A stretch of DNA of 53,099 bases from Candidatus Thorarchaeota archaeon (GTDB taxonomy: Archaea > Asgardarchaeota > Thorarchaeia > Thorarchaeales > Thorarchaeaceae): contig JAGXKG010000008.1 in NCBI GenBank assembly GCA_018335335.1, forward strand, positions 1-53,099. The letters run 5' to 3'. The translations under genes were made by a program, and so were the position numbers. Shown piece by piece: positions 1 through 53,099 of the stretch (position 1 is its first letter; each line of letters opens with the position of its first letter). Below the pieces are notes generated by a model, which saw only the letters and a list, made by a program, of their open reading frames with translations, was not told where the DNA came from and ran no database searches.

Positions 1-865
1 CAATGACGAATTTGATCTGCTTGTCAGTTGTTTCAAGGTCATCCACAAGCCATTCATACTGCGCTCCAGTAATTCTTCCTTCGTATCCAGGGATTTCAGT
101 ATCAAGAATGGTGAAGTGAGCTCCTGCGTAGTCAAATGAGAAATACGTGGAATCATCACCGTACTGCTCAAAGGCATCGAGAAAGTAGTCGGCATAGCCT
201 TCTCCAGGAGCGGTATCATGGTTTCCAATTGCACCATATATTGGTACATAGTGGCCAACTTTGTCAGTGACCTCGGTGAATTTCTCCATTGCACGGACAT
301 TCTTACTGTGGTCATCTGTAAGCGTGTACACGTAATCTCCGCTCATAATCACCAGATGTGGTTCTTCATTCTTCACCATATCCATGATATCTTTGAATGT
401 CTGGGGCTGTTCTGGAGCCACTGAACCGTCGGGTCTATTGTCGCCCATTATGACTAGCTTGAAAGGTTTCCCATCTTCAGGCTCTGTCTTGAAATGATAG
501 ACATCACTACTCACCCCGTTAGAGACCACTTCGTAGTATACTGTTGTCCCAGCATTTAGATTATCAATCCAGATCCGGTGTTCTTTACTAAGGGTTGATT
601 CACTTTTGCTCGAATCAAGATTATCAGAAGCATTACCATAGTTGACCGTAGCATTTGTTTCGGTTTCAGTTCTCCAAAATATCATGGCATTGGTTTTATT
701 CACCATGTTCACCGTTGGCCCTCTTGTGAACGCAATATCAGCCATGACATCTCGTGATTTAGGCTCATAAGAAGTCATCTGATTATTCAAGCCGGTAAGA
801 ACCAGCCCTGAAGACGAAAGCACAAGTAATGAGAAGAGAACTAAGAATGACAGTTTCCGGGACAT
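1..865 (-). CDS. Membrane-anchored metallophosphoesterase, copy 1 (3' end outside window)
   Basis: The reading frame opens with ATG at 863-865 and runs off the left edge just before the expected GHQP motif, so only about 288 residues are seen. The N-terminus is a hydrophobic signal sequence, followed by a purple-acid-phosphatase-type Fn3-like domain and the first part of a calcineurin-like phosphoesterase domain, with GDYVY and GNHD metal-binding motifs. It is a close paralogue of the next gene (1009-2568) along its whole visible length, so the pair is a tandem duplication. It probably acts outside the membrane on phosphate esters; the substrate is unknown. The start is supported by a TATA-like box about 30 bases upstream. 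Confidence 0.9.
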   Translation of the reverse strand, partial: MSRKLSFLVLFSLLVLSSSGLVLTGLNNQMTSYEPKSRDVMADIAFTRGPTVNMVNKTNAMIFWRTETETNATVNYGNASDNLDSSKSESTLSKEHRIWIDNLNAGTTVYYEVVSNGVSSDVYHFKTEPEDGKPFKLVIMGDNRPDGSVAPEQPQTFKDIMDMVKNEEPHLVIMSGDYVYTLTDDHSKNVRAMEKFTEVTDKVGHYVPIYGAIGNHDTAPGEGYADYFLDAFEQYGDDSTYFSFDYAGAHFTILDTEIPGYEGRITGAQYEWLVDDLETTDKQIKFVI

Positions 866-873
866 TTTTTTCG

Positions 874-905
874 CCAGCTAGGATATTGCTGGTATATTAC
901 TTAAG
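874..905 (-). promoter_or_regulatory. Promoter of phosphoesterase copy 1
   Basis: Read on the minus strand, CTTAAGTAATATA (893-905) lies about 30-40 bases before the ATG, the spacing of an archaeal TATA box for a short-leader transcript. Between box and start is an inverted repeat CCAGC/GCTGG (874-878 and 888-892) around the expected start site, a possible operator. Confidence 0.5.
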
Positions 906-973
906 AACTCGCCTTTCCGAATCAATCAACTCATATCGTTCCATTCAGGATTATTCTTAATCAGAACTTGCCA

Positions 974-1007
974 TAAAAATTGGTCTGAAAGGGGGTTTCT
1001 AGCCCCT
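974..1007 (-). terminator. Terminator after phosphoesterase copy 2
   Basis: Directly after the stop codon of the 1009-2568 gene, the minus strand shows a hairpin with AGGGG/CCCCT arms (990-1007), followed within about 15 bases by a run of five T (974-978). This is a reasonable transcription terminator separating the two tandem copies. Confidence 0.5.
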
Positions 1008-1008
1008 C

Positions 1009-2568
1009 TCATTTTTTGCTGGTTTTCCATCTGTAGATCAGAATAGCTGCTATCACTGCAGCAGCACCAATTACACCAGCAATTACAAAGGGCTCAATGC
1101 TGGAAGGTGGGGGACTGGTGGTTGTTTCTGTTTCTTCGCCACCAACAATATCAAATGCATAGTGTTTGTGATTCCATACTCCATCTAATCCTTTGGCATA
1201 GACATCAAGTGTATGAAGCCCGTTGGTATCAGGAAATGTTCCTAGCTCAGTACTGTTGTCACCTCCGTCCCAAGAGAAGTACTTCTCTTCTGGAACTTCG
1301 CTAAAGAGAATCAATGGTGCTTGTTCTGGACGTCCAGCTGATGTATTGAAGAATCGTCGTAGAGCAATCTCAATAGAACCTTCATACGGGAGTGCATAGT
1401 CCGCTGCAACTTCTCCGTCCGTATTGATGGATTCGATCTGAATCTCCGTTTCTGAGACATTCCATCGGGTATAGTGATGGAAATCTCCACCCCAAGGAGT
1501 GGAATACAGTTTGGGCCCAGCTCCTGCTGTAGTGACATGTAAAACTCCATTGACAGTCAATCTCTGGAATACGTGATCGTGCCCGGCAAGATATGCGGTG
1601 ACATTATGCTCTTCTAACAAATTCTGAAGGCGATTCCGTTCTGTCCGATTTCTATCCAGCGAGCTGCCGATAGCACTAACTGGATACATTGGCTGATGGC
1701 CCATCACAAATTTGACCTCTTTATCCGTATTCTCTAAATCGTTTACCAGCCAATCATACTGCGCTCCACTTATCCTACCTTGATATTCGGGCATTTCAGT
1801 ATCAAGAAGAGTGAAGTGAACACCTGCGTAATCGAATGAGAAGTAGGTGGAATCTTCACCGTATTGCTGGAAGGCTTCAAGAAATCCATCTGCATAATGG
1901 TCTCCTGAAATGGTATCGTGGTTTCCAATGACTCCATAAATTGGAGCGTAGTGTCCCGCTTTGTCACTTACATTGAGGTACTTATTCCAGCAAAGGTCGT
2001 TGTAGCTCTCGTCAGTATCGGAGAGTTGGTCTACATAATCTCCTAATATCAAAATGAGGTGAGGTTCTTCATTGCGAACCATATCTATAATGTCCTTGAA
2101 TACTTGTGACTGATCCGGGGCAATTGCGGATGTTGGTTGTGGGTCACTTAGCACAACAAGCTTGAATGGTTCACCATCTTCAGGCTCAGTTTTGAAATGA
2201 TAGATATTGCTACTCGTTTCATCAGAAATTGCTTGGTAGTATACCGTCGTCCCAGCAGTTAAGCCATCAATCCAGACTCTATGCTCTTTTGATAGTGTCG
2301 AGTTTTCCACAGTTGAATCTAAATCTTCGAATGTAGATCCGTACTTCACTGTAGCATTTGTTTGTGTATTCGTTTCCCAGTAAATCATAGCTGCGGTCTT
2401 GTTGACCATATTTACAGTTGGGCCTCTTGGAAAAGCTTCGCTGTCAGCTAACGCATAAGAGTTCAGTTCTGTATGAGCTACATTGTTATTCCATGCAGCA
2501 AGAGGGATTCCTGCTACTGAGAAGGCGAACAATGAGAGAATAAGTATGAACGATATCTTCCGGGACAT
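1009..2568 (-). CDS. Membrane-anchored metallophosphoesterase, copy 2
   Basis: A 519-residue protein. Residues 1-25 form a signal sequence; about 48-125 is an Fn3-like domain typical of the N-terminus of purple acid phosphatases; about 135-345 is a calcineurin-like metallophosphoesterase domain with SDPQ (141-144), GDYVD (176-180), GNHD (215-218), GHQP (290-293) and GHDH (329-332), which together supply the two-metal site. A further beta-rich part precedes a Thr/Ser/Pro stretch, a C-terminal membrane helix (about 492-513) and a lysine-rich tail. Many N-x-S/T sites suggest a glycosylated surface protein. The fold is clear but the substrate cannot be read from the sequence. It is a tandem paralogue of the gene at 1-865. 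Confidence 0.93.
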   Translation of the reverse strand: MSRKISFILILSLFAFSVAGIPLAAWNNNVAHTELNSYALADSEAFPRGPTVNMVNKTAAMIYWETNTQTNATVKYGSTFEDLDSTVENSTLSKEHRVWIDGLTAGTTVYYQAISDETSSNIYHFKTEPEDGEPFKLVVLSDPQPTSAIAPDQSQVFKDIIDMVRNEEPHLILILGDYVDQLSDTDESYNDLCWNKYLNVSDKAGHYAPIYGVIGNHDTISGDHYADGFLEAFQQYGEDSTYFSFDYAGVHFTLLDTEMPEYQGRISGAQYDWLVNDLENTDKEVKFVMGHQPMYPVSAIGSSLDRNRTERNRLQNLLEEHNVTAYLAGHDHVFQRLTVNGVLHVTTAGAGPKLYSTPWGGDFHHYTRWNVSETEIQIESINTDGEVAADYALPYEGSIEIALRRFFNTSAGRPEQAPLILFSEVPEEKYFSWDGGDNSTELGTFPDTNGLHTLDVYAKGLDGVWNHKHYAFDIVGGEETETTTSPPPSSIEPFVIAGVIGAAAVIAAILIYRWKTSKK

Positions 2569-2573
2569 TTTGG

Positions 2574-2608
2574 TACACGTGTATCAAATATCACCATTCT
2601 ACTTAAAG
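2574..2608 (-). promoter_or_regulatory. Promoter and palindrome before phosphoesterase copy 2
   Basis: On the minus strand CTTTAAGT (2601-2608) sits about 33 bases before the ATG and matches an archaeal TATA box. A perfect 10-base palindrome TACACGTGTA (2574-2583) lies where transcription should begin, a candidate repressor site. Copy 1 has the same layout with a different repeat. Confidence 0.5.
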
Positions 2609-2683
2609 GCTGACGTGATGGAAATCCAGCAGCACAACAGTTTTGTGGGTTGACGATAGCCAAAAGATGAAGGTGTTGAAATC

Positions 2684-3592
2684 TTGTACATCAAGCTGAG
2701 GAAAGATGGCGCAGTAGGGCTCGGCAGAGCAACAAAAGGCAAAGCTGAGATAACAATTGGATACGGCGAGGCCCATATGGTTGCAGCGGCTCTCGAAAAG
2801 GTGGCACAGACACCCAAAGAATTCCACCAGACATACAAAAAGACGACGAATGTCGGTGGCGGTAACGAAATCGAATTCGACCGCGAGAAGAATGGTGCCA
2901 TATCAATATCAGGAGACGGCTACAGATACAGCTGTTCTGAAGAAGAGATTTTCCAGCTTGTTAAAGCCCTCAGAGATCTGCCCCCGCTTGAAACTCATGA
3001 AGAGTCCAGGTTTGTTAGCAAGAACGCCGATGCGTTACATTGTGTTACAGTTGAAAATAAGGGCAATTCGGTGAAACTCACCTTACCTGAGGCCGCCGTG
3101 TTGAGAACTTCATTGCTAAGCAGTATGGAGGGGCAATACTACACAGAAGTAATCGAGATAGGAAAGCAGAAGGTCAAATTGGAGCGAACCAGTGGGCTGA
3201 AATGGCAACTCATTGGAAAGGACTCGGTGAAATTCACGGCCTATGAAATCGAAGAGCTTGTTGAAGGAATAGAATCAGCTATCATGGATGTGCTTATGAA
3301 GACCGCTAATTCAATGGGAATCGATGAAGTCAGCGACATCCGAGTTAAAAGTAGAGTACAGCGTATCGAAGAAGACACCAAGGCAGTAGTTGAGAACTAC
3401 GCACACGGAAGAAGAGTCCGAAAAAGAATCAAAAAGATGGCAGAAAAGGTCCTAGGAGCGGGTGAGGACGCAGCATCTCGTACAAACCACTTCATGGCAG
3501 TTGCTAACTACATCTATCGTGAGCTAGAACCAGAGTACTTCGAGCCCCTCTTCGGAGTGCTTGCTTCAACATTTCTGCCAACAATCAAGTAG
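2684..3592 (+). CDS. Hypothetical protein, 302 aa
   Basis: I do not recognise this family. The frame begins at TTG 2684, the only start-like codon after an in-frame stop, with AAGGTG eight bases upstream as ribosome binding site. The product is soluble, charged and without signal or membrane segments. The N-terminal 90 residues and residues about 100-200 look like two related alpha/beta units, each with basic beta strands followed by a helix rich in Glu and Leu (SEEEIFQLVKAL and TAYEIEELVEGI). The C-terminal third is helical and basic. It stands alone, divergent from the phosphoesterases and convergent with the helicase-like gene. A nucleic-acid or protein-binding role is possible but unproven. 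Confidence 0.75.
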   Translation: MYIKLRKDGAVGLGRATKGKAEITIGYGEAHMVAAALEKVAQTPKEFHQTYKKTTNVGGGNEIEFDREKNGAISISGDGYRYSCSEEEIFQLVKALRDLPPLETHEESRFVSKNADALHCVTVENKGNSVKLTLPEAAVLRTSLLSSMEGQYYTEVIEIGKQKVKLERTSGLKWQLIGKDSVKFTAYEIEELVEGIESAIMDVLMKTANSMGIDEVSDIRVKSRVQRIEEDTKAVVENYAHGRRVRKRIKKMAEKVLGAGEDAASRTNHFMAVANYIYRELEPEYFEPLFGVLASTFLPTIK

Positions 3593-3651
3593 AAACAAAC
3601 ATTCGTGCCAAGATTGTTAGTTGCACAGAACTCGCATTGCACCTCAGTCTC

Positions 3652-5079
3652 TCAGTCAGGCTTACCACTGCAGGTAGACCACGGATACCTATCAAGGACT
3701 CGGTTGATTAAACCACGGACTTTACGTTCCTCGCTTGTGCCTTCATATACGAGGATGAGTACCTTTCCTCCACGTGTCCGCTTGAATTTCTGATACATTG
3801 TTTTGCTGGTATTGATTATGTCAGCAACAATCATCACATCCGCTTCTGGTAGGTCCAAGTCACGTTCTCCAACCGGGGACATAACAAGTGCATCAATCGG
3901 TTCATCCTTGAATGACTTCAGCACAGATCCTTTATCTCGAGTCTTTCCCGTGATTTTCGTCACCCTCATTCCTGCCTTTGACAGGAGATCTTGGACCTGC
4001 GAAACCATTCGCAGATAGGAGGATAGTATCACAGATTTATCGTATTGCTTCGCAATCTCCACAATCTTTGCTGCTTTTGGAGAGATTTTTGGAAGGACTT
4101 TCCGAAGCTCGCTAACATTGAAGTAATGCTTGAGATACTCATTATGAAACATTCTCATGAACTGTTTGGGCGGCATAGCATAGACATACTTTCGAAGGAG
4201 CAACAGACCTGAGTACCTACCTTTCAAATCATCCGAAACGGGGAGTCGTTCCAGCATGAGATGGATTCTTCGAGAATCGCCTTGGACCAACTCCAGATTC
4301 CCGGATTCTTCCAGCTGGCCAAGTATCTCTCTACGCGTATCTCGAACAAGCTCATCAATAACAATAGAAATAGATTGGATTTTCTTATTGTGCACCGGAA
4401 CCGTTGAAATCACTGTTTCTTCAATGTATTCGTCAATATCTGTGTCATAGAGGTCTTCCATTGTCACTAGACTTGCGTTGGGTATATGTTTCAATAGGGT
4501 CTTTAGCTCTTTTCGAATTTCCAACTGTTCATCTGTAAATACAGCGTGCTCATCTCTCAACGTACCACTCATGCCAATAATCCGCTTTTCCCGTAGAAGA
4601 GTAAGAAGAGTAGGCCACGGAAATACTAGAGCGGTTCTTCCCCTGGTCCGCCGAACTAGTGTGTCAACTTCGTTGATGATAACTACATCAATGCCATCCA
4701 GAAGAGTAGCATCTTTCTTCAAGACATTGGCAAGTACTTGAGGCGTTGAGATAATAACACGCCTCTCACGGAGAATATACTCACGCATGCCAGACCGGAC
4801 CCGGGAAGAAAGTTCCCCGAGATCTTCTGAGAGTCCGCCGTATTCAGATTTCATATAGTCAACAGTCTCGGCCAAGGAGGACGTGGAATGCACTACGATG
4901 ATGAAACGTTCATCAGGAAAGGATTCGACAACCAGTTGATGCGTCAAGAAACGCTTCCCCAAGCCGCAGTCCAGCTCCACAAGCACATTATCATCTTCAA
5001 GTTCGTATATTTGATTGAGAATGAATTCTTGGTAACCTCGTGGAGTATACTTGGTCTTCGTTTCTGACATGTTTCTCAA
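3652..5079 (-). CDS. Degenerate SF2 helicase-like protein (Hef/FANCM type)
   Basis: A 475-residue protein with the layout of a superfamily 2 helicase: YQEFI near residue 16, a Walker A-like DCGLGKRFLT (about 37-46), STPQ (111-114), a Walker B position reading NEVD (136-139) rather than DExD/H, and SGT (171-173). In the C-terminal half the block SPVGERDLDLPEAD and the following YQKFKRTRGGK line up with motifs V and VI of Hef/FANCM (TSVGEEGLDVPE, QRRGRTGR). The GKT threonine, the catalytic Asp of motif II and the motif VI arginines are altered, so ATP hydrolysis may be weak or lost. No C-terminal nuclease domain is present. Role in fork or repair processing is inference. Confidence 0.8.
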   Translation of the reverse strand: MRNMSETKTKYTPRGYQEFILNQIYELEDDNVLVELDCGLGKRFLTHQLVVESFPDERFIIVVHSTSSLAETVDYMKSEYGGLSEDLGELSSRVRSGMREYILRERRVIISTPQVLANVLKKDATLLDGIDVVIINEVDTLVRRTRGRTALVFPWPTLLTLLREKRIIGMSGTLRDEHAVFTDEQLEIRKELKTLLKHIPNASLVTMEDLYDTDIDEYIEETVISTVPVHNKKIQSISIVIDELVRDTRREILGQLEESGNLELVQGDSRRIHLMLERLPVSDDLKGRYSGLLLLRKYVYAMPPKQFMRMFHNEYLKHYFNVSELRKVLPKISPKAAKIVEIAKQYDKSVILSSYLRMVSQVQDLLSKAGMRVTKITGKTRDKGSVLKSFKDEPIDALVMSPVGERDLDLPEADVMIVADIINTSKTMYQKFKRTRGGKVLILVYEGTSEERKVRGLINRVLDRYPWSTCSGKPD

Positions 5080-5144
5080 TTGTTGTGAGTGGAGTATCGT
5101 ATAAAAGCTCCCGTAAGCACACTAGGTCAAGGAATTGAATCAGT

Positions 5145-5984
5145 CTAGATATGCTCTCCAGGTTCGGGTAGTTCTGTCTCATCCCGGTCGGACCGTAGCG
5201 AAGGAATATGTTCAACCTCATCTCTCGGGATGGCTTTCCCACGAACCCAGATTGTGTTATCAGGCACGACAGTGTCCTTTGGAACAACTGAGGTGGCACC
5301 AATGACCACATTGTCTCCAATCTCTGCCCCCGCCAGAATTACGGCGTTTGCGCCTACGGTAACGTTGTCGCCAAGCTTCACCGTTTTCAAATACAATAAA
5401 TTACCCTCGTACACATGGCCACTTAATATCGCATCATAACCGAAAAAGCAATTCTGTCCGATTACCGTTCTTTCAGGATTGAAGAGTCTACCATTTCCAA
5501 CAACCGTTCCCTTGCCGATTTCTGCACCGAACCAAACATGACGGAACCTAGTATCTATGAATATACTAAAGAAACCGGCAAAATATGGTAGTAAGATGTA
5601 GTAGACCTCATAGAATTCGTAAAGTAACCATTTTTCGGTTTCAGCATTGTAATATCCATCTTCTAAGAAAGGGATACCCCGTCTAAAAAGCAGGAATAAG
5701 CCGAGCAAAATAGCAAGGAATATGCTATAAGATGTAAGACCAATTGGAGCAAAGAGCACAATGAACCAGAAGTGTTCATAAAGAAACGGAGGGAACCAGC
5801 CAGCGAAGGTTTCGGCAAACCAAGGCTGGATACTTGAAATAGGCCAAAACAGATTGTTCATGAACCCCTCAATATTGCTATACGCCCAAGTGAAAACCAT
5901 AATGCCAGGAATAGCAGCAAATGCAAGGCTAATTAGAATGGACAAAGCGAGATATATACCGTAAAGAATGGTCCTTATTTTCAC
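5145..5984 (-). CDS. Membrane-linked left-handed beta-helix acyltransferase-like protein
   Basis: Two N-terminal membrane segments and a third hydrophobic region precede a hexapeptide-repeat domain with the V-x-I-G-x-x pattern (TVVGNG, RTVIGQN, VKLGDNVTVGANAVI, AEIGDNVVIGATSVV) and an ending typical of acetyl/acyltransferases (VVPDNTIWVRGKA). Such domains transfer acyl groups to sugars or amino acids; here the membrane part suggests a lipid-linked or envelope substrate. The frame can be extended to ATG 6050, but that overlaps the divergent flavoprotein region and lacks a ribosome site; GTG 5984 (start KIRTILYG) has GGAG about 11 bases upstream and is preferred. Either start is possible. Confidence 0.8.
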   Translation of the reverse strand: MKIRTILYGIYLALSILISLAFAAIPGIMVFTWAYSNIEGFMNNLFWPISSIQPWFAETFAGWFPPFLYEHFWFIVLFAPIGLTSYSIFLAILLGLFLLFRRGIPFLEDGYYNAETEKWLLYEFYEVYYILLPYFAGFFSIFIDTRFRHVWFGAEIGKGTVVGNGRLFNPERTVIGQNCFFGYDAILSGHVYEGNLLYLKTVKLGDNVTVGANAVILAGAEIGDNVVIGATSVVPKDTVVPDNTIWVRGKAIPRDEVEHIPSLRSDRDETELPEPGEHI

Positions 5985-6126
5985 TCTTTTGTGCTCTCCG
6001 AATCTAGGGCTGATACATGAGAAACAATACCTAGATTTGAAGGTATTCATACTTGAGGGAAACAGATATTATCCATCTGTTCACGTGTCGCGCAAGCCAG
6101 ACACGGAATATGCGGAGACATTTGAT

Positions 6127-7356
6127 GTGACACAAGATGTGATAATAGCTGGAACTGGTCCCGCGGGATTGATGACTGCCGATAGGCTCTCCGAGAGAGG
6201 TATTGACACACTAGTATTGGAAAAGAGAAAACACGTTACGGATTCGCTTATGGGGGAGCTTGTTACTGATAAAGCTCTAAGACTACTCAGAGTGAGGCCA
6301 GATTCAGAGTATATAGGCAACAAGTACAAGAGAATAATCGGCGAAAGTCTGGATACAGGCTCCAATGTGGTGGTAGGAGAAAAGCTGCTCGGCAATTCAT
6401 ATCTTCTAGACGAGGACAAATGTCAAGAACTCATGAAAGAACGCGCGGAGTCAAACGGTGTCAGATTCAGATTCTCCAGCAGGGTGGATTCGGTCATCAA
6501 GGACAACGGACAGGTCACAGGAATACGATATAATGATGATCAGAAAGAAGAAGCAAATCTTGTCATTGGAGCTGACGGTTCATTTAGCAAAGTTTCACAA
6601 ACAGCCGGTTTCAAGACACCAAAATGGCTACTGTCCTATGGCTATCGGTGGAAACTAGAAGATTGTAAAAACATTGATCCTACAACAGCATACTTCTATG
6701 TGGGGCGAGATGTAGGCCTCGGCTATATGTGGTTCTATCCGCGTAGCGAAACTGAAGTCAACCTCGGTATCGGCCGTGTTCCCTCATCCAAGAAGCAATG
6801 GGAACAACTACCGCCAATGATCGACGTTTTGAAGAAATACAAAAACAAGTTCCCGGAAACCAAGGATTCCAAGATCGCATCTGTAAACGGAGGGGTAGTA
6901 CCTTGTGCAGGAATAATTCCAAGATTCACCGATGGCGGTGTCGCTCTTTGTGGCAATGCTGCAGGCCAAGTATCCTCAATTGTCGGAGGTGGTGTCACAA
7001 CATGTTTCCATGCAGGAACGTTGTTGGCAAAACATGCTGCCCGTGCTGTTTCTGAAAATGATTTCTCAAGAAAGAGCATAGAGAAATATGAGAAGGAATA
7101 CCGCAAATCAAAACTCGCATGGAACATTCAGAATACTGGCGATGGGATGTGGGCAGTATCAAGGTATGCCATGTTGAATAATCCACTTGAGGCAGCTGAA
7201 ATAGTCCTCAATTCTCTTGATGCTAGAACCTTGAACTCTATCATCCAAGGTGACATTTCCGTTTCAGAGGTTCTGACGCTCCTTACTGATTTCCTGCCCA
7301 TGATTCTACGAATTGGCAAAGGTTATCTCAAGAGTGTTGCTCTCGTTGGTCCTTGA
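6127..7356 (+). CDS. Geranylgeranyl reductase family flavoprotein
   Basis: An FAD-dependent oxidoreductase of the geranylgeranyl reductase family, which saturates the isoprenoid chains of archaeal ether lipids. The start VTQDVIIAGTGPAG gives the usual GxGxxG dinucleotide fold right at the N-terminus; GTG 6127 has GGAG nine bases upstream. The open frame continues upstream to 5968, but that part overlaps the opposite gene and has no ribosome site. A second FAD motif (GGVALCGNAAGQ) and the family block GYMWFYP followed by a NLGIG strand are present. It is divergent from the acyltransferase gene, so the two could share an envelope-lipid role. A related hydroxylase or other oxidoreductase function cannot be excluded. 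Confidence 0.88.
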   Translation: MTQDVIIAGTGPAGLMTADRLSERGIDTLVLEKRKHVTDSLMGELVTDKALRLLRVRPDSEYIGNKYKRIIGESLDTGSNVVVGEKLLGNSYLLDEDKCQELMKERAESNGVRFRFSSRVDSVIKDNGQVTGIRYNDDQKEEANLVIGADGSFSKVSQTAGFKTPKWLLSYGYRWKLEDCKNIDPTTAYFYVGRDVGLGYMWFYPRSETEVNLGIGRVPSSKKQWEQLPPMIDVLKKYKNKFPETKDSKIASVNGGVVPCAGIIPRFTDGGVALCGNAAGQVSSIVGGGVTTCFHAGTLLAKHAARAVSENDFSRKSIEKYEKEYRKSKLAWNIQNTGDGMWAVSRYAMLNNPLEAAEIVLNSLDARTLNSIIQGDISVSEVLTLLTDFLPMILRIGKGYLKSVALVGP

Positions 7357-7373
7357 TTTTTGGGAAAAAAAGG

Positions 7374-7431
7374 GCAGGAACGAAGGGGATATGCCTGATT
7401 CGTATAAGGAGGGTCTCCCCCTCCTTCCTGC
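7374..7431. other. Nested hairpin element after the reductase gene
   Basis: A perfect 8-bp stem AAGGAGGG/CCCTCCTT with a 5-base loop spans 7406-7426, and an alternative outer pairing GCAGGAA/TTCCTGC joins 7374-7380 to 7425-7431. No T-run follows, so it is a poor terminator by itself. It may be an RNA structure in the 3' end of the reductase transcript. Confidence 0.4.
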
Positions 7432-7464
7432 CTGCCTCGTCTGGCGAAGAACGCCTTAGCCCTA

Positions 7465-7520
7465 GAATTCGTAATCAATGCACGAATTCAAATGCGTGGT
7501 AAGCAACCACCATATTTAAT
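7465..7520 (+). promoter_or_regulatory. Operator-like palindromes and TATA box of the three-paralogue operon
   Basis: Three elements line up. GAATTCGT/ACGAATTC is a perfect inverted repeat with a 9-base spacer (7465-7489). GTGGT/ACCAC with a 5-base spacer (7496-7510) abuts the TATA box ATATTTAAT (7512-7520), occupying the BRE position. Transcription would begin near 7545, leaving a leader of about 70 bases before ATG 7613. Sites of this kind overlapping BRE/TATA are where archaeal TrmB-type regulators bind; self-regulation by the genes that follow is inference. Confidence 0.55.
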
Positions 7521-7612
7521 ATTGCTCTTGTCAACATTGATTGAGTAAGTATCTGTCCATAACCATACAGCACTTTATGTAATCAAATGTTGAAGGAAAG
7601 TTTGGGGTATAA

Positions 7613-8647
7613 ATGCCAATCAACGAACAATCTGCAGAAATGTTGGAACTATTGGGATTCAGCACAGGAATAAATCATGATTCACGCGCCTTGAGTCTTT
7701 TACGAGCCATGCTCAAGAAATGTGATGAAACAGGGAAACCACTATCGTTCACCACTGCTTATGAAGCTCTACTAAGAGAAGAACCAAGCGCAAGCCCCTC
7801 AAAAGCATGGATTCACAAGGTGCTGAAATCGCTTGTTGATGATGGCCTCGTGACTGTGTTTGGCGAGAGAGCACATCGCAAAAGCTATCTTGCAGATGCC
7901 AAATCTGTGATGAATGGGATCGAAATTCTTAGAGAGAAAGCTATTGAAAGGATCTCGGAAACAATAGATACAAAGAAACAAGAGCTAGAAACCATAAGAA
8001 AGCTGGATTCTGCTGCCCTCGCGCAAGAAATCACCGAATGGATAACTGGAAGAAAACAAGCACTAAGAGCGAGATTCATCAAAGGAATCGACGAATTCTA
8101 CAGAGTCATTGACACCACACTATACAAGAGTCTGAAAGCTGGAGACGTTCTAAGAATCTGTATATTGACAATCAACCCATTCATGCATAGATTTGAGAAG
8201 AGAATCGGAAAGATGATTAACATAGCCAAAAAAGGTGTTGAAGTCAAATTCGCAGTTCCAGCATCTTTACTGAAGAAGAATTCCCTGAAGAACGACCTTG
8301 AACTGAGAGAACTCATCAAACGCGGACTAGGTAGTCTGATTACACTACGAGAGCAGGGGCACAAAATAGATGCCCGGTTCTTCAATATCAGCAAAAAGCA
8401 CTATCAATTCGTAGCTGCAAATCAGGATAGCATGGCGCTCATGATAACAGAACAGCCAATTGCAGGAGCGTGGATGAGTCGTCGTTTTAACGCAGATCTT
8501 GTAGACTCAGCTATTGAATCCTTTGATGAGATTTGGAACAAGTCCAAGTCTGTACTTGACATCCGACCCTCAGACATCGAATCTTTTGGAATAGATACAA
8601 ATTCTAAGATCGGGATGGTCTTTCTGAAGGGAGGTAAGGAATCGTGA
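7613..8647 (+). CDS. TrmB-like winged-helix regulator, paralogue 1
   Basis: A 344-residue protein: winged helix-turn-helix at about 20-95 (recognition-helix block SKAWIHKVLKSLVDDGLV), a charged coiled coil at about 100-140, and a C-terminal alpha/beta domain (about 165-315) like the effector domain of TrmB regulators (phospholipase-D-like fold without HKD catalytic motifs). It is homologous to the next two genes in three blocks: the winged helix, the coil, and a C-terminal block with a basic/aromatic strand, a short hydrophobic strand and a final FDEIW helix. First gene of an operon, overlapping the next by four bases (GTGA). The ligand and DNA target are unknown; the promoter palindromes are candidates. 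Confidence 0.8.
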   Translation: MPINEQSAEMLELLGFSTGINHDSRALSLLRAMLKKCDETGKPLSFTTAYEALLREEPSASPSKAWIHKVLKSLVDDGLVTVFGERAHRKSYLADAKSVMNGIEILREKAIERISETIDTKKQELETIRKLDSAALAQEITEWITGRKQALRARFIKGIDEFYRVIDTTLYKSLKAGDVLRICILTINPFMHRFEKRIGKMINIAKKGVEVKFAVPASLLKKNSLKNDLELRELIKRGLGSLITLREQGHKIDARFFNISKKHYQFVAANQDSMALMITEQPIAGAWMSRRFNADLVDSAIESFDEIWNKSKSVLDIRPSDIESFGIDTNSKIGMVFLKGGKES

Positions 8648-9558
8648 CGAGCACAGGTACAAATCACACTTCACTACTTCAGCTTCTTGATGTGAACTCA
8701 CAAGAGAAGAAAATGCAGGTTCTGAGGTCTCTGCTTGAAGCATGTCAGAATGAGGTCAGAGTTGGTTTTTCAGACATTCTGAAACATCTCGGCGGTGATG
8801 ATGCCGGGAAGCCCAACGAATCACTAATCTATCGGTTGCTAAGCTCCTTGGAAGATGAGGGTTTCATTGAGGTGGATAGGAGCGGCTATAGACACAGATA
8901 CTGCTCAGACTTGGATCGGATAGAGAGAGCTTTACAGAGGAAGAAAGAAAGCACTCTGCAAACGCTTTCTGAAGAAAGGGCCAAGCTAAAAAAGAGACTT
9001 GAACGGATCAATAACATCGGAATAGGTCTATTAGTCGACAGAGTCATCAAGGCAATGACTGATTCTAAGTGGGATGGCAAAACTCGTTTTGGCATGGGTC
9101 TCAGGACCATACAGCTCATGGCAGATCGAGAAGTCTACGCCCAAGCAGTCCAAGGGGACATCATACGGATTACAGTTGATGACGTGGATCTTCAAGCTCC
9201 ACAATGGATCAATCGATTCGAAGTCTTTGGAAATTTGGCTTCAAGAGGGGTAGGATTGAGGGTTCTTTTCACTTGGCCATGTAGGCATGTGAAAAAAGCG
9301 TGGAGAGATACGACGGAAGAGTATCTATCTCTCAAAAACAAAGGTCTAGATGTCGATTTTCGTATTAGGACCTCAGACTTGACCTATCAGATGGTAACAA
9401 GGAATGCCGAGGTCCTAGTATTGACAGTAGCGGAAGAACCGTTGGCGTCCATATGTGTACCTAGAAGCGAGAATCCAACACTGCTCGATGATGTTGTAGA
9501 TAGTTTTGATGCAGAATTTTCATCATCTTACAGTTTAGGTGAGAGTGATGTCCGATGA
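8644..9558 (+). CDS. TrmB-like winged-helix regulator, paralogue 2
   Basis: A 304-residue protein starting at GTG 8644 inside the stop of the previous gene, with a strong GGAGG ribosome site upstream. It has the same order of parts as its neighbours: winged helix (ESLIYRLLSSLEDEGFIEVD, about 60-80), coiled coil (about 90-125) and a TrmB-like C-terminal domain (about 150-295) ending in VVDSFDAEF. It is clearly diverged from paralogue 1, so the duplication is old. The 4-base overlap on both sides indicates translational coupling and equal dosage, which fits subunits of one heteromeric regulator. Function beyond DNA binding is inferred. Confidence 0.78.
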   Translation: MTSTGTNHTSLLQLLDVNSQEKKMQVLRSLLEACQNEVRVGFSDILKHLGGDDAGKPNESLIYRLLSSLEDEGFIEVDRSGYRHRYCSDLDRIERALQRKKESTLQTLSEERAKLKKRLERINNIGIGLLVDRVIKAMTDSKWDGKTRFGMGLRTIQLMADREVYAQAVQGDIIRITVDDVDLQAPQWINRFEVFGNLASRGVGLRVLFTWPCRHVKKAWRDTTEEYLSLKNKGLDVDFRIRTSDLTYQMVTRNAEVLVLTVAEEPLASICVPRSENPTLLDDVVDSFDAEFSSSYSLGESDVR

Positions 9559-10526
9559 ACAGTCGAATCCATGTTTCGGAACTTGGACTCTTTGAACTCG
9601 ATGTGGAATCGCGCAAGATGAGCGTTCTCGAAGCTGTTCTAAAGTCAGTAGAGGGAGAATCAGCTACAGCTGGCTTCAAAGAGATATTTGAAATAGTGAA
9701 TGCCAATGAGAAAGACAACCTCTCCAAAAGCTGGATCTACAAGTGTCTCGGAGAGCTAGAACAAGAAAGGTTTGTAGTAGTTGATCGGATAAGTACACCA
9801 AACAAGTACATGGCTACAAAGGAAACCATTGCAAAGGCATTAGAAAGCGCTAAGAAAAAACAAATGGGCAAGCTCCGCAAGAGGATAAACGAGAAAAAGA
9901 AGAATGAAGATATTATTCGTAATGCAAGTATTCATGAACTTGCAAGAGAGCTGGCAGGTAAATACAAGAAAGAATCAAGGGAATACTCCCAGCTAATTGA
10001 GGGCAGTGAAAACGTCAGAAGTTTATTGGTTTCTGAAATACTAGATGCCGCAAATCAAGACAGTGTTATTAGGGTCTCCAACTCTTCGAGCTCTCTAGCG
10101 ACCAATCTTGATGAACGAGGCCCAGTAGAAGTACGAATGCTTGAACGAGCAATAAATGGAGTTGAAATTCGAGTTCTCTTTTCTAGGAGAAACCCAACAA
10201 CAAATGAACCAAAATCGATTTCATCTTTCATGAATGACACACTTCCACTATTGGGCAAGGCGGTATCCTCGGGAAGGTTGAAACTCCGGGTCATAGAGGA
10301 GGATAGGAGTACATATCGTAGTTTAATTAGAAATCAAGAAAAAATGATTCTGTACTTGTCTGATACGTACAAAGCAGATGCCGCCTTCCTCATATCAAAT
10401 CAAGATAATGAAACACTGATTCAGCAAAATATCAAGACATTTGATAAGAGGTGGAAAAAAGCCGCAGATATCACAGATATGATGAAGAGGGTTATTTCAA
10501 GTGCAAGTTCTCAGGCCAACGGTTAG
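9555..10526 (+). CDS. TrmB-like winged-helix regulator, paralogue 3
   Basis: A 323-residue protein beginning at ATG 9555 within an ATGA overlap with paralogue 2. The winged helix (SKSWIYKCLGELEQERFVVVD), a basic coiled coil (about 95-125) and the C-terminal sensor-like domain match the two preceding genes in order, including the closing helix IKTFDKRW. No HKD or other catalytic motif is seen. The stop codon overlaps that of the convergent DHH gene (TTAG at 10523-10526), so there is no room for a terminator between them. Most likely a third subunit or sister regulator in the same complex. Confidence 0.78.
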   Translation: MNSRIHVSELGLFELDVESRKMSVLEAVLKSVEGESATAGFKEIFEIVNANEKDNLSKSWIYKCLGELEQERFVVVDRISTPNKYMATKETIAKALESAKKKQMGKLRKRINEKKKNEDIIRNASIHELARELAGKYKKESREYSQLIEGSENVRSLLVSEILDAANQDSVIRVSNSSSSLATNLDERGPVEVRMLERAINGVEIRVLFSRRNPTTNEPKSISSFMNDTLPLLGKAVSSGRLKLRVIEEDRSTYRSLIRNQEKMILYLSDTYKADAAFLISNQDNETLIQQNIKTFDKRWKKAADITDMMKRVISSASSQANG

Positions 10527-11590
10527 GCCACCCATTCAGGATTCTTTTCGAGCATGGTGAAAATATCGACACAAACAGCATCGAAATCATCAAACATGCC
10601 GTATTCTCCGCCGGCGGCGAAGGGATGACCGCCACCGTCGAAGAGACTAGCAGCTACATCACATAGTACCTTCTCACTTCCCCTTCTGAATCCCAACATT
10701 CCGCCTTTGCTCACGGTAATCAAAAGATCGGCCACATCCAGTTCTTGACCAGCAATATCCAAGTTTTCTTTCTTGGAAGCAAATGTCCCCATATCCGTAG
10801 TTGTTACCCCGTTCGGAATCCTCAAAATGCGTACAAGACGGTCATGAACAGTATCATCACATTGGTGAGTTAGTGCCTTCTTCATTTTCTTCCGCTTCTC
10901 TTTTCGATAATGCTTCACTTTTCTGTTGAGAAGGCGTTTTTTGAAACGCTTCTTATTTTCATTCCACAAACCAGATATGCCACCGTTAGCCAATTCAGAA
11001 AGCAGAGGCATCAGAGCCTTGGTGATATCTTCCTTTTGAGAAAGAGCTTCAAACCTAAGCACAGATAGGGCATCGGTCAGAGCATTTGCTGCATCTATCT
11101 CTCTCAAATTGAAATCCGTATCATGTGCTATCTTCGCAAGTTCAGCCGATATCTCATCTTTGGACATCAGAACTCTATAGGTTATCTCGGCAGCACAGTA
11201 ATCGGGATTCACTTTCAAGACAGGTGCGTTATCCAAGGATAAGACAGCAGCAGCAGATTTCTTTGTCCATTGATGATGATCCAACCACACAACGCGGCAC
11301 CCTTGAGATACAGCACGTTTGAGTGCAGATATGATTGAATTGAGTTGATTCTCGTCCATAGCTAAATCAGTAATAACTATTAGTGTGTTCCGACGTACAG
11401 CTACAGCTGAAAATGTGTCAGAGAATCCGCCATAATCAGTGAGAATAACGTCAAAATCCAAATTTCTCGATTTCGCATACCGCCACACTATAGCTGCTGA
11501 ATTCAATCCATCAACATCTTTGTCGTGGCTTATACTCAACAAAGAGTCAAGCCTGCGTTTCTTCCCAGTTTCTTCCGAATGGTCTGGCAT
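10523..11590 (-). CDS. DHH/DHHA1 family phosphoesterase
   Basis: A phosphoesterase of the DHH superfamily (RecJ/NrnA relatives) acting on short nucleic acids, nanoRNA or cyclic dinucleotide products. Visible motifs are HDKDVDG near the N-terminus (metal-binding DxDG), a Walker-like ITDLA segment, the hallmark DHH in LDHHQW, and a C-terminal DHHA1 block DGGGHPFAAGG that binds substrate. A lysine/arginine-rich helix (KKRFKKRLLNRKVKHYRKEK) in the middle could bind nucleic acid. ATG 11590 is chosen because GGTGA lies eight bases upstream; ATG 11605 is also in frame. It is convergent with the TrmB-like operon and divergent from iorA. Confidence 0.88.
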   Translation of the reverse strand: MPDHSEETGKKRRLDSLLSISHDKDVDGLNSAAIVWRYAKSRNLDFDVILTDYGGFSDTFSAVAVRRNTLIVITDLAMDENQLNSIISALKRAVSQGCRVVWLDHHQWTKKSAAAVLSLDNAPVLKVNPDYCAAEITYRVLMSKDEISAELAKIAHDTDFNLREIDAANALTDALSVLRFEALSQKEDITKALMPLLSELANGGISGLWNENKKRFKKRLLNRKVKHYRKEKRKKMKKALTHQCDDTVHDRLVRILRIPNGVTTTDMGTFASKKENLDIAGQELDVADLLITVSKGGMLGFRRGSEKVLCDVAASLFDGGGHPFAAGGEYGMFDDFDAVCVDIFTMLEKNPEWVA

Positions 11591-11728
11591 AAACAGAATC
11601 ACCATGAAAGGAGCTTCGGCTTCTAACTCGATGAATTCACCATATCATCCTGATATTGTTTGTGCTTTTCACTCATTTCGAAACCGTTTTCTGGTCAACC
11701 AAGCCATAATACAATTGGATGACCACCA

Positions 11729-13591
11729 ATGATAGAAGGCGACCAGGTCCTGATGAGCGGAAATGAAGCAATCGCCAGAGGAGCGATTGAAGCGGGTATT
11801 AGATTCTGTGCCTCTTATCCAGGAACGCCGTCGACTGAAATCACCGAGTACATTATGAAAACAAGCGATAGACGAGATATTCATGCAGAATGGTCAACAA
11901 ATGAGAAGGTGGCTCTCGAAGCCAGTACTGCGGCAAGCTGGGCAGGACTACCAGCTCTTTGTCCGATGAAGTCATTGGGATTAAATGTTGCTGCTGATTT
12001 TTTGCTAAATGTCAACTTATCCGGCACTGGAGATGGCGGCTTAGTAATCGTGGTCTGTGATGATCCTAGAGGTCACAGTTCGAGCAATGAACAGGATTCG
12101 CGATTTTACTCGAAAGCTGCACATCTTCCTTTACTCGAACCAAGCTCATGTCAACAGGCCAAAGATATCATGCCTTATGCATTTGAAATTTCCAAGAGAT
12201 ACGAAATACCCGTGATAGTCAGAAGTACAACCAGGTTAAGCCATACTAGAGCAATAGTGGAATTGGGGGAAGTGCCCGACATCGAGATTGAATCAGCTCA
12301 TGACATCCCATCTAATCTCTACAATGTACCGAGACCAGATTTCAAACACAAACAGCTGCTTGCGAAGCTTGATGACATAAAGGAGGACTTCGAGAAGTCT
12401 AGGTTCAACAAATTGGATAGTTCTGACAAAAGGGTGAGGATTCTTGCGTCCGGAATAACCAATCGGTATTCAGAAGAGGCAATGAGGAAACTAGATTTGG
12501 AGGATATAGAAATACTGTCCATAACAACAACCTTTCCACTTCCAGGAAAGTCAGTGCTAAAGGCCCTAGATTCTGCCACGCATGTACTATTTGCTGAAGA
12601 AGGACAACCATTTACTGAAGAGAATGTTGCAGTTCTATTCGCAAAGAGAAAGAACCGAACTGTCCCCGAACTCCATGGAAAGATTGATGGGGTCATTGAA
12701 CGCTATGGTGAGCTCAATGTAGACAAAGTTGCTCACGCACTATCTAGAATCACGGGTTGTGAATTTCGACCTGTTCCACCCGAGTTTGAAGAAAGAGCTC
12801 AAAAATCTCGAGAATTGCTGCTGGATAGACCACCAACATTTTGCCCAGGATGTGGTCATCGAGCTGTGTATTGGGCAATTAAGAAAGCAAAACAAAGATT
12901 CGATAAGCCAGTTGTGGTTACTGGTGACATAGGCTGTTATTCAATGGGAATCTTCTATGATTCCTCATTAGATACCATGCAAGCTATGGGATCTAGTATT
13001 GGTACGGCATCTGGATTGGGGCAGCTTAGCAGATTCGGATTTGACCAGAAGGTCATTGCAGTAGCAGGAGACTCCACATTCTTCCATGCATGCTTACCAG
13101 GCCTTGTCAATGCTAGGAACAAGAATGCAGACTTAACATTCATTGTCATTGATAATAACACGACCGCCATGACTGGATTTCAACCGAGTCCCAGCTCACA
13201 TATTCAGCGGGGCGAAACATTCTCTGTGGATATAGAAAACATAGCGAGGGCCGCTCTTCCAGATTACATCGATATTGGCATTGCTTCCGATATACCAGCT
13301 ACAACCGACCTTATTCATGAAAACCTCACTAGAGACGGGTTGAAAATCATAATTGTGAAGGCAGTTTGCAGACTCGCAGAAAGAGAAGATAGTAAAGCCG
13401 AAAGGCCGAAGGTCTACATTGATGCAGATAGCTGTATTGGAGAGAATTGCAAGCTTTGTATGACTCAATTCGGCTGCCTAGCTATTGAGTGGAATGAAGA
13501 AGAGGATCATTCGGAAATTGAGAATCATCTATGCGTTCGATGTGGTGATTGTATCGTAGTGTGCCCTCATGATGCAATACGGAGGGGATGA
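11729..13591 (+). CDS. iorA: Indolepyruvate ferredoxin oxidoreductase, alpha subunit
   Basis: The catalytic subunit of IOR, which oxidatively decarboxylates aryl pyruvates from aromatic amino acids to acyl-CoA while reducing ferredoxin. The 620-residue length is normal. The N-terminal half is the pyrimidine-binding transketolase-like domain (MSGNEAIARGAIEAG, CASYPGTPSTE); the C-terminal half holds CPGCGH, the TPP-binding GDIGCYSMG and GDSTFFHA with IDNNTTAMTG, then an 8-Cys ferredoxin domain (CIGENCKLC and CVRCGDCIVVCP). It is followed after six bases by iorB, a two-gene operon. The pathway is amino-acid fermentation. Confidence 0.96.
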   Translation: MIEGDQVLMSGNEAIARGAIEAGIRFCASYPGTPSTEITEYIMKTSDRRDIHAEWSTNEKVALEASTAASWAGLPALCPMKSLGLNVAADFLLNVNLSGTGDGGLVIVVCDDPRGHSSSNEQDSRFYSKAAHLPLLEPSSCQQAKDIMPYAFEISKRYEIPVIVRSTTRLSHTRAIVELGEVPDIEIESAHDIPSNLYNVPRPDFKHKQLLAKLDDIKEDFEKSRFNKLDSSDKRVRILASGITNRYSEEAMRKLDLEDIEILSITTTFPLPGKSVLKALDSATHVLFAEEGQPFTEENVAVLFAKRKNRTVPELHGKIDGVIERYGELNVDKVAHALSRITGCEFRPVPPEFEERAQKSRELLLDRPPTFCPGCGHRAVYWAIKKAKQRFDKPVVVTGDIGCYSMGIFYDSSLDTMQAMGSSIGTASGLGQLSRFGFDQKVIAVAGDSTFFHACLPGLVNARNKNADLTFIVIDNNTTAMTGFQPSPSSHIQRGETFSVDIENIARAALPDYIDIGIASDIPATTDLIHENLTRDGLKIIIVKAVCRLAEREDSKAERPKVYIDADSCIGENCKLCMTQFGCLAIEWNEEEDHSEIENHLCVRCGDCIVVCPHDAIRRG

Positions 13592-13597
13592 TTAGAG

Positions 13598-14203
13598 ATG
13601 AAACAGCATCAAAACATTCTGATAGCAGGTGTCGGCGGGCAAGGTAATCTTGTATGTGGTAAAACGCTTGCCCAAGCAGCAGTAGAAGAGGGTTACAAAC
13701 CTGTAGTAGGCCAGATATTCGGTGCTTCAAGAAGAGGGGGAACTGTTCAAACCCATGTGCGAATAAGCAATAGCAATTTGGGCCCTCTCATTCCTCGTGG
13801 TGATGTACATATCATACTTGGCCTTGAGCCTATGGAAACCCTCAGAGCAGCAATAGAGTACGCTGGCCCTGAGACTATTGCACTTATGAGTGAAACTCCA
13901 GTGCAAACAGTAGATTCATTGGCAGGAAGAAAGCTATACCCCCGGCTTGACGAACTTCGGGGGTCGCTATCAGCACTCGCAAGAAGAGTCTATTCGGTAG
14001 ATCCCACAGAGACACTTGAGGATCTAGGAACCTACCGAGTGCAGAATTCGTATATGTTAGGAGCACTATGTGGCATTCAGACTGCTAGACTCAGCAAAGA
14101 GAGTATCAAGACAGGGCTCATTGAGATAGTTGGTAGAAGTCAACCCAATACAGAGGCATTCGAAGAGGGGTTGAAAGCTGGGAGATGTGCAGTTAGCGAA
14201 TAG
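13598..14203 (+). CDS. iorB: Indolepyruvate ferredoxin oxidoreductase, beta subunit
   Basis: The 201-residue gamma-type domain subunit of IOR, which pairs with IorA. The N-terminal block ILIAGVGGQGNLVCGKTLAQ is the family signature, followed by GQIFGASRRGGTVQTHVRIS and LGLEPMETLRA. It is transcribed with iorA (six-base gap), and length and order are as in other archaea. No odd features. Confidence 0.95.
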   Translation: MKQHQNILIAGVGGQGNLVCGKTLAQAAVEEGYKPVVGQIFGASRRGGTVQTHVRISNSNLGPLIPRGDVHIILGLEPMETLRAAIEYAGPETIALMSETPVQTVDSLAGRKLYPRLDELRGSLSALARRVYSVDPTETLEDLGTYRVQNSYMLGALCGIQTARLSKESIKTGLIEIVGRSQPNTEAFEEGLKAGRCAVSE

Positions 14204-14241
14204 GCGTTTAATCTATCTCAAATCTCGGGAAACTGAATTCC

Positions 14242-14249
14242 AAAAAAAA
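14242..14249 (-). terminator. Oligo-T terminator after the DUF1059-like gene
   Basis: Eight A in a row on the plus strand give a run of eight T on the minus strand, about 55 bases after the stop of the 14303-14479 gene. Oligo-T alone can end archaeal transcription. It lies in the convergent gap with iorB. Confidence 0.5.
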
Positions 14250-14302
14250 TGAGGGGTGGTCTATTAGAAATCTCTAGCTCCGGAGCGTGGATGAATCCCA
14301 GC

Positions 14303-14479
14303 TTAGTACTCCTTAATCATGGGCTTGCGTTTGTCAATCTCTTCTTGTGGCATGGGATCAAGACCATGGGCATCAGCACCATGCTTTTTGATTTTCTCCA
14401 CTACCGCATCTTTCGTTTCGCCGGTAACAGATGCATCACACATCTGACAATCAAATCTATATGGCATTTTATTCACCAT
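14303..14479 (-). CDS. Small DUF1059-like protein, 58 aa
   Basis: A short minus-strand frame of 58 residues from ATG 14479 (a second ATG lies four codons later). The core PYRFDCQMCDASVTG, the helix with EKIKKHGADAHGL and the acidic end resemble the DUF1059 small-protein family, thought to bind a metal through Cys and His. Here the pattern is C-x2-C near residues 11-14 and H33/H38. A TATA box at 14499-14509 lies 20-30 bases upstream, giving an almost leaderless mRNA, and an oligo-T terminator follows. Function unknown. Confidence 0.78.
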   Translation of the reverse strand: MVNKMPYRFDCQMCDASVTGETKDAVVEKIKKHGADAHGLDPMPQEEIDKRKPMIKEY

Positions 14480-14498
14480 TGTTAATATTACAAAATCA

Positions 14499-14509
14499 CC
14501 TTAAATAAC
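14499..14509 (-). promoter_or_regulatory. TATA box of the DUF1059-like gene
   Basis: On the minus strand GTTATTTAAGG lies 20-30 bases before ATG 14479. The transcript would start at or just before the start codon. Confidence 0.55.
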
Positions 14510-14643
14510 GTAGGGTACCTCATTGTACTAAATCCTAGAAAATTAGTAGATTACGTATATATTGCCACGTATATGAGAGATTATGGGGAATACAGAATAG
14601 CAAATGCATATTTCCCGAATATCGAGGGCATAACAGGAGTGCT

Positions 14644-16944
14644 CTAGAACTGATTGTCTTCTTTCTTCTGTTTAGCCATTTCTTGTGCGTCCTCATACAT
14701 GAGATTCGCTAGAATGGTAAACATATCTGCGACTCCTTCTCCAGTCTTAGCGCTGGTTTCCATGTAGAAAAATCCTTGGTCTTCAGCCCATTTTTTCGCT
14801 TCGTATGGATCGACTGCTCTATCAGGAAGATCTATCTTGTTTCCAACAATAAGTGTGGGAACTTTGCGGCCAATGGACTCATATGCTTCTTCAACCCAGT
14901 TTGGAAGCTCCGCGAAAGATCTTCTCCTAGTAACGTCGTAGACCAGAATAACACCAGCCGCTCCGCTGTAGTACATCTTCCGTACAGCTTGGAATCTGGC
15001 CTGACCTGCTACATCCCACACCTGTAATTTGAGCCCAACCGCATGATCTTTCTCTTCTGGATAGATATGAGTTAGCTTGACAGCGAATTGGCTGCCAATC
15101 GTGGTCTTGTAGTCTTTCTCAAAACTACCTGTCGTGTACCGATTAACAAGTGCCGTCTTACCAACAGCACCCGGACCGACAATCATGCTCTTCATGAGAT
15201 ACTCGTAGGCATCTTCGGACTTGCCAGGGGGAAGAGGTTTGGGTTCTCTATTTCGTATCTCAGTTACTAACTCGCTCTCTACTTGCTCAGGTTCCTCAGG
15301 AGCTGGTGGTTCTTCTGGTTCCGTCACTGTTTCTGTCATTGCTTTCAAATCGTCGCCAGTGGGTCCCACAGGTTCAGTCTCACCGAAGATATCATCCAGC
15401 ATTTTGGAAGCTGCTTCAAGCTGTTGTTTTTCGCCTTCAGTATACTCTTGCTCTGTTTCAATTTCTGGCTCCGTTGTCACACTGCCAAAACCTGTACCCT
15501 CAGCACTTACAGAAGATGTTTCTACAGCTTCTTCTTGAGGTTCAGAAGGGGAATCAAGGGTTACTTCAGGAGCGGATGCGAGAGAAGCTTTCGCTTTGCC
15601 TTCTTCTACTGAAATTGCTGTCTCGGGAGTCGTTACCTGCTTGACATTCCCGGAGTCATCCGTCCACATCAACACAATCGGGCGTACAACAACTGTACCT
15701 TCTTCAAGTGGGCTCAAATGAACTCGAATAGATTTGCATTCTTCAGGACCAAGATCAAATGCCAACTCTTTGGGCTCAACTTCCATGTGGTCTTTCGGAA
15801 ACCAGTAGATCTTCCCTTTGATTCCTGAAATTGATTTTTCGGTGGCATTGGTGACTGTAACCTCTCCTTTCAGCTCTTCACCAGCAGCAGCTTCACGACT
15901 AACCTCGAAACGAGGAATTATTTCATAGAGACCTTCGAGCACTTTGAGCGGGCCGTCTGAAACTCCCACTAGAATCTCTTTGCGATCATCTCCGCCTGCA
16001 TCTCCTACGCTTATGGACAGAATTTTTCGTCCCATATCAGTTACGGCTAGTTGCTTTAGCTCAGCCATGTACAGGCTGTAGAAAACAATCTCTTGGTTGG
16101 AGTTGGCTATGATTATTTCAGACATATGATCAGCGTTTATCTCAGCCATCCGAATCGATAATGCGTCGACATCCTCAAGTTTGGAGAATAAATCAAGCTC
16201 ACTCTCTTCGTTACGATATATCCTGATGGAGCCATCGTGAGTCACGACCCCGAGTTCCATCTTTCGGTCTCCAAGAATATCGCCTGCTGCCAATGAGATA
16301 ACAGGACTTGGGAGATCAAGCACTGCAATCTCATCAGCTGAATTTCCTCTAATCTTGAAAACACGCAATGTTTTGTCTCGATTACCAATGACTATCTCGT
16401 CTATCTCATCGCCAATCACATCGCATGTACCGATACAAAGAGGCATGTCTTCGAGTGTGTAGCAAACGAGTTCTTCTAATTGATTATCAGTAGCCATCTT
16501 GAAGACTCTAAGAGTAGAATCACTTCCACCAGCTATGATTTCGTTCTTGCCATCTCCGGTAACATCAGTAACTTCTACGGTAGTTACAAAGCGACCAATA
16601 GAGTATTCTGCAACAAGCTCAATTTGTCCACTGGGAGCGTATCGATAAACTTGAAGGGTTCCCGTTTCACCGGGTAAATCACTTCCGCTCACACTTCGGC
16701 CAACAACAATCTCCATTTGCCCGTCATTATTTGCATCTTCGACACTTATTGAGAGGATGCTCCCTTGAACAGATGTCTGTGCTAGAAAGTCTAGGTGATC
16801 CTCGTTGGCTTTGTATAACCGGAGTATCCCATCCCGTCCACCAGTGCAAATCTCCGGCCTCGTTGAGCCCGTCAAATCACCTGTGGCCGAGGCACTAGTG
16901 CTAGTATCGTCTTCCACTTCAAAGAGTATCTTAGGCGAATCCAA
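14644..16944 (-). CDS. Seven-bladed beta-propeller fused to a Ras/Rab-like small GTPase
   Basis: A 766-residue multidomain protein. Residues 1-340 hold seven repeats of about 47 residues with the pattern D-x-x-G-D-x-x-x-E-I-x-x-G (starting near 23, 70, 127, 175, 222, 268 and 315), an FG-GAP/VCBS-like seven-bladed propeller. Residues 343-445 look like an Ig-like beta domain. Residues 446-580 are an acidic, Pro/Glu-rich linker. Residues 584-752 are a complete small GTPase: GPGAVGKT (590-597), Thr-rich switch I, WDVAGQ (643-648), NKID (702-705) and ETSAK (729-733). No C-terminal prenylation cysteine is present. All nucleotide motifs are intact. The start is TTG 16944 with GAGGATG upstream. A scaffold role in membrane or cytoskeletal traffic is inference. 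Confidence 0.93.
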   Translation of the reverse strand: MDSPKILFEVEDDTSTSASATGDLTGSTRPEICTGGRDGILRLYKANEDHLDFLAQTSVQGSILSISVEDANNDGQMEIVVGRSVSGSDLPGETGTLQVYRYAPSGQIELVAEYSIGRFVTTVEVTDVTGDGKNEIIAGGSDSTLRVFKMATDNQLEELVCYTLEDMPLCIGTCDVIGDEIDEIVIGNRDKTLRVFKIRGNSADEIAVLDLPSPVISLAAGDILGDRKMELGVVTHDGSIRIYRNEESELDLFSKLEDVDALSIRMAEINADHMSEIIIANSNQEIVFYSLYMAELKQLAVTDMGRKILSISVGDAGGDDRKEILVGVSDGPLKVLEGLYEIIPRFEVSREAAAGEELKGEVTVTNATEKSISGIKGKIYWFPKDHMEVEPKELAFDLGPEECKSIRVHLSPLEEGTVVVRPIVLMWTDDSGNVKQVTTPETAISVEEGKAKASLASAPEVTLDSPSEPQEEAVETSSVSAEGTGFGSVTTEPEIETEQEYTEGEKQQLEAASKMLDDIFGETEPVGPTGDDLKAMTETVTEPEEPPAPEEPEQVESELVTEIRNREPKPLPPGKSEDAYEYLMKSMIVGPGAVGKTALVNRYTTGSFEKDYKTTIGSQFAVKLTHIYPEEKDHAVGLKLQVWDVAGQARFQAVRKMYYSGAAGVILVYDVTRRRSFAELPNWVEEAYESIGRKVPTLIVGNKIDLPDRAVDPYEAKKWAEDQGFFYMETSAKTGEGVADMFTILANLMYEDAQEMAKQKKEDNQF

Positions 16945-17100
16945 GCTATGTCATCCTCATGTATTGTAAATATGCAAATGCCCGTAGTGATTCAAATGTT
17001 CGATGCAGGGTGATATTAACCGTGCTGTTCAGGTTTTTGAAGGTGAAGATACCTTTTAGACCTTTTGCGGTAATACTGTTTGAATAGAGCTGAGAAGGTA

Positions 17101-17127
17101 TATTATTTAAACATCTTCGAAGGGGAG
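17101..17127 (+). promoter_or_regulatory. Promoter and ribosome site of the ABC ATPase gene
   Basis: TATTATTTAA (17101-17110) is a TATA box about 25-30 bases before GTG 17132, and AGGGGAG (17121-17127) is a ribosome site close to that start. The short distance makes it unclear whether the transcript carries the whole ribosome site. Confidence 0.5.
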
Positions 17128-17131
17128 AATA

Positions 17132-17926
17132 GTGCAGGTGGCACCAGTGTCGAAGCTTGCCGTTCAGAATATCCAGAAATCATATTCGAATAACGGTTTG
17201 GAAAAGACAAAGGTGTTAGACGGAATCAGCTTTTCCATGCATGAAGGCGAGTTTACCGCCATAGTTGGCCCATCTGGTTGCGGGAAAACGACACTGCTCA
17301 AAATCATCGCTGGTTTGTTAGAATCAGACGAGGGTCAAGTTAGAATTGATGGCAATTTAGTAGGTCGTGGACATAGCAGGGTAGGTTACATTTTCCAACA
17401 AGAATCATTGTTTCCATGGCTGAATGTGAAACAGAATATCAAATTCGGACTAGATATTACGGGATATTCCTCTCAAGAGATTGCTACCAGAACCGATGAA
17501 ATGTTGGATCTTGTTGGACTGGAAGGTCTGGAGAAAAACTACCCACATGAAATCTCAGGGGGTCAAGCCAGACGGGTAGAGATGGCCCGAAGTCTCATCA
17601 CCAGACCTGACATTCTCGTTTCTGATGAGGCATTTTCCAATCTCGATGCTCAAACACGTAACTATCTGCAAGATGAATTCCTACGAATCTGGGAGAATAC
17701 AGGTTCAAGCATTCTTTTCGTTACCCATAACGTTGACGAAGCAGTTTACACCTCTGACCGTATACTCGTGCTTAGCAATATTCCATCCCAAATAATCGCT
17801 GAATTCGACATAGATATTCCCAGACCTCGGGATAGAACCTCAAAGGAATGTATCGAATACCGTGCTGAGGTTCTAGAGATTCTAAAGGTAGAGCAACAGA
17901 AAGCCATGGCACGACTTGAGAGGTAG
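17132..17926 (+). CDS. ABC transporter ATP-binding protein, nitrate/sulfonate/taurine type
   Basis: The 264-residue ATPase of a SsuB/TauB-type importer. Walker A is GPSGCGKTT, the Q-loop lies in FQQESLFPWL, the signature is ISGGQARRVEMAR, Walker B is DILVSDEAFSNLD and the switch histidine is in FVTHNVDEA. The start is GTG 17132. The matching permease (18348-19229) and binding protein (19282-20292) are on the opposite strand, with a small membrane-protein gene between, so the importer is encoded by two transcripts. Likely substrates are small anions such as alkanesulfonates, nitrate or cyanate, or a thiamine precursor; the sequence does not decide. Confidence 0.92.
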   Translation: MQVAPVSKLAVQNIQKSYSNNGLEKTKVLDGISFSMHEGEFTAIVGPSGCGKTTLLKIIAGLLESDEGQVRIDGNLVGRGHSRVGYIFQQESLFPWLNVKQNIKFGLDITGYSSQEIATRTDEMLDLVGLEGLEKNYPHEISGGQARRVEMARSLITRPDILVSDEAFSNLDAQTRNYLQDEFLRIWENTGSSILFVTHNVDEAVYTSDRILVLSNIPSQIIAEFDIDIPRPRDRTSKECIEYRAEVLEILKVEQQKAMARLER

Positions 17927-17958
17927 ATTCATTCACGGATTCTTTGTTCTATGTGCTC

Positions 17959-18285
17959 CTAATTTGCTTCTCTGATGCGTTTTCCCTGTTTTGCTCTCCA
18001 AAGGAGGAATGGTCCAAGACAGTAGGCTCCGACAACAAGCAGAGAAAAACCAGGTATCAGGGTTACCCCTAATAGCGCAAAAAGTGTGAATAAAACAGCG
18101 AAAATCAACAAACTAACTCCAAAGAAAGCAAAGATTTCATAGCGGTCTGCTGCTGTGCACTCGGGAGAGCAATAGCTCTTTCGTCCGAATATAGAGTAGA
18201 TTGGTTTGCCACACCACTGACATCTTCGAGTTGGGTCCCCGTATTCTCCTCTCCGGGGATATTCGTTATTCTGTGTCTCCCTCAC
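17959..18285 (-). CDS. Small zinc-finger membrane protein, 108 aa
   Basis: A short protein with an N-terminal Cys4 zinc site (C22-x2-C25 and C39-x3-C43, in CQWCGKPIYSIFGRKSYCSPEC) followed by two membrane helices (about 51-73 and 76-96) and a basic tail. It lies between the converging ABC ATPase gene and the permease gene, in the permease direction, 62 bases after it. Family unknown; a membrane-tethered adaptor is possible. Confidence 0.75.
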   Translation of the reverse strand: MRETQNNEYPRRGEYGDPTRRCQWCGKPIYSIFGRKSYCSPECTAADRYEIFAFFGVSLLIFAVLFTLFALLGVTLIPGFSLLVVGAYCLGPFLLWRAKQGKRIREAN

Positions 18286-18347
18286 AATCTGTTACCCTAT
18301 GATAGATTTCAAATCTGTCCTATTAGATATTTCCTACTTCCTTCACT

Positions 18348-19229
18348 CTAGACAGACACATCTTGCCGCCATGCAAGCATCTTCCGTTCAGCATAGAGAA
18401 AGAGATAGCTCAAAAGGAAACCAATGAAACCAATAACAAGCATTGCCGATATCGTCTCACCAGTGCGACCTAGCTGTTGAGTAATGCTCACGAGGTACCC
18501 GAGCCCTAGCCCTCCACCTATAATTTCTGCAGCCACCAAACACATCCATCCAATCCCAAACCCAACCCGCAGACCTGCAAGCACCTCGGGAAGGGCAGAA
18601 GGAATAATCACTCTTCTAAGGACCTGTCTCTCGGTGGCACCGAAAGTTCGGCATACGTCAAGATGAACAGAATTTGTTCGCTTTACACCTGCAGTTGTAT
18701 TCAGCAAAATGGGGAAAAAAGAGCCTATCCAGATTATGAAGACTTGCGCAACAAGTAAGGAAAAGGGATACTGCAAACCCTTGAACATCAAAATGGAAAT
18801 CGGAATCCAAGCAATGGGAGGAATGGGACGCATAGCATCAACCACCGGTCCGAGAATAGCATCAACAGTCTTGTACCGACCGATAGCAATGCCAAGAGGT
18901 ACTGCAGTACCGATTGCTAGAACAAAACCAAGTATCACTCGGAATAAGCTCCATCCTGTGTGGAGAAGAAGCGTATTTCCCTCTGTATCCCCTTCAACAA
19001 TGAGTTTGATGAAAGAAGTCCCGATATCGATGAGTGTTATTTCATCAGCGATATAGCCGATAATCTGCCAAAGAACAAGAAGAATCACTGCAGGCAGTAA
19101 CACCTTCAAGATGAGATTTCGGAATGAGAATCCTCGCCATTCAAAAGAGAAAGAATCAACTTCTTCATCATCCGATGTGCTAGCCGACACCGTTTCACTT
19201 TCAGGCACACTCATCGCCGATTGAACCAC
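18348..19229 (-). CDS. ABC transporter permease, nitrate/sulfonate/taurine type
   Basis: A 293-residue inner-membrane subunit of the BPD permease family (SsuC/TauC). After a charged cytosolic N-terminus there are about six membrane helices, with the coupling-helix block around RTFGATERQVLRRVIIPSALPEVLAGLR (shown here as the EAA-loop region at about residues 190-217). The start is GTG 19229, with an in-frame ATG five codons later as the alternative. It follows the binding-protein gene after 52 bases, so they form one operon; the ATPase is on the other strand at 17132. Confidence 0.93.
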   Translation of the reverse strand: MVQSAMSVPESETVSASTSDDEEVDSFSFEWRGFSFRNLILKVLLPAVILLVLWQIIGYIADEITLIDIGTSFIKLIVEGDTEGNTLLLHTGWSLFRVILGFVLAIGTAVPLGIAIGRYKTVDAILGPVVDAMRPIPPIAWIPISILMFKGLQYPFSLLVAQVFIIWIGSFFPILLNTTAGVKRTNSVHLDVCRTFGATERQVLRRVIIPSALPEVLAGLRVGFGIGWMCLVAAEIIGGGLGLGYLVSITQQLGRTGETISAMLVIGFIGFLLSYLFLYAERKMLAWRQDVSV

Positions 19230-19281
19230 TCGTGTATCTCTTTTTTGTCTGTCGTTTCAGATTCCAAGAATCTATGCAGGG

Positions 19282-20292
19282 TTAAGCATTCTCAATGAAG
19301 GTCGTGTTGATGAAACCATCAAGAAACTCCTCAGGAGTGTCAATCTCAACAAGCTCCTGGTTAATCAGGAAATCAAGATACATACGTAGACCTGTACGAT
19401 TCAGATTGTAGTCGTAGATGATACGGCTGAAAGCAAGTTCCACAGCGCCTTCGTCGATTCCCAACCAGTCAATTGCAATCGCTAGTGCTTCAGTAGGATG
19501 CTGCACAATCCACTCCTCTGCCCTTTTGTGAACCGAGATGACTTTCTGTACGATGTCAGGATTGTTCTCCATGTATTCATTTGTTGCTGCCACTACGCAA
19601 CATGGGTGATCGGGCCATATCGACCCTGAAAGTATCAACGGTGTGGTAGTATTCTCGTAGTCTGATTGAGCAGGGAAAGGTTCCCACGCAATGAAAGCAG
19701 GAGCCTCTTCGGAGAGCGATATCGCCATATCCTGAACTCGCTTTACTTGGGGGTCTATGTCGTTTATGGTTAGGCCTGAGCCATTCAGCGCTAATCGCAA
19801 GAGGAAATTCTGTACTGTTGAGGGGCCAGGATGGTAGACTGTTTTGCCTGCTAGGTCACTGATTTCGGTTACATCTCCATTTTCATAGGCAGATTTTTTC
19901 ACAGTAATTGCGGATCCTTCAAGGTTTGCTGCAGCCAGAATCGTGATGGCGATTTCCTCATTGATACCTTTAACCATAGCGGGAGCTGCTCCAAGATAAC
20001 CCATTTGGATTTGCCCACCGCCAAAGCCATTCATTTCATATGCTCCGTTCTGGTACTGAAGCAATTCTACATTCAGCCCTTCATCTTCAAACCATCCCTT
20101 TGATTGAGCAACTTTCAGAGCTAGTTGATGGAGATCCTGAGAAAGATACCCAATCCGTACCGTGTTAGGATTCGGAGTAAGTACAACGAAAATCGCAACA
20201 GAAGAAACTATCAAAACTGCCACTGCTACTCCAATCGCTTTATTTTTCTCCACTTTCTTGTTCTCCGCCTTCTTTATAGCCGAATCTGGCAT
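19282..20292 (-). CDS. ABC transporter substrate-binding protein (NMT1/SsuA-like)
   Basis: A 336-residue binding protein. An uncleaved-looking membrane anchor (about 19-40) is followed by the two-lobed periplasmic-type fold of the NMT1/THI5/SsuA family: RIGYLSQDLHQLALKVAQ, GWFEDEGLNVEL, GAAPAMVKG, and AFIAWEPFPAQ near the hinge. It heads the operon with the permease. The substrate cannot be told from the sequence; the family binds nitrate, alkanesulfonates, taurine, bicarbonate or pyrimidine precursors. Confidence 0.9.
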   Translation of the reverse strand: MPDSAIKKAENKKVEKNKAIGVAVAVLIVSSVAIFVVLTPNPNTVRIGYLSQDLHQLALKVAQSKGWFEDEGLNVELLQYQNGAYEMNGFGGGQIQMGYLGAAPAMVKGINEEIAITILAAANLEGSAITVKKSAYENGDVTEISDLAGKTVYHPGPSTVQNFLLRLALNGSGLTINDIDPQVKRVQDMAISLSEEAPAFIAWEPFPAQSDYENTTTPLILSGSIWPDHPCCVVAATNEYMENNPDIVQKVISVHKRAEEWIVQHPTEALAIAIDWLGIDEGAVELAFSRIIYDYNLNRTGLRMYLDFLINQELVEIDTPEEFLDGFINTTFIENA

Positions 20293-20358
20293 ATGAGTAT
20301 TGAGATAGGAACGCTTCAGGCGCCAGATTGATTAGTTAAGACCAGTACTACAAGGGAT

Positions 20359-20748
20359 ATGACCCTCCGGGATCGAATTCCTAGCAAGCTAGAACTCAGC
20401 GACGCACTAGTTTCAGTTGACATGGACAACGAAGTATCAGTACATCCTACAAGCGACTATGTCCTCCTGGAGATTCCCCATGACGTGGGGCGAATCAGCA
20501 TCTATCGAATAGCCAAAACAGCCTATAGCCTCGTGAAAAGCGATAACCGTATGGTCGCAATCAGAGGCTACGGGTTCAAAGGCATCGGTCTCTCAGTGCG
20601 TATTGCACACAAGCTCAAGCAGATGGAGGAACGCTTCTTATATCAGATGACGTTTGATACGTTTGATGCTATAGATCCTGATGAGCCAGATCGTCATCTA
20701 ACATCAGTCCAGATTATTGTCATGCCGCCAGAGAAACGAGAAGACTAG
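20359..20748 (+). CDS. Alba-like nucleic-acid-binding protein
   Basis: A 129-residue protein. The part from about residue 45 resembles an Alba fold: helix ISIYRIAKTAYSLV, strand MVAIRGYGFKGIGLSV placed like the Alba strand VVIKARGRAISKAV, a helix RIAHKLKQM and a final strand LTSVQIIVMP. Alba proteins bind DNA or RNA as dimers. The first 44 residues are extra. ATG 20359 has AAGGG just upstream. It is followed ten bases later by a zinc-finger membrane gene. The assignment is by pattern and moderately sure. Confidence 0.65.
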   Translation: MTLRDRIPSKLELSDALVSVDMDNEVSVHPTSDYVLLEIPHDVGRISIYRIAKTAYSLVKSDNRMVAIRGYGFKGIGLSVRIAHKLKQMEERFLYQMTFDTFDAIDPDEPDRHLTSVQIIVMPPEKRED

Positions 20749-20758
20749 TTGAAAACGT

Positions 20759-21379
20759 ATGAACACAGTGGAAGATACAAGGGAATCAGACCACACAGGT
20801 GGTTTCGTAAGAGCTAGGCTATCCAAGTTAGAGCTACCTGAAGTCTGTCCCGTATGTATGGAACAGGCAGACGATTTGGTGCCTATAACCGCTTACGAGA
20901 GAGAGGGTATCGGACAACTAGCTGAACCGCCCCGTAGTGCATGGAGAACTGGCAAGAAAGACATTGGCCCCGACTTGCAATCAATCCGTGGAGCACTGAT
21001 TTTGTGGATTCCATGCTGTGCGGCACACTGTAACGTCCGAAGCGATCGTGAGAAACATGTAGGTCTATGTGGTTTTCTTTTGCTGGTGTATCCGCTTATC
21101 TACATTTGGCTGGGAATCATATCTGCAATAGGAAACGAAGGACCCCTTCTTCCACCCATTACAGGACTGCTCATAATAATCGTTATTCTGATTTTCTTGG
21201 GCGTTTACAGCTTTTTTCCACGAGCACTTGAACGCGCGTTTCGAATACAGAACATCAATAGAACTAGTGATTACGTCATACTAGGTCTTTCCAACAAAGA
21301 ATACTTGGCAGCAGTAATGGAGCAGAATCAAATGTATGCAGAAAGGCTGGGCAAGAATATGAACTCAAAAACCAAATGA
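20759..21379 (+). CDS. Zinc-finger membrane protein, 206 aa
   Basis: A protein with Cys/His pairs that could bind zinc (C30-x2-C33 and C86, C87, H90, C91) and two membrane helices (about 103-125 and 133-153), ending in a soluble tail. Its build recalls the smaller protein at 17959-18285: zinc site first, then a two-helix hairpin. Likely cotranscribed with the Alba-like gene. Family unknown. Confidence 0.72.
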   Translation: MNTVEDTRESDHTGGFVRARLSKLELPEVCPVCMEQADDLVPITAYEREGIGQLAEPPRSAWRTGKKDIGPDLQSIRGALILWIPCCAAHCNVRSDREKHVGLCGFLLLVYPLIYIWLGIISAIGNEGPLLPPITGLLIIIVILIFLGVYSFFPRALERAFRIQNINRTSDYVILGLSNKEYLAAVMEQNQMYAERLGKNMNSKTK

Positions 21380-21451
21380 AAGCGAGGGTAGTGGAATCCC
21401 ATTGCTTCGTATTGTCTCTTTCAGTCAAATGGATAGAAAACGCTCAAAACC

Positions 21452-21493
21452 TATAAATCAATCACTAATTCATGAAAGTACAAATGAGAGGGG
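21452..21493 (+). promoter_or_regulatory. Promoter and ribosome site of the NosD-like gene
   Basis: TATAAAT (21452-21458) predicts transcription from about 21480, and GAGAGGGG (21486-21493) is a ribosome site seven bases before ATG 21500. Clear promoter layout. Confidence 0.6.
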
Positions 21494-21499
21494 TCGTGC

Positions 21500-22705
21500 A
21501 TGATTCAACCCAATATCAGAAAAATGGTCTGTCTATTACTGTTAGGGCTATTTATCCTTGCACCGCTATCATTGGGGGTCAAAAATAGAGCAAAAGGACA
21601 GGGAATTAGATCACTAGTCCCCAAACAAGAAATCATCGTAAACAGCCCCGTTATCATATCAGGTAATGATGATTTTGAGATTCAAGGCTGGCCAGGAGCT
21701 GGTACTGAAGAAGACCCCTATGTCATTGCAGATTTGAACATCAGAGGTGCATCTGAATGCATAGTGGTTGAAAACACAGACGTGTATTTTGTCGTCCGCA
21801 ATTGTTCTGTAGAAGCAAATAACATTGATGATGCAGTTGGGATTCTTTTGACAGGGGTAAAGAACGTCATAGTGGATGGCTGCTCTGCAAGTGACGCAGA
21901 ATGGGGAATCCGCCTAAAAAATTGCTCAAATTGCGAAGTTGTCAACTGCAGGGTATACAACAACAATATAGGTGTGGTATTTCAAGGTGTGTTCAATTCC
22001 ACGTTGCATGATACTGCGACTCATGGATGTAATTTCGGGGTTGCTGCTCAAGAAACAGAAAACTGTGAGTTCCAGTCTAACCGGATATTTGGAAATAAAG
22101 TAGTTGGCATCTCATTGGGAGAATCCACTAATCGATGCATAGTTTTTGGGAACTCGATAGGATGGAATGATGCTTGGTCGGTTTCAGATGACGCGCACGA
22201 CAATGGACATGAGAATCAATGGAACGAAAGTACTCAAGGAAACGAATGGCACGCCTACAACGATACAGAAACATATTCCATTGCAGGAAATGCGAGTTCA
22301 GTTGACTATTATCCAACATTGTTAGTAGATACAGACCCACCACAGGTAAATTCTCCAGACGATATTTCATTTGAGCATGGCGTAGTGGGTTTTGCAGTAA
22401 ACTGGTCGTTCTCAGACGAATATCCGCGGCTGATAGAGATCATCACGGACAACACAACGGTAAGAACTATTGATTGGCATGAGGACAGTGTTTCGTATAG
22501 TGTTGATCATCTGTCTCATGGTGTTCATAACTGTACTATCAGATTGACTGACTGGGGAGGCAATCAAGTGAGCGATACTGTCCGAGTAATTGTCATGTAC
22601 AGTATTTTTGGCGGCCTGGGAACTCCCTATGTACTGATTTCCTCTATACTCAGCGTAGTTGCTGTTGCAGCAGTTATTGTCATCATGATAAAGACACGAG
22701 GGTAA
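21500..22705 (+). CDS. NosD-like right-handed beta-helix surface protein
   Basis: A 401-residue secreted protein: signal sequence (about 1-27), then a right-handed parallel beta-helix (about 60-260) with repeats of the NosD/PbH1 type (asparagine ladders such as RNCSVEANNI, VDGCSASDAEWGIRL, VNCRVYNNNIGVVF, QSNRIFGNKVVGISL), then an Ig/Fn-like beta domain (about 275-370) and a C-terminal membrane helix (about 378-397). Many N-x-S/T sites suggest glycosylation. Such proteins bind carbohydrate or act as adhesins. Single gene with its own promoter. Confidence 0.87.
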   Translation: MIQPNIRKMVCLLLLGLFILAPLSLGVKNRAKGQGIRSLVPKQEIIVNSPVIISGNDDFEIQGWPGAGTEEDPYVIADLNIRGASECIVVENTDVYFVVRNCSVEANNIDDAVGILLTGVKNVIVDGCSASDAEWGIRLKNCSNCEVVNCRVYNNNIGVVFQGVFNSTLHDTATHGCNFGVAAQETENCEFQSNRIFGNKVVGISLGESTNRCIVFGNSIGWNDAWSVSDDAHDNGHENQWNESTQGNEWHAYNDTETYSIAGNASSVDYYPTLLVDTDPPQVNSPDDISFEHGVVGFAVNWSFSDEYPRLIEIITDNTTVRTIDWHEDSVSYSVDHLSHGVHNCTIRLTDWGGNQVSDTVRVIVMYSIFGGLGTPYVLISSILSVVAVAAVIVIMIKTRG

Positions 22706-22756
22706 CTGACTATCTTCCTGCAACTTTTTGAACATACCAAGTTTCGAAGTCTCGAC

Positions 22757-22768
22757 ATATCTAAATAC
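22757..22768 (+). promoter_or_regulatory. TATA box of the saccharopine-dehydrogenase-like gene
   Basis: ATATCTAAATAC is centred about 28 bases before ATG 22791, predicting a leaderless mRNA. Confidence 0.5.
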
Positions 22769-22790
22769 TGGCCTTACTGCTCATTGAGCC

Positions 22791-24005
22791 ATGTCACGCG
22801 TGGTGGTCCTCGGCGGATGTGGTACTGTAGGAAGTATTGCTGTTGAAACACTTGCTTCCTACGAAGACATTTCGAGCATCGTTATAGCAGATATACGGGA
22901 AGATGCAGCAAAGAAACGAGCTGAGTCCGTAGATGGTGATCTTTGCTTGTCCCGTAAAGTAGATGTCACAGTGAGAGAGAGTTTGGAAAAAGCAATTCAA
23001 GATGCCGATGTAGTCCTTAATACATGTGGTCCATTCTATAGATTCGGCCCGACCATTCTTAGCAGAGTGATTGATGCAGGAATCGACTACGTTGATGTAT
23101 GCGATGATTTTGACGCGACAAGGAAACTCTTGGATATGGATGATGACGCGAAAAAGGTAGGCATATCAGCACTTACAGGAATGGGGAGTTCACCAGGCAT
23201 CGCTAACCTACTGGCAAAATTCTGCGCTGATCATATGCTTGACTCCGTAGACTCAATCGATATTTATCATGCGCACGGTGGTGAACCCAACGAAGGAAGG
23301 GCTGTTGTGGCTCACCGAATTCACAGTATGCAGGCAGACATTCCAATGTATCTGGATGGCAAATTCACCACGGTGAGATATTTTGCCGAGGATGGCAAAG
23401 CGTTAGAAGAGGACGTAGATTACAAATTGGTGGGTACTCACAGATCTTATCCATATCCACATCCCGAAACCATAACTTTGCCTCAATGGATCGAATGCAA
23501 TCGAGTAACGAATCTTGGCTGTGTTTTACCAGACGAATACTATGATTTGATCAGAGGAATTGTTCACTTAGGCATAACTGAGGAAGCACCAATCGATGTA
23601 TCAGGCGATGAAGTAGAACCTCTTGAGTTTGCTATATCGTATATTCTAGATCAGAGAGAGAAGATCCTTCAGAAGACGAATTTTGGCGAGCAGAGGGGGT
23701 GTCTGAAAATCACAATGAAAGGAACTATGGAAGGAAAGGCGCATCGCTTTGATTTTTCATTGGCGTCCAAAGGTCAATCAATGGGAGAAGGGACAGGAAT
23801 TCCGGCTGCACTTGGTGTCATACTCATGTTGCGCGGCAAAATCCAGAAGAAAGGCGTCCTCCCGCCAGAAGGCTGTGTTAATCCACTTGATTTTCTTGGT
23901 TTGATGCAAGAACAACTCAAGATGGAGAAAGTGGGGGGTGAGGGTTCACCTCTCATTATTGAATCAACGAATCGTGAGGGCAACACCGAAGAAATTTCAC
24001 TGTAG
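22791..24005 (+). CDS. Saccharopine dehydrogenase-like oxidoreductase
   Basis: A 404-residue NAD(P)-dependent protein of the saccharopine dehydrogenase/reductase superfamily. The Rossmann start VVVLGGCGTVGSIAVETL, the acidic residue after strand 2 (IADIRED), and the block DVVLNTCGPFYRFGP followed by GIDYVDVCDD are family hallmarks, and GMGSSPGIANLLA forms the central core. Bacterial and archaeal relatives act on varied carbon-nitrogen or acyl substrates, so the reaction is unknown. The sugar kinase gene follows in the same direction, but no common pathway is evident. Confidence 0.85.
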   Translation: MSRVVVLGGCGTVGSIAVETLASYEDISSIVIADIREDAAKKRAESVDGDLCLSRKVDVTVRESLEKAIQDADVVLNTCGPFYRFGPTILSRVIDAGIDYVDVCDDFDATRKLLDMDDDAKKVGISALTGMGSSPGIANLLAKFCADHMLDSVDSIDIYHAHGGEPNEGRAVVAHRIHSMQADIPMYLDGKFTTVRYFAEDGKALEEDVDYKLVGTHRSYPYPHPETITLPQWIECNRVTNLGCVLPDEYYDLIRGIVHLGITEEAPIDVSGDEVEPLEFAISYILDQREKILQKTNFGEQRGCLKITMKGTMEGKAHRFDFSLASKGQSMGEGTGIPAALGVILMLRGKIQKKGVLPPEGCVNPLDFLGLMQEQLKMEKVGGEGSPLIIESTNREGNTEEISL

Positions 24006-24091
24006 CACTCAGTTTGCCATTTTTCCGGTAAACGATTCATCCCGAAAGCTATTTGTCCTGCCGCGAAGAGTGTTATCAGTCTGTTATTGGG

Positions 24092-25678
24092 GTGCTTGCG
24101 CTGAGTAGCTACGTACTTGCACATGATCTGGGGACAGGCGGTAACAAGGCGTCCCTAGTCGATGTAAACGGAAACATACTAGCTTCTGCTGTCCGAGACT
24201 ATCCTGTGCTCTATCCATCTGAGGGGTTTGCTGAACAGAAGCCCAATGCTCATTGGTGGAAAGCGATATGTGAAACCTCCCAAGAGGTGGTTAAGAAATC
24301 TAATATCGAGGCTACCGATGTTTCTGCAGTCACCTTTTCAACACAAATGATGGGTACTATTCCCGTAGATAGAAACGGCGAGCCACTGATGAACTGTATG
24401 ACGTGGATGGATAGCCGCGCAGCCAAGCAGAACAAGCAGATCATCTCCAACCCTATCAGGATGCTGCGCATGCTGTGGCAAACTGGAGGCTTACCTTCTG
24501 GCAAGGATATCATCGGAAAAATCCTTTGGATAAAAGAAGAGCGCCCCCAGATTTACGAGCGAACTCACAAATTTCTGGATTGCAAGGACTACCTCGTGTA
24601 CCAGAGTACTGGGGAATTCGTTACATCCTGGGACTGCGCTAATCTTACTTGGTTCATGAATTCCCGCGGTGGAAAGAATGAGTGGTCGGGCACCATTTTG
24701 GGATGGATGGACGTAGATAAAAGCATGCTCCCGAGATTGGAACCATCTACTGCTATTGTAGGAAATCTAACTGAAGAGGCAGCGTCAAAGCTAGGATTGA
24801 CCACTTCCACTGTAGTCGTCAACGGGTGTGGTGATATGACCGCAGCAGCTGTGGGATCGGGAGCAATAGGAGAAAAGGAAGTACATCTTTACGCTGGTTC
24901 TAGTGCTTGGCTAGGAGCGCACGTGAAAAAGCGGAAGCTCGATATATTCACCTACACCGGCTCAATAAGAAGCGCCATTCCTGACAAATACCTGATGATT
25001 GCAGAACAGGAATCAGCAGGCGCTTGTCTTAAACATGTTCAAGAACACTGGCAATGCAATTTGTGTGAAAGATTAAAGAAAGTTGCAGATGATGTATGTG
25101 CGGAGTGCCGTAGTGGTAAACATAATCCCTTCGCAACACTGGATGAAATTGCTGCGAAGTCACGCCCGGGCTCTAACAAATTGCTTTTTGCTCCTTGGAT
25201 GTTTGGAGAGAGAACACCCCTCGACGACCATAATGTGCGAGGGGGATACTTCAATCTTGCATTGTCACATAGCAAGGCTGACATGGTCCGAGCTGTTATG
25301 GAAGGTGCAGCCTATCATACTCGCTGGATGATGGAGGGAGTAGAAAAGCGGAGGATGCTCGGAAAAATCGACAAAGTAAACATGGTCGGGGGGTGTGCTA
25401 ATTCTGACATTTGGTGTCAGATGTATGCTGATATCCTTGACAAACCAGTATATCGCATGGAACATTACTTGGAAGCAGGCAGTATTGGTGCCGCGATGGT
25501 TGCGTGGGTGGGCCTCGGTGAGATTCACGACTTTGATAAAGCGGCGAAGAGAGTGAGGGTGAATCGGGCATTTGAACCGAATGTTGCCAATAAAACTCTA
25601 TACACTGAATTGTTCAATGTTCTTAAACAATACTACAAGAAGAACAAGGAATTATGGCAAACCTTGAATGCCCACTGA
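24092..25678 (+). CDS. FGGY-family carbohydrate kinase (xylulokinase-like)
   Basis: A sugar kinase of the FGGY fold, resembling xylulokinase. The N-terminal phosphate loop AHDLGTGGNKASLVD, the TWMDSRA block, the GCGDMTAAAVGSGA motif and the C-terminal NMVGGCANSDIWCQM with EAGSIGAAMVAW mark both halves of the ATPase fold. The start is uncertain: TTG 24053, GTG 24092 and CTG 24101 (GGGGTG six bases upstream) are all in frame; GTG 24092 is used because homologues begin just before the phosphate loop. The sugar is not decided by sequence. Confidence 0.86.
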   Translation: MLALSSYVLAHDLGTGGNKASLVDVNGNILASAVRDYPVLYPSEGFAEQKPNAHWWKAICETSQEVVKKSNIEATDVSAVTFSTQMMGTIPVDRNGEPLMNCMTWMDSRAAKQNKQIISNPIRMLRMLWQTGGLPSGKDIIGKILWIKEERPQIYERTHKFLDCKDYLVYQSTGEFVTSWDCANLTWFMNSRGGKNEWSGTILGWMDVDKSMLPRLEPSTAIVGNLTEEAASKLGLTTSTVVVNGCGDMTAAAVGSGAIGEKEVHLYAGSSAWLGAHVKKRKLDIFTYTGSIRSAIPDKYLMIAEQESAGACLKHVQEHWQCNLCERLKKVADDVCAECRSGKHNPFATLDEIAAKSRPGSNKLLFAPWMFGERTPLDDHNVRGGYFNLALSHSKADMVRAVMEGAAYHTRWMMEGVEKRRMLGKIDKVNMVGGCANSDIWCQMYADILDKPVYRMEHYLEAGSIGAAMVAWVGLGEIHDFDKAAKRVRVNRAFEPNVANKTLYTELFNVLKQYYKKNKELWQTLNAH

Positions 25679-25706
25679 ACTTCCAGAACGTCCAAGAAAT
25701 CATCAT

Positions 25707-27959
25707 TTAGCATTCCACACCCGATGGCCTTTGTAGTTTCAACTGAAAGGTAGTTCCTTGTGTGTAATCATCCTCAACACGATTCCTAGCTTTGATATCG
25801 CCACCGATGGAGTCGATAATCGTCTTCACAAGATAAAGTCCAAGCCCTGTTCCTTTCGCGTTATTCATGAATCTGGTGAATAGATCCTTTCGTTTCTCCG
25901 GGGGAATACCACGTCCATAGTCGCTTATTGTGACATTCCAGTAACAATCAGGATTCGAGTTCGCAGGGAAAACGGAGACTTCTATTCGTATTTCTTCCGG
26001 AGAACTCTCGATTGCGTTTTTGAACAAATTGACAAATACATCAAGCAGCAAATCGTTTGCCAAAACATAATAGCTCTCATCAGGGTATCTGACATCAACT
26101 TGAGCAAGGTCCACATCAAGGGATGCTACGGCCACTTCAACCGAGCGCTCTAATATGCTTGTGAGATGCATTGGTTCTAGTTTTTCTGGAGTGCTCTCAG
26201 TCAGCGATACCACTTTCTTCATTTTCTCAATTCGTTCAATCGCTTCTCGTAGGGTGGATTTTGCGTTTTCTAAGAGATTATCCCGGGTCTTTTGCGATTT
26301 TCGTTCAGTGGCAAGATCTAGGTGCCCAAGTAGAATATGATGGTAATTGTTGATATCATGCAAAAGAATATCCGAAAGCAATGTAGCTTTCTTCTCAGAA
26401 TTTTCAGATTCCTCTATGGCGTTAAGATACTGATACCCAATTATCGCCGGACCTATTGCGAATCCTAGGGACATGAAAACCTGAGCTATCCACCATCCAA
26501 GGGTCCAAGCCGGGAATACAGCCTTTAGGAAATGAGGGCCTGTCATGAGAAGCACGAAACAGACTGCAATAATCTCCAACGAAATCTCTCCCTCATTCTT
26601 GCCAACAAGAATTGCAAATGCATGAATGAAAATGCCGAAATTAGCTACGGTGACTATTAGCAGTACCGCACTGCCCAGGTTAGCATTTGATAATGCTGGT
26701 ATGACATTCAGAAGATAGCTTTGAATTGTATATCCAATAAGAAGAAACGAAGCAGCAAATATGATGCCTCCTATTAGCCAAGAGTTCACACTCCATTTTC
26801 CAAAGAAATCTAAGCCATCTCGAGCATATTCAATGGTCATAGTTAGAGAAATAGCTGCACAAATCTCCCCAAAAATATGAGGGATAGCAGATATTTCCAC
26901 AGGATAACCTCTAGTTGCATAGATGGCTATTTGAACTACACTAATAGTAGTCCAAGCACCGAAAAACGCTACAAGCGGGTTGAATATCCGGGAGGAACGG
27001 ATTTTTGCATATCCATGGAGGAGGTATGCCATTATTGCAGAAACACTAGCCATAGCTAAATTTGTAATCACAAACGCACTTACTTCATAGAAATAAAGCG
27101 TGCCGATGTATATCTCAACTCCCAATATTACCAAAAAGGGAATAAAAGTGATGATAGAGACGATTAGGCCAATTATGCTCGAAACTAGATATGAGAAACC
27201 AATTCTTTCGAAGTAGGGGGTAAATAACGATAGGTATAGGAGAGTAATTCCAATCGCCTGATACGTAATCGAAATGGTCATCGAAAAAAGCAAATTGCTT
27301 GGGAAAAGCAGAAGAACAATCACAGCTATCGCAATAATGACAGTGCTCATGGTATACCGGAATACATCAATTTCTTGGAATGCTTCACGGTACAGCACGG
27401 CAGAAATAGAAATCAACGAAAGCAGAAGAAGGGATAGTAGAGCTTCAACTGTTCCCACCATCACCGACATCCAGACGTTGCTATAGATATTCACAAAGTA
27501 AATGTGCAACAAGAACAAAACGGTAGCTGCAACGGCTACAATACCAATTCCCACTTTTTCTCTATTCATACAGTCAATGTTTATCGGTTTGAATTTGCTA
27601 TACTGAGCTATCGAGAGAAGAATAGAAAGATGAAAGAGACTGCCCTTGATATTGGCAGCCATTGCTTCAGTGAGAAATGTGGTTTGTGATTCGGGGGATA
27701 GAAGAACACTGGTTGCAGTTCCGAGTGTTCTTATACAGACCGCAAGGAAAAGGAAGAGAAGAACCCCAAATATTGCATCTTTCGTCTCTCTATATCTTAA
27801 TGCACTCATTGCAGTCCCGAGGGAGGAAATAAATGCCAAATAAGAGAAAAATGCAATAAATGTGGCAGAGGAGGACCAGACAAGCAAAGCAATGAATGAG
27901 ACAAGCAAAGGAAACAAGGGAAAAACGGCACTCCTTGTTATCGCAATTTCCTGTCGCAT
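25707..27959 (-). CDS. Polytopic membrane sensor histidine kinase
   Basis: About 500 N-terminal residues form a multi-helix membrane sensor with no recognised extracytosolic domain, followed by a kinase core: H-box LLHDINNYHHILLGH (His534 from ATG 27959), N-box NLFKNAIESS (Asn644 and Asn648), G1 DYGRGIP (680-686) and G2 GTGLGLYLVKTII (703 onward). The phosphoacceptor block has HDINN instead of the usual HELRTP, as in a subset of archaeal kinases. ATG 27959 has GGTGGA upstream; TTG 27992 is also in frame. No response regulator is next to it. Its 3' neighbour in the same direction is the upstream RuBisCO-like gene (about 80 bases). Confidence 0.88.
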   Translation of the reverse strand: MRQEIAITRSAVFPLFPLLVSFIALLVWSSSATFIAFFSYLAFISSLGTAMSALRYRETKDAIFGVLLFLFLAVCIRTLGTATSVLLSPESQTTFLTEAMAANIKGSLFHLSILLSIAQYSKFKPINIDCMNREKVGIGIVAVAATVLFLLHIYFVNIYSNVWMSVMVGTVEALLSLLLLSLISISAVLYREAFQEIDVFRYTMSTVIIAIAVIVLLLFPSNLLFSMTISITYQAIGITLLYLSLFTPYFERIGFSYLVSSIIGLIVSIITFIPFLVILGVEIYIGTLYFYEVSAFVITNLAMASVSAIMAYLLHGYAKIRSSRIFNPLVAFFGAWTTISVVQIAIYATRGYPVEISAIPHIFGEICAAISLTMTIEYARDGLDFFGKWSVNSWLIGGIIFAASFLLIGYTIQSYLLNVIPALSNANLGSAVLLIVTVANFGIFIHAFAILVGKNEGEISLEIIAVCFVLLMTGPHFLKAVFPAWTLGWWIAQVFMSLGFAIGPAIIGYQYLNAIEESENSEKKATLLSDILLHDINNYHHILLGHLDLATERKSQKTRDNLLENAKSTLREAIERIEKMKKVVSLTESTPEKLEPMHLTSILERSVEVAVASLDVDLAQVDVRYPDESYYVLANDLLLDVFVNLFKNAIESSPEEIRIEVSVFPANSNPDCYWNVTISDYGRGIPPEKRKDLFTRFMNNAKGTGLGLYLVKTIIDSIGGDIKARNRVEDDYTQGTTFQLKLQRPSGVEC

Positions 27960-28042
27960 TGAAATCAATCCACCACTGTCTAAGATAGGCAAAATATCGT
28001 GGATATTTGAATGCTTATCTGGTGAATATAGCTGCCCGTCAT

Positions 28043-29350
28043 CTATAGAGCGAAACCTGTCTTACCAGAACCCCAGGATTCCAAAGCAACCTCTAATTCT
28101 TCATGATCCTTGGCATATTTTCCAACAGGTATTCGCTCCATCTTAGCATTGATAGCTTGTCTGAATGCGGTTGCTCCTGCTCTTGCACCATCGGGGTGTG
28201 CATGGATTGCTCCACCGCTTCCAATGACAATATCGGGGCCAAGATCATCCATGACCTCTTCAACCATTCCTTGGCTGATGCCACCGCTTGGCATAGGAGC
28301 ACTCTGTTCGATATGGTGAAGTGGCATAATCATCTCATGCGCCATTCCAAGAAAACGCTCCTTCAGTATGGGGGCTTTGCCATAAGGCGCGGGGAATACT
28401 GTGATATCTGAACCGCATAAGCGAGGCAGCTTGCCAATAACCAAATTGGATGCAATTCCTGAAATCGGAGATTCATACAATGCTCCAGCGATATCCATGT
28501 GACCAAGGACTGGCACCTTTGTCGATTCATCTTCGCATACGGCTCTGAATGCAGAATATCCAACAGCAAGGAAATTCACCATAAGAGCATTAGCGCCATA
28601 CTCTTGTGCGCGTTCGGCGTTTTCAAGGACTTTCGGAACACGGTCAGTGATGTTTGCTGTATAGAGAGTTTTCTCGCCTTTTTCCTCGTCGGCTCTATCT
28701 GCAGCTTCCATGAAAAGCGTCACCCGTTCCTCCAATGTGTTGAAATGCGGGTCAGCAAGTAGTTCATCATCTTTGATGATGTCAGATCCACCAACAGCAG
28801 CCTCGTAGAACAGCTCCGCACCCATTTTTGCGGATGTGTATACACACGGTTTTATCATGTTATTCAGGAGTGGACGTTCCTTTACGCCAAGCAATTTTCT
28901 TAGACCTTTCATCCCGAATTTCGGGCCTGAGAACTCCTTTAGCCAGCTTTTCGGAAAACGCAAGTCCAAGCATTTGATGCGACCACCCATTGAGATGTTT
29001 CCAATGACAGTGCTTAGCAGCATTGGAATCTGGGGACCGAAATTCTCGTGGGGAAAAGCAACTTGAATGATGTATTCTCTACGTTCCAAATCGCTTGGTT
29101 TGCTATATTCATAGTAGGGAACTTCGTATATTCCAACTACTTTGGCAACATGTCGTTTTCTGACCTCGACTGTTTCACCCGGCACCATCGTCCATGTGCC
29201 AGTCGATTGCTCGATAGCTGCAGCGTGAGCTACATCTCTAGCATCCATAAAGGGTGGCAAACCAACATAATAGGTTCCTATGACATACTTCTCATAATCA
29301 AGCGCATCGGGCATTGCATCGGGCATTGCCTCAAGCGGAATTTCATCCAT
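28043..29350 (-). CDS. RuBisCO-like protein (form IV type)
   Basis: A RuBisCO large-subunit homologue of 435 residues from ATG 29350, with AGGA nine bases upstream (TTG 29359 is also in frame). By alignment to spinach RuBisCO it keeps the metal-site triad K193, D195, E196 (GGSDIIKDDE), K167 (K175 in spinach), K307 (K334), the phosphate loop SGG (355-357) and GSGG. It lacks K177 (Cys169 here), R295 (Met285), H298 (Ala288) and H327 (Ala300), all needed for normal CO2 fixation. It is therefore most likely a RuBisCO-like protein with another enolase-type reaction, for example in sulfur or sugar salvage. Residues 8-17 carry a doubled MPDA repeat. Divergent from fhs. Confidence 0.88.
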   Translation of the reverse strand: MDEIPLEAMPDAMPDALDYEKYVIGTYYVGLPPFMDARDVAHAAAIEQSTGTWTMVPGETVEVRKRHVAKVVGIYEVPYYEYSKPSDLERREYIIQVAFPHENFGPQIPMLLSTVIGNISMGGRIKCLDLRFPKSWLKEFSGPKFGMKGLRKLLGVKERPLLNNMIKPCVYTSAKMGAELFYEAAVGGSDIIKDDELLADPHFNTLEERVTLFMEAADRADEEKGEKTLYTANITDRVPKVLENAERAQEYGANALMVNFLAVGYSAFRAVCEDESTKVPVLGHMDIAGALYESPISGIASNLVIGKLPRLCGSDITVFPAPYGKAPILKERFLGMAHEMIMPLHHIEQSAPMPSGGISQGMVEEVMDDLGPDIVIGSGGAIHAHPDGARAGATAFRQAINAKMERIPVGKYAKDHEELEVALESWGSGKTGFAL

Positions 29351-29530
29351 TGTAATCAATCCTACAACTCTGTATACATGGCGTCTTATGTCCTTTTGGA
29401 GCAGAAGATTCAGAAATCAACAGTAAATTTATTCAGCTGGCTTTATTTGGACAGGCCACATAACCAGAAACAGTATTTCGCTTGTTGTTCTATTATGACA
29501 TGAGAACAAGTCGCTCTGGAGGTTTACAGG

Positions 29531-31126
29531 ATGATTCACATATCAGAGGTAGCGGACAAGGCAGGAACAGATGAGAAATATCTTGAGCCCTATGGAAGGC
29601 ACATGGCTAAGATTGACTTGAAGATTCTGGAAGAACTTGGCGACAGAAAGGGAAAACTAATCCTCGTAACCGCCACTAGCCCTACCAGTGCCGGAGAAGG
29701 AAAGACTACGAACTCAATAGGTCTCTCCATGGCTCTCAATGCGTTAGGTCATAGTGCAGTAGTGACTCTCAGAGAGCCCTCTCTTGGCCCTGTGTTTGGT
29801 ATTAAGGGAGGCGCTACTGGTGGAGGAAAATCAAAGGTTCTTCCATCGGACAAAATCAACCTATCATTCACAGCCGATTTTCCAGCGGTCACATCAGCTC
29901 ATAATCTGCTTTCAGCACTGATTGATAATCACATACACCGAACCACGGACGTTGGCGTCGATGGCAGACGGGTGTATTGGCCCCGAACCCTTGATATGAA
30001 TGACCGAGCTCTCAGAAAAGTTGTTGTTGGGCTTGGCGGTAAATCCGGTGGGTATCCACGAGAGGATACATTCGTCATTACTGCAGCATCCGAAATCATG
30101 GCAATTCTTGCCCTCTCGAAAAATTACAATGATTTGAAGAAACGACTTGGAAACATACTGGTTTCAAGAGACCTCGAGTTGAATGAAATATATGCAAGGG
30201 ATTTGAATGCTGAAGGAGCCATGGCCGTACTGCTGAGCGATGCCCTGAAACCTAACCTTGTACAAACTTCTGAAGGTACACCTGCTATCATTCACGCTGG
30301 GCCTTTTGCCAATATAGCACATGGAACCAATTCGATTGTTGCTATCGACATGGCACTCCGTATGTTCGACTATGTCGTGGTTGAGGCAGGATTTGGTGCT
30401 GATCTGGGAGCAGAGAAATTCTTCAACATCGTTACAAGAGCAGGAGACTTCGGTGTTGATGCCACTGTTCTTCTGACATCGATTCGAGCCCTCAAGAAGC
30501 ATGGTGACGGTGAGCTTAGCAAGGGATTCCCAAATCTCGAAGCACACGCCGAGAACCTTACTGAGTTTGGTGTTCCCTTTGTTGTAACACTGAATCGCTT
30601 TCCAGAGGACACTGATGAGGAAATCGCTGAGCTGCGCAAATTCTGTGAAGGAAAGGGATGGCCCATGGAGGTATCAGAGGTCTTTGCGAAAGGCAGTGAA
30701 GGCGGAAAAGACTTCGCGAAAAGCGTACTGGAAGCCGTCAAGAAGGAAAGCAATCTGAAGTACACATATGACCTTGATGATGATATCAAAACCAAGATTG
30801 AGAAGCTTGCCGAGTCGGTATATGGTGCAGATGGCGTCACATACTCAGGCAATGCGGGAGGAGAAATCTGGTCCCTAGAAAACCGTGGTCATGGTGATTT
30901 GCCTATTTGCGTTGCGAAAACACAGTTCAGTCTTTCAGATGACTCGAAGTTACTTGGAAGACCTGAAGATTTCAGGGTGAATGTACGAGGAGCAGATGTT
31001 AGTGCTGGAGCGGGCTTTGTTATTGTGTACATGGGGGATGTAATGCTCATGCCGGGATTGCCTAAGAAACCAGCCGCTGAAGACATGGATATCGATAGTA
31101 ATGGCAATAGGAAAGGCGTAATGTAG
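29531..31126 (+). CDS. fhs: Formate--tetrahydrofolate ligase
   Basis: A 531-residue 10-formyl-THF synthetase: ATP-driven joining of formate to tetrahydrofolate. The P-loop TATSPTSAGEGKTT near residues 46-60, the block GGATGGGKSKVLPSDKINLSFTAD (seen here at about 98-121; key parts GGATGGGKSK and INLSFT), and NRFPEDTDEE are family hallmarks. GGAGG lies just before the ATG. It is followed by folD and ftcD on the same strand, forming a folate C1 module. It is slightly shorter than typical bacterial forms. Confidence 0.95.
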   Translation: MIHISEVADKAGTDEKYLEPYGRHMAKIDLKILEELGDRKGKLILVTATSPTSAGEGKTTNSIGLSMALNALGHSAVVTLREPSLGPVFGIKGGATGGGKSKVLPSDKINLSFTADFPAVTSAHNLLSALIDNHIHRTTDVGVDGRRVYWPRTLDMNDRALRKVVVGLGGKSGGYPREDTFVITAASEIMAILALSKNYNDLKKRLGNILVSRDLELNEIYARDLNAEGAMAVLLSDALKPNLVQTSEGTPAIIHAGPFANIAHGTNSIVAIDMALRMFDYVVVEAGFGADLGAEKFFNIVTRAGDFGVDATVLLTSIRALKKHGDGELSKGFPNLEAHAENLTEFGVPFVVTLNRFPEDTDEEIAELRKFCEGKGWPMEVSEVFAKGSEGGKDFAKSVLEAVKKESNLKYTYDLDDDIKTKIEKLAESVYGADGVTYSGNAGGEIWSLENRGHGDLPICVAKTQFSLSDDSKLLGRPEDFRVNVRGADVSAGAGFVIVYMGDVMLMPGLPKKPAAEDMDIDSNGNRKGVM

Positions 31127-31142
31127 TAGGTGATAGGAATTG

Positions 31143-32075
31143 ATGTCGCTTGACTTCACTCCGGACTGTTTCTGCGATGGCAAAGTAATAGATGGGCGTG
31201 CCCTGTCTAAACAGATTCGTGGAAAGATAGAGGAGGAAGTTGAGCGCCTGACTGAGCTTCATCAACTGCGTCCAAAATTGACAACCATACTCGTTGGAGA
31301 CGATGCGGCATCAAAGAAATACATCAAATACAAACAGAAAGCCTGCAAAAGGGTAGGCATTCTCTCGGAGAACTTCAATCTGCCAGGGGACATACAAGAA
31401 GATGAGCTCATCGAGAAAATCGAGGAGTTGAATCGGGACAGCAAGGTACACGGCATACTTGTACAGCTTCCGCTTCCAAGACATATTGACAAAGAGAATA
31501 TCATCGGGGCTATAGACCCCGACAAAGATGTGGATGGCTTCGCCCCCCGGAATATCTACAGGCTGTTTCATGGCGGAGAAATGTTAGCAGCAGCTACACC
31601 TCAGGGAATCGTGACCATGCTTGATCACCTGGACGTGAAACTGAAAGGTATGCAAGCAGTCATCATCAATAGATCTATTATTGTTGGTAAACCGCTCATC
31701 TTTCTACTTCTTAATCGCGACCTTACAGTGTCGGTATGCCACTCCAAGACTCAGGATTTGAAAGGCTACACAATGCAAGCGGATGTGCTAATAACAGCCG
31801 TTGGTATGCGTGAATCAAAAGAAGACCCCTACTTCATCACTGCGGACATGGTCAAAGAAGATGCAATAGTCATTGATGTGGCGTCACCATACGGCGACTG
31901 CGACTTTGACGAGGTCAAGAAGAAGGCAAAGTACATCACGCCAGTACCAGGGGGCGTTGGGCCAATGACCATTACCATGCTCCTCAAGAATGTGTTGACC
32001 GCCTATGCATACCAGACAGCACAGGCAAATGTTCTCGCCACGGATGCTATTGACTACGGATCCTATACTACCTAG
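31143..32075 (+). CDS. folD: Methylenetetrahydrofolate dehydrogenase/cyclohydrolase
   Basis: A 310-residue bifunctional FolD. ATG 31143 is chosen, with a GGTGATAGGA ribosome region; an adjacent TTG at 31140 is the alternative. The catalytic lysine lies in KKYIKYKQKACKRVGI, the substrate block in LVQLPLPRH with DPDKDVDGF, and the cofactor fold in VIINRSIIVGKP, ending in TPVPGGVGPMTI. It is 17 bases after fhs, so they are likely one transcript, linking formyl-, methenyl- and methylene-THF. Confidence 0.95.
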   Translation: MSLDFTPDCFCDGKVIDGRALSKQIRGKIEEEVERLTELHQLRPKLTTILVGDDAASKKYIKYKQKACKRVGILSENFNLPGDIQEDELIEKIEELNRDSKVHGILVQLPLPRHIDKENIIGAIDPDKDVDGFAPRNIYRLFHGGEMLAAATPQGIVTMLDHLDVKLKGMQAVIINRSIIVGKPLIFLLLNRDLTVSVCHSKTQDLKGYTMQADVLITAVGMRESKEDPYFITADMVKEDAIVIDVASPYGDCDFDEVKKKAKYITPVPGGVGPMTITMLLKNVLTAYAYQTAQANVLATDAIDYGSYTT

Positions 32076-32170
32076 AGATTTTCATCAAATTTTCCCGTCT
32101 ATGGAACAATCCCAAACCCTTTTTTGGCGATAGCATCGTCCGTCACTTGTCTAAAAGGGTGACTGTGAAA

Positions 32171-33730
32171 TTGAAAATCGTGGAATGTGTGCCTAATTTT
32201 AGTGAAGGCAGGGACAAAGAAGTTATAGATTCTATAGGTGATGCAATCAAGAGCGTGGAAGGAGTCAGACTCCTAGATGTGGAATTTGATCCGGACCACA
32301 ATCGCTCGGTCTTCACCTTCATCGGGACCCCAGAGAATGTCAAGGAAGCCGCTCACCAGGCTGCTGATGTGGCTGTTGAAAACATCGATATGCGCAAGCA
32401 TCAAGGTGGTCATCCCCGTATGGGTGCAGTGGACGTAGTGCCGTTCATCCCCCTTCACGGTACGACTATTGGTGAGTGCATAGAGCTCTCGAAGGAATTC
32501 GGCAAGGAGTTTGCAGCAAAACACGATGTGCCGGTGTATCTCTATGCTGAGTCCGCAACAAAACCTGAACGGGAGGAGCTTCCAAACATCAGACAAGGCG
32601 AGTATGAACTCCTGAGTGAAAAAATCGGAGAAGACCCCGTAAAAGAGCCAGATTTTGGGCCCAATAAAATCAATCCCAAAGCAGGAGCTACTGCTACAGG
32701 AGCGCGACACTACCTTATTGCGTTCAACATGAACCTTGATACAACAGACGTTGAAGTGGCAAAGGAATGTGCGAATGCGGTTCGTGCCACAACTGGTGGT
32801 TTTGTCTATGTTCAGGGTATCGGGCTTGACTTGCCAGAGAAAGGCATGGTACAGGTGTCCTGCAATCTCATTCACCCGAAGCGGACCAAAATACATCAGG
32901 TACTAGAAGTCGTCAAGAATGAAGCTAGGAGATTCGGAGCGACTGTTGTTGAGACAGAGATTATCGGCATGGTACCGTTGTTTGCTCTGCTTGACGCGCT
33001 CGATTACTACTTGCAGCCAGAGCGTCTCGATGAGGATATGATTCTTGACCTCTATTATCTCGGGGGTACCGACGACCCCACAGAGAAATCCTTCTCAGAA
33101 ATGTCGCTTATCGAATTCAGTGATGCAGTGAGACGAGCCCGTGCAACTCCGGGAGGGGGCAGTGTTGCAGCAGCCATGGGGGCTTTTGGTAGTGCGCTTG
33201 TGTGCATGGTAACTGGCTTGTCACTTACAGGGCGCAAATTCGCAGCTATCAAGCAGGAAATGCTTGATGTTCGTCATGATACAGAGACCGATCGGGGAGA
33301 GCTGATGGGGCTAGTGGAGGAAGACTCTGAGGCATTCGATCAGGTCATGGCGAAGTACAAGATGAAAGCAGAAACCGAGGAAGAGAAGCAAGAAAAACAG
33401 AAGCAGATTCAAGAAGCCACCAAGAACGCCGCAGAGGTTCCACTTGAAACGATGCGACGTTCATATAATGCTCTTGAGAATGCAGTACCAGCCGCCAAAA
33501 AGGGCAATATCAATGCAGTCACAGATGCAGGAGTTGCAGCTCATGCACTCATGGCAGCAATCGAAGGAGCCGCTCTCAATGTCCGCATCAATCTGGACAG
33601 CATTGAAGATGAGTCGTACGTCAAAAAGACCCGAAAAGAAGTAGAAGAGCTCATAGAAAAGGGCAAAGAAACCAAAGCAGAAGTCCTTGAACTTGTCGAA
33701 AAGAGAATGAAGGAAATGGCGGAGCAGTAG
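32171..33730 (+). CDS. ftcD: Fused glutamate formiminotransferase / formimino-THF cyclodeaminase
   Basis: A fused FTCD. The N-terminal formiminotransferase part (about 1-300; KIVECVPNFSEGRD, HQGGHPRMGAVDVVPFIPL) moves the formimino group of formiminoglutamate to THF; the C-terminal cyclodeaminase part (about 315-519; RARATPGGGSVAAAMGA) yields methenyl-THF and ammonia. TTG 32171 is chosen: GGTGA lies eight bases upstream and the protein then starts as in homologues (MKIVECVP). TTG 32147, GTG 32159 and GTG 32165 are in frame too. The fused form is known in animals and some prokaryotes. It completes the fhs-folD-ftcD module and implies histidine or purine degradation. Confidence 0.94.
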   Translation: MKIVECVPNFSEGRDKEVIDSIGDAIKSVEGVRLLDVEFDPDHNRSVFTFIGTPENVKEAAHQAADVAVENIDMRKHQGGHPRMGAVDVVPFIPLHGTTIGECIELSKEFGKEFAAKHDVPVYLYAESATKPEREELPNIRQGEYELLSEKIGEDPVKEPDFGPNKINPKAGATATGARHYLIAFNMNLDTTDVEVAKECANAVRATTGGFVYVQGIGLDLPEKGMVQVSCNLIHPKRTKIHQVLEVVKNEARRFGATVVETEIIGMVPLFALLDALDYYLQPERLDEDMILDLYYLGGTDDPTEKSFSEMSLIEFSDAVRRARATPGGGSVAAAMGAFGSALVCMVTGLSLTGRKFAAIKQEMLDVRHDTETDRGELMGLVEEDSEAFDQVMAKYKMKAETEEEKQEKQKQIQEATKNAAEVPLETMRRSYNALENAVPAAKKGNINAVTDAGVAAHALMAAIEGAALNVRINLDSIEDESYVKKTRKEVEELIEKGKETKAEVLELVEKRMKEMAEQ

Positions 33731-33740
33731 CTGCCACGCA

Positions 33741-34826
33741 TTACTGAACCGAAATATTCGCACCGCGGTGGATATGGATTCGATAGGTCTTCCCTCCGAC
33801 CTCTCGAATCGCCTCCGCGACTTCCTTTTCTTTGTTCGGTGCTAGGGCCATCATGGTTCCTCCGCCACCGGAGCCATTTATTTTGCATCCTAGAGCCCCA
33901 GCATCTCGTGCCGCTCTAATCATTGATTCTATTTTTTCGGTTGATCTATCCAGTCCGTCTCTTAGAAGTCGATGATGCTCATTGAGCAGTTGACCAATCT
34001 TTTCGTAATCAAGAGGCTGCTTGTTCAGTACCTCCAAGGCCTGGCGTGTTAAATCCCGATTGAGCAACGTGGTCTTTGTCATCGTTCTTATTGGGTCCTC
34101 CAGCTCATCCAGAGAACCAGTCACTTTCTCTACAGGAGTCCTCCTTGGAGAGAAATCATCAAGAGCGTTAGACAATCCCTCATATCCTTGTTCCACAGTT
34201 TCTCTGATGAATGCCAAGTCACCAACGGTATCGTCCTTGCTTTCCAGCGAATCCCCGATTACTATCCCTTCAAGTTTTGCTGGAAGCCGTGTCACGTCGG
34301 GTGACCCGTTGGTAAATCGAAGATGAATGACCCCTCCGTAAGCCGACGCCAGATGATCCTGCATCCCACCGCTTTCATTGAACTCAGCTACTTCGGCTTG
34401 ATATGCAAATCTGGCTACCTCAGATTCATCCAAGTCTGCGCCACTTAGATAAGCAGCAAGCAGAATAGAAGCAACTGTCAAAGCAGAAGAACTACTGAGT
34501 CCTGCAGCTATGGGGATCTTGCCGGTTATCTCAGCTTCAAACCCTTGCGCAGGTTTGAAACCTTGTCTTGCCATCACATTAAACGCGCTGCGCAAGTAAT
34601 CTCGATTATGACGATAATGAGTTTGTTCACCAATGTCGAAGCTGTCTGATTTGTCAGTATCAAGATAGCGCACAGAAATACGACGGTCGGAAATAGGATG
34701 TCCCCTTAACAAGATGCACAAATCAATAGCAGCTGGTATGACCGGAAGACCAAGATAGTCACTATGCTCACCGAACAAGCACACTCGACCCGGTGCAATA
34801 ATTTCGATGGAATCTTGGTTTGACAA
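33741..34826 (-). CDS. GHMP family sugar kinase (galactokinase-like)
   Basis: A 361-residue GHMP kinase. The N-terminus GRVCLFGEHSDYLGLPV (13-29) matches the galactokinase signature, GLSSSSAL (109-116) is the ATP loop, Asp157 in GGMQDHLASAYGG is the likely catalytic base, and KINGSGGGG (315-323) is the third motif. This is also compatible with glucuronokinase or heptose kinase; a mevalonate kinase is less likely. TTG 34826 is the only start in frame. It ends ten bases from ftcD, convergent with it, and is divergent from the surface protease gene. Confidence 0.85.
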   Translation of the reverse strand: MSNQDSIEIIAPGRVCLFGEHSDYLGLPVIPAAIDLCILLRGHPISDRRISVRYLDTDKSDSFDIGEQTHYRHNRDYLRSAFNVMARQGFKPAQGFEAEITGKIPIAAGLSSSSALTVASILLAAYLSGADLDESEVARFAYQAEVAEFNESGGMQDHLASAYGGVIHLRFTNGSPDVTRLPAKLEGIVIGDSLESKDDTVGDLAFIRETVEQGYEGLSNALDDFSPRRTPVEKVTGSLDELEDPIRTMTKTTLLNRDLTRQALEVLNKQPLDYEKIGQLLNEHHRLLRDGLDRSTEKIESMIRAARDAGALGCKINGSGGGGTMMALAPNKEKEVAEAIREVGGKTYRIHIHRGANISVQ

Positions 34827-34979
34827 ACTGCATACCGCCTATATGATGAAATCATTCGGTGGCTCATCAAGGTTCTGAAAGTTGCTATAGGTTGAAACTC
34901 CAATATTCTCATTTGAGCATTATAGAGACCCAGAACAGTTTTCTATACCTAAAACAAGACGTTCTGGAGTGATTCTCTC

Positions 34980-36767
34980 ATGAACAGGAAAAGCGCCACC
35001 ATAGTCATAATCCTAATTGTTACTGTGGCTGGGGCGGGAATCTATTTTCTATACCGCCCTGGTCCTTATGTGCCACCGACATACGAAGAATCTATTAACG
35101 CCGGAGATTTCGTTATCCAAGAAATCCACCCGTTTGCTGATAATGTTTCTGATGAATTTGTCGAAATCCAGTATCGCGTGAATCAAAGCTATAATCTTGA
35201 TTCATGGGGTATTACAAATTTCAAAAGTGAACCAATTGCGCTTCCCGAGATAAATGGATTGGATCACTTGGCCATTATTACCATTTTCACAGGTACAGGT
35301 ACCACAGATTCTGATGCCAGTGATGGTCGTTCAATCATCTATCTAAACATCACAAGCGAAATGTTCAATGACACTTCAGGCGAAATCGCCATTCTCGATG
35401 AATCAAATAAGGTCATAGATTATATTCGGTACGGAAACATAGGCAACACCGAAAGAGATGTTTTTTGGGATGCTAGCGACGAGGGCATTCCCTCAATTGC
35501 CCAGAACACATCAGCCCAGCTCTTCGGGCCAGATGTTGATTCATCCGATAACTGGGAGCATGCTCCACCAACTCCAGAAGCGTTGAATACCCTTCCAACA
35601 ACCAGTCAGGACGGAATCCCGATAGTCCTCGTGAACGGAATTGACAGTATCCTCACAGGCGAGATTGTGGTTGAAGCAGGCCCCCAGGTTGTAAGAAGAT
35701 ATCCAGGCGTCAATCTATCGATATGCAGGGAAATACACGAGATGGTGGATTTCACCATGCATCTTCTTCTCGACGAGGATTACATAGGCCCTGAGAGAGC
35801 CGCCGACGAAAAACTCTACGTAGACATAGCACAGGGCAATAAGAACTACAGCACTGGAAGGGTTTCATCCCGTGGGAGGATACGGATTTGGATAGGACAG
35901 AACGCCTCCAAGACCGAGCTCAAAGCCACAGTGGAACACGAGGTCGCCCATATGTTCCAGTTAGCCTACCGCCCCAGAAATGGGGACTCTCAAAGGCATT
36001 ACGGTTATCCTGCTGATACTAACAACTGGTGGAACGAGGGTTTCGCTGACTACTGGGGCATAGAGAGTGCTAAGAGAAACTACAACAAAACCACCGAAGA
36101 AGTTCATAGGGCACACCAAGCAACCGGTGGTCCAAACTGGTTCGACCATGGCCATGATACGAACACGACTATCTTCAGCAACTGGTCTGCGAAAGCCGGT
36201 TGGGACAGATATCAGATGGCATATCAATTCATGAAGTTCCTCATGGAAGAGTATGGTGAGGAAAACGTATCAGCAATCTACCATGCAATCTGGTATGACA
36301 CACCAACATCAGCTGATAACGTGAATGCTCGCGAGGCACTTGAGGCAACCTTGAACAAGACTCTTGACGAAATCTTGGCTGAGTTTTACCTATGGAAAAT
36401 TGTGGATAGAGAAGATGGAGACATACCAGAGAGCAAGATCCACTTCAACATCACAATTTCGGATGATAATCCATCGGAGAGTATCAATGAGACAGCATGG
36501 ACAGGTGGAGCTATCGTTCAGCGCGTTGTCACAAACGGTTCCCATCCAATTCAAATCAGATTTGGAGGAGATACTGAGAATTGGACTGCGGTAATCATTC
36601 TAAAGCTCGTAGGGGGAGAAACAACAAATGTGACCCTCGGATTGAATGAATCCATAGTGCTTTCTCCGACCGAAGTGGAGGAGGTTATGATCATCAAGAT
36701 TCGAGGTGTTGACGACACTGGAGAAGGTATAACATTTCGAGCCTATCAGGATATTGAAGAAGGGTAG
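34980..36767 (+). CDS. Surface protein with lamin-tail-like domain and zinc metallopeptidase domain
   Basis: A 595-residue protein: N-terminal membrane anchor (7-25), an LTD (lamin-tail-like) beta domain at about 42-190 (DFVIQEIHPFADN ... GEIAILDESNKVIDYIRYG), then a gluzincin-like peptidase region with HEVAH (320-324) and the third ligand Glu353 in WWNEGFADYW, and a beta-rich C-terminal domain. Many N-x-S/T sites suggest surface location. GGAGTGA lies eight bases before ATG 34980. LTD domains occur in archaeal and bacterial surface proteins; fusion to a protease is uncommon. Substrate unknown. Confidence 0.85.
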   Translation: MNRKSATIVIILIVTVAGAGIYFLYRPGPYVPPTYEESINAGDFVIQEIHPFADNVSDEFVEIQYRVNQSYNLDSWGITNFKSEPIALPEINGLDHLAIITIFTGTGTTDSDASDGRSIIYLNITSEMFNDTSGEIAILDESNKVIDYIRYGNIGNTERDVFWDASDEGIPSIAQNTSAQLFGPDVDSSDNWEHAPPTPEALNTLPTTSQDGIPIVLVNGIDSILTGEIVVEAGPQVVRRYPGVNLSICREIHEMVDFTMHLLLDEDYIGPERAADEKLYVDIAQGNKNYSTGRVSSRGRIRIWIGQNASKTELKATVEHEVAHMFQLAYRPRNGDSQRHYGYPADTNNWWNEGFADYWGIESAKRNYNKTTEEVHRAHQATGGPNWFDHGHDTNTTIFSNWSAKAGWDRYQMAYQFMKFLMEEYGEENVSAIYHAIWYDTPTSADNVNAREALEATLNKTLDEILAEFYLWKIVDREDGDIPESKIHFNITISDDNPSESINETAWTGGAIVQRVVTNGSHPIQIRFGGDTENWTAVIILKLVGGETTNVTLGLNESIVLSPTEVEEVMIIKIRGVDDTGEGITFRAYQDIEEG

Positions 36768-36787
36768 TAGATTAACAGTGCACGTTT

Positions 36788-36863
36788 CGGACTTGTTGAT
36801 ATGCTCAGAATGCATCGAAGCAAGTGTTATTCAAAGGTGCATCTGACATATCGACAACTGCCG
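36788..36863. repeat. Long imperfect inverted repeat between two genes
   Basis: The arms 36793-36814 and 36838-36857 can pair over about 20 bases with one mismatch and two single-base bulges, closed by CGG/CCG at 36788-36790 and 36861-36863, around a 23-base loop. No T-run follows on the plus strand, so it is not a simple terminator. It could be an RNA structure, a processing site, or a small palindromic element. Confidence 0.6.
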
Positions 36864-36944
36864 TATCCAAAATCGTCTACTCAATAGACTTTTAGGTTAT
36901 GTTAGGCTCTCCATGTGATAGAATCCGTTTTCGGAGGAAGAAAG

Positions 36945-37745
36945 ATGGTATTTGATCCTCTCAATCTTGGTGTGTTCTGGGATGTTATTGCGTTCTTCAT
37001 CTCGTTCTTTCTGGTTCTGATGCTAGTCCAAATAAATGCAGCAATTGAGAAGAGCGGTGCGCTATCGGCTACAGTGACCCGAAAGACAATTCATACGTTT
37101 GCAGCTCCGGTCTGGGTAGTTAGCTGGCTCCTATTCACAGGTGGAATATTCAGTCGCTGGTTCGCCATGATTGTGCCTTTGTTGTTTGTCATTCTGTTTG
37201 CAGCCATTGGAACAGGAGCTATGCAGAATGAGGATTTCGTAGGCTCAATGTCACGAAGTGGAGATCCAAAAGAGCTTCTAGAAGGCACGCTGTACTACGC
37301 ATTCATCATGCTGGTTGTAGGAATTCTGTGGTTCTATGTGCCGGCTGGTGGAAACATGGCGGGAGCAACTCCAACAGCACTCATTATTTTCGGGTGTCTT
37401 GCAGGCGGAGATGGATTAGCAGATGTTATTGGACGTAAATACGGGGGCGACAGAAAATTCGGTTTCGGTGGAGCGGAGAAAACGGTCGCTGGTTCAATTG
37501 GAATGTTCATCGGTTCATTTCTCTTCAGCAGTGTACTGATCGCAATATTCTCTCTAGAGACTGGATTCTCAGTTACCGCGCTGATTATTCCGATTTTCGT
37601 TGTGAGCATTATAGCAACAATAGTGGAAGCAATAACCCCATCGGGCTATGACAACCTCTCTATTCCAATAGCAACAATTATTGTGATTCTGCTATTGCCC
37701 TATCTGGGGCTATATTGGCCATATCCGATGTTTACGCTGTTCTAG
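36945..37745 (+). CDS. CTP-dependent polyprenol kinase family (dolichol/phytol kinase-like)
   Basis: A 266-residue, seven- to eight-helix membrane protein related to VTE5/SEC59/phosphatidate cytidylyltransferase-like kinases. The block GDGLADVIGRKYG with EKTVAGSIGMFIGS, and EAITPSGYDNLSIP near the end, are the family signature for CTP binding and phosphorylation of a lipid alcohol. ATG 36945 is chosen because GGAGGA lies six bases before it; GTG 36915 is in frame but has no such site. The next gene, 18 bases on, is isopentenyl phosphate kinase, supporting a shared isoprenoid phosphorylation pathway. Confidence 0.87.
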   Translation: MVFDPLNLGVFWDVIAFFISFFLVLMLVQINAAIEKSGALSATVTRKTIHTFAAPVWVVSWLLFTGGIFSRWFAMIVPLLFVILFAAIGTGAMQNEDFVGSMSRSGDPKELLEGTLYYAFIMLVVGILWFYVPAGGNMAGATPTALIIFGCLAGGDGLADVIGRKYGGDRKFGFGGAEKTVAGSIGMFIGSFLFSSVLIAIFSLETGFSVTALIIPIFVVSIIATIVEAITPSGYDNLSIPIATIIVILLLPYLGLYWPYPMFTLF

Positions 37746-37763
37746 ACGCAGCGGTGTCAAAAT

Positions 37764-38582
37764 ATGGAACAAAATCTTACCATCCTGAAGCTTGGCGGCT
37801 CACTCATTACTGACAAATCGGAGCCATATACCGTACGCCACAATATTCTAGATGCCGCCTCTAGGGAAATAAAAGAGTGTATAGATCAAGGGCTGATTGA
37901 AGCCCTAATCCTTATTCACGGTGTTGGCTCGTATGGACATCCCCCGGTTTTGAAGCACAAGCTCCACAAAGGGTATTTGGGACCAGAACAGCTTCTTCCA
38001 CTGTCCCATACCCAGTCAGAAGTGGCCGAACTTAGGAATATGATTGTGAAGCAATTCCAAGAAGTTGGGGTGCCGGTATGTTTGATGTACCCCTCCTCGA
38101 TGTTCATTCAAAAAAAGATGCAGATAGTCAAGTACTTCTTTGAGCCGCTCAAAGGATGGGCAGATATCGGTATGGTTCCGCTCTTGGGCGGCGACATCAT
38201 CATCGACCCTGCCATGGGCTGGAGCGTAGGTAGCGGAGATCAGATGGCGGTAGTTATTGCCCAAGAGCTCGGAGCGAAGCATCTCCTATTTGCCTGTGAC
38301 GTAGCTGGAATATACGACGCAGATCCCAAAACTCACCCGGAAGCTTCATTGATGAAAGAAGTGAATCTCAGCAATATCGATGCGGTCTTTGAGGAGATGG
38401 GCAAATCGGATATCGTTGATGCCAGTGGAGCCATGAAGGGCAAACTGAAATCCATTATTCCTGCCAAGGATTTAATTGAAGAGGGTTTGGAAGTTTCGCT
38501 TTTCTCAATGATGGAATATGGTAATCTCACAGCCCTTCTCAAAGGTGAAGAAATCGAAGCAACAGATGTGGTAGTTCGCTGA
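37764..38582 (+). CDS. Isopentenyl phosphate kinase
   Basis: A 272-residue amino-acid-kinase-fold enzyme of the archaeal alternative mevalonate pathway, making isopentenyl diphosphate from isopentenyl phosphate. The start KLGGSLITDK holds the ATP loop; HGVGSYGHP (52-60) contains the conserved catalytic histidine position (H52 or H59 depending on alignment), and GGDIIID, VGSGDQMAV and FACDVAGIYDADP are typical. It is cotranscribed with the lipid kinase gene (18 bases). Confidence 0.92.
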   Translation: MEQNLTILKLGGSLITDKSEPYTVRHNILDAASREIKECIDQGLIEALILIHGVGSYGHPPVLKHKLHKGYLGPEQLLPLSHTQSEVAELRNMIVKQFQEVGVPVCLMYPSSMFIQKKMQIVKYFFEPLKGWADIGMVPLLGGDIIIDPAMGWSVGSGDQMAVVIAQELGAKHLLFACDVAGIYDADPKTHPEASLMKEVNLSNIDAVFEEMGKSDIVDASGAMKGKLKSIIPAKDLIEEGLEVSLFSMMEYGNLTALLKGEEIEATDVVVR

Positions 38583-38624
38583 TTCCAAAGTAAGCAGAAC
38601 TGGAAGACTTAATCAGACGTGCCG

Positions 38625-39719
38625 TCACTTCTGTTTGAATGCCAGCATGATAGCCGTCTGCAGGTCTTCAGGTGTCACTCCAGGTGAATCAATATCCAGC
38701 TCGGAATATACTTCTTCTACCCGATTAAGGATTGGGTCTTCATCTAGTTCTACGCCAACTAGTTTCTCTTCCAAGTCACCAATGGCACCGGAAGGCAACA
38801 TGAAGAAATCTCCACTGATTACAATCTCTTCAATAACATTACCAACTTCTTTGGCAGTCACTCTGATGAGACCACCAGGAGCCTTATGATTAGCTGTTCC
38901 AAGGGAGGCATTGGCAGATATCTTCACTGTTCGCGCATCCAATCGTCCTCCACTGCGCCAGTGCAACCACTCATCAGACAGATATTTCCCTCGCAAGTCG
39001 CTCATTTTCTTCTTTTCCCACTCGTTCAGGGTACCGGGCTCCAGCTTGATGTCTAGTGTCTCCTCGTAAAGCTTGACTAGGTCCTTCTTCAGACCCTCCT
39101 TATCGGGCATCGAACCAGTTTCCAGCTTGATGGTTGACATCCGCTCTTTGAGACTCTGGAAAACTTTGTCCCTGAATTTCTCGTTTGGTACCTTAAGCAC
39201 GCGGGCCATCATCTCGAAGTCGAAATCCAAAATCAGGTTGCCAGTAAGAATCCGTGCATCGCCAACGTCACCTGCACCGTTGCCAGAAATTTTCTTTTCG
39301 CCTACCTGAATATCATTAACAGGGCGAAACTCAGCATCTATACCCAAGTTTCTGTACGCCTGAACTGGAGCTTTGAGGAATTTCCGATAATATGCATCAA
39401 TTCCTCGCGGGGTGTTTGGGCTGTCGATTCTACCAATTATCTGATAGAACAGCTGTCCGTCATCAAGGTAGACGCCACCGCCACCAATAACACGGCGTGT
39501 TACTACTATATCATTAGCCTGACAGTAAGCCAGGTCGATGTCTTTCTCGATTTCTTGGAAATACCCGACGCTCACCAAAGGTTCAGCAGGCCAGCAAATA
39601 ATAATCGTGTTTGGTGATTCGCCTTCGGTTATCCCTTGGGCCACCATGTCGTAGATAATTTGTGTCTCTAGAGGGGCAATGGCACCCAAATCCAATAATC
39701 GCCAAGTCTCTACAGTCAT
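38625..39719 (-). CDS. Lipoate--protein ligase A family protein
   Basis: A lipoate/octanoate protein ligase of the biotin/lipoate ligase fold. RRVIGGGGVYLDDGQLFY is the lipoate-binding block, GEKKISGNGA carries the catalytic lysine, and LKERMSTIKL plus a C-terminal accessory domain (about the last 110 residues) complete an LplA-like length of 364 residues from ATG 39719. The frame extends to ATG 39833, but the extra 38 residues are basic, lack homologous features and overlap the neighbouring promoter. A TATA-like stretch CTATTATTAG about 30 bases upstream supports ATG 39719. It implies lipoylated proteins in this archaeon. Confidence 0.88.
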   Translation of the reverse strand: MTVETWRLLDLGAIAPLETQIIYDMVAQGITEGESPNTIIICWPAEPLVSVGYFQEIEKDIDLAYCQANDIVVTRRVIGGGGVYLDDGQLFYQIIGRIDSPNTPRGIDAYYRKFLKAPVQAYRNLGIDAEFRPVNDIQVGEKKISGNGAGDVGDARILTGNLILDFDFEMMARVLKVPNEKFRDKVFQSLKERMSTIKLETGSMPDKEGLKKDLVKLYEETLDIKLEPGTLNEWEKKKMSDLRGKYLSDEWLHWRSGGRLDARTVKISANASLGTANHKAPGGLIRVTAKEVGNVIEEIVISGDFFMLPSGAIGDLEEKLVGVELDEDPILNRVEEVYSELDIDSPGVTPEDLQTAIMLAFKQK

Positions 39720-39830
39720 GACATTTCCAGATGGACTCCGACTAATAATAGCTTTGAATCTGACAACATGCCGAACTCCCAAGTTGTCAGAAGAAGAATC
39801 TACCCTGAAAAAAAGCAGGTTATGCGAAGG

Positions 39831-39840
39831 CATAAATCAT
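39831..39840 (+). promoter_or_regulatory. TATA box of the ABC-2 ATPase gene
   Basis: CATAAATCAT lies about 30 bases before ATG 39869, placing the start of transcription at or near the start codon. Confidence 0.45.
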
Positions 39841-39868
39841 ATCGAAAACGAGATTCTCGTGATTCGCT

Positions 39869-40648
39869 ATGATTGAATCAAGGGGCCTAACAAAGGTCTT
39901 TGGTGAGGATTTCAAGGCAGTGGATAACTTATCCTTTGACGTAGCATCCGGCTCGGTCTACGGATTGCTTGGACCAAATGGATCAGGCAAGTCAACTACA
40001 ATGCGGATGCTACTGGGCCTTCTTAGACCAGACGAAGGCACTGCCCGAATCAACGGCTATGACGTCCGGAAAGAATTGGTTAAGGCGAAGAAGGTAATGG
40101 GATACGTACCTGAAAACCCGGTGTTACCCGAACGTATGACTGGCTGGGAATACGTAAACTATGTTGCTGACATATGGCGCATACCCCGTGGTGTAGACAG
40201 AGAAGAAGATATCGAAGATTTGTTGGTTCTACTCAACATCCAAGATGCAAGCAACGATCTTATTGAAGCCTACTCGAAAGGAATGGCCAAAAAAATCAGT
40301 CTTGTTGCTGCACTGATACATCGCCCGAAGGTGCTCATTCTTGATGAAGTACAGGCAGGAATTGACCCAAGGGGAGCAGCAACCATCAAGGAAATTCTCA
40401 ATGGCCTGAAGGATCGGGGAGCCTCCATCCTCATGAGCACACATATTCTTGAAATTGCAGAACAGATGTGTGATAGGATAGGCATCATAGATGAAGGTGA
40501 ATTGATTGCAGAAGGGACGATGGATGAACTTCGTCAGAAAGCGGAAGGCGAAGAAAGTCTCGAAGAGATCTTCCTCGACCTCACAGGCGGGCCAGATATG
40601 CGGTTGATTTTACAGTATCTCCGGGACTCGGAAGACATGGAGGAATAA
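39869..40648 (+). CDS. ABC-2 type transporter ATP-binding protein
   Basis: A 259-residue ATPase of an exporter. GPNGSGKST is Walker A, VLILDEVQAGIDP is Walker B with D-loop, STHILE carries the switch histidine, and the signature reads YSKGMAKK in place of LSGGQ, as in many ABC-2 members. It overlaps no gene but is only three bases from the permease gene that follows, making one operon. Cargo unknown. Confidence 0.93.
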   Translation: MIESRGLTKVFGEDFKAVDNLSFDVASGSVYGLLGPNGSGKSTTMRMLLGLLRPDEGTARINGYDVRKELVKAKKVMGYVPENPVLPERMTGWEYVNYVADIWRIPRGVDREEDIEDLLVLLNIQDASNDLIEAYSKGMAKKISLVAALIHRPKVLILDEVQAGIDPRGAATIKEILNGLKDRGASILMSTHILEIAEQMCDRIGIIDEGELIAEGTMDELRQKAEGEESLEEIFLDLTGGPDMRLILQYLRDSEDMEE

Positions 40649-40651
40649 GGT

Positions 40652-42367
40652 GTGGACCTTTCAGATCTCCTTATCATACTGCGGCACGATATCGCCAAAA
40701 GCCTCCGTGTTCGAGCGCCCGAGGGGAAACGAACAGAGAAAGAGAGTATTATCAAGCGAACTTGGCCGATTCTCCTAGCTGGAGGAGTGGCCGCGGTCAT
40801 CATCTGGGCTATTGTAACATTTGTTCCCCCAATATGGCCACAGATTTCGGAGATCGCAGGGCAGAATCTCGGATTCGGGGCAACTATATTCAACGCAGTG
40901 TTGATTTTCTCATTCATAGGTTCAATCATGGTTTCAGCCAGTACGGTTGGCAACAGCAAGAGAATGGAGTATCTAATGGTTTTTCCAGTTCAGTTAAGAA
41001 CGATTTTCTTAGAGAAGACGCTTGTTATCATACTATACAACTCTATCTTTTGGCTTGTCATCGGAACCCCCATCTTCATCGGTTTTTCTATAATCTCGCC
41101 ACAGCTCTTGGCGCCCCTAGCAGTACCCGTCTTTGTGGCATCATTGCTGACATTAATCACGATGGGCGTTTCAACAGGAGGGTTGATTGGACTGGGCGCG
41201 GCAAGACTTCTGGCTGGTAGACGTTTACTACGACAAGTTGGTACTGCCATTGTGAGCGCTGCTGCAATAGTAGGAAGCACATTATGGTATGCGAGTTTCT
41301 ATCTGAGCGGAGACAATGGATTCAGTCTTTTTGATACAATTCTGGAATGGGCAGGTTTGCTCGGATTATCTTCAGATATCACACCAGGGTTCATAGCCAG
41401 TAAACTTTCCCTGGGCCTTTTGTTTGGAGCGCAATTTCAGATTGGTGAGATTCTCTACGCACTGTTGATGGTGTTGATAGGACTAGGACTGGTTTACGCA
41501 AATTCCTATGCAAGTGAAATGGCCCATTATAGTGGCTGGTTGGCTCAGCCTACAGAACGAACATCCAAGAAGGAAACTGAAATCAAACATGAGCCATGGG
41601 ACCCCAATCCTATACCTGGATTCAATTTCAATCAAACCATTTCGGTATCAATCTGGAGAAACTGGGCATCCATACGACGAGAAGCAAGAGTAGTCACACA
41701 GTATTTGCTTGGTCCCATAAGATTCGTCATCTGGATCATCCTTCCTGTTTTTGTCGGAGGAACAATGTTCATGCAATTCACACCATTTCTGATAGTTGCT
41801 GCTCTCATACCCTTTGCAACATCATACGGGCTCTACTTCGCAGGCTATGAACTGGTATATGAGGGGGAAAACCTGATGACTCTGCAGTTGGCCGCAGCCA
41901 ATATGGAGGACTACATCAAGGGCAAGATATACAGTGCCACTCCGTTTACATTCATCGCAAGCGTCATAGTCTCAATTCTGATACTTTTCATTGCACCCCA
42001 GTTGTGGATATACTTACCAGCCGTAATAATCGGCTGCATCGGGGTCAATCTCGCATCTGGAGCAATTGCGGCCAATGCAGCAGCAATGGGCGGTGACTTC
42101 AAAGCTGAAAGGCGAGTTACAAGGCAGCGAGGTTCCAGTGTGCAGATGCCGATTCGAGGGTGGAGTATTTTGCGAGCTCAGCTTGTCCCGTATCTAGTAG
42201 GATATGTTGGCATTTTTGGTATCGTTATTGTTGGAATTGTAGTGAATCCAATCTATTCCTACCTTATTTTGCCGGTGCTCCTTGCTGTGTGTTGGCAACT
42301 GTTGCAGAAGTATGCGCATGATGCAGGTGTCAAGATAGCAAAACTCGAGGCAACAGAGTATCTCTAG
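40652..42367 (+). CDS. ABC-2 type transporter permease, 571 aa
   Basis: A large polytopic membrane protein with about twelve helices in two halves, starting at GTG 40652 with AGGAATAAGG upstream. No known substrate motif is visible. The three-base gap after the ATPase gene shows that the two work together as an exporter or membrane-remodelling complex. A cytosolic loop (about 290-335) separates the halves. Confidence 0.86.
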   Translation: MDLSDLLIILRHDIAKSLRVRAPEGKRTEKESIIKRTWPILLAGGVAAVIIWAIVTFVPPIWPQISEIAGQNLGFGATIFNAVLIFSFIGSIMVSASTVGNSKRMEYLMVFPVQLRTIFLEKTLVIILYNSIFWLVIGTPIFIGFSIISPQLLAPLAVPVFVASLLTLITMGVSTGGLIGLGAARLLAGRRLLRQVGTAIVSAAAIVGSTLWYASFYLSGDNGFSLFDTILEWAGLLGLSSDITPGFIASKLSLGLLFGAQFQIGEILYALLMVLIGLGLVYANSYASEMAHYSGWLAQPTERTSKKETEIKHEPWDPNPIPGFNFNQTISVSIWRNWASIRREARVVTQYLLGPIRFVIWIILPVFVGGTMFMQFTPFLIVAALIPFATSYGLYFAGYELVYEGENLMTLQLAAANMEDYIKGKIYSATPFTFIASVIVSILILFIAPQLWIYLPAVIIGCIGVNLASGAIAANAAAMGGDFKAERRVTRQRGSSVQMPIRGWSILRAQLVPYLVGYVGIFGIVIVGIVVNPIYSYLILPVLLAVCWQLLQKYAHDAGVKIAKLEATEYL

Positions 42368-42394
42368 GGCGATTTGTACTGTTCGCTGTCAGGT

Positions 42395-43270
42395 CTAAAG
42401 GCCGAGCTTCTCAAAGACAAAGGGCCAAACGAAGACACCGATGAAAACAACAACCGCGTACCTAAGAGCCCTCAGCCATATGACTTCCGACGGAAGGATG
42501 ATGCTTAGTCCGGCTAGTGAAATCATAACCAAGACAAGACCAATTGCTACCCTCAGAACGGTTTTCCATTTCGCATTCTCAGGAATGTGACTCTCAAATC
42601 CAACGTATTTCTCTTCCAGAGGCAAGGCAATGGCAATCCCCATGACTAGGCCACCCAATGCACCGAAATTGTCTGCTGGAGCAGCAGGAAGAAAGTAAGT
42701 GCTGATGAGGGTAGCTACGATTCCAAAAACGAATAGCCCACTATATAGCTCGACATCAGTTAGCTTCGAGAGTTGCTTCTTAATCCAGTCTTCTGACAAG
42801 ACTATTGTCAGAACGAGTAGGGCACCGATTCCCCAACCTAACACAACATCCATTAGATAATGCACACCAAGGTATATTCTCGAAATTCCGATGAGAATTA
42901 TCAGCACAGCTGAGAGGACATAGATCCAAGATGTTTTTGCTCGTGTTGCAATCCAGCTGAAGAAGCTGGAAGAGTTCTGGGCGTGGCCGCTTGGAGTGCT
43001 GTAATTGCTAGCTTCATAATCTCCGTACCAGTTGCTTGGATCCGGTCGGGGATTCTGAATAATAACCTTCAGCCAATAGTTGAGTAGAAGGCTTGATAGA
43101 AGCACAAAGGCAGTACGAATGCCAGACCGCTTATCGTACACCCAATACACAAGTAGGATGAATCCTATGTAGAATGTTTCAGACCCAAGTTCTGTTATGA
43201 AACGAAAAAGGGGGGCAGCCCATGGCAATGCTTCACGAAGGATGTCGGTGAATCCAGGGTCAAACAACAT
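42395..43270 (-). CDS. PAP2 superfamily membrane phosphatase
   Basis: A 291-residue polytopic enzyme. The three PAP2 motifs are all present: KVIIQNPRP, PSGH in YSTPSGHAQNSS, and SRIYLGVHYLMD. Such enzymes remove phosphate from lipid phosphates such as polyprenyl diphosphates, and a role next to the isoprenoid and exporter genes is plausible. It is convergent with the ABC-2 operon. Confidence 0.9.
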   Translation of the reverse strand: MLFDPGFTDILREALPWAAPLFRFITELGSETFYIGFILLVYWVYDKRSGIRTAFVLLSSLLLNYWLKVIIQNPRPDPSNWYGDYEASNYSTPSGHAQNSSSFFSWIATRAKTSWIYVLSAVLIILIGISRIYLGVHYLMDVVLGWGIGALLVLTIVLSEDWIKKQLSKLTDVELYSGLFVFGIVATLISTYFLPAAPADNFGALGGLVMGIAIALPLEEKYVGFESHIPENAKWKTVLRVAIGLVLVMISLAGLSIILPSEVIWLRALRYAVVVFIGVFVWPFVFEKLGL

Positions 43271-43368
43271 ATTATCTTCGCCGTTCTAATGTATCTGCAT
43301 ACTCCCTCAAAAGCATGTCTAGATGGTTTCCCGAGAATAGTACAGGCTATCAAAAGCCTCAAGTGGTA

Positions 43369-43380
43369 GATATAGACTTA
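43369..43380 (+). promoter_or_regulatory. TATA box of the PepD-like gene
   Basis: GATATAGACTTA is about 25-35 bases before ATG 43405 and so supports that start as a near-leaderless transcript rather than the longer frame from 43315. Confidence 0.45.
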
Positions 43381-43404
43381 TCCAGTTGGCGGATGGTTTC
43401 TAAT

Positions 43405-44901
43405 ATGGTCTTAGAGCAGCTTGAACCAACAGTCGTCTGGGAAATTTTCGAAAATCTTCTGGTCCAAACACCGAGGGAATCCAAGAAAGAAGGCAAAATC
43501 CGGGAAGCTATCAAGAACTGGGTGAAGAAACAATCAGATGGAAAGGATGTGGAGCTCAGCATCTATGAAGATGATGTCGGCAACATCTTGATCAAGAAGC
43601 CTCCAACCGATGATATGCAGGATGCACCAGCTTTGCTTTTACAGGGCCACATGGATATGGTAGCTGAAACCGACAGACCAGGCGGTTTCGATTTTGATAC
43701 GCAACCAATTCCTGCAAGAATCCAAGAAAACGGTAAATGGGTTGACGCTGATGGTACCACCCTTGGAGCAGACAATGGCATCGGAGTAGCGCTTGCCTTA
43801 GCTCTGCTCATCAAAGAGGATCTCTCTCACGGTCCGCTTGAGGTCCTACTTACTGTCGATGAAGAAACAGGCTTGACAGGCGCCTTTGAGCTTGACGTGG
43901 ATCAATTGCCAATTGAAAGCAAATTCATGATCAATATCGATACAGAAGACATGTATCACATCACGATAGGCGCTGCTGGAGGCGGGAATACCAGGCTTAC
44001 CCGCGAGCTGAGCTTTGAAGATACTGATGACAAGTGGCAGCATATTGAGATGAAGATTTCGGGTCTGCTCGGAGGTCATTCTGGCGTTGATATTCATTTG
44101 CCTCGAGCTAATGCGAACAAACTGGTTGCAAGGATACTATCAGCAATAATCGAGGAAGTACCAATCAGGCTAACCCGGTGGAACGGAGGTAGCAAACACA
44201 ACGCAATAACACGTGATTCTGCTGTTGTATTTGCAATCAAATCCGATGACCAACAAAAAGCTGCTTCTGTGTTTCAAGAACAGAAAAACCGGATTCTCTC
44301 ATACTACCATGAAGAGGAAGACCCACTGGAACCAAACATAGCAATCTCATGGGAAAAATGTAATGGAGCCGAAGCAATTGGAATTGAGGAATCGAAGACC
44401 ATCATTCAAACATCTCATGCCATCCCTCATGGACCCATTCGGTTTTCCCCGGCCATTGAAGGCCTCGTTGAGTTGTCCAATAATTTTGCGGTTGTTAGTA
44501 CAGATGAAGAAGGACTGTTATTCCATCTTTCATCTCGAAGCAATATCGATTCGGAGCTGGATGCACTAAGAAGGAGATTGGCTGATCTGGGATACCTTGG
44601 AGAATGGAAAGTCGAACGAGAGCAAGCTTATCCTGGTTGGACACCAAAACCAAAGAGTCCGTTCCTGAAGTTCGTTAAGGAAAAATACGCGGATGTTAGT
44701 GGTGAGGACATCATTATTGAGGCCGTGCATGCAGGCCTCGAATGTGGTCTTATTGGAGCAAAGATTCCGAATATGCAGACAGTCTCTATTGGCCCAACCA
44801 TAGAAAACCCACACACTCCAGATGAAAGAGTCCGGATTGATGATGTGGCAGAGACATACGAAGTGCTTCAGGCGATTTTGGAAGACCTCCCAGAGATGTA
44901 G
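43405..44901 (+). CDS. Aminoacyl-histidine dipeptidase-like M20 peptidase (PepD type)
   Basis: A zinc dipeptidase of about 498 residues. LLLQGHMDMVAE holds the first metal histidine, GADNGIGVALALAL the bridging Asp, DEETGLTGAFEL the catalytic Glu and INIDTED the next ligand. The insert between the two halves contains the lid domain with LGGHSGVDIH. ATG 43405 gives the usual PepD start (LEQLEPTVVWEIF); the longer frame from 43315 adds 30 unlike residues. It splits Xaa-His dipeptides such as carnosine, fitting peptide use. Confidence 0.9.
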   Translation: MVLEQLEPTVVWEIFENLLVQTPRESKKEGKIREAIKNWVKKQSDGKDVELSIYEDDVGNILIKKPPTDDMQDAPALLLQGHMDMVAETDRPGGFDFDTQPIPARIQENGKWVDADGTTLGADNGIGVALALALLIKEDLSHGPLEVLLTVDEETGLTGAFELDVDQLPIESKFMINIDTEDMYHITIGAAGGGNTRLTRELSFEDTDDKWQHIEMKISGLLGGHSGVDIHLPRANANKLVARILSAIIEEVPIRLTRWNGGSKHNAITRDSAVVFAIKSDDQQKAASVFQEQKNRILSYYHEEEDPLEPNIAISWEKCNGAEAIGIEESKTIIQTSHAIPHGPIRFSPAIEGLVELSNNFAVVSTDEEGLLFHLSSRSNIDSELDALRRRLADLGYLGEWKVEREQAYPGWTPKPKSPFLKFVKEKYADVSGEDIIIEAVHAGLECGLIGAKIPNMQTVSIGPTIENPHTPDERVRIDDVAETYEVLQAILEDLPEM

Positions 44902-44928
44902 AGATAGAGCATAGTAATAAACAGTGAA

Positions 44929-46764
44929 TCAACTCAATGGTGTATCGGGCAAATCAATCAAGTCCAGCCTACGTAATTTATCATTGCTTGGTTTTCCTGT
45001 GTTTCGGTCCCAATCGCGAATCTCATACCAAAGATTCAGATGTTCTTCAACGTCCGGGACATATCCCTCAGTAGGACCATCAAGTGGTCTCATCACTATG
45101 TCCGGGAGTTCCTCTCCTGTAGGTTCGTATCCAAGTTTGAGATTCAGCATGCGTTGAAGTGTGAAAATCCGCTCTCCGATACGATTCATATCTTCCAAGG
45201 AGAAAACCCAACCAGTTACAAGCTCAAGAAGCTTGGCTAGTTGTTTGCCTTTCACGGGATAGAAATTGCAGATAAGGGCAGAATTGGTCAAAGAACGAAG
45301 ATTCTGTAGTCGCGCAGCAATCTTGGCTTCGTTTGCAAAACGGTCCTCGCTTTCTATGCCAAAATCGGGATAGGAGACTCCCATTTGCACGTTGTACATG
45401 TCAGCAGTCATATGACATGCCCCCCTTGGTGAAGTTGTGTAGGCCAGTGTCATGCCAGAGAATGCACGTGGATCATGCTGAGGTAGCTCCAAGCCGTTGA
45501 CTTGTGCTGCAAGATGCTCAGCCCCAAATTTTCGGCCAAACTCCCTACTACCTTCCGCCATTATATCTCCAATTCCATCTCTCGATGCAATCTTATCCAT
45601 GAAAGTGATGGCTGCATCGACATTACCCCACTTTGGCATGATGCCATCCAAATCATCCTGTGATACAATCCCTTGATCAAAGAGATAGTAAGCAAATGCG
45701 ATGATGTTCCCAGCTGATATGGTGTCCATTCCAAGAAGGTCAAGTTTCTTGTTGGCGTATGAAAGTGCTTCGAGATCGTTATTCATGATTAGCGTGCCTA
45801 ACGTACCTGTTATTTCTAGTTCGGGTCCAACAAATTCGCCTGTAGCATATTCACCCTCATCGATTTCAATTACCCTTCCACATCCAATAGGACATCGATA
45901 GCATGCCTTCTTCCCTGTTAGAATTGTCTCCTTAACTGTGCTTCCACTAATAGCATAGGCATCGAAATCAGATTCGGTGTAGTACTTCACTGGAAGGGAG
46001 CCATACATCATGGTTGCCATATCAACAAAACCGGCAGTTCCCAATTCTGAATACATGTTGAAGGTCGCATCATTCCTGCTTTCTTGATTCAAAACAGCAA
46101 CAAAATCCGACAATTCATCTGACTTAGCGACAGAAATATCTCGCTGCGTACCATGAACTACAATGGCCTTGAGTTTCTTTGAGCCCATTACTGCGCCCAT
46201 TCCAGTACGGCCAGCCGCTCGGTAGTGGTCAATCATGATAGTAGCGAACTTGACGAGATTCTCACCTGCAATACCAATCCGAGCCATCCCGGCCCGTCTA
46301 TGCCCGGTCTCTTCCTTGAGGGTTTCCCAAGATTCCTGTGTGTCCATTTCCCATAGATGCGCAGCATCTCGTATTTCAACTGTTGAGTCTTCAACTAGTA
46401 CGTAGATGGGACTCTTCGCGATTCCTTCAATCAGTAACCCGTCATAGCCAGCAAATCTGATGTCTGCTCCAAGATGGCCGCCAAAGGTACTGTAGCCCAG
46501 CATGCCGGTCTGAGGGGATTTGGCACAGACTGTTGCTTTGCTGGCAGCAGGAACTCTCGTGCCACAGAAGGGTCCGGTGATGAACAGAAGCGGGTTTTGG
46601 GGACCTAACGGATTGGTTGATTCATCGATGTATTCATAGAGAATGCGAGAGCCCAGTCCAGACCCGCCTAGAAAAGCTCTGAGCAGCCCCTTGTCCAAGT
46701 GATACCTGCTTATCTTCTCAGAAGATAAATCCACACGGAGTAATTTCCCTCTATAGGCATCCAA
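44929..46764 (-). CDS. Tungsten aldehyde:ferredoxin oxidoreductase
   Basis: A 612-residue AOR-family enzyme that oxidises aldehydes to acids with ferredoxin, using a tungstopterin and a 4Fe-4S cluster. The start is TTG 46764 (start DAYRGKLLRVDLS), with GAGGT six bases upstream lying within the stop region of the alcohol dehydrogenase gene. Cysteines in CYRCPIGCG and in ALICNFYP fit the cluster, and RTGMGAVMGSKKLKAI and GPFCGTRVP are family hallmarks. It follows the alcohol dehydrogenase gene in one operon. Confidence 0.92.
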   Translation of the reverse strand: MDAYRGKLLRVDLSSEKISRYHLDKGLLRAFLGGSGLGSRILYEYIDESTNPLGPQNPLLFITGPFCGTRVPAASKATVCAKSPQTGMLGYSTFGGHLGADIRFAGYDGLLIEGIAKSPIYVLVEDSTVEIRDAAHLWEMDTQESWETLKEETGHRRAGMARIGIAGENLVKFATIMIDHYRAAGRTGMGAVMGSKKLKAIVVHGTQRDISVAKSDELSDFVAVLNQESRNDATFNMYSELGTAGFVDMATMMYGSLPVKYYTESDFDAYAISGSTVKETILTGKKACYRCPIGCGRVIEIDEGEYATGEFVGPELEITGTLGTLIMNNDLEALSYANKKLDLLGMDTISAGNIIAFAYYLFDQGIVSQDDLDGIMPKWGNVDAAITFMDKIASRDGIGDIMAEGSREFGRKFGAEHLAAQVNGLELPQHDPRAFSGMTLAYTTSPRGACHMTADMYNVQMGVSYPDFGIESEDRFANEAKIAARLQNLRSLTNSALICNFYPVKGKQLAKLLELVTGWVFSLEDMNRIGERIFTLQRMLNLKLGYEPTGEELPDIVMRPLDGPTEGYVPDVEEHLNLWYEIRDWDRNTGKPSNDKLRRLDLIDLPDTPLS

Positions 46765-46774
46765 TGTGACAACC

Positions 46775-47950
46775 TCAGAAATCGATTGACTTGCCTTCGT
46801 ACATATAATGATACATACGCCGAATCCCTTCGCTACCAATATCACGGGGATTCATGGTTATGCTGGAATCCATCATCGTAAATTCAACGAGTTTGTCGAG
46901 GCCCTCCTCCAATTGTTTCTTCTTCACTCCGGCTTCCTTCAAACTGGTTGGAGCTCCTATTTCTTGTTGCAGATCTCTTATTTTCTGAGATAATGCAAGA
47001 GTAGCTGCTCTATCATCTTTTTCGTCTATATCAATGAAGCTGGCAAGCTCAGCATACATCTCAGTGGTATCCGGACTTTTCAAGGAATTATACTCGATAG
47101 TATATGGAAGGGCTATACCGACAGCCATTCCATGATGGATCTCAAGTACTGAGCCCATACAGTGGCCAAGGGAGTGAGCCAAACATACCTGAGAATTGCT
47201 GAATGCCATTCCAGCCAGATTGGCTGCAACCAGCATTTTCTCTCGTGCTTGTTCATCGTCCAAATTAGCCACACTCTTCGGTAGCCATTCGAAAATAATC
47301 CTCAGTGCTTGAATCGCACATGCATCAGAATAGTCATTCTTCCAGTTTGATATGTAGGCTTCAATTGCATGAGTCAGGCTATCTAATCCAGTATAGGCTG
47401 TAAGATCCTTGGGAAGATCACGAACGAATGAGGGGTCTAGAATAGCCACATCAGGAACTAACTCATTGTTGTTAGTGGCGAATTTGCGACCTGTGTCATC
47501 ATCTCGGATTACCACCGCCTTTGTTGCTTCAGAACCGGTACCGGCAGTTGTCGGTATACAAAGGAGACGACTTCTATTTCGCAAATCTAGAGGTTCCAGA
47601 GGAGTAACAGCAGCTAAATCAGTATCGGGATGTTCATAGAGAATCCAAGCGGCCTTCGCTGTATCAATGACGCTACCTCCACCAACAGTCATGATCCAAT
47701 CCGGCCCAAAACGACGCATTGCATCTGCTGCATTTTCCACTACTGATACACGTGGGTCAGGTTCTGCACCATCCCAGATTGCTGCTTCCCATTGTTCGCT
47801 AACCAACAGGTCGCAGACCTTCTCCGGAAAGCCAAGCTCATTAATGTTCGAATCTGTTACAATGAAGGCCTTCTTTCCTTTCAACTCTGTAAGTTCGTTT
47901 AGCGCATCCTCACCAAAAATCACCTTTGGAACAGTGAACCACCAAGGCAT
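46775..47950 (-). CDS. Iron-containing alcohol dehydrogenase
   Basis: A 391-residue group III alcohol dehydrogenase: GGGSVIDTAK binds NAD(P), and the metal ligands are in LDSLTHAIEAY, AHSLGHCMGS and HHGMAVGIALP. It reduces aldehydes or oxidises alcohols. It heads an operon with the tungsten AOR, whose ribosome site overlaps this gene's stop; together they would interconvert alcohol, aldehyde and acid with NAD(P)H and ferredoxin. Confidence 0.94.
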   Translation of the reverse strand: MPWWFTVPKVIFGEDALNELTELKGKKAFIVTDSNINELGFPEKVCDLLVSEQWEAAIWDGAEPDPRVSVVENAADAMRRFGPDWIMTVGGGSVIDTAKAAWILYEHPDTDLAAVTPLEPLDLRNRSRLLCIPTTAGTGSEATKAVVIRDDDTGRKFATNNNELVPDVAILDPSFVRDLPKDLTAYTGLDSLTHAIEAYISNWKNDYSDACAIQALRIIFEWLPKSVANLDDEQAREKMLVAANLAGMAFSNSQVCLAHSLGHCMGSVLEIHHGMAVGIALPYTIEYNSLKSPDTTEMYAELASFIDIDEKDDRAATLALSQKIRDLQQEIGAPTSLKEAGVKKKQLEEGLDKLVEFTMMDSSITMNPRDIGSEGIRRMYHYMYEGKSIDF

Positions 47951-47986
47951 CTCAAATCAAACTCGAGATTGTCTTTCTCAGACAAG

Positions 47987-47996
47987 CATAAATGTT
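47987..47996 (-). promoter_or_regulatory. TATA box of the ADH-AOR operon
   Basis: On the minus strand ACATTTATGC is about 40 bases before ATG 47950, leaving a leader of roughly 10-15 bases. Confidence 0.45.
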
Positions 47997-48036
47997 TGAC
48001 TAGTCACTAGGAATAACGAGGCGTGATACAATCAAC

Positions 48037-48081
48037 AGCCATTTTTTGGGAACACTGTCGTCAGGGTATGAAACAATGGCT
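48037..48081. repeat. Inverted repeat in the ADH/FabK intergenic region
   Basis: AGCCATT (48037-48043) pairs with AATGGCT (48075-48081), and the pairing can be extended to about ten of eleven bases, with a loop of about 23 bases. It lies upstream of the alcohol dehydrogenase promoter and downstream of the NMO/FabK-like gene on the same strand. It may be a terminator or operator; nothing else was recognised in the 200-base gap. Confidence 0.4.
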
Positions 48082-48152
48082 ATTTGTCATCTCAGTAGTA
48101 AGAGGGGCTACCTCCGGACAAGCATAGCTTCTGTTGAATAGATTATCATTTC

Positions 48153-49250
48153 TTAAGCAATAACTCGACGGGGCAAATCCTGAAGGATTGTAGCTGCATC
48201 CCCCACTATATTTTCCACAAGCTCCTCAACACTTAGGATTTCATCAATCCTACCGACAACTTCGCCTCCAAACATGAGGGCTGTCTCAGGGTTATCTTTC
48301 AGGAGGTCTTCAAACCCTGCCCGTTCAGATTTGAGTATGCTTTCGTTTGATTCAACAGGTTCACCAAGATAGAATCTTGGAATGTCATTCAGAGTCTGTT
48401 CCACGATGGATTCTGCTCGTGCATTCCTGAGAAAACGCATTGGACCAAAAATGCCACGCCCTGTCAGTGTCTTACGCTCTTCTTTCTGGATGATGCTCCT
48501 CTTCCAAATACCTTGAAAATCACTCTCTTCTGTCGCTATGAATCGTGTTCCCATTTGAATTCCAACAGCACCAAGACACAAAGCTGCAGCCATGGATGTA
48601 CCGTCACAGAATCCGCCTGCGGCAACCACTGGTTCGTCTACCGCTTTCGCAACAGCGGGCACCAAAACCATGGAATGAACGGGATCCCAAGATATGTGAG
48701 CACCACCCTCATGACCTGAAGCGACTATGAGATCAGCTCCAGACTTCTCTGCTTTCTTTGCGTGGTATACTGAAGGAACCACGTGAGCCCATGTCAATCC
48801 ATGTTCTTTGACCTCAGACCAAGGGGCTGGATTGCCTGCAGAGGTTACCAGTACACGCAGATGTTTTTCAATGTCTGAATCGCTTTGGATAGCTTCAATC
48901 GTCTGTTCCACAAACATCTTGGATGCAAGAATGAATTCAGAGGCAACAGGAACATTCACACCGAAAACAGCATTTGTACCCTTGAGCGACTTTGTGACTC
49001 TTTCTATCGACTTCTGTAGAAGGACTTGGGGCGGATCGGAGCCAAACATCTTCTCAGGATCTATTGGAGCCGCTTCAGGCAAAAGAGAAGCTGCCATTCC
49101 AATACTGCTAATCATCCCTAATGCTCCTGCCTTGGATACAGCTATTGCGAGATTTTCTGTTTTGTAAGGACCCATCCCCCCCTGCATTATAGGATGTTCG
49201 ATATTCAGTATTTCAGTTAGAGGGGTTCTTAATCGAGGCATGGGTGACAA
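48153..49250 (-). CDS. Nitronate monooxygenase / FabK-like flavoprotein
   Basis: A 365-residue FMN-dependent TIM-barrel protein. IEHPIMQGGMG at the N-terminus, VASGHEGGAHISWD, VVAAGGFCDGTSMAAALCLGAVGIQMGTRFIAT are the family blocks of nitronate monooxygenases and FabK-type enoyl reductases (each under 20 residues at the key parts: HPIMQGGMG, GHEGGAH, GIQMGTRF). It could also be an unrelated oxidoreductase of the same fold. TTG 49250 has GGTGA six bases upstream; ATG 49241 is the alternative start. Single gene. Confidence 0.85.
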   Translation of the reverse strand: MSPMPRLRTPLTEILNIEHPIMQGGMGPYKTENLAIAVSKAGALGMISSIGMAASLLPEAAPIDPEKMFGSDPPQVLLQKSIERVTKSLKGTNAVFGVNVPVASEFILASKMFVEQTIEAIQSDSDIEKHLRVLVTSAGNPAPWSEVKEHGLTWAHVVPSVYHAKKAEKSGADLIVASGHEGGAHISWDPVHSMVLVPAVAKAVDEPVVAAGGFCDGTSMAAALCLGAVGIQMGTRFIATEESDFQGIWKRSIIQKEERKTLTGRGIFGPMRFLRNARAESIVEQTLNDIPRFYLGEPVESNESILKSERAGFEDLLKDNPETALMFGGEVVGRIDEILSVEELVENIVGDAATILQDLPRRVIA

Positions 49251-49299
49251 TAAGATTCACCCCCTTTAGACATATCCCCATTCTCAAATTAATCTGAAA

Positions 49300-49333
49300 A
49301 AGAAAGAGAAGGGGAAAGGGAACGAATTCCCTT
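49300..49333 (-). terminator. Terminator after the hydrolase gene
   Basis: On the minus strand a 7-bp stem AAGGGAA/TTCCCTT (49316-49333) with a CGAA-type loop is followed by a pyrimidine-rich tract ending in five T (about 49300-49314). It is just after the hydrolase stop. Confidence 0.6.
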
Positions 49334-49349
49334 CCAGTTGCATGTCGCC

Positions 49350-51176
49350 TCAGATTAGCATTCCAGCTGTCATAATCCAGACAACGATTAGTGTTGCCGT
49401 TACTGCTCCAAGGTAGATTCTCCCAGTTTGCTGATAAAACGCCGTCATTATGAAGAAAATTCCTGCAAAGAGAGGTAGATATGCCATCAGGAATATTCCA
49501 TAGAGACCCATCAATAGGATTGGACCCGTTCCAAGCAGAAACATTGGGAGATAATTGACGAGAATCATGATTAGAAGCACAGATTCCATTGCGAATACAA
49601 TCTTAATCCACCAGATGAGCTGAGTCTTTATTGGTGAGTCGTATTCTGGTTGTCGTAGCATACCATACGCGAACACACCTCCATTGATGAGGAAGAAGGG
49701 TAGCACTGGTAGGAGGTATACTAGGAATTGCCCAAATCTTTCAGGCGTGAAAGACTTGAACACAGGCCACATATACCTGAACTCTATGCCTAGGAAGAAT
49801 TGTGAAAGGGAAACAAGTATGTACAAATACCCGAATAGGACAGCTGACAGGAGAATTGTCTTGAAAATGATGTCTCGGTTCGCATGATCTGTTATTGATT
49901 TGAAGCGACCTACATCAGGGTAAGAGATTCCGTCTTCTTTGTTGGATTCTTTCTTGAACCAAAACCTGAAGAAAACCCACGCGATAATAGCATTAACTAG
50001 GAACCAGAGCAGTAAACCATTTCCTGTTACCAGCAGAAAGATTGGTGCAATAGTACCGACAATGACCCCAAGCGTCATTCCTATATTTGGTAGAATGAGA
50101 TAAGTCACGCCAGCTATTACTGCATTCAAGATAGCAAAAGCCCACCACTTTTTACTTTTGGTTGGTATCTTTTTAGGCAGCGGTCTAGCAATCTCATTGA
50201 AATAGGGCACTTCTAATAGGATGCCCGCCAAGGGAATCAAAGAGAGAACTGAAACTATCAATGCAAAGAGGGTCGCCCATTCCCCAATCATGTATGTCTG
50301 AGTATTCACCGCTGATACTGCCCATGCATCTGATTCTGACTGGCCCATAAGGGCTTGGAGCATCCATGCCGTAATCTCTGCAACTCCCTTCTGATTCCAT
50401 GTTGCTCCGGGATGTGTGCAAGGGGATTTTGCATATCTGTGTGCTGAACCGTCTGCGAAACTTCCGTAGGTATAGTCAACTTCTGCAGCATCAGGACCAG
50501 AAAGGTCTTCATTGTACGCAATCATCTCAAGGCTGTCGGCAAGGAATTCAGTTCTCGCCTGAGTTGTGAAAAGCTCTTCATAGAAGGACCAAATAGCTAG
50601 GTAGTTGTTCATGTAGTCATGCTCTGTTAGATTGTAGGGGCCATCGGCTTGGATTGCAATAGCTCTATGATTTGGATTCAAATCAGCTATCGCACTTGCT
50701 GTGCTTGCACCCATCGAATGTCCGACGAGACCTATTTGGGCTGCATCAACAAAACCTAAACTCTTGAGCCATTGATATGCCGCGTTTCCACCAAGAGTTT
50801 GTAGTGACTCTCCGCTAAGGTAACCCATAACGTCTATGATGCGATCAGAATCGCCGTGGCTTAGTTCGTCAAGCGCAAGTGCAACTACTCCTCGTTTAGC
50901 AAGCTCTAGTGCAGCAGGACCTTCCGTATCTTTGTCGTTGTTCATTCCATGAAGCAGTAAGACAGCCGGTGCTGGACTGGCATTCGTCGCAGTAAGAGGC
51001 CGGTATAGCTTTCCTGCAATAGCCAATCCGTTCTCTTCGATTATCCGAATATACTCCACATCGATAGACCCGAAGTTGTTCTGAATGCCGTGACCCAGCA
51101 GTGCAGAAGATCCTATCAGAACAAGACAAAGAAGGAATAACTGTTTCTTTCTATCTGGTTGCTTGAGGGTTTCCAT
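49350..51176 (-). CDS. Alpha/beta hydrolase with polytopic membrane domain
   Basis: A 608-residue two-part protein. After a membrane anchor, about residues 40-290 form an alpha/beta hydrolase with VLLLHGMNNDKD and the nucleophile elbow GHSMGAS. The C-terminal 300 residues hold about eight membrane helices. ATG 51176 is used because GGAGTG is eight bases upstream; TTG 51206 is in frame. An envelope esterase or lipase with a transport-like part is possible; the family of the membrane part was not recognised. Confidence 0.85.
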   Translation of the reverse strand: METLKQPDRKKQLFLLCLVLIGSSALLGHGIQNNFGSIDVEYIRIIEENGLAIAGKLYRPLTATNASPAPAVLLLHGMNNDKDTEGPAALELAKRGVVALALDELSHGDSDRIIDVMGYLSGESLQTLGGNAAYQWLKSLGFVDAAQIGLVGHSMGASTASAIADLNPNHRAIAIQADGPYNLTEHDYMNNYLAIWSFYEELFTTQARTEFLADSLEMIAYNEDLSGPDAAEVDYTYGSFADGSAHRYAKSPCTHPGATWNQKGVAEITAWMLQALMGQSESDAWAVSAVNTQTYMIGEWATLFALIVSVLSLIPLAGILLEVPYFNEIARPLPKKIPTKSKKWWAFAILNAVIAGVTYLILPNIGMTLGVIVGTIAPIFLLVTGNGLLLWFLVNAIIAWVFFRFWFKKESNKEDGISYPDVGRFKSITDHANRDIIFKTILLSAVLFGYLYILVSLSQFFLGIEFRYMWPVFKSFTPERFGQFLVYLLPVLPFFLINGGVFAYGMLRQPEYDSPIKTQLIWWIKIVFAMESVLLIMILVNYLPMFLLGTGPILLMGLYGIFLMAYLPLFAGIFFIMTAFYQQTGRIYLGAVTATLIVVWIMTAGMLI

Positions 51177-51290
51177 ATTTGTTTCACTCCAATGCAAAAA
51201 GATCAACTAAGCGAATAGTATTGAGCTCAATCCCAGTTAATTATCTTACTCCCGCATTTCATGAATAGGCGAGCCTTACAAAAATCTCGC

Positions 51291-51299
51291 AAAAAAAAA
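51291..51299 (-). terminator. Oligo-T tract downstream of the SCP2-like gene
   Basis: Nine A on the plus strand read as nine T on the minus strand, inside a small TCGCA/TGCGA stem (51287-51308). It could terminate minus-strand transcription from the SCP2-like gene after a 3' region of about 230 bases. Confidence 0.45.
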
Positions 51300-51323
51300 C
51301 AAATGCGAAATTGAACGGTTTTT

Positions 51324-51490
51324 GTATAATTTCCTACAAGTCTCATCCTGGCCACTGACTAGGGGAGTTTATTAGCCCTAGGACGAGAACCCGGTCTATT
51401 AGAACTATGACGGTGGGCCACTCCCCTGCGGGAGAAGCGCCTAGCCCCGAAGACTGTGAGGAAGACTGGTTCTTCTAAGCAGAAGTCCTC
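51324..51490 (+). ncRNA. Candidate structured RNA or mobile-element remnant
   Basis: The stretch is non-coding and more GC-rich than its flanks. Hairpins can form at 51359-51381 (CTAGGG/CCCTAG), 51421-51434 (CTCCC/GGGAG) and 51458-51490 (GAGGA/TCCTC around CTTC/GAAG). GTATAATTT at 51324-51332 is a TATA-like box about 25 bases before the first hairpin, suggesting a plus-strand RNA. Alternatives are a structured 3' region of the minus-strand SCP2-like mRNA, or the 3' end of a dead IS200/IS605 element: a short plus frame TVGHSPAGEAPSPED here recalls TnpB tails. None can be proven by eye. Confidence 0.35.
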
Positions 51491-51525
51491 ACTCTTCACA
51501 TAAAACACGTTTTCCCAAAAGAGCT

Positions 51526-51945
51526 CTACTCATCGATGTATTTGGTTGGAACCTTTGTTGCAGTGCTTACAAGCTCACTCGCAGCCTTGGTATATCGCAT
51601 TATTTTGGACATTGACCCTTGGAGTTCAAATTTCCTAGCCATCAAGCCGCGAATTGGTCCTATTTCACCCTCAAACAGTAATTTCCAGTTCTTGTATGGA
51701 CCAGAATAAGTGAACTCTGCCGATTTGTCGCCCTCAACCATTTCGGCACCCCTGCATTTACCATGCCAGAGATCCAAGTAGAAGCTGATTGGTTCTTCTA
51801 TGATTTCACCGTCAGCTTCGACCTCAAAAATAAAATCTCCTTCCCAGTCCTTGGCGGCATCTTCATAGTCCGCGTTCTCATTCAATATCTGCTTGTATCT
51901 CTCAATCCATTCCTGCGACGGGAAGACAAGTTTCTCCTCATTCAT
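51526..51945 (-). CDS. SCP2 sterol-carrier-like protein
   Basis: A 139-residue protein resembling the SCP2 lipid-binding fold: start helix WIERYKQILNENADYEDAAKDW, the strand GDFIFEVEADG, a DLWHGKCRGAE stretch, and a C-terminal helix region with KFELQGSMSKIMRYTKAA. AGGTGAT lies six bases before ATG 51945. It stands alone; a role in binding lipids or acyl-CoA is inferred. Confidence 0.8.
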   Translation of the reverse strand: MNEEKLVFPSQEWIERYKQILNENADYEDAAKDWEGDFIFEVEADGEIIEEPISFYLDLWHGKCRGAEMVEGDKSAEFTYSGPYKNWKLLFEGEIGPIRGLMARKFELQGSMSKIMRYTKAASELVSTATKVPTKYIDE

Positions 51946-52062
51946 GGAATATCACCTTTGAATACCAATCAAGATTATTGTGCATTCAAAGTGATAAGAG
52001 TTCTGAATGAAACTTCATCACACTATCTCATCTGCAAAGCGTTAATCGTTATGCTATTTTGG

Positions 52063-52120
52063 GTATAATCAACTATAACCATCATCTGAAGATTACTTAT
52101 CTGCGCCTTCAAGATGGTGA
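52063..52120 (+). promoter_or_regulatory. Promoter and ribosome site of a decayed secreted-protein gene
   Basis: TATAATC (52063-52069) and CTATAACC (52073-52080) are TATA-like, and GGTGA (52116-52120) is six bases before ATG 52127. All the signals of an expressed gene are present before a broken reading frame. Confidence 0.45.
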
Positions 52121-52126
52121 TATCCC

Positions 52127-52269
52127 ATGAGAAACCCTAAATCATCCTCATTTCACTTATTCTCCTAGCCTCATCATTCATTCCTTTCGAGGGGGCAAAC
52201 ATTCTGCAAGCTGATTCGTCTTTTCGGTTCGTTCAGCTGTCGCTGGCTAAATCCAGTCAATTTTCCTGA
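52127..52269 (+). pseudogene. Frameshifted start of a secreted protein
   Basis: ATG 52127 opens as MRNPK and then a frameshift occurs at the A run near 52139-52141; adding one A would give MRNPKIILISLILLASS, a textbook signal peptide, continuing to a stop at 52267-52269 (about 47 residues). In the present sequence the original frame stops after 13 codons. Either the gene is dead, or one base was lost in sequencing. What follows is a GC-rich patch unrelated in composition, so the rest of the gene may have been replaced. Confidence 0.5.
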
Positions 52270-52549
52270 TAACCCGTTTCTTACAGTTTTGGCAACTGCG
52301 CGAAACTTCTATGTACCCCCCTTCTCCTGCCAGCGTCACCACCCCCACGGTACCCTTAGGCCTGTGAGTCAGCAAGGGCTCCGCGTTCACCGGAATGGGA
52401 CTCCTCCCGCGATCCTGGCTTCTGCCTCCTGCAATGCTCCGGTCCATCACTCCGGCGACAGTGAGGTCTTCCACAGTTCTTGCCACGGCGTGGTCATGAT
52501 CACCCACCTCAGCTTTGTCGCAGCCGCCAAGGAGGTCCGTTACAGACAA
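52247..52549 (-). pseudogene. Possible TnpB C-terminal remnant in a GC-rich patch
   Basis: The minus strand has an open frame of about 100 residues from TTG 52549 with PVNAEPLLTHRPKG near its end and CDKAEVGDHDHAVARTVEDL near its start. These recall the tails of IS605-type TnpB proteins (PVE-x-x-PLL ... and the DRDxNAAxN block), though the conserved Asn-Ala residues are lost. The patch (about 52280-52590) is visibly richer in G and C than the surrounding DNA. It may equally be a chance frame in a structured non-coding stretch. Confidence 0.3.
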
Positions 52550-52591
52550 GGTAAACAGCCGCGGACTCTCCAGAGCCTGATGGAGCTCCGA

Positions 52592-53099
52592 CTAGCTGAA
52601 TCTCTTCAAGACTTGTCTCGAAGAAAGCACCTCTAGCCCCAATGCAGCAGCTAGCTCCTTAGCTTTCTGGATACTTCCTACTTCTCTCGTCATGTGAGCA
52701 TCACTGCCAAAAACAAATTCGCATCCTGCCTCTTTGGCCAGTTCAAGAAAGCTTTCGTTTTGTGGTGGGTATCGAGAGCTAAGCTCCACCGCCACATCGT
52801 TGGAAGCAAGGACCTCGGCGACTCTTCTTCCATCCTTCTCTCGGTACGATGTTAGATATCCATCATAATGTCCAAGGATATCAAAATCATGGCGTGATGC
52901 AGCCCCAGTAACCGCTGATGCCCAGGTACGGGAGTCACTTCCCCAGTGAACAGAGCCGATGAGTATGTCAAATTGTTCTCTGCCTCCAGCAACCTCGGCC
53001 AATTCCCCATCAGAAAGAATATCGACCTCTGCTCCATCTAGAATCTGCAGCCTCCGGGTAACAGAACGAAATCTTTCAATATCCCTTCGGCGTTGTCCC
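52592..53099 (-). CDS. PHP-domain phosphoesterase (5' end outside window)
   Basis: The frame runs from the right edge to a stop at 52592-52594, about 168 residues seen. ILDGAEVDILSDGE, ILIGSVHWGSD, DILGHYDG, VAVELSS and FGSDAHMTREVGS are the later metal-binding blocks of PHP enzymes such as histidinol phosphatase or the PHP part of PolX. The first HxH motif lies outside. AVELSSR stands where many members have an E-x-N motif. Function cannot be narrowed without the N-terminus. Confidence 0.88.
   Translation of the reverse strand, partial: GQRRRDIERFRSVTRRLQILDGAEVDILSDGELAEVAGGREQFDILIGSVHWGSDSRTWASAVTGAASRHDFDILGHYDGYLTSYREKDGRRVAEVLASNDVAVELSSRYPPQNESFLELAKEAGCEFVFGSDAHMTREVGSIQKAKELAAALGLEVLSSRQVLKRFS

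Follow-up and report, generated by a model that had tools for sequence, protein, structure and literature searches.

A Thorarchaeota protein that carries a seven-bladed propeller, an Ig/ASH-like sandwich and a Rab-like GTPase on a single chain

The stretch of DNA that we analyzed (hereafter the window) comprises the 53,099 nucleotides of contig JAGXKG010000008.1, from a Candidatus Thorarchaeota archaeon. In one open frame, the minus strand encodes a protein of 766 residues in which a propeller, a beta-sandwich, an acidic linker and a GTPase follow one another; the features of the gene are collected in Table 1. The initiation codon is TTG. Relatives have TTG, ATG or GTG at the matching position, usually two residues ahead of S/A-P-[RK], and both these start codons and the upstream GAGGATGA make the TTG a credible start of the fusion gene.

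Table 1. Features of the fusion gene and of its product, in window coordinates
Feature	Position	Strand	Basis
Whole gene, 766 aa: propeller, Ig/ASH-like sandwich, acidic linker, Rab-like GTPase	14644..16944	minus	ORF and alignment of 27 full-length relatives end to end
GAGGATGA, probable ribosome-binding site	16951..16958	minus	sequence; TTG start at 16942-16944
Seven-bladed FG-GAP-type beta-propeller, residues 6-336	15937..16929	minus	AlphaFold2, 28 strands, pLDDT about 91; FG-GAP_3 3e-20; strand register and conservation
Blade motif 1, DLTGSTRPEI (degenerate)	16849..16878	minus	motif scan
Blade motif 2, DANNDGQMEI (degenerate)	16708..16737	minus	motif scan
Blade motif 3, DVTGDGKNEI	16537..16566	minus	motif scan
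Blade motif 4, DVIGDEIDEI	16393..16422	minus	motif scan
Blade motif 5, DILGDRKMEL	16252..16281	minus	motif scan; most invariant residues of any blade
Blade motif 6, EINADHMSEI (degenerate)	16114..16143	minus	motif scan
Blade motif 7, DAGGDDRKEI	15973..16002	minus	motif scan
Ig/ASH-like beta-sandwich, residues 342-438	15631..15921	minus	AlphaFold2, eight strands; Pfam ASH
Acidic, mostly unstructured linker, residues 448-577	15214..15603	minus	33 acidic (D/E) vs 9 basic (K/R) residues in 448-576; pLDDT mostly below 50
Conserved linker helix, consensus SLKAAExLLDQLFGE, residues 503-520	15385..15438	minus	alignment; predicted helix
Rab-like GTPase domain, residues 578-750	14695..15213	minus	Pfam Ras 1.2e-46; Thor-Rab 7EZB 4.6e-47; 90/173 positions invariant
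G1 P-loop, GPGAVGKT	15154..15177	minus	motif in alignment
G2 / switch I, FEKDYKTTIGSQFAVKL	15073..15123	minus	96% mean conservation
G3 / switch II, QVWDVAGQARFQAVRKMYYSGAAG, catalytic Gln Q648 invariant	14953..15024	minus	98% mean conservation
G4, VGNKIDL	14827..14847	minus	motif in alignment
G5, METSAKTGE	14737..14763	minus	motif in alignment

A preliminary description of this locus, made by reading the sequence, had reported seven D-x-x-G-D-x-x-x-E-I repeats about 47 residues apart. The seven repeats are real: a looser motif, [DE]xx[GNA][DS]xxxE[IL], has exactly seven copies in the protein (residues 23, 70, 127, 175, 222, 268 and 315), whereas 5000 shuffles average 0.06 copies and none exceeds 2. 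The strict form D-x-x-G-D-x-x-x-E-[IL] is fitted by only four of the seven, the remainder being degenerate, and the spacings are 47, 57, 48, 47, 46 and 47 residues. In blade 2, residues D70, A71, N72, N73, D74, G75 and E78 are invariant in the alignment of 27 relatives.

The closed seven-bladed propeller that had been expected is indeed seen in the AlphaFold2 model of residues 1-440, built with the 27 relatives (pLDDT 91.5, pTM 0.87). In this model, 28 strands form seven sets of four within residues 6-336, followed by an eight-stranded sandwich at residues 342-438; judging from the model strands and the repeat register, the N-terminal strand 6-14 probably serves as the fourth strand of blade 7 and would close the ring. 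The propeller scores above the Pfam threshold for FG-GAP repeats (FG-GAP_3, 73 bits versus a cut-off of 26.9), which are known from integrins too, while membership of the WD40 family was rejected, because the match to PF00400 (16.4 bits) is below the cut-off of 27. The sandwich is the beta domain that had been noted after the propeller, its identity then left open. ASH domains are Ig-like and are found in centrosomal and ciliary proteins; the Pfam ASH profile is matched by the sandwich in 26 of 27 members at E values up to 0.1 (best 3.6e-6), with the window copy at 20.2 bits relative to a curated cut-off of 27, and we found no PDB sequence relative of the sandwich alone. Conservation amounts to 77-88% per blade and 75% in the sandwich, and it is strongest in blade 5 and in the A-B loops, a pattern that fits a binding platform.

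The C-terminal domain is a Rab-like GTPase with all five nucleotide motifs that had been ascribed to it (GPGAVGKT, TTIGSQF, WDVAGQ, NKID and SAK), and G1-G5 are 91-99% conserved among the 27 relatives (Pfam Ras, 158.7 bits). The catalytic Gln Q648, the P-loop residues K596 and T597 and the switch-I residue T615 are invariant in the alignment; these residues fit nucleotide binding and hydrolysis, which is not the same as proof of either. The closest protein in the PDB is Thor-Rab 7EZB (4.6e-47), followed by the eukaryotic Rab14, Rab30 and Rab2. With RabF motifs defined from family knowledge and PMC10933270, and read by eye against Rab alignments, F1 (IGSQF), F2/F3 (KLQVWDVAGQARF), F4 (YYSGA) and F5 (LVYDVT) are all present, with some substitutions in the Rab motifs, for example V for T in WDTAG. 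The Rab prenylation cysteine is missing: 16 residues follow the GTPase domain, and none of the 27 members has a cysteine near its C-terminus, which extends to all of these members the earlier remark that a lipid-anchor cysteine is lacking. The switch-I arginine that precedes TIG in Thor-Rab (PMC10933270) is replaced by threonine in the fused GTPase, suggesting that its intrinsic hydrolysis may be slow and GAP-dependent. The GTPase, and above all its switch surfaces (96-98%), is the least-changed part of the chain; thus, the strongest constraint on the protein is likely to come from something that reads the nucleotide state.

Between the two folded halves lies the long acidic linker, 129 residues in extent, of low complexity and as described at the outset. 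Its sequence and length differ among relatives apart from one helix, and a second conserved stretch, ES..LV.EIR.R.PK in the alignment, stands directly ahead of the GTPase. The full-length AlphaFold2 model (pTM 0.57, with pLDDT mostly 30-70 in the GTPase) gives no confident inter-domain arrangement, and it neither supports nor excludes a docking of the GTPase switch on the propeller.

In the 27 genomes aligned, the chain is 60-94% identical over its whole length. A profile search of 228 Asgard genomes detected the propeller and sandwich, or ear, in 41 of the 47 genomes of Thorarchaeota, the family of the window (a few of the 41 have only a gene fragment, interrupted at a contig end), and the six without it are 52-88% complete; in that search the propeller-ear was confined to this family and the full architecture was absent outside it. 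The genomes carrying the fusion include SMTZ1-45, the source of Thor-Rab. All 36 loci of the named genome collection are Thorarchaeota, including two deposited as Lokiarchaeota and two deposited just as 'archaeon'. The two Lokiarchaeota deposits, JALVPN010000055.1 (L089) and WJMJ01000128.1 (L099), encode the Thor-only fusion, and their labels look wrong. Among the loci fetched from other Asgard families, remote matches to the propeller are accompanied by wHTH/PCI-like parts, longin/roadblock-like parts or none, and by no GTPase. Apparent relatives of the sandwich in families f11 and f8 were discarded as weak matches from unrelated proteins. The Ig-looking stretch behind an f15 propeller (L041) yielded no match to the fusion-protein sandwich.

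The neighbours of the gene are identical in all 18 loci examined, single-contig genomes included. On the 5′ side is a divergent gene for an ABC-transporter ATPase, and on the 3′ side are two convergent 2-oxoacid:ferredoxin oxidoreductase genes (Pfam names a POR domain at window 13598-14203). Since these neighbours are divergent or convergent, the fusion gene has a stable chromosomal position but shares no operon, and its surroundings do not reveal a pathway; we dropped the assignment of function from gene neighbours, as the adjoining genes lie on the opposite strand. The genomes involved are metagenome-assembled, which is the one ground for suspecting that a misassembly or a missed frameshift joined two genes, but with one open frame, 27 aligned full-length relatives and flanking genes constant in 18/18 loci, misassembly is ruled out and an artefact of either kind has next to no probability. 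The fusion protein is a genuine single chain, and the original proposal of an Asgard protein that unites a propeller with a Rab-like GTPase is confirmed.

Maximum-likelihood analysis places the fused GTPases in a single clade (support 100/99), whose sister is a stand-alone, single-domain group of Thor Rab-like proteins (the C21:6011 group; 96/87), within a wider clade that includes Thor-Rab 7EZB (98/96). Rab14 and Rab30 are placed elsewhere, with weak deep support, and the fused clade sits among Thor GTPases. One fused clade with a stand-alone sister shows that the fusion happened once, and the simplest history places this event in the ancestor from which the sampled family descends. A different combination is encoded by a 542-aa ORF of L112 (G122), in which a Rab-like GTPase precedes a long tail, rich in proline and charged residues, and a zinc ribbon at the C-terminus; this GTPase groups with human Rab14 and Rab30, with weak support.

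The likeness to eukaryotic ciliary and coat systems that had been suggested for this protein is evident in structure, but the sequence matches are unspecific. Foldseek finds, as the ten best PDB folds for the N-terminal half, BBS2, BBS9, BBS7 (the top matches) and the KICSTOR subunit ITFG2, with BBS1 bound to ARL6 next (chain names were taken from the chain letters of the PDB entries); the best-scoring folds, 6voa and 6vbu, have E values of about 1e-16. At the level of sequence, the propeller matches the BBS7 profile at 1e-15, and ITFG2 is the best PDB sequence match of the propeller profile (5e-6). However, eight other Asgard FG-GAP proteins of different architectures, used as controls, also match BBS7 (to 5e-22) and BBS2_Mid (to 4e-25), and they include a secreted-looking propeller-glycosyltransferase that scores as strongly or more strongly against the BBS profiles. 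Because unrelated Asgard propellers score as well or better, the names of the BBS profiles are not evidence of BBSome orthology.

In BBS1, BBS2, BBS7 and BBS9, the propeller is followed by a helix and then by an Ig-like GAE sandwich (PMC7018513). The fusion protein likewise has a seven-bladed propeller and then an Ig-like sandwich, for which the best profile is ASH, not BBS GAE. The BBS-type helix between the two is missing from the AlphaFold2 model, in which the last blade strand ends at residue 336 and the first sandwich strand begins at 342, and the platform that follows GAE in BBS2/7/9-type subunits is replaced by the acidic unstructured linker and the GTPase. Lacking a BBS-specific sequence signal, the interdomain helix and the platform, the fusion protein is not a BBSome subunit, and this candidate identity was demoted to a structural likeness; as modelled, the likeness is one of fold and domain order.

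The single chain proposed in the preliminary description thus stands, while the scaffold/switch role proposed with it is the best reading that we can offer. In the form that we favor, and consider somewhat probable, the fusion protein is an adaptor, specific to Thorarchaeota, that works in the cytosol as a single chain and is switched by GTP. This adaptor model builds on the observed domain order, intact nucleotide site, family-wide conservation and single origin, from which we infer nucleotide cycling, partner binding, targeting by the propeller or the linker, and the identity of the regulator. The propeller and the Ig/ASH-like ear would make up a fixed platform for protein binding, by which the chain would be anchored to a partner complex or to a membrane-associated cargo, and the long acidic linker would be a tether letting the C-terminal GTPase reach out. 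The GTP-bound switch I/II surface would recruit a conserved regulator or effector; hydrolysis of GTP, probably GAP-assisted, and nucleotide exchange by a factor acting in trans, for instance an Asgard roadblock/longin/TRAPPC3-type protein, would then toggle the platform between a state that recruits and one that does not. The prenyl anchor that positions a eukaryotic Rab would be replaced here by the tether. A tethered switch on a fixed platform fits the conserved switch, the conserved platform and the variable linker alike, and we also count in its favor the lack of a C-terminal cysteine in any member, the conserved helix in the variable linker, the nucleotide binding and phosphate release of Thor-Rab, the closest solved relative (PMC10933270), the structural match of the propeller-ear half to BBSome subunits and the precedent of ARL6 switching a BBSome propeller subunit (PMC7018513).

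The same linker helix can be read in another way. If the propeller or the linker helix docked on the GTPase of its own chain and controlled its nucleotide state, whether by autoinhibition or as a regulatory domain built into the chain, the protein would be a self-regulated switch with its true output elsewhere. Both the SLKAAExLLDQLFGE helix and the ES..LV.EIR.R.PK stretch, conserved inside a variable linker, are consistent with this, as is the BBS1 propeller, which binds switch II of the small GTPase ARL6, GTP-bound ARL6 contacting blades 1 and 7 (PMC7018513). However, structure prediction gives no confident domain contact, and a long linker of varying length is more in keeping with a tether than with docking in a fixed geometry, so that we regard self-regulation as possible, if rather unlikely. 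We also think it unlikely that the protein, with its propeller-ear module for cargo or scaffolding and its Rab-like switch covalently joined, works at the cell membrane of the archaeon as the equivalent of the coat adaptors that GTPases recruit, parts that eukaryotes use in trans, as in the ARL6-BBSome or Sar/Arf-coat pairs.

Another possibility, decidedly unlikely in our judgment, is a KICSTOR-Rag-like scaffold for nutrient or redox sensing, in which an ITFG2-like propeller would gather a regulator onto a GTPase that reports the metabolic state. Its attraction lies in the sequence match to ITFG2, in the KICSTOR entries that come directly after the BBSome in the fold search and in the constancy of the ABC-transporter and ferredoxin oxidoreductase neighbours, but other Asgard FG-GAP propellers match ITFG2 too, the neighbours are encoded on the opposite strand, and the GTPase lacks a roadblock domain and resembles Rabs, not Rags. 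A cytoskeletal or polarity scaffold, in which the GTPase would act at a pole or protrusion of the cell, like bacterial MglA, while the propeller binds actin-related machinery, is very unlikely: the actin-like gene that invites this reading is in conserved synteny with a related stand-alone Thor propeller, a different gene, and the fused GTPase groups with Thor Rab-like proteins, although ASH domains do occur in centrosomal and ciliary proteins. The reading as an FG-GAP protein that acts outside the cell like an adhesin, its GTPase match being spurious, prompted by the FG-GAP repeats of integrins and of secreted-looking Asgard propellers such as L055, is extremely improbable, given an N-terminus (MDSPKILFEVEDD) that by inspection has neither signal peptide nor membrane span and a GTPase that is complete and highly conserved.

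Asgard archaea are the closest prokaryotic kin of complex cells, and in eukaryotes the propeller/ear parts and the GTPase switch reside on separate proteins. BBS1, BBS2, BBS7 and BBS9 with ARL6 resemble the fusion in having an FG-GAP-like propeller, an Ig-like sandwich and a small GTPase partner, but ARL6 is Arf-like and separate, whereas the GTPase of the fusion is Rab-like and covalently attached. Similarly, ITFG2 has an FG-GAP propeller and is a high structural match, but it carries no fused GTPase and serves the Rag GTPases, another GTPase family. Roco proteins (Roc-COR with WD40, e.g. LRRK2) do have a Ras-like GTPase and a beta-propeller on a single chain; the fusion protein differs in the lack of COR or kinase domains (no COR is among the Pfam matches listed for it, and just the 16 C-terminal residues remain after the GTPase), in a propeller of FG-GAP instead of WD40 type and in the reversed order, with the propeller first.

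The archaeal parallels are likewise partial. Thor-Rab (KXH73347.1; PDB 7EZB/7EZD/7EZE) is the closest solved sequence to the fused GTPase and also lacks a C-terminal cysteine, but it is a free single domain, whereas the fused GTPase is tethered to the rest of its chain, with propeller, ear and acidic linker; both GDP and GTPgammaS are bound by Thor-Rab, with phosphate release at Rab11B-like levels (PMC10933270). The archaeal Halo_adaptin 'adaptin-like' proteins combine propeller and Ig-like domains, but they are located in haloarchaeal ESCRT loci and have no described GTPase (PMC10936438). Small GTPases are also found in multidomain Asgard proteins (PMC10933270), but in the Asgard roadblock/longin GTPase fusions the partner folds are roadblock or longin, not propeller and ear, and a 2018 review describes Asgard beta-propeller and alpha-solenoid proteins that are encoded adjacently, unfused (PMC6141808). 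The components of the fusion are of known kinds, and their union on a single chain appears to be undescribed: we found no description of a propeller-GTPase fusion in Asgard archaea in the literature searched, a search whose scope excluded many journals and all preprints.

The fusion touches a question of eukaryote origins, namely how propeller-based scaffolds came under the control of trafficking GTPases, since here a propeller and a GTPase are united on one Asgard chain and kept together across at least 12 genera, and the Rab-like switch, as read from its sequence, would be positioned by a tether instead of a lipid. The protein also provides a single expressible target for propeller-GTPase communication, with 766 aa, a well-folded N-terminal half and a crystallised relative of its GTPase.

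Several other genes came to light beside the fusion. Thorarchaeota also share a conserved FG-GAP propeller that stands alone, about 340 aa long (L159:7577-8587, in the window's own genome, C14, and L161:7685-8698, in G186), with an actin-like gene nearby (L159:2153-3295 and L161:2445-3581). The 1023-aa product of L041:3353-6421, from an f15 Asgard archaeon, consists of an FG-GAP propeller, the Ig-looking stretch, PCI/UFL1/DDRGK-like winged helices, a longin/roadblock-looking domain and a zinc ribbon, and it looks like another propeller scaffold with trafficking-type parts. Three f19 proteins (L039:3405-5747, L040:2957-5215 and L052:2183-4567) combine an FG-GAP propeller with four repeats at the C-terminus, similar to one another, which resemble winged helices and have no Pfam name, and the 735-aa product of L048:3147-5351 (f11) has an FG-GAP propeller, a zinc-finger-like stretch and a C-terminal longin/roadblock-like signature, VILIHSQSGVPLFSQ. 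Within the window, three tandem related genes (cluster c0, 7613-10526; 344, 304 and 323 aa) are conserved near the fusion; the first, the only one of the three scanned, had no Pfam match. Elsewhere in the window, a homologue of the RuBisCO large chain (28043-29359, minus strand) adjoins a gene for formate--tetrahydrofolate ligase (29531-31126, plus strand).
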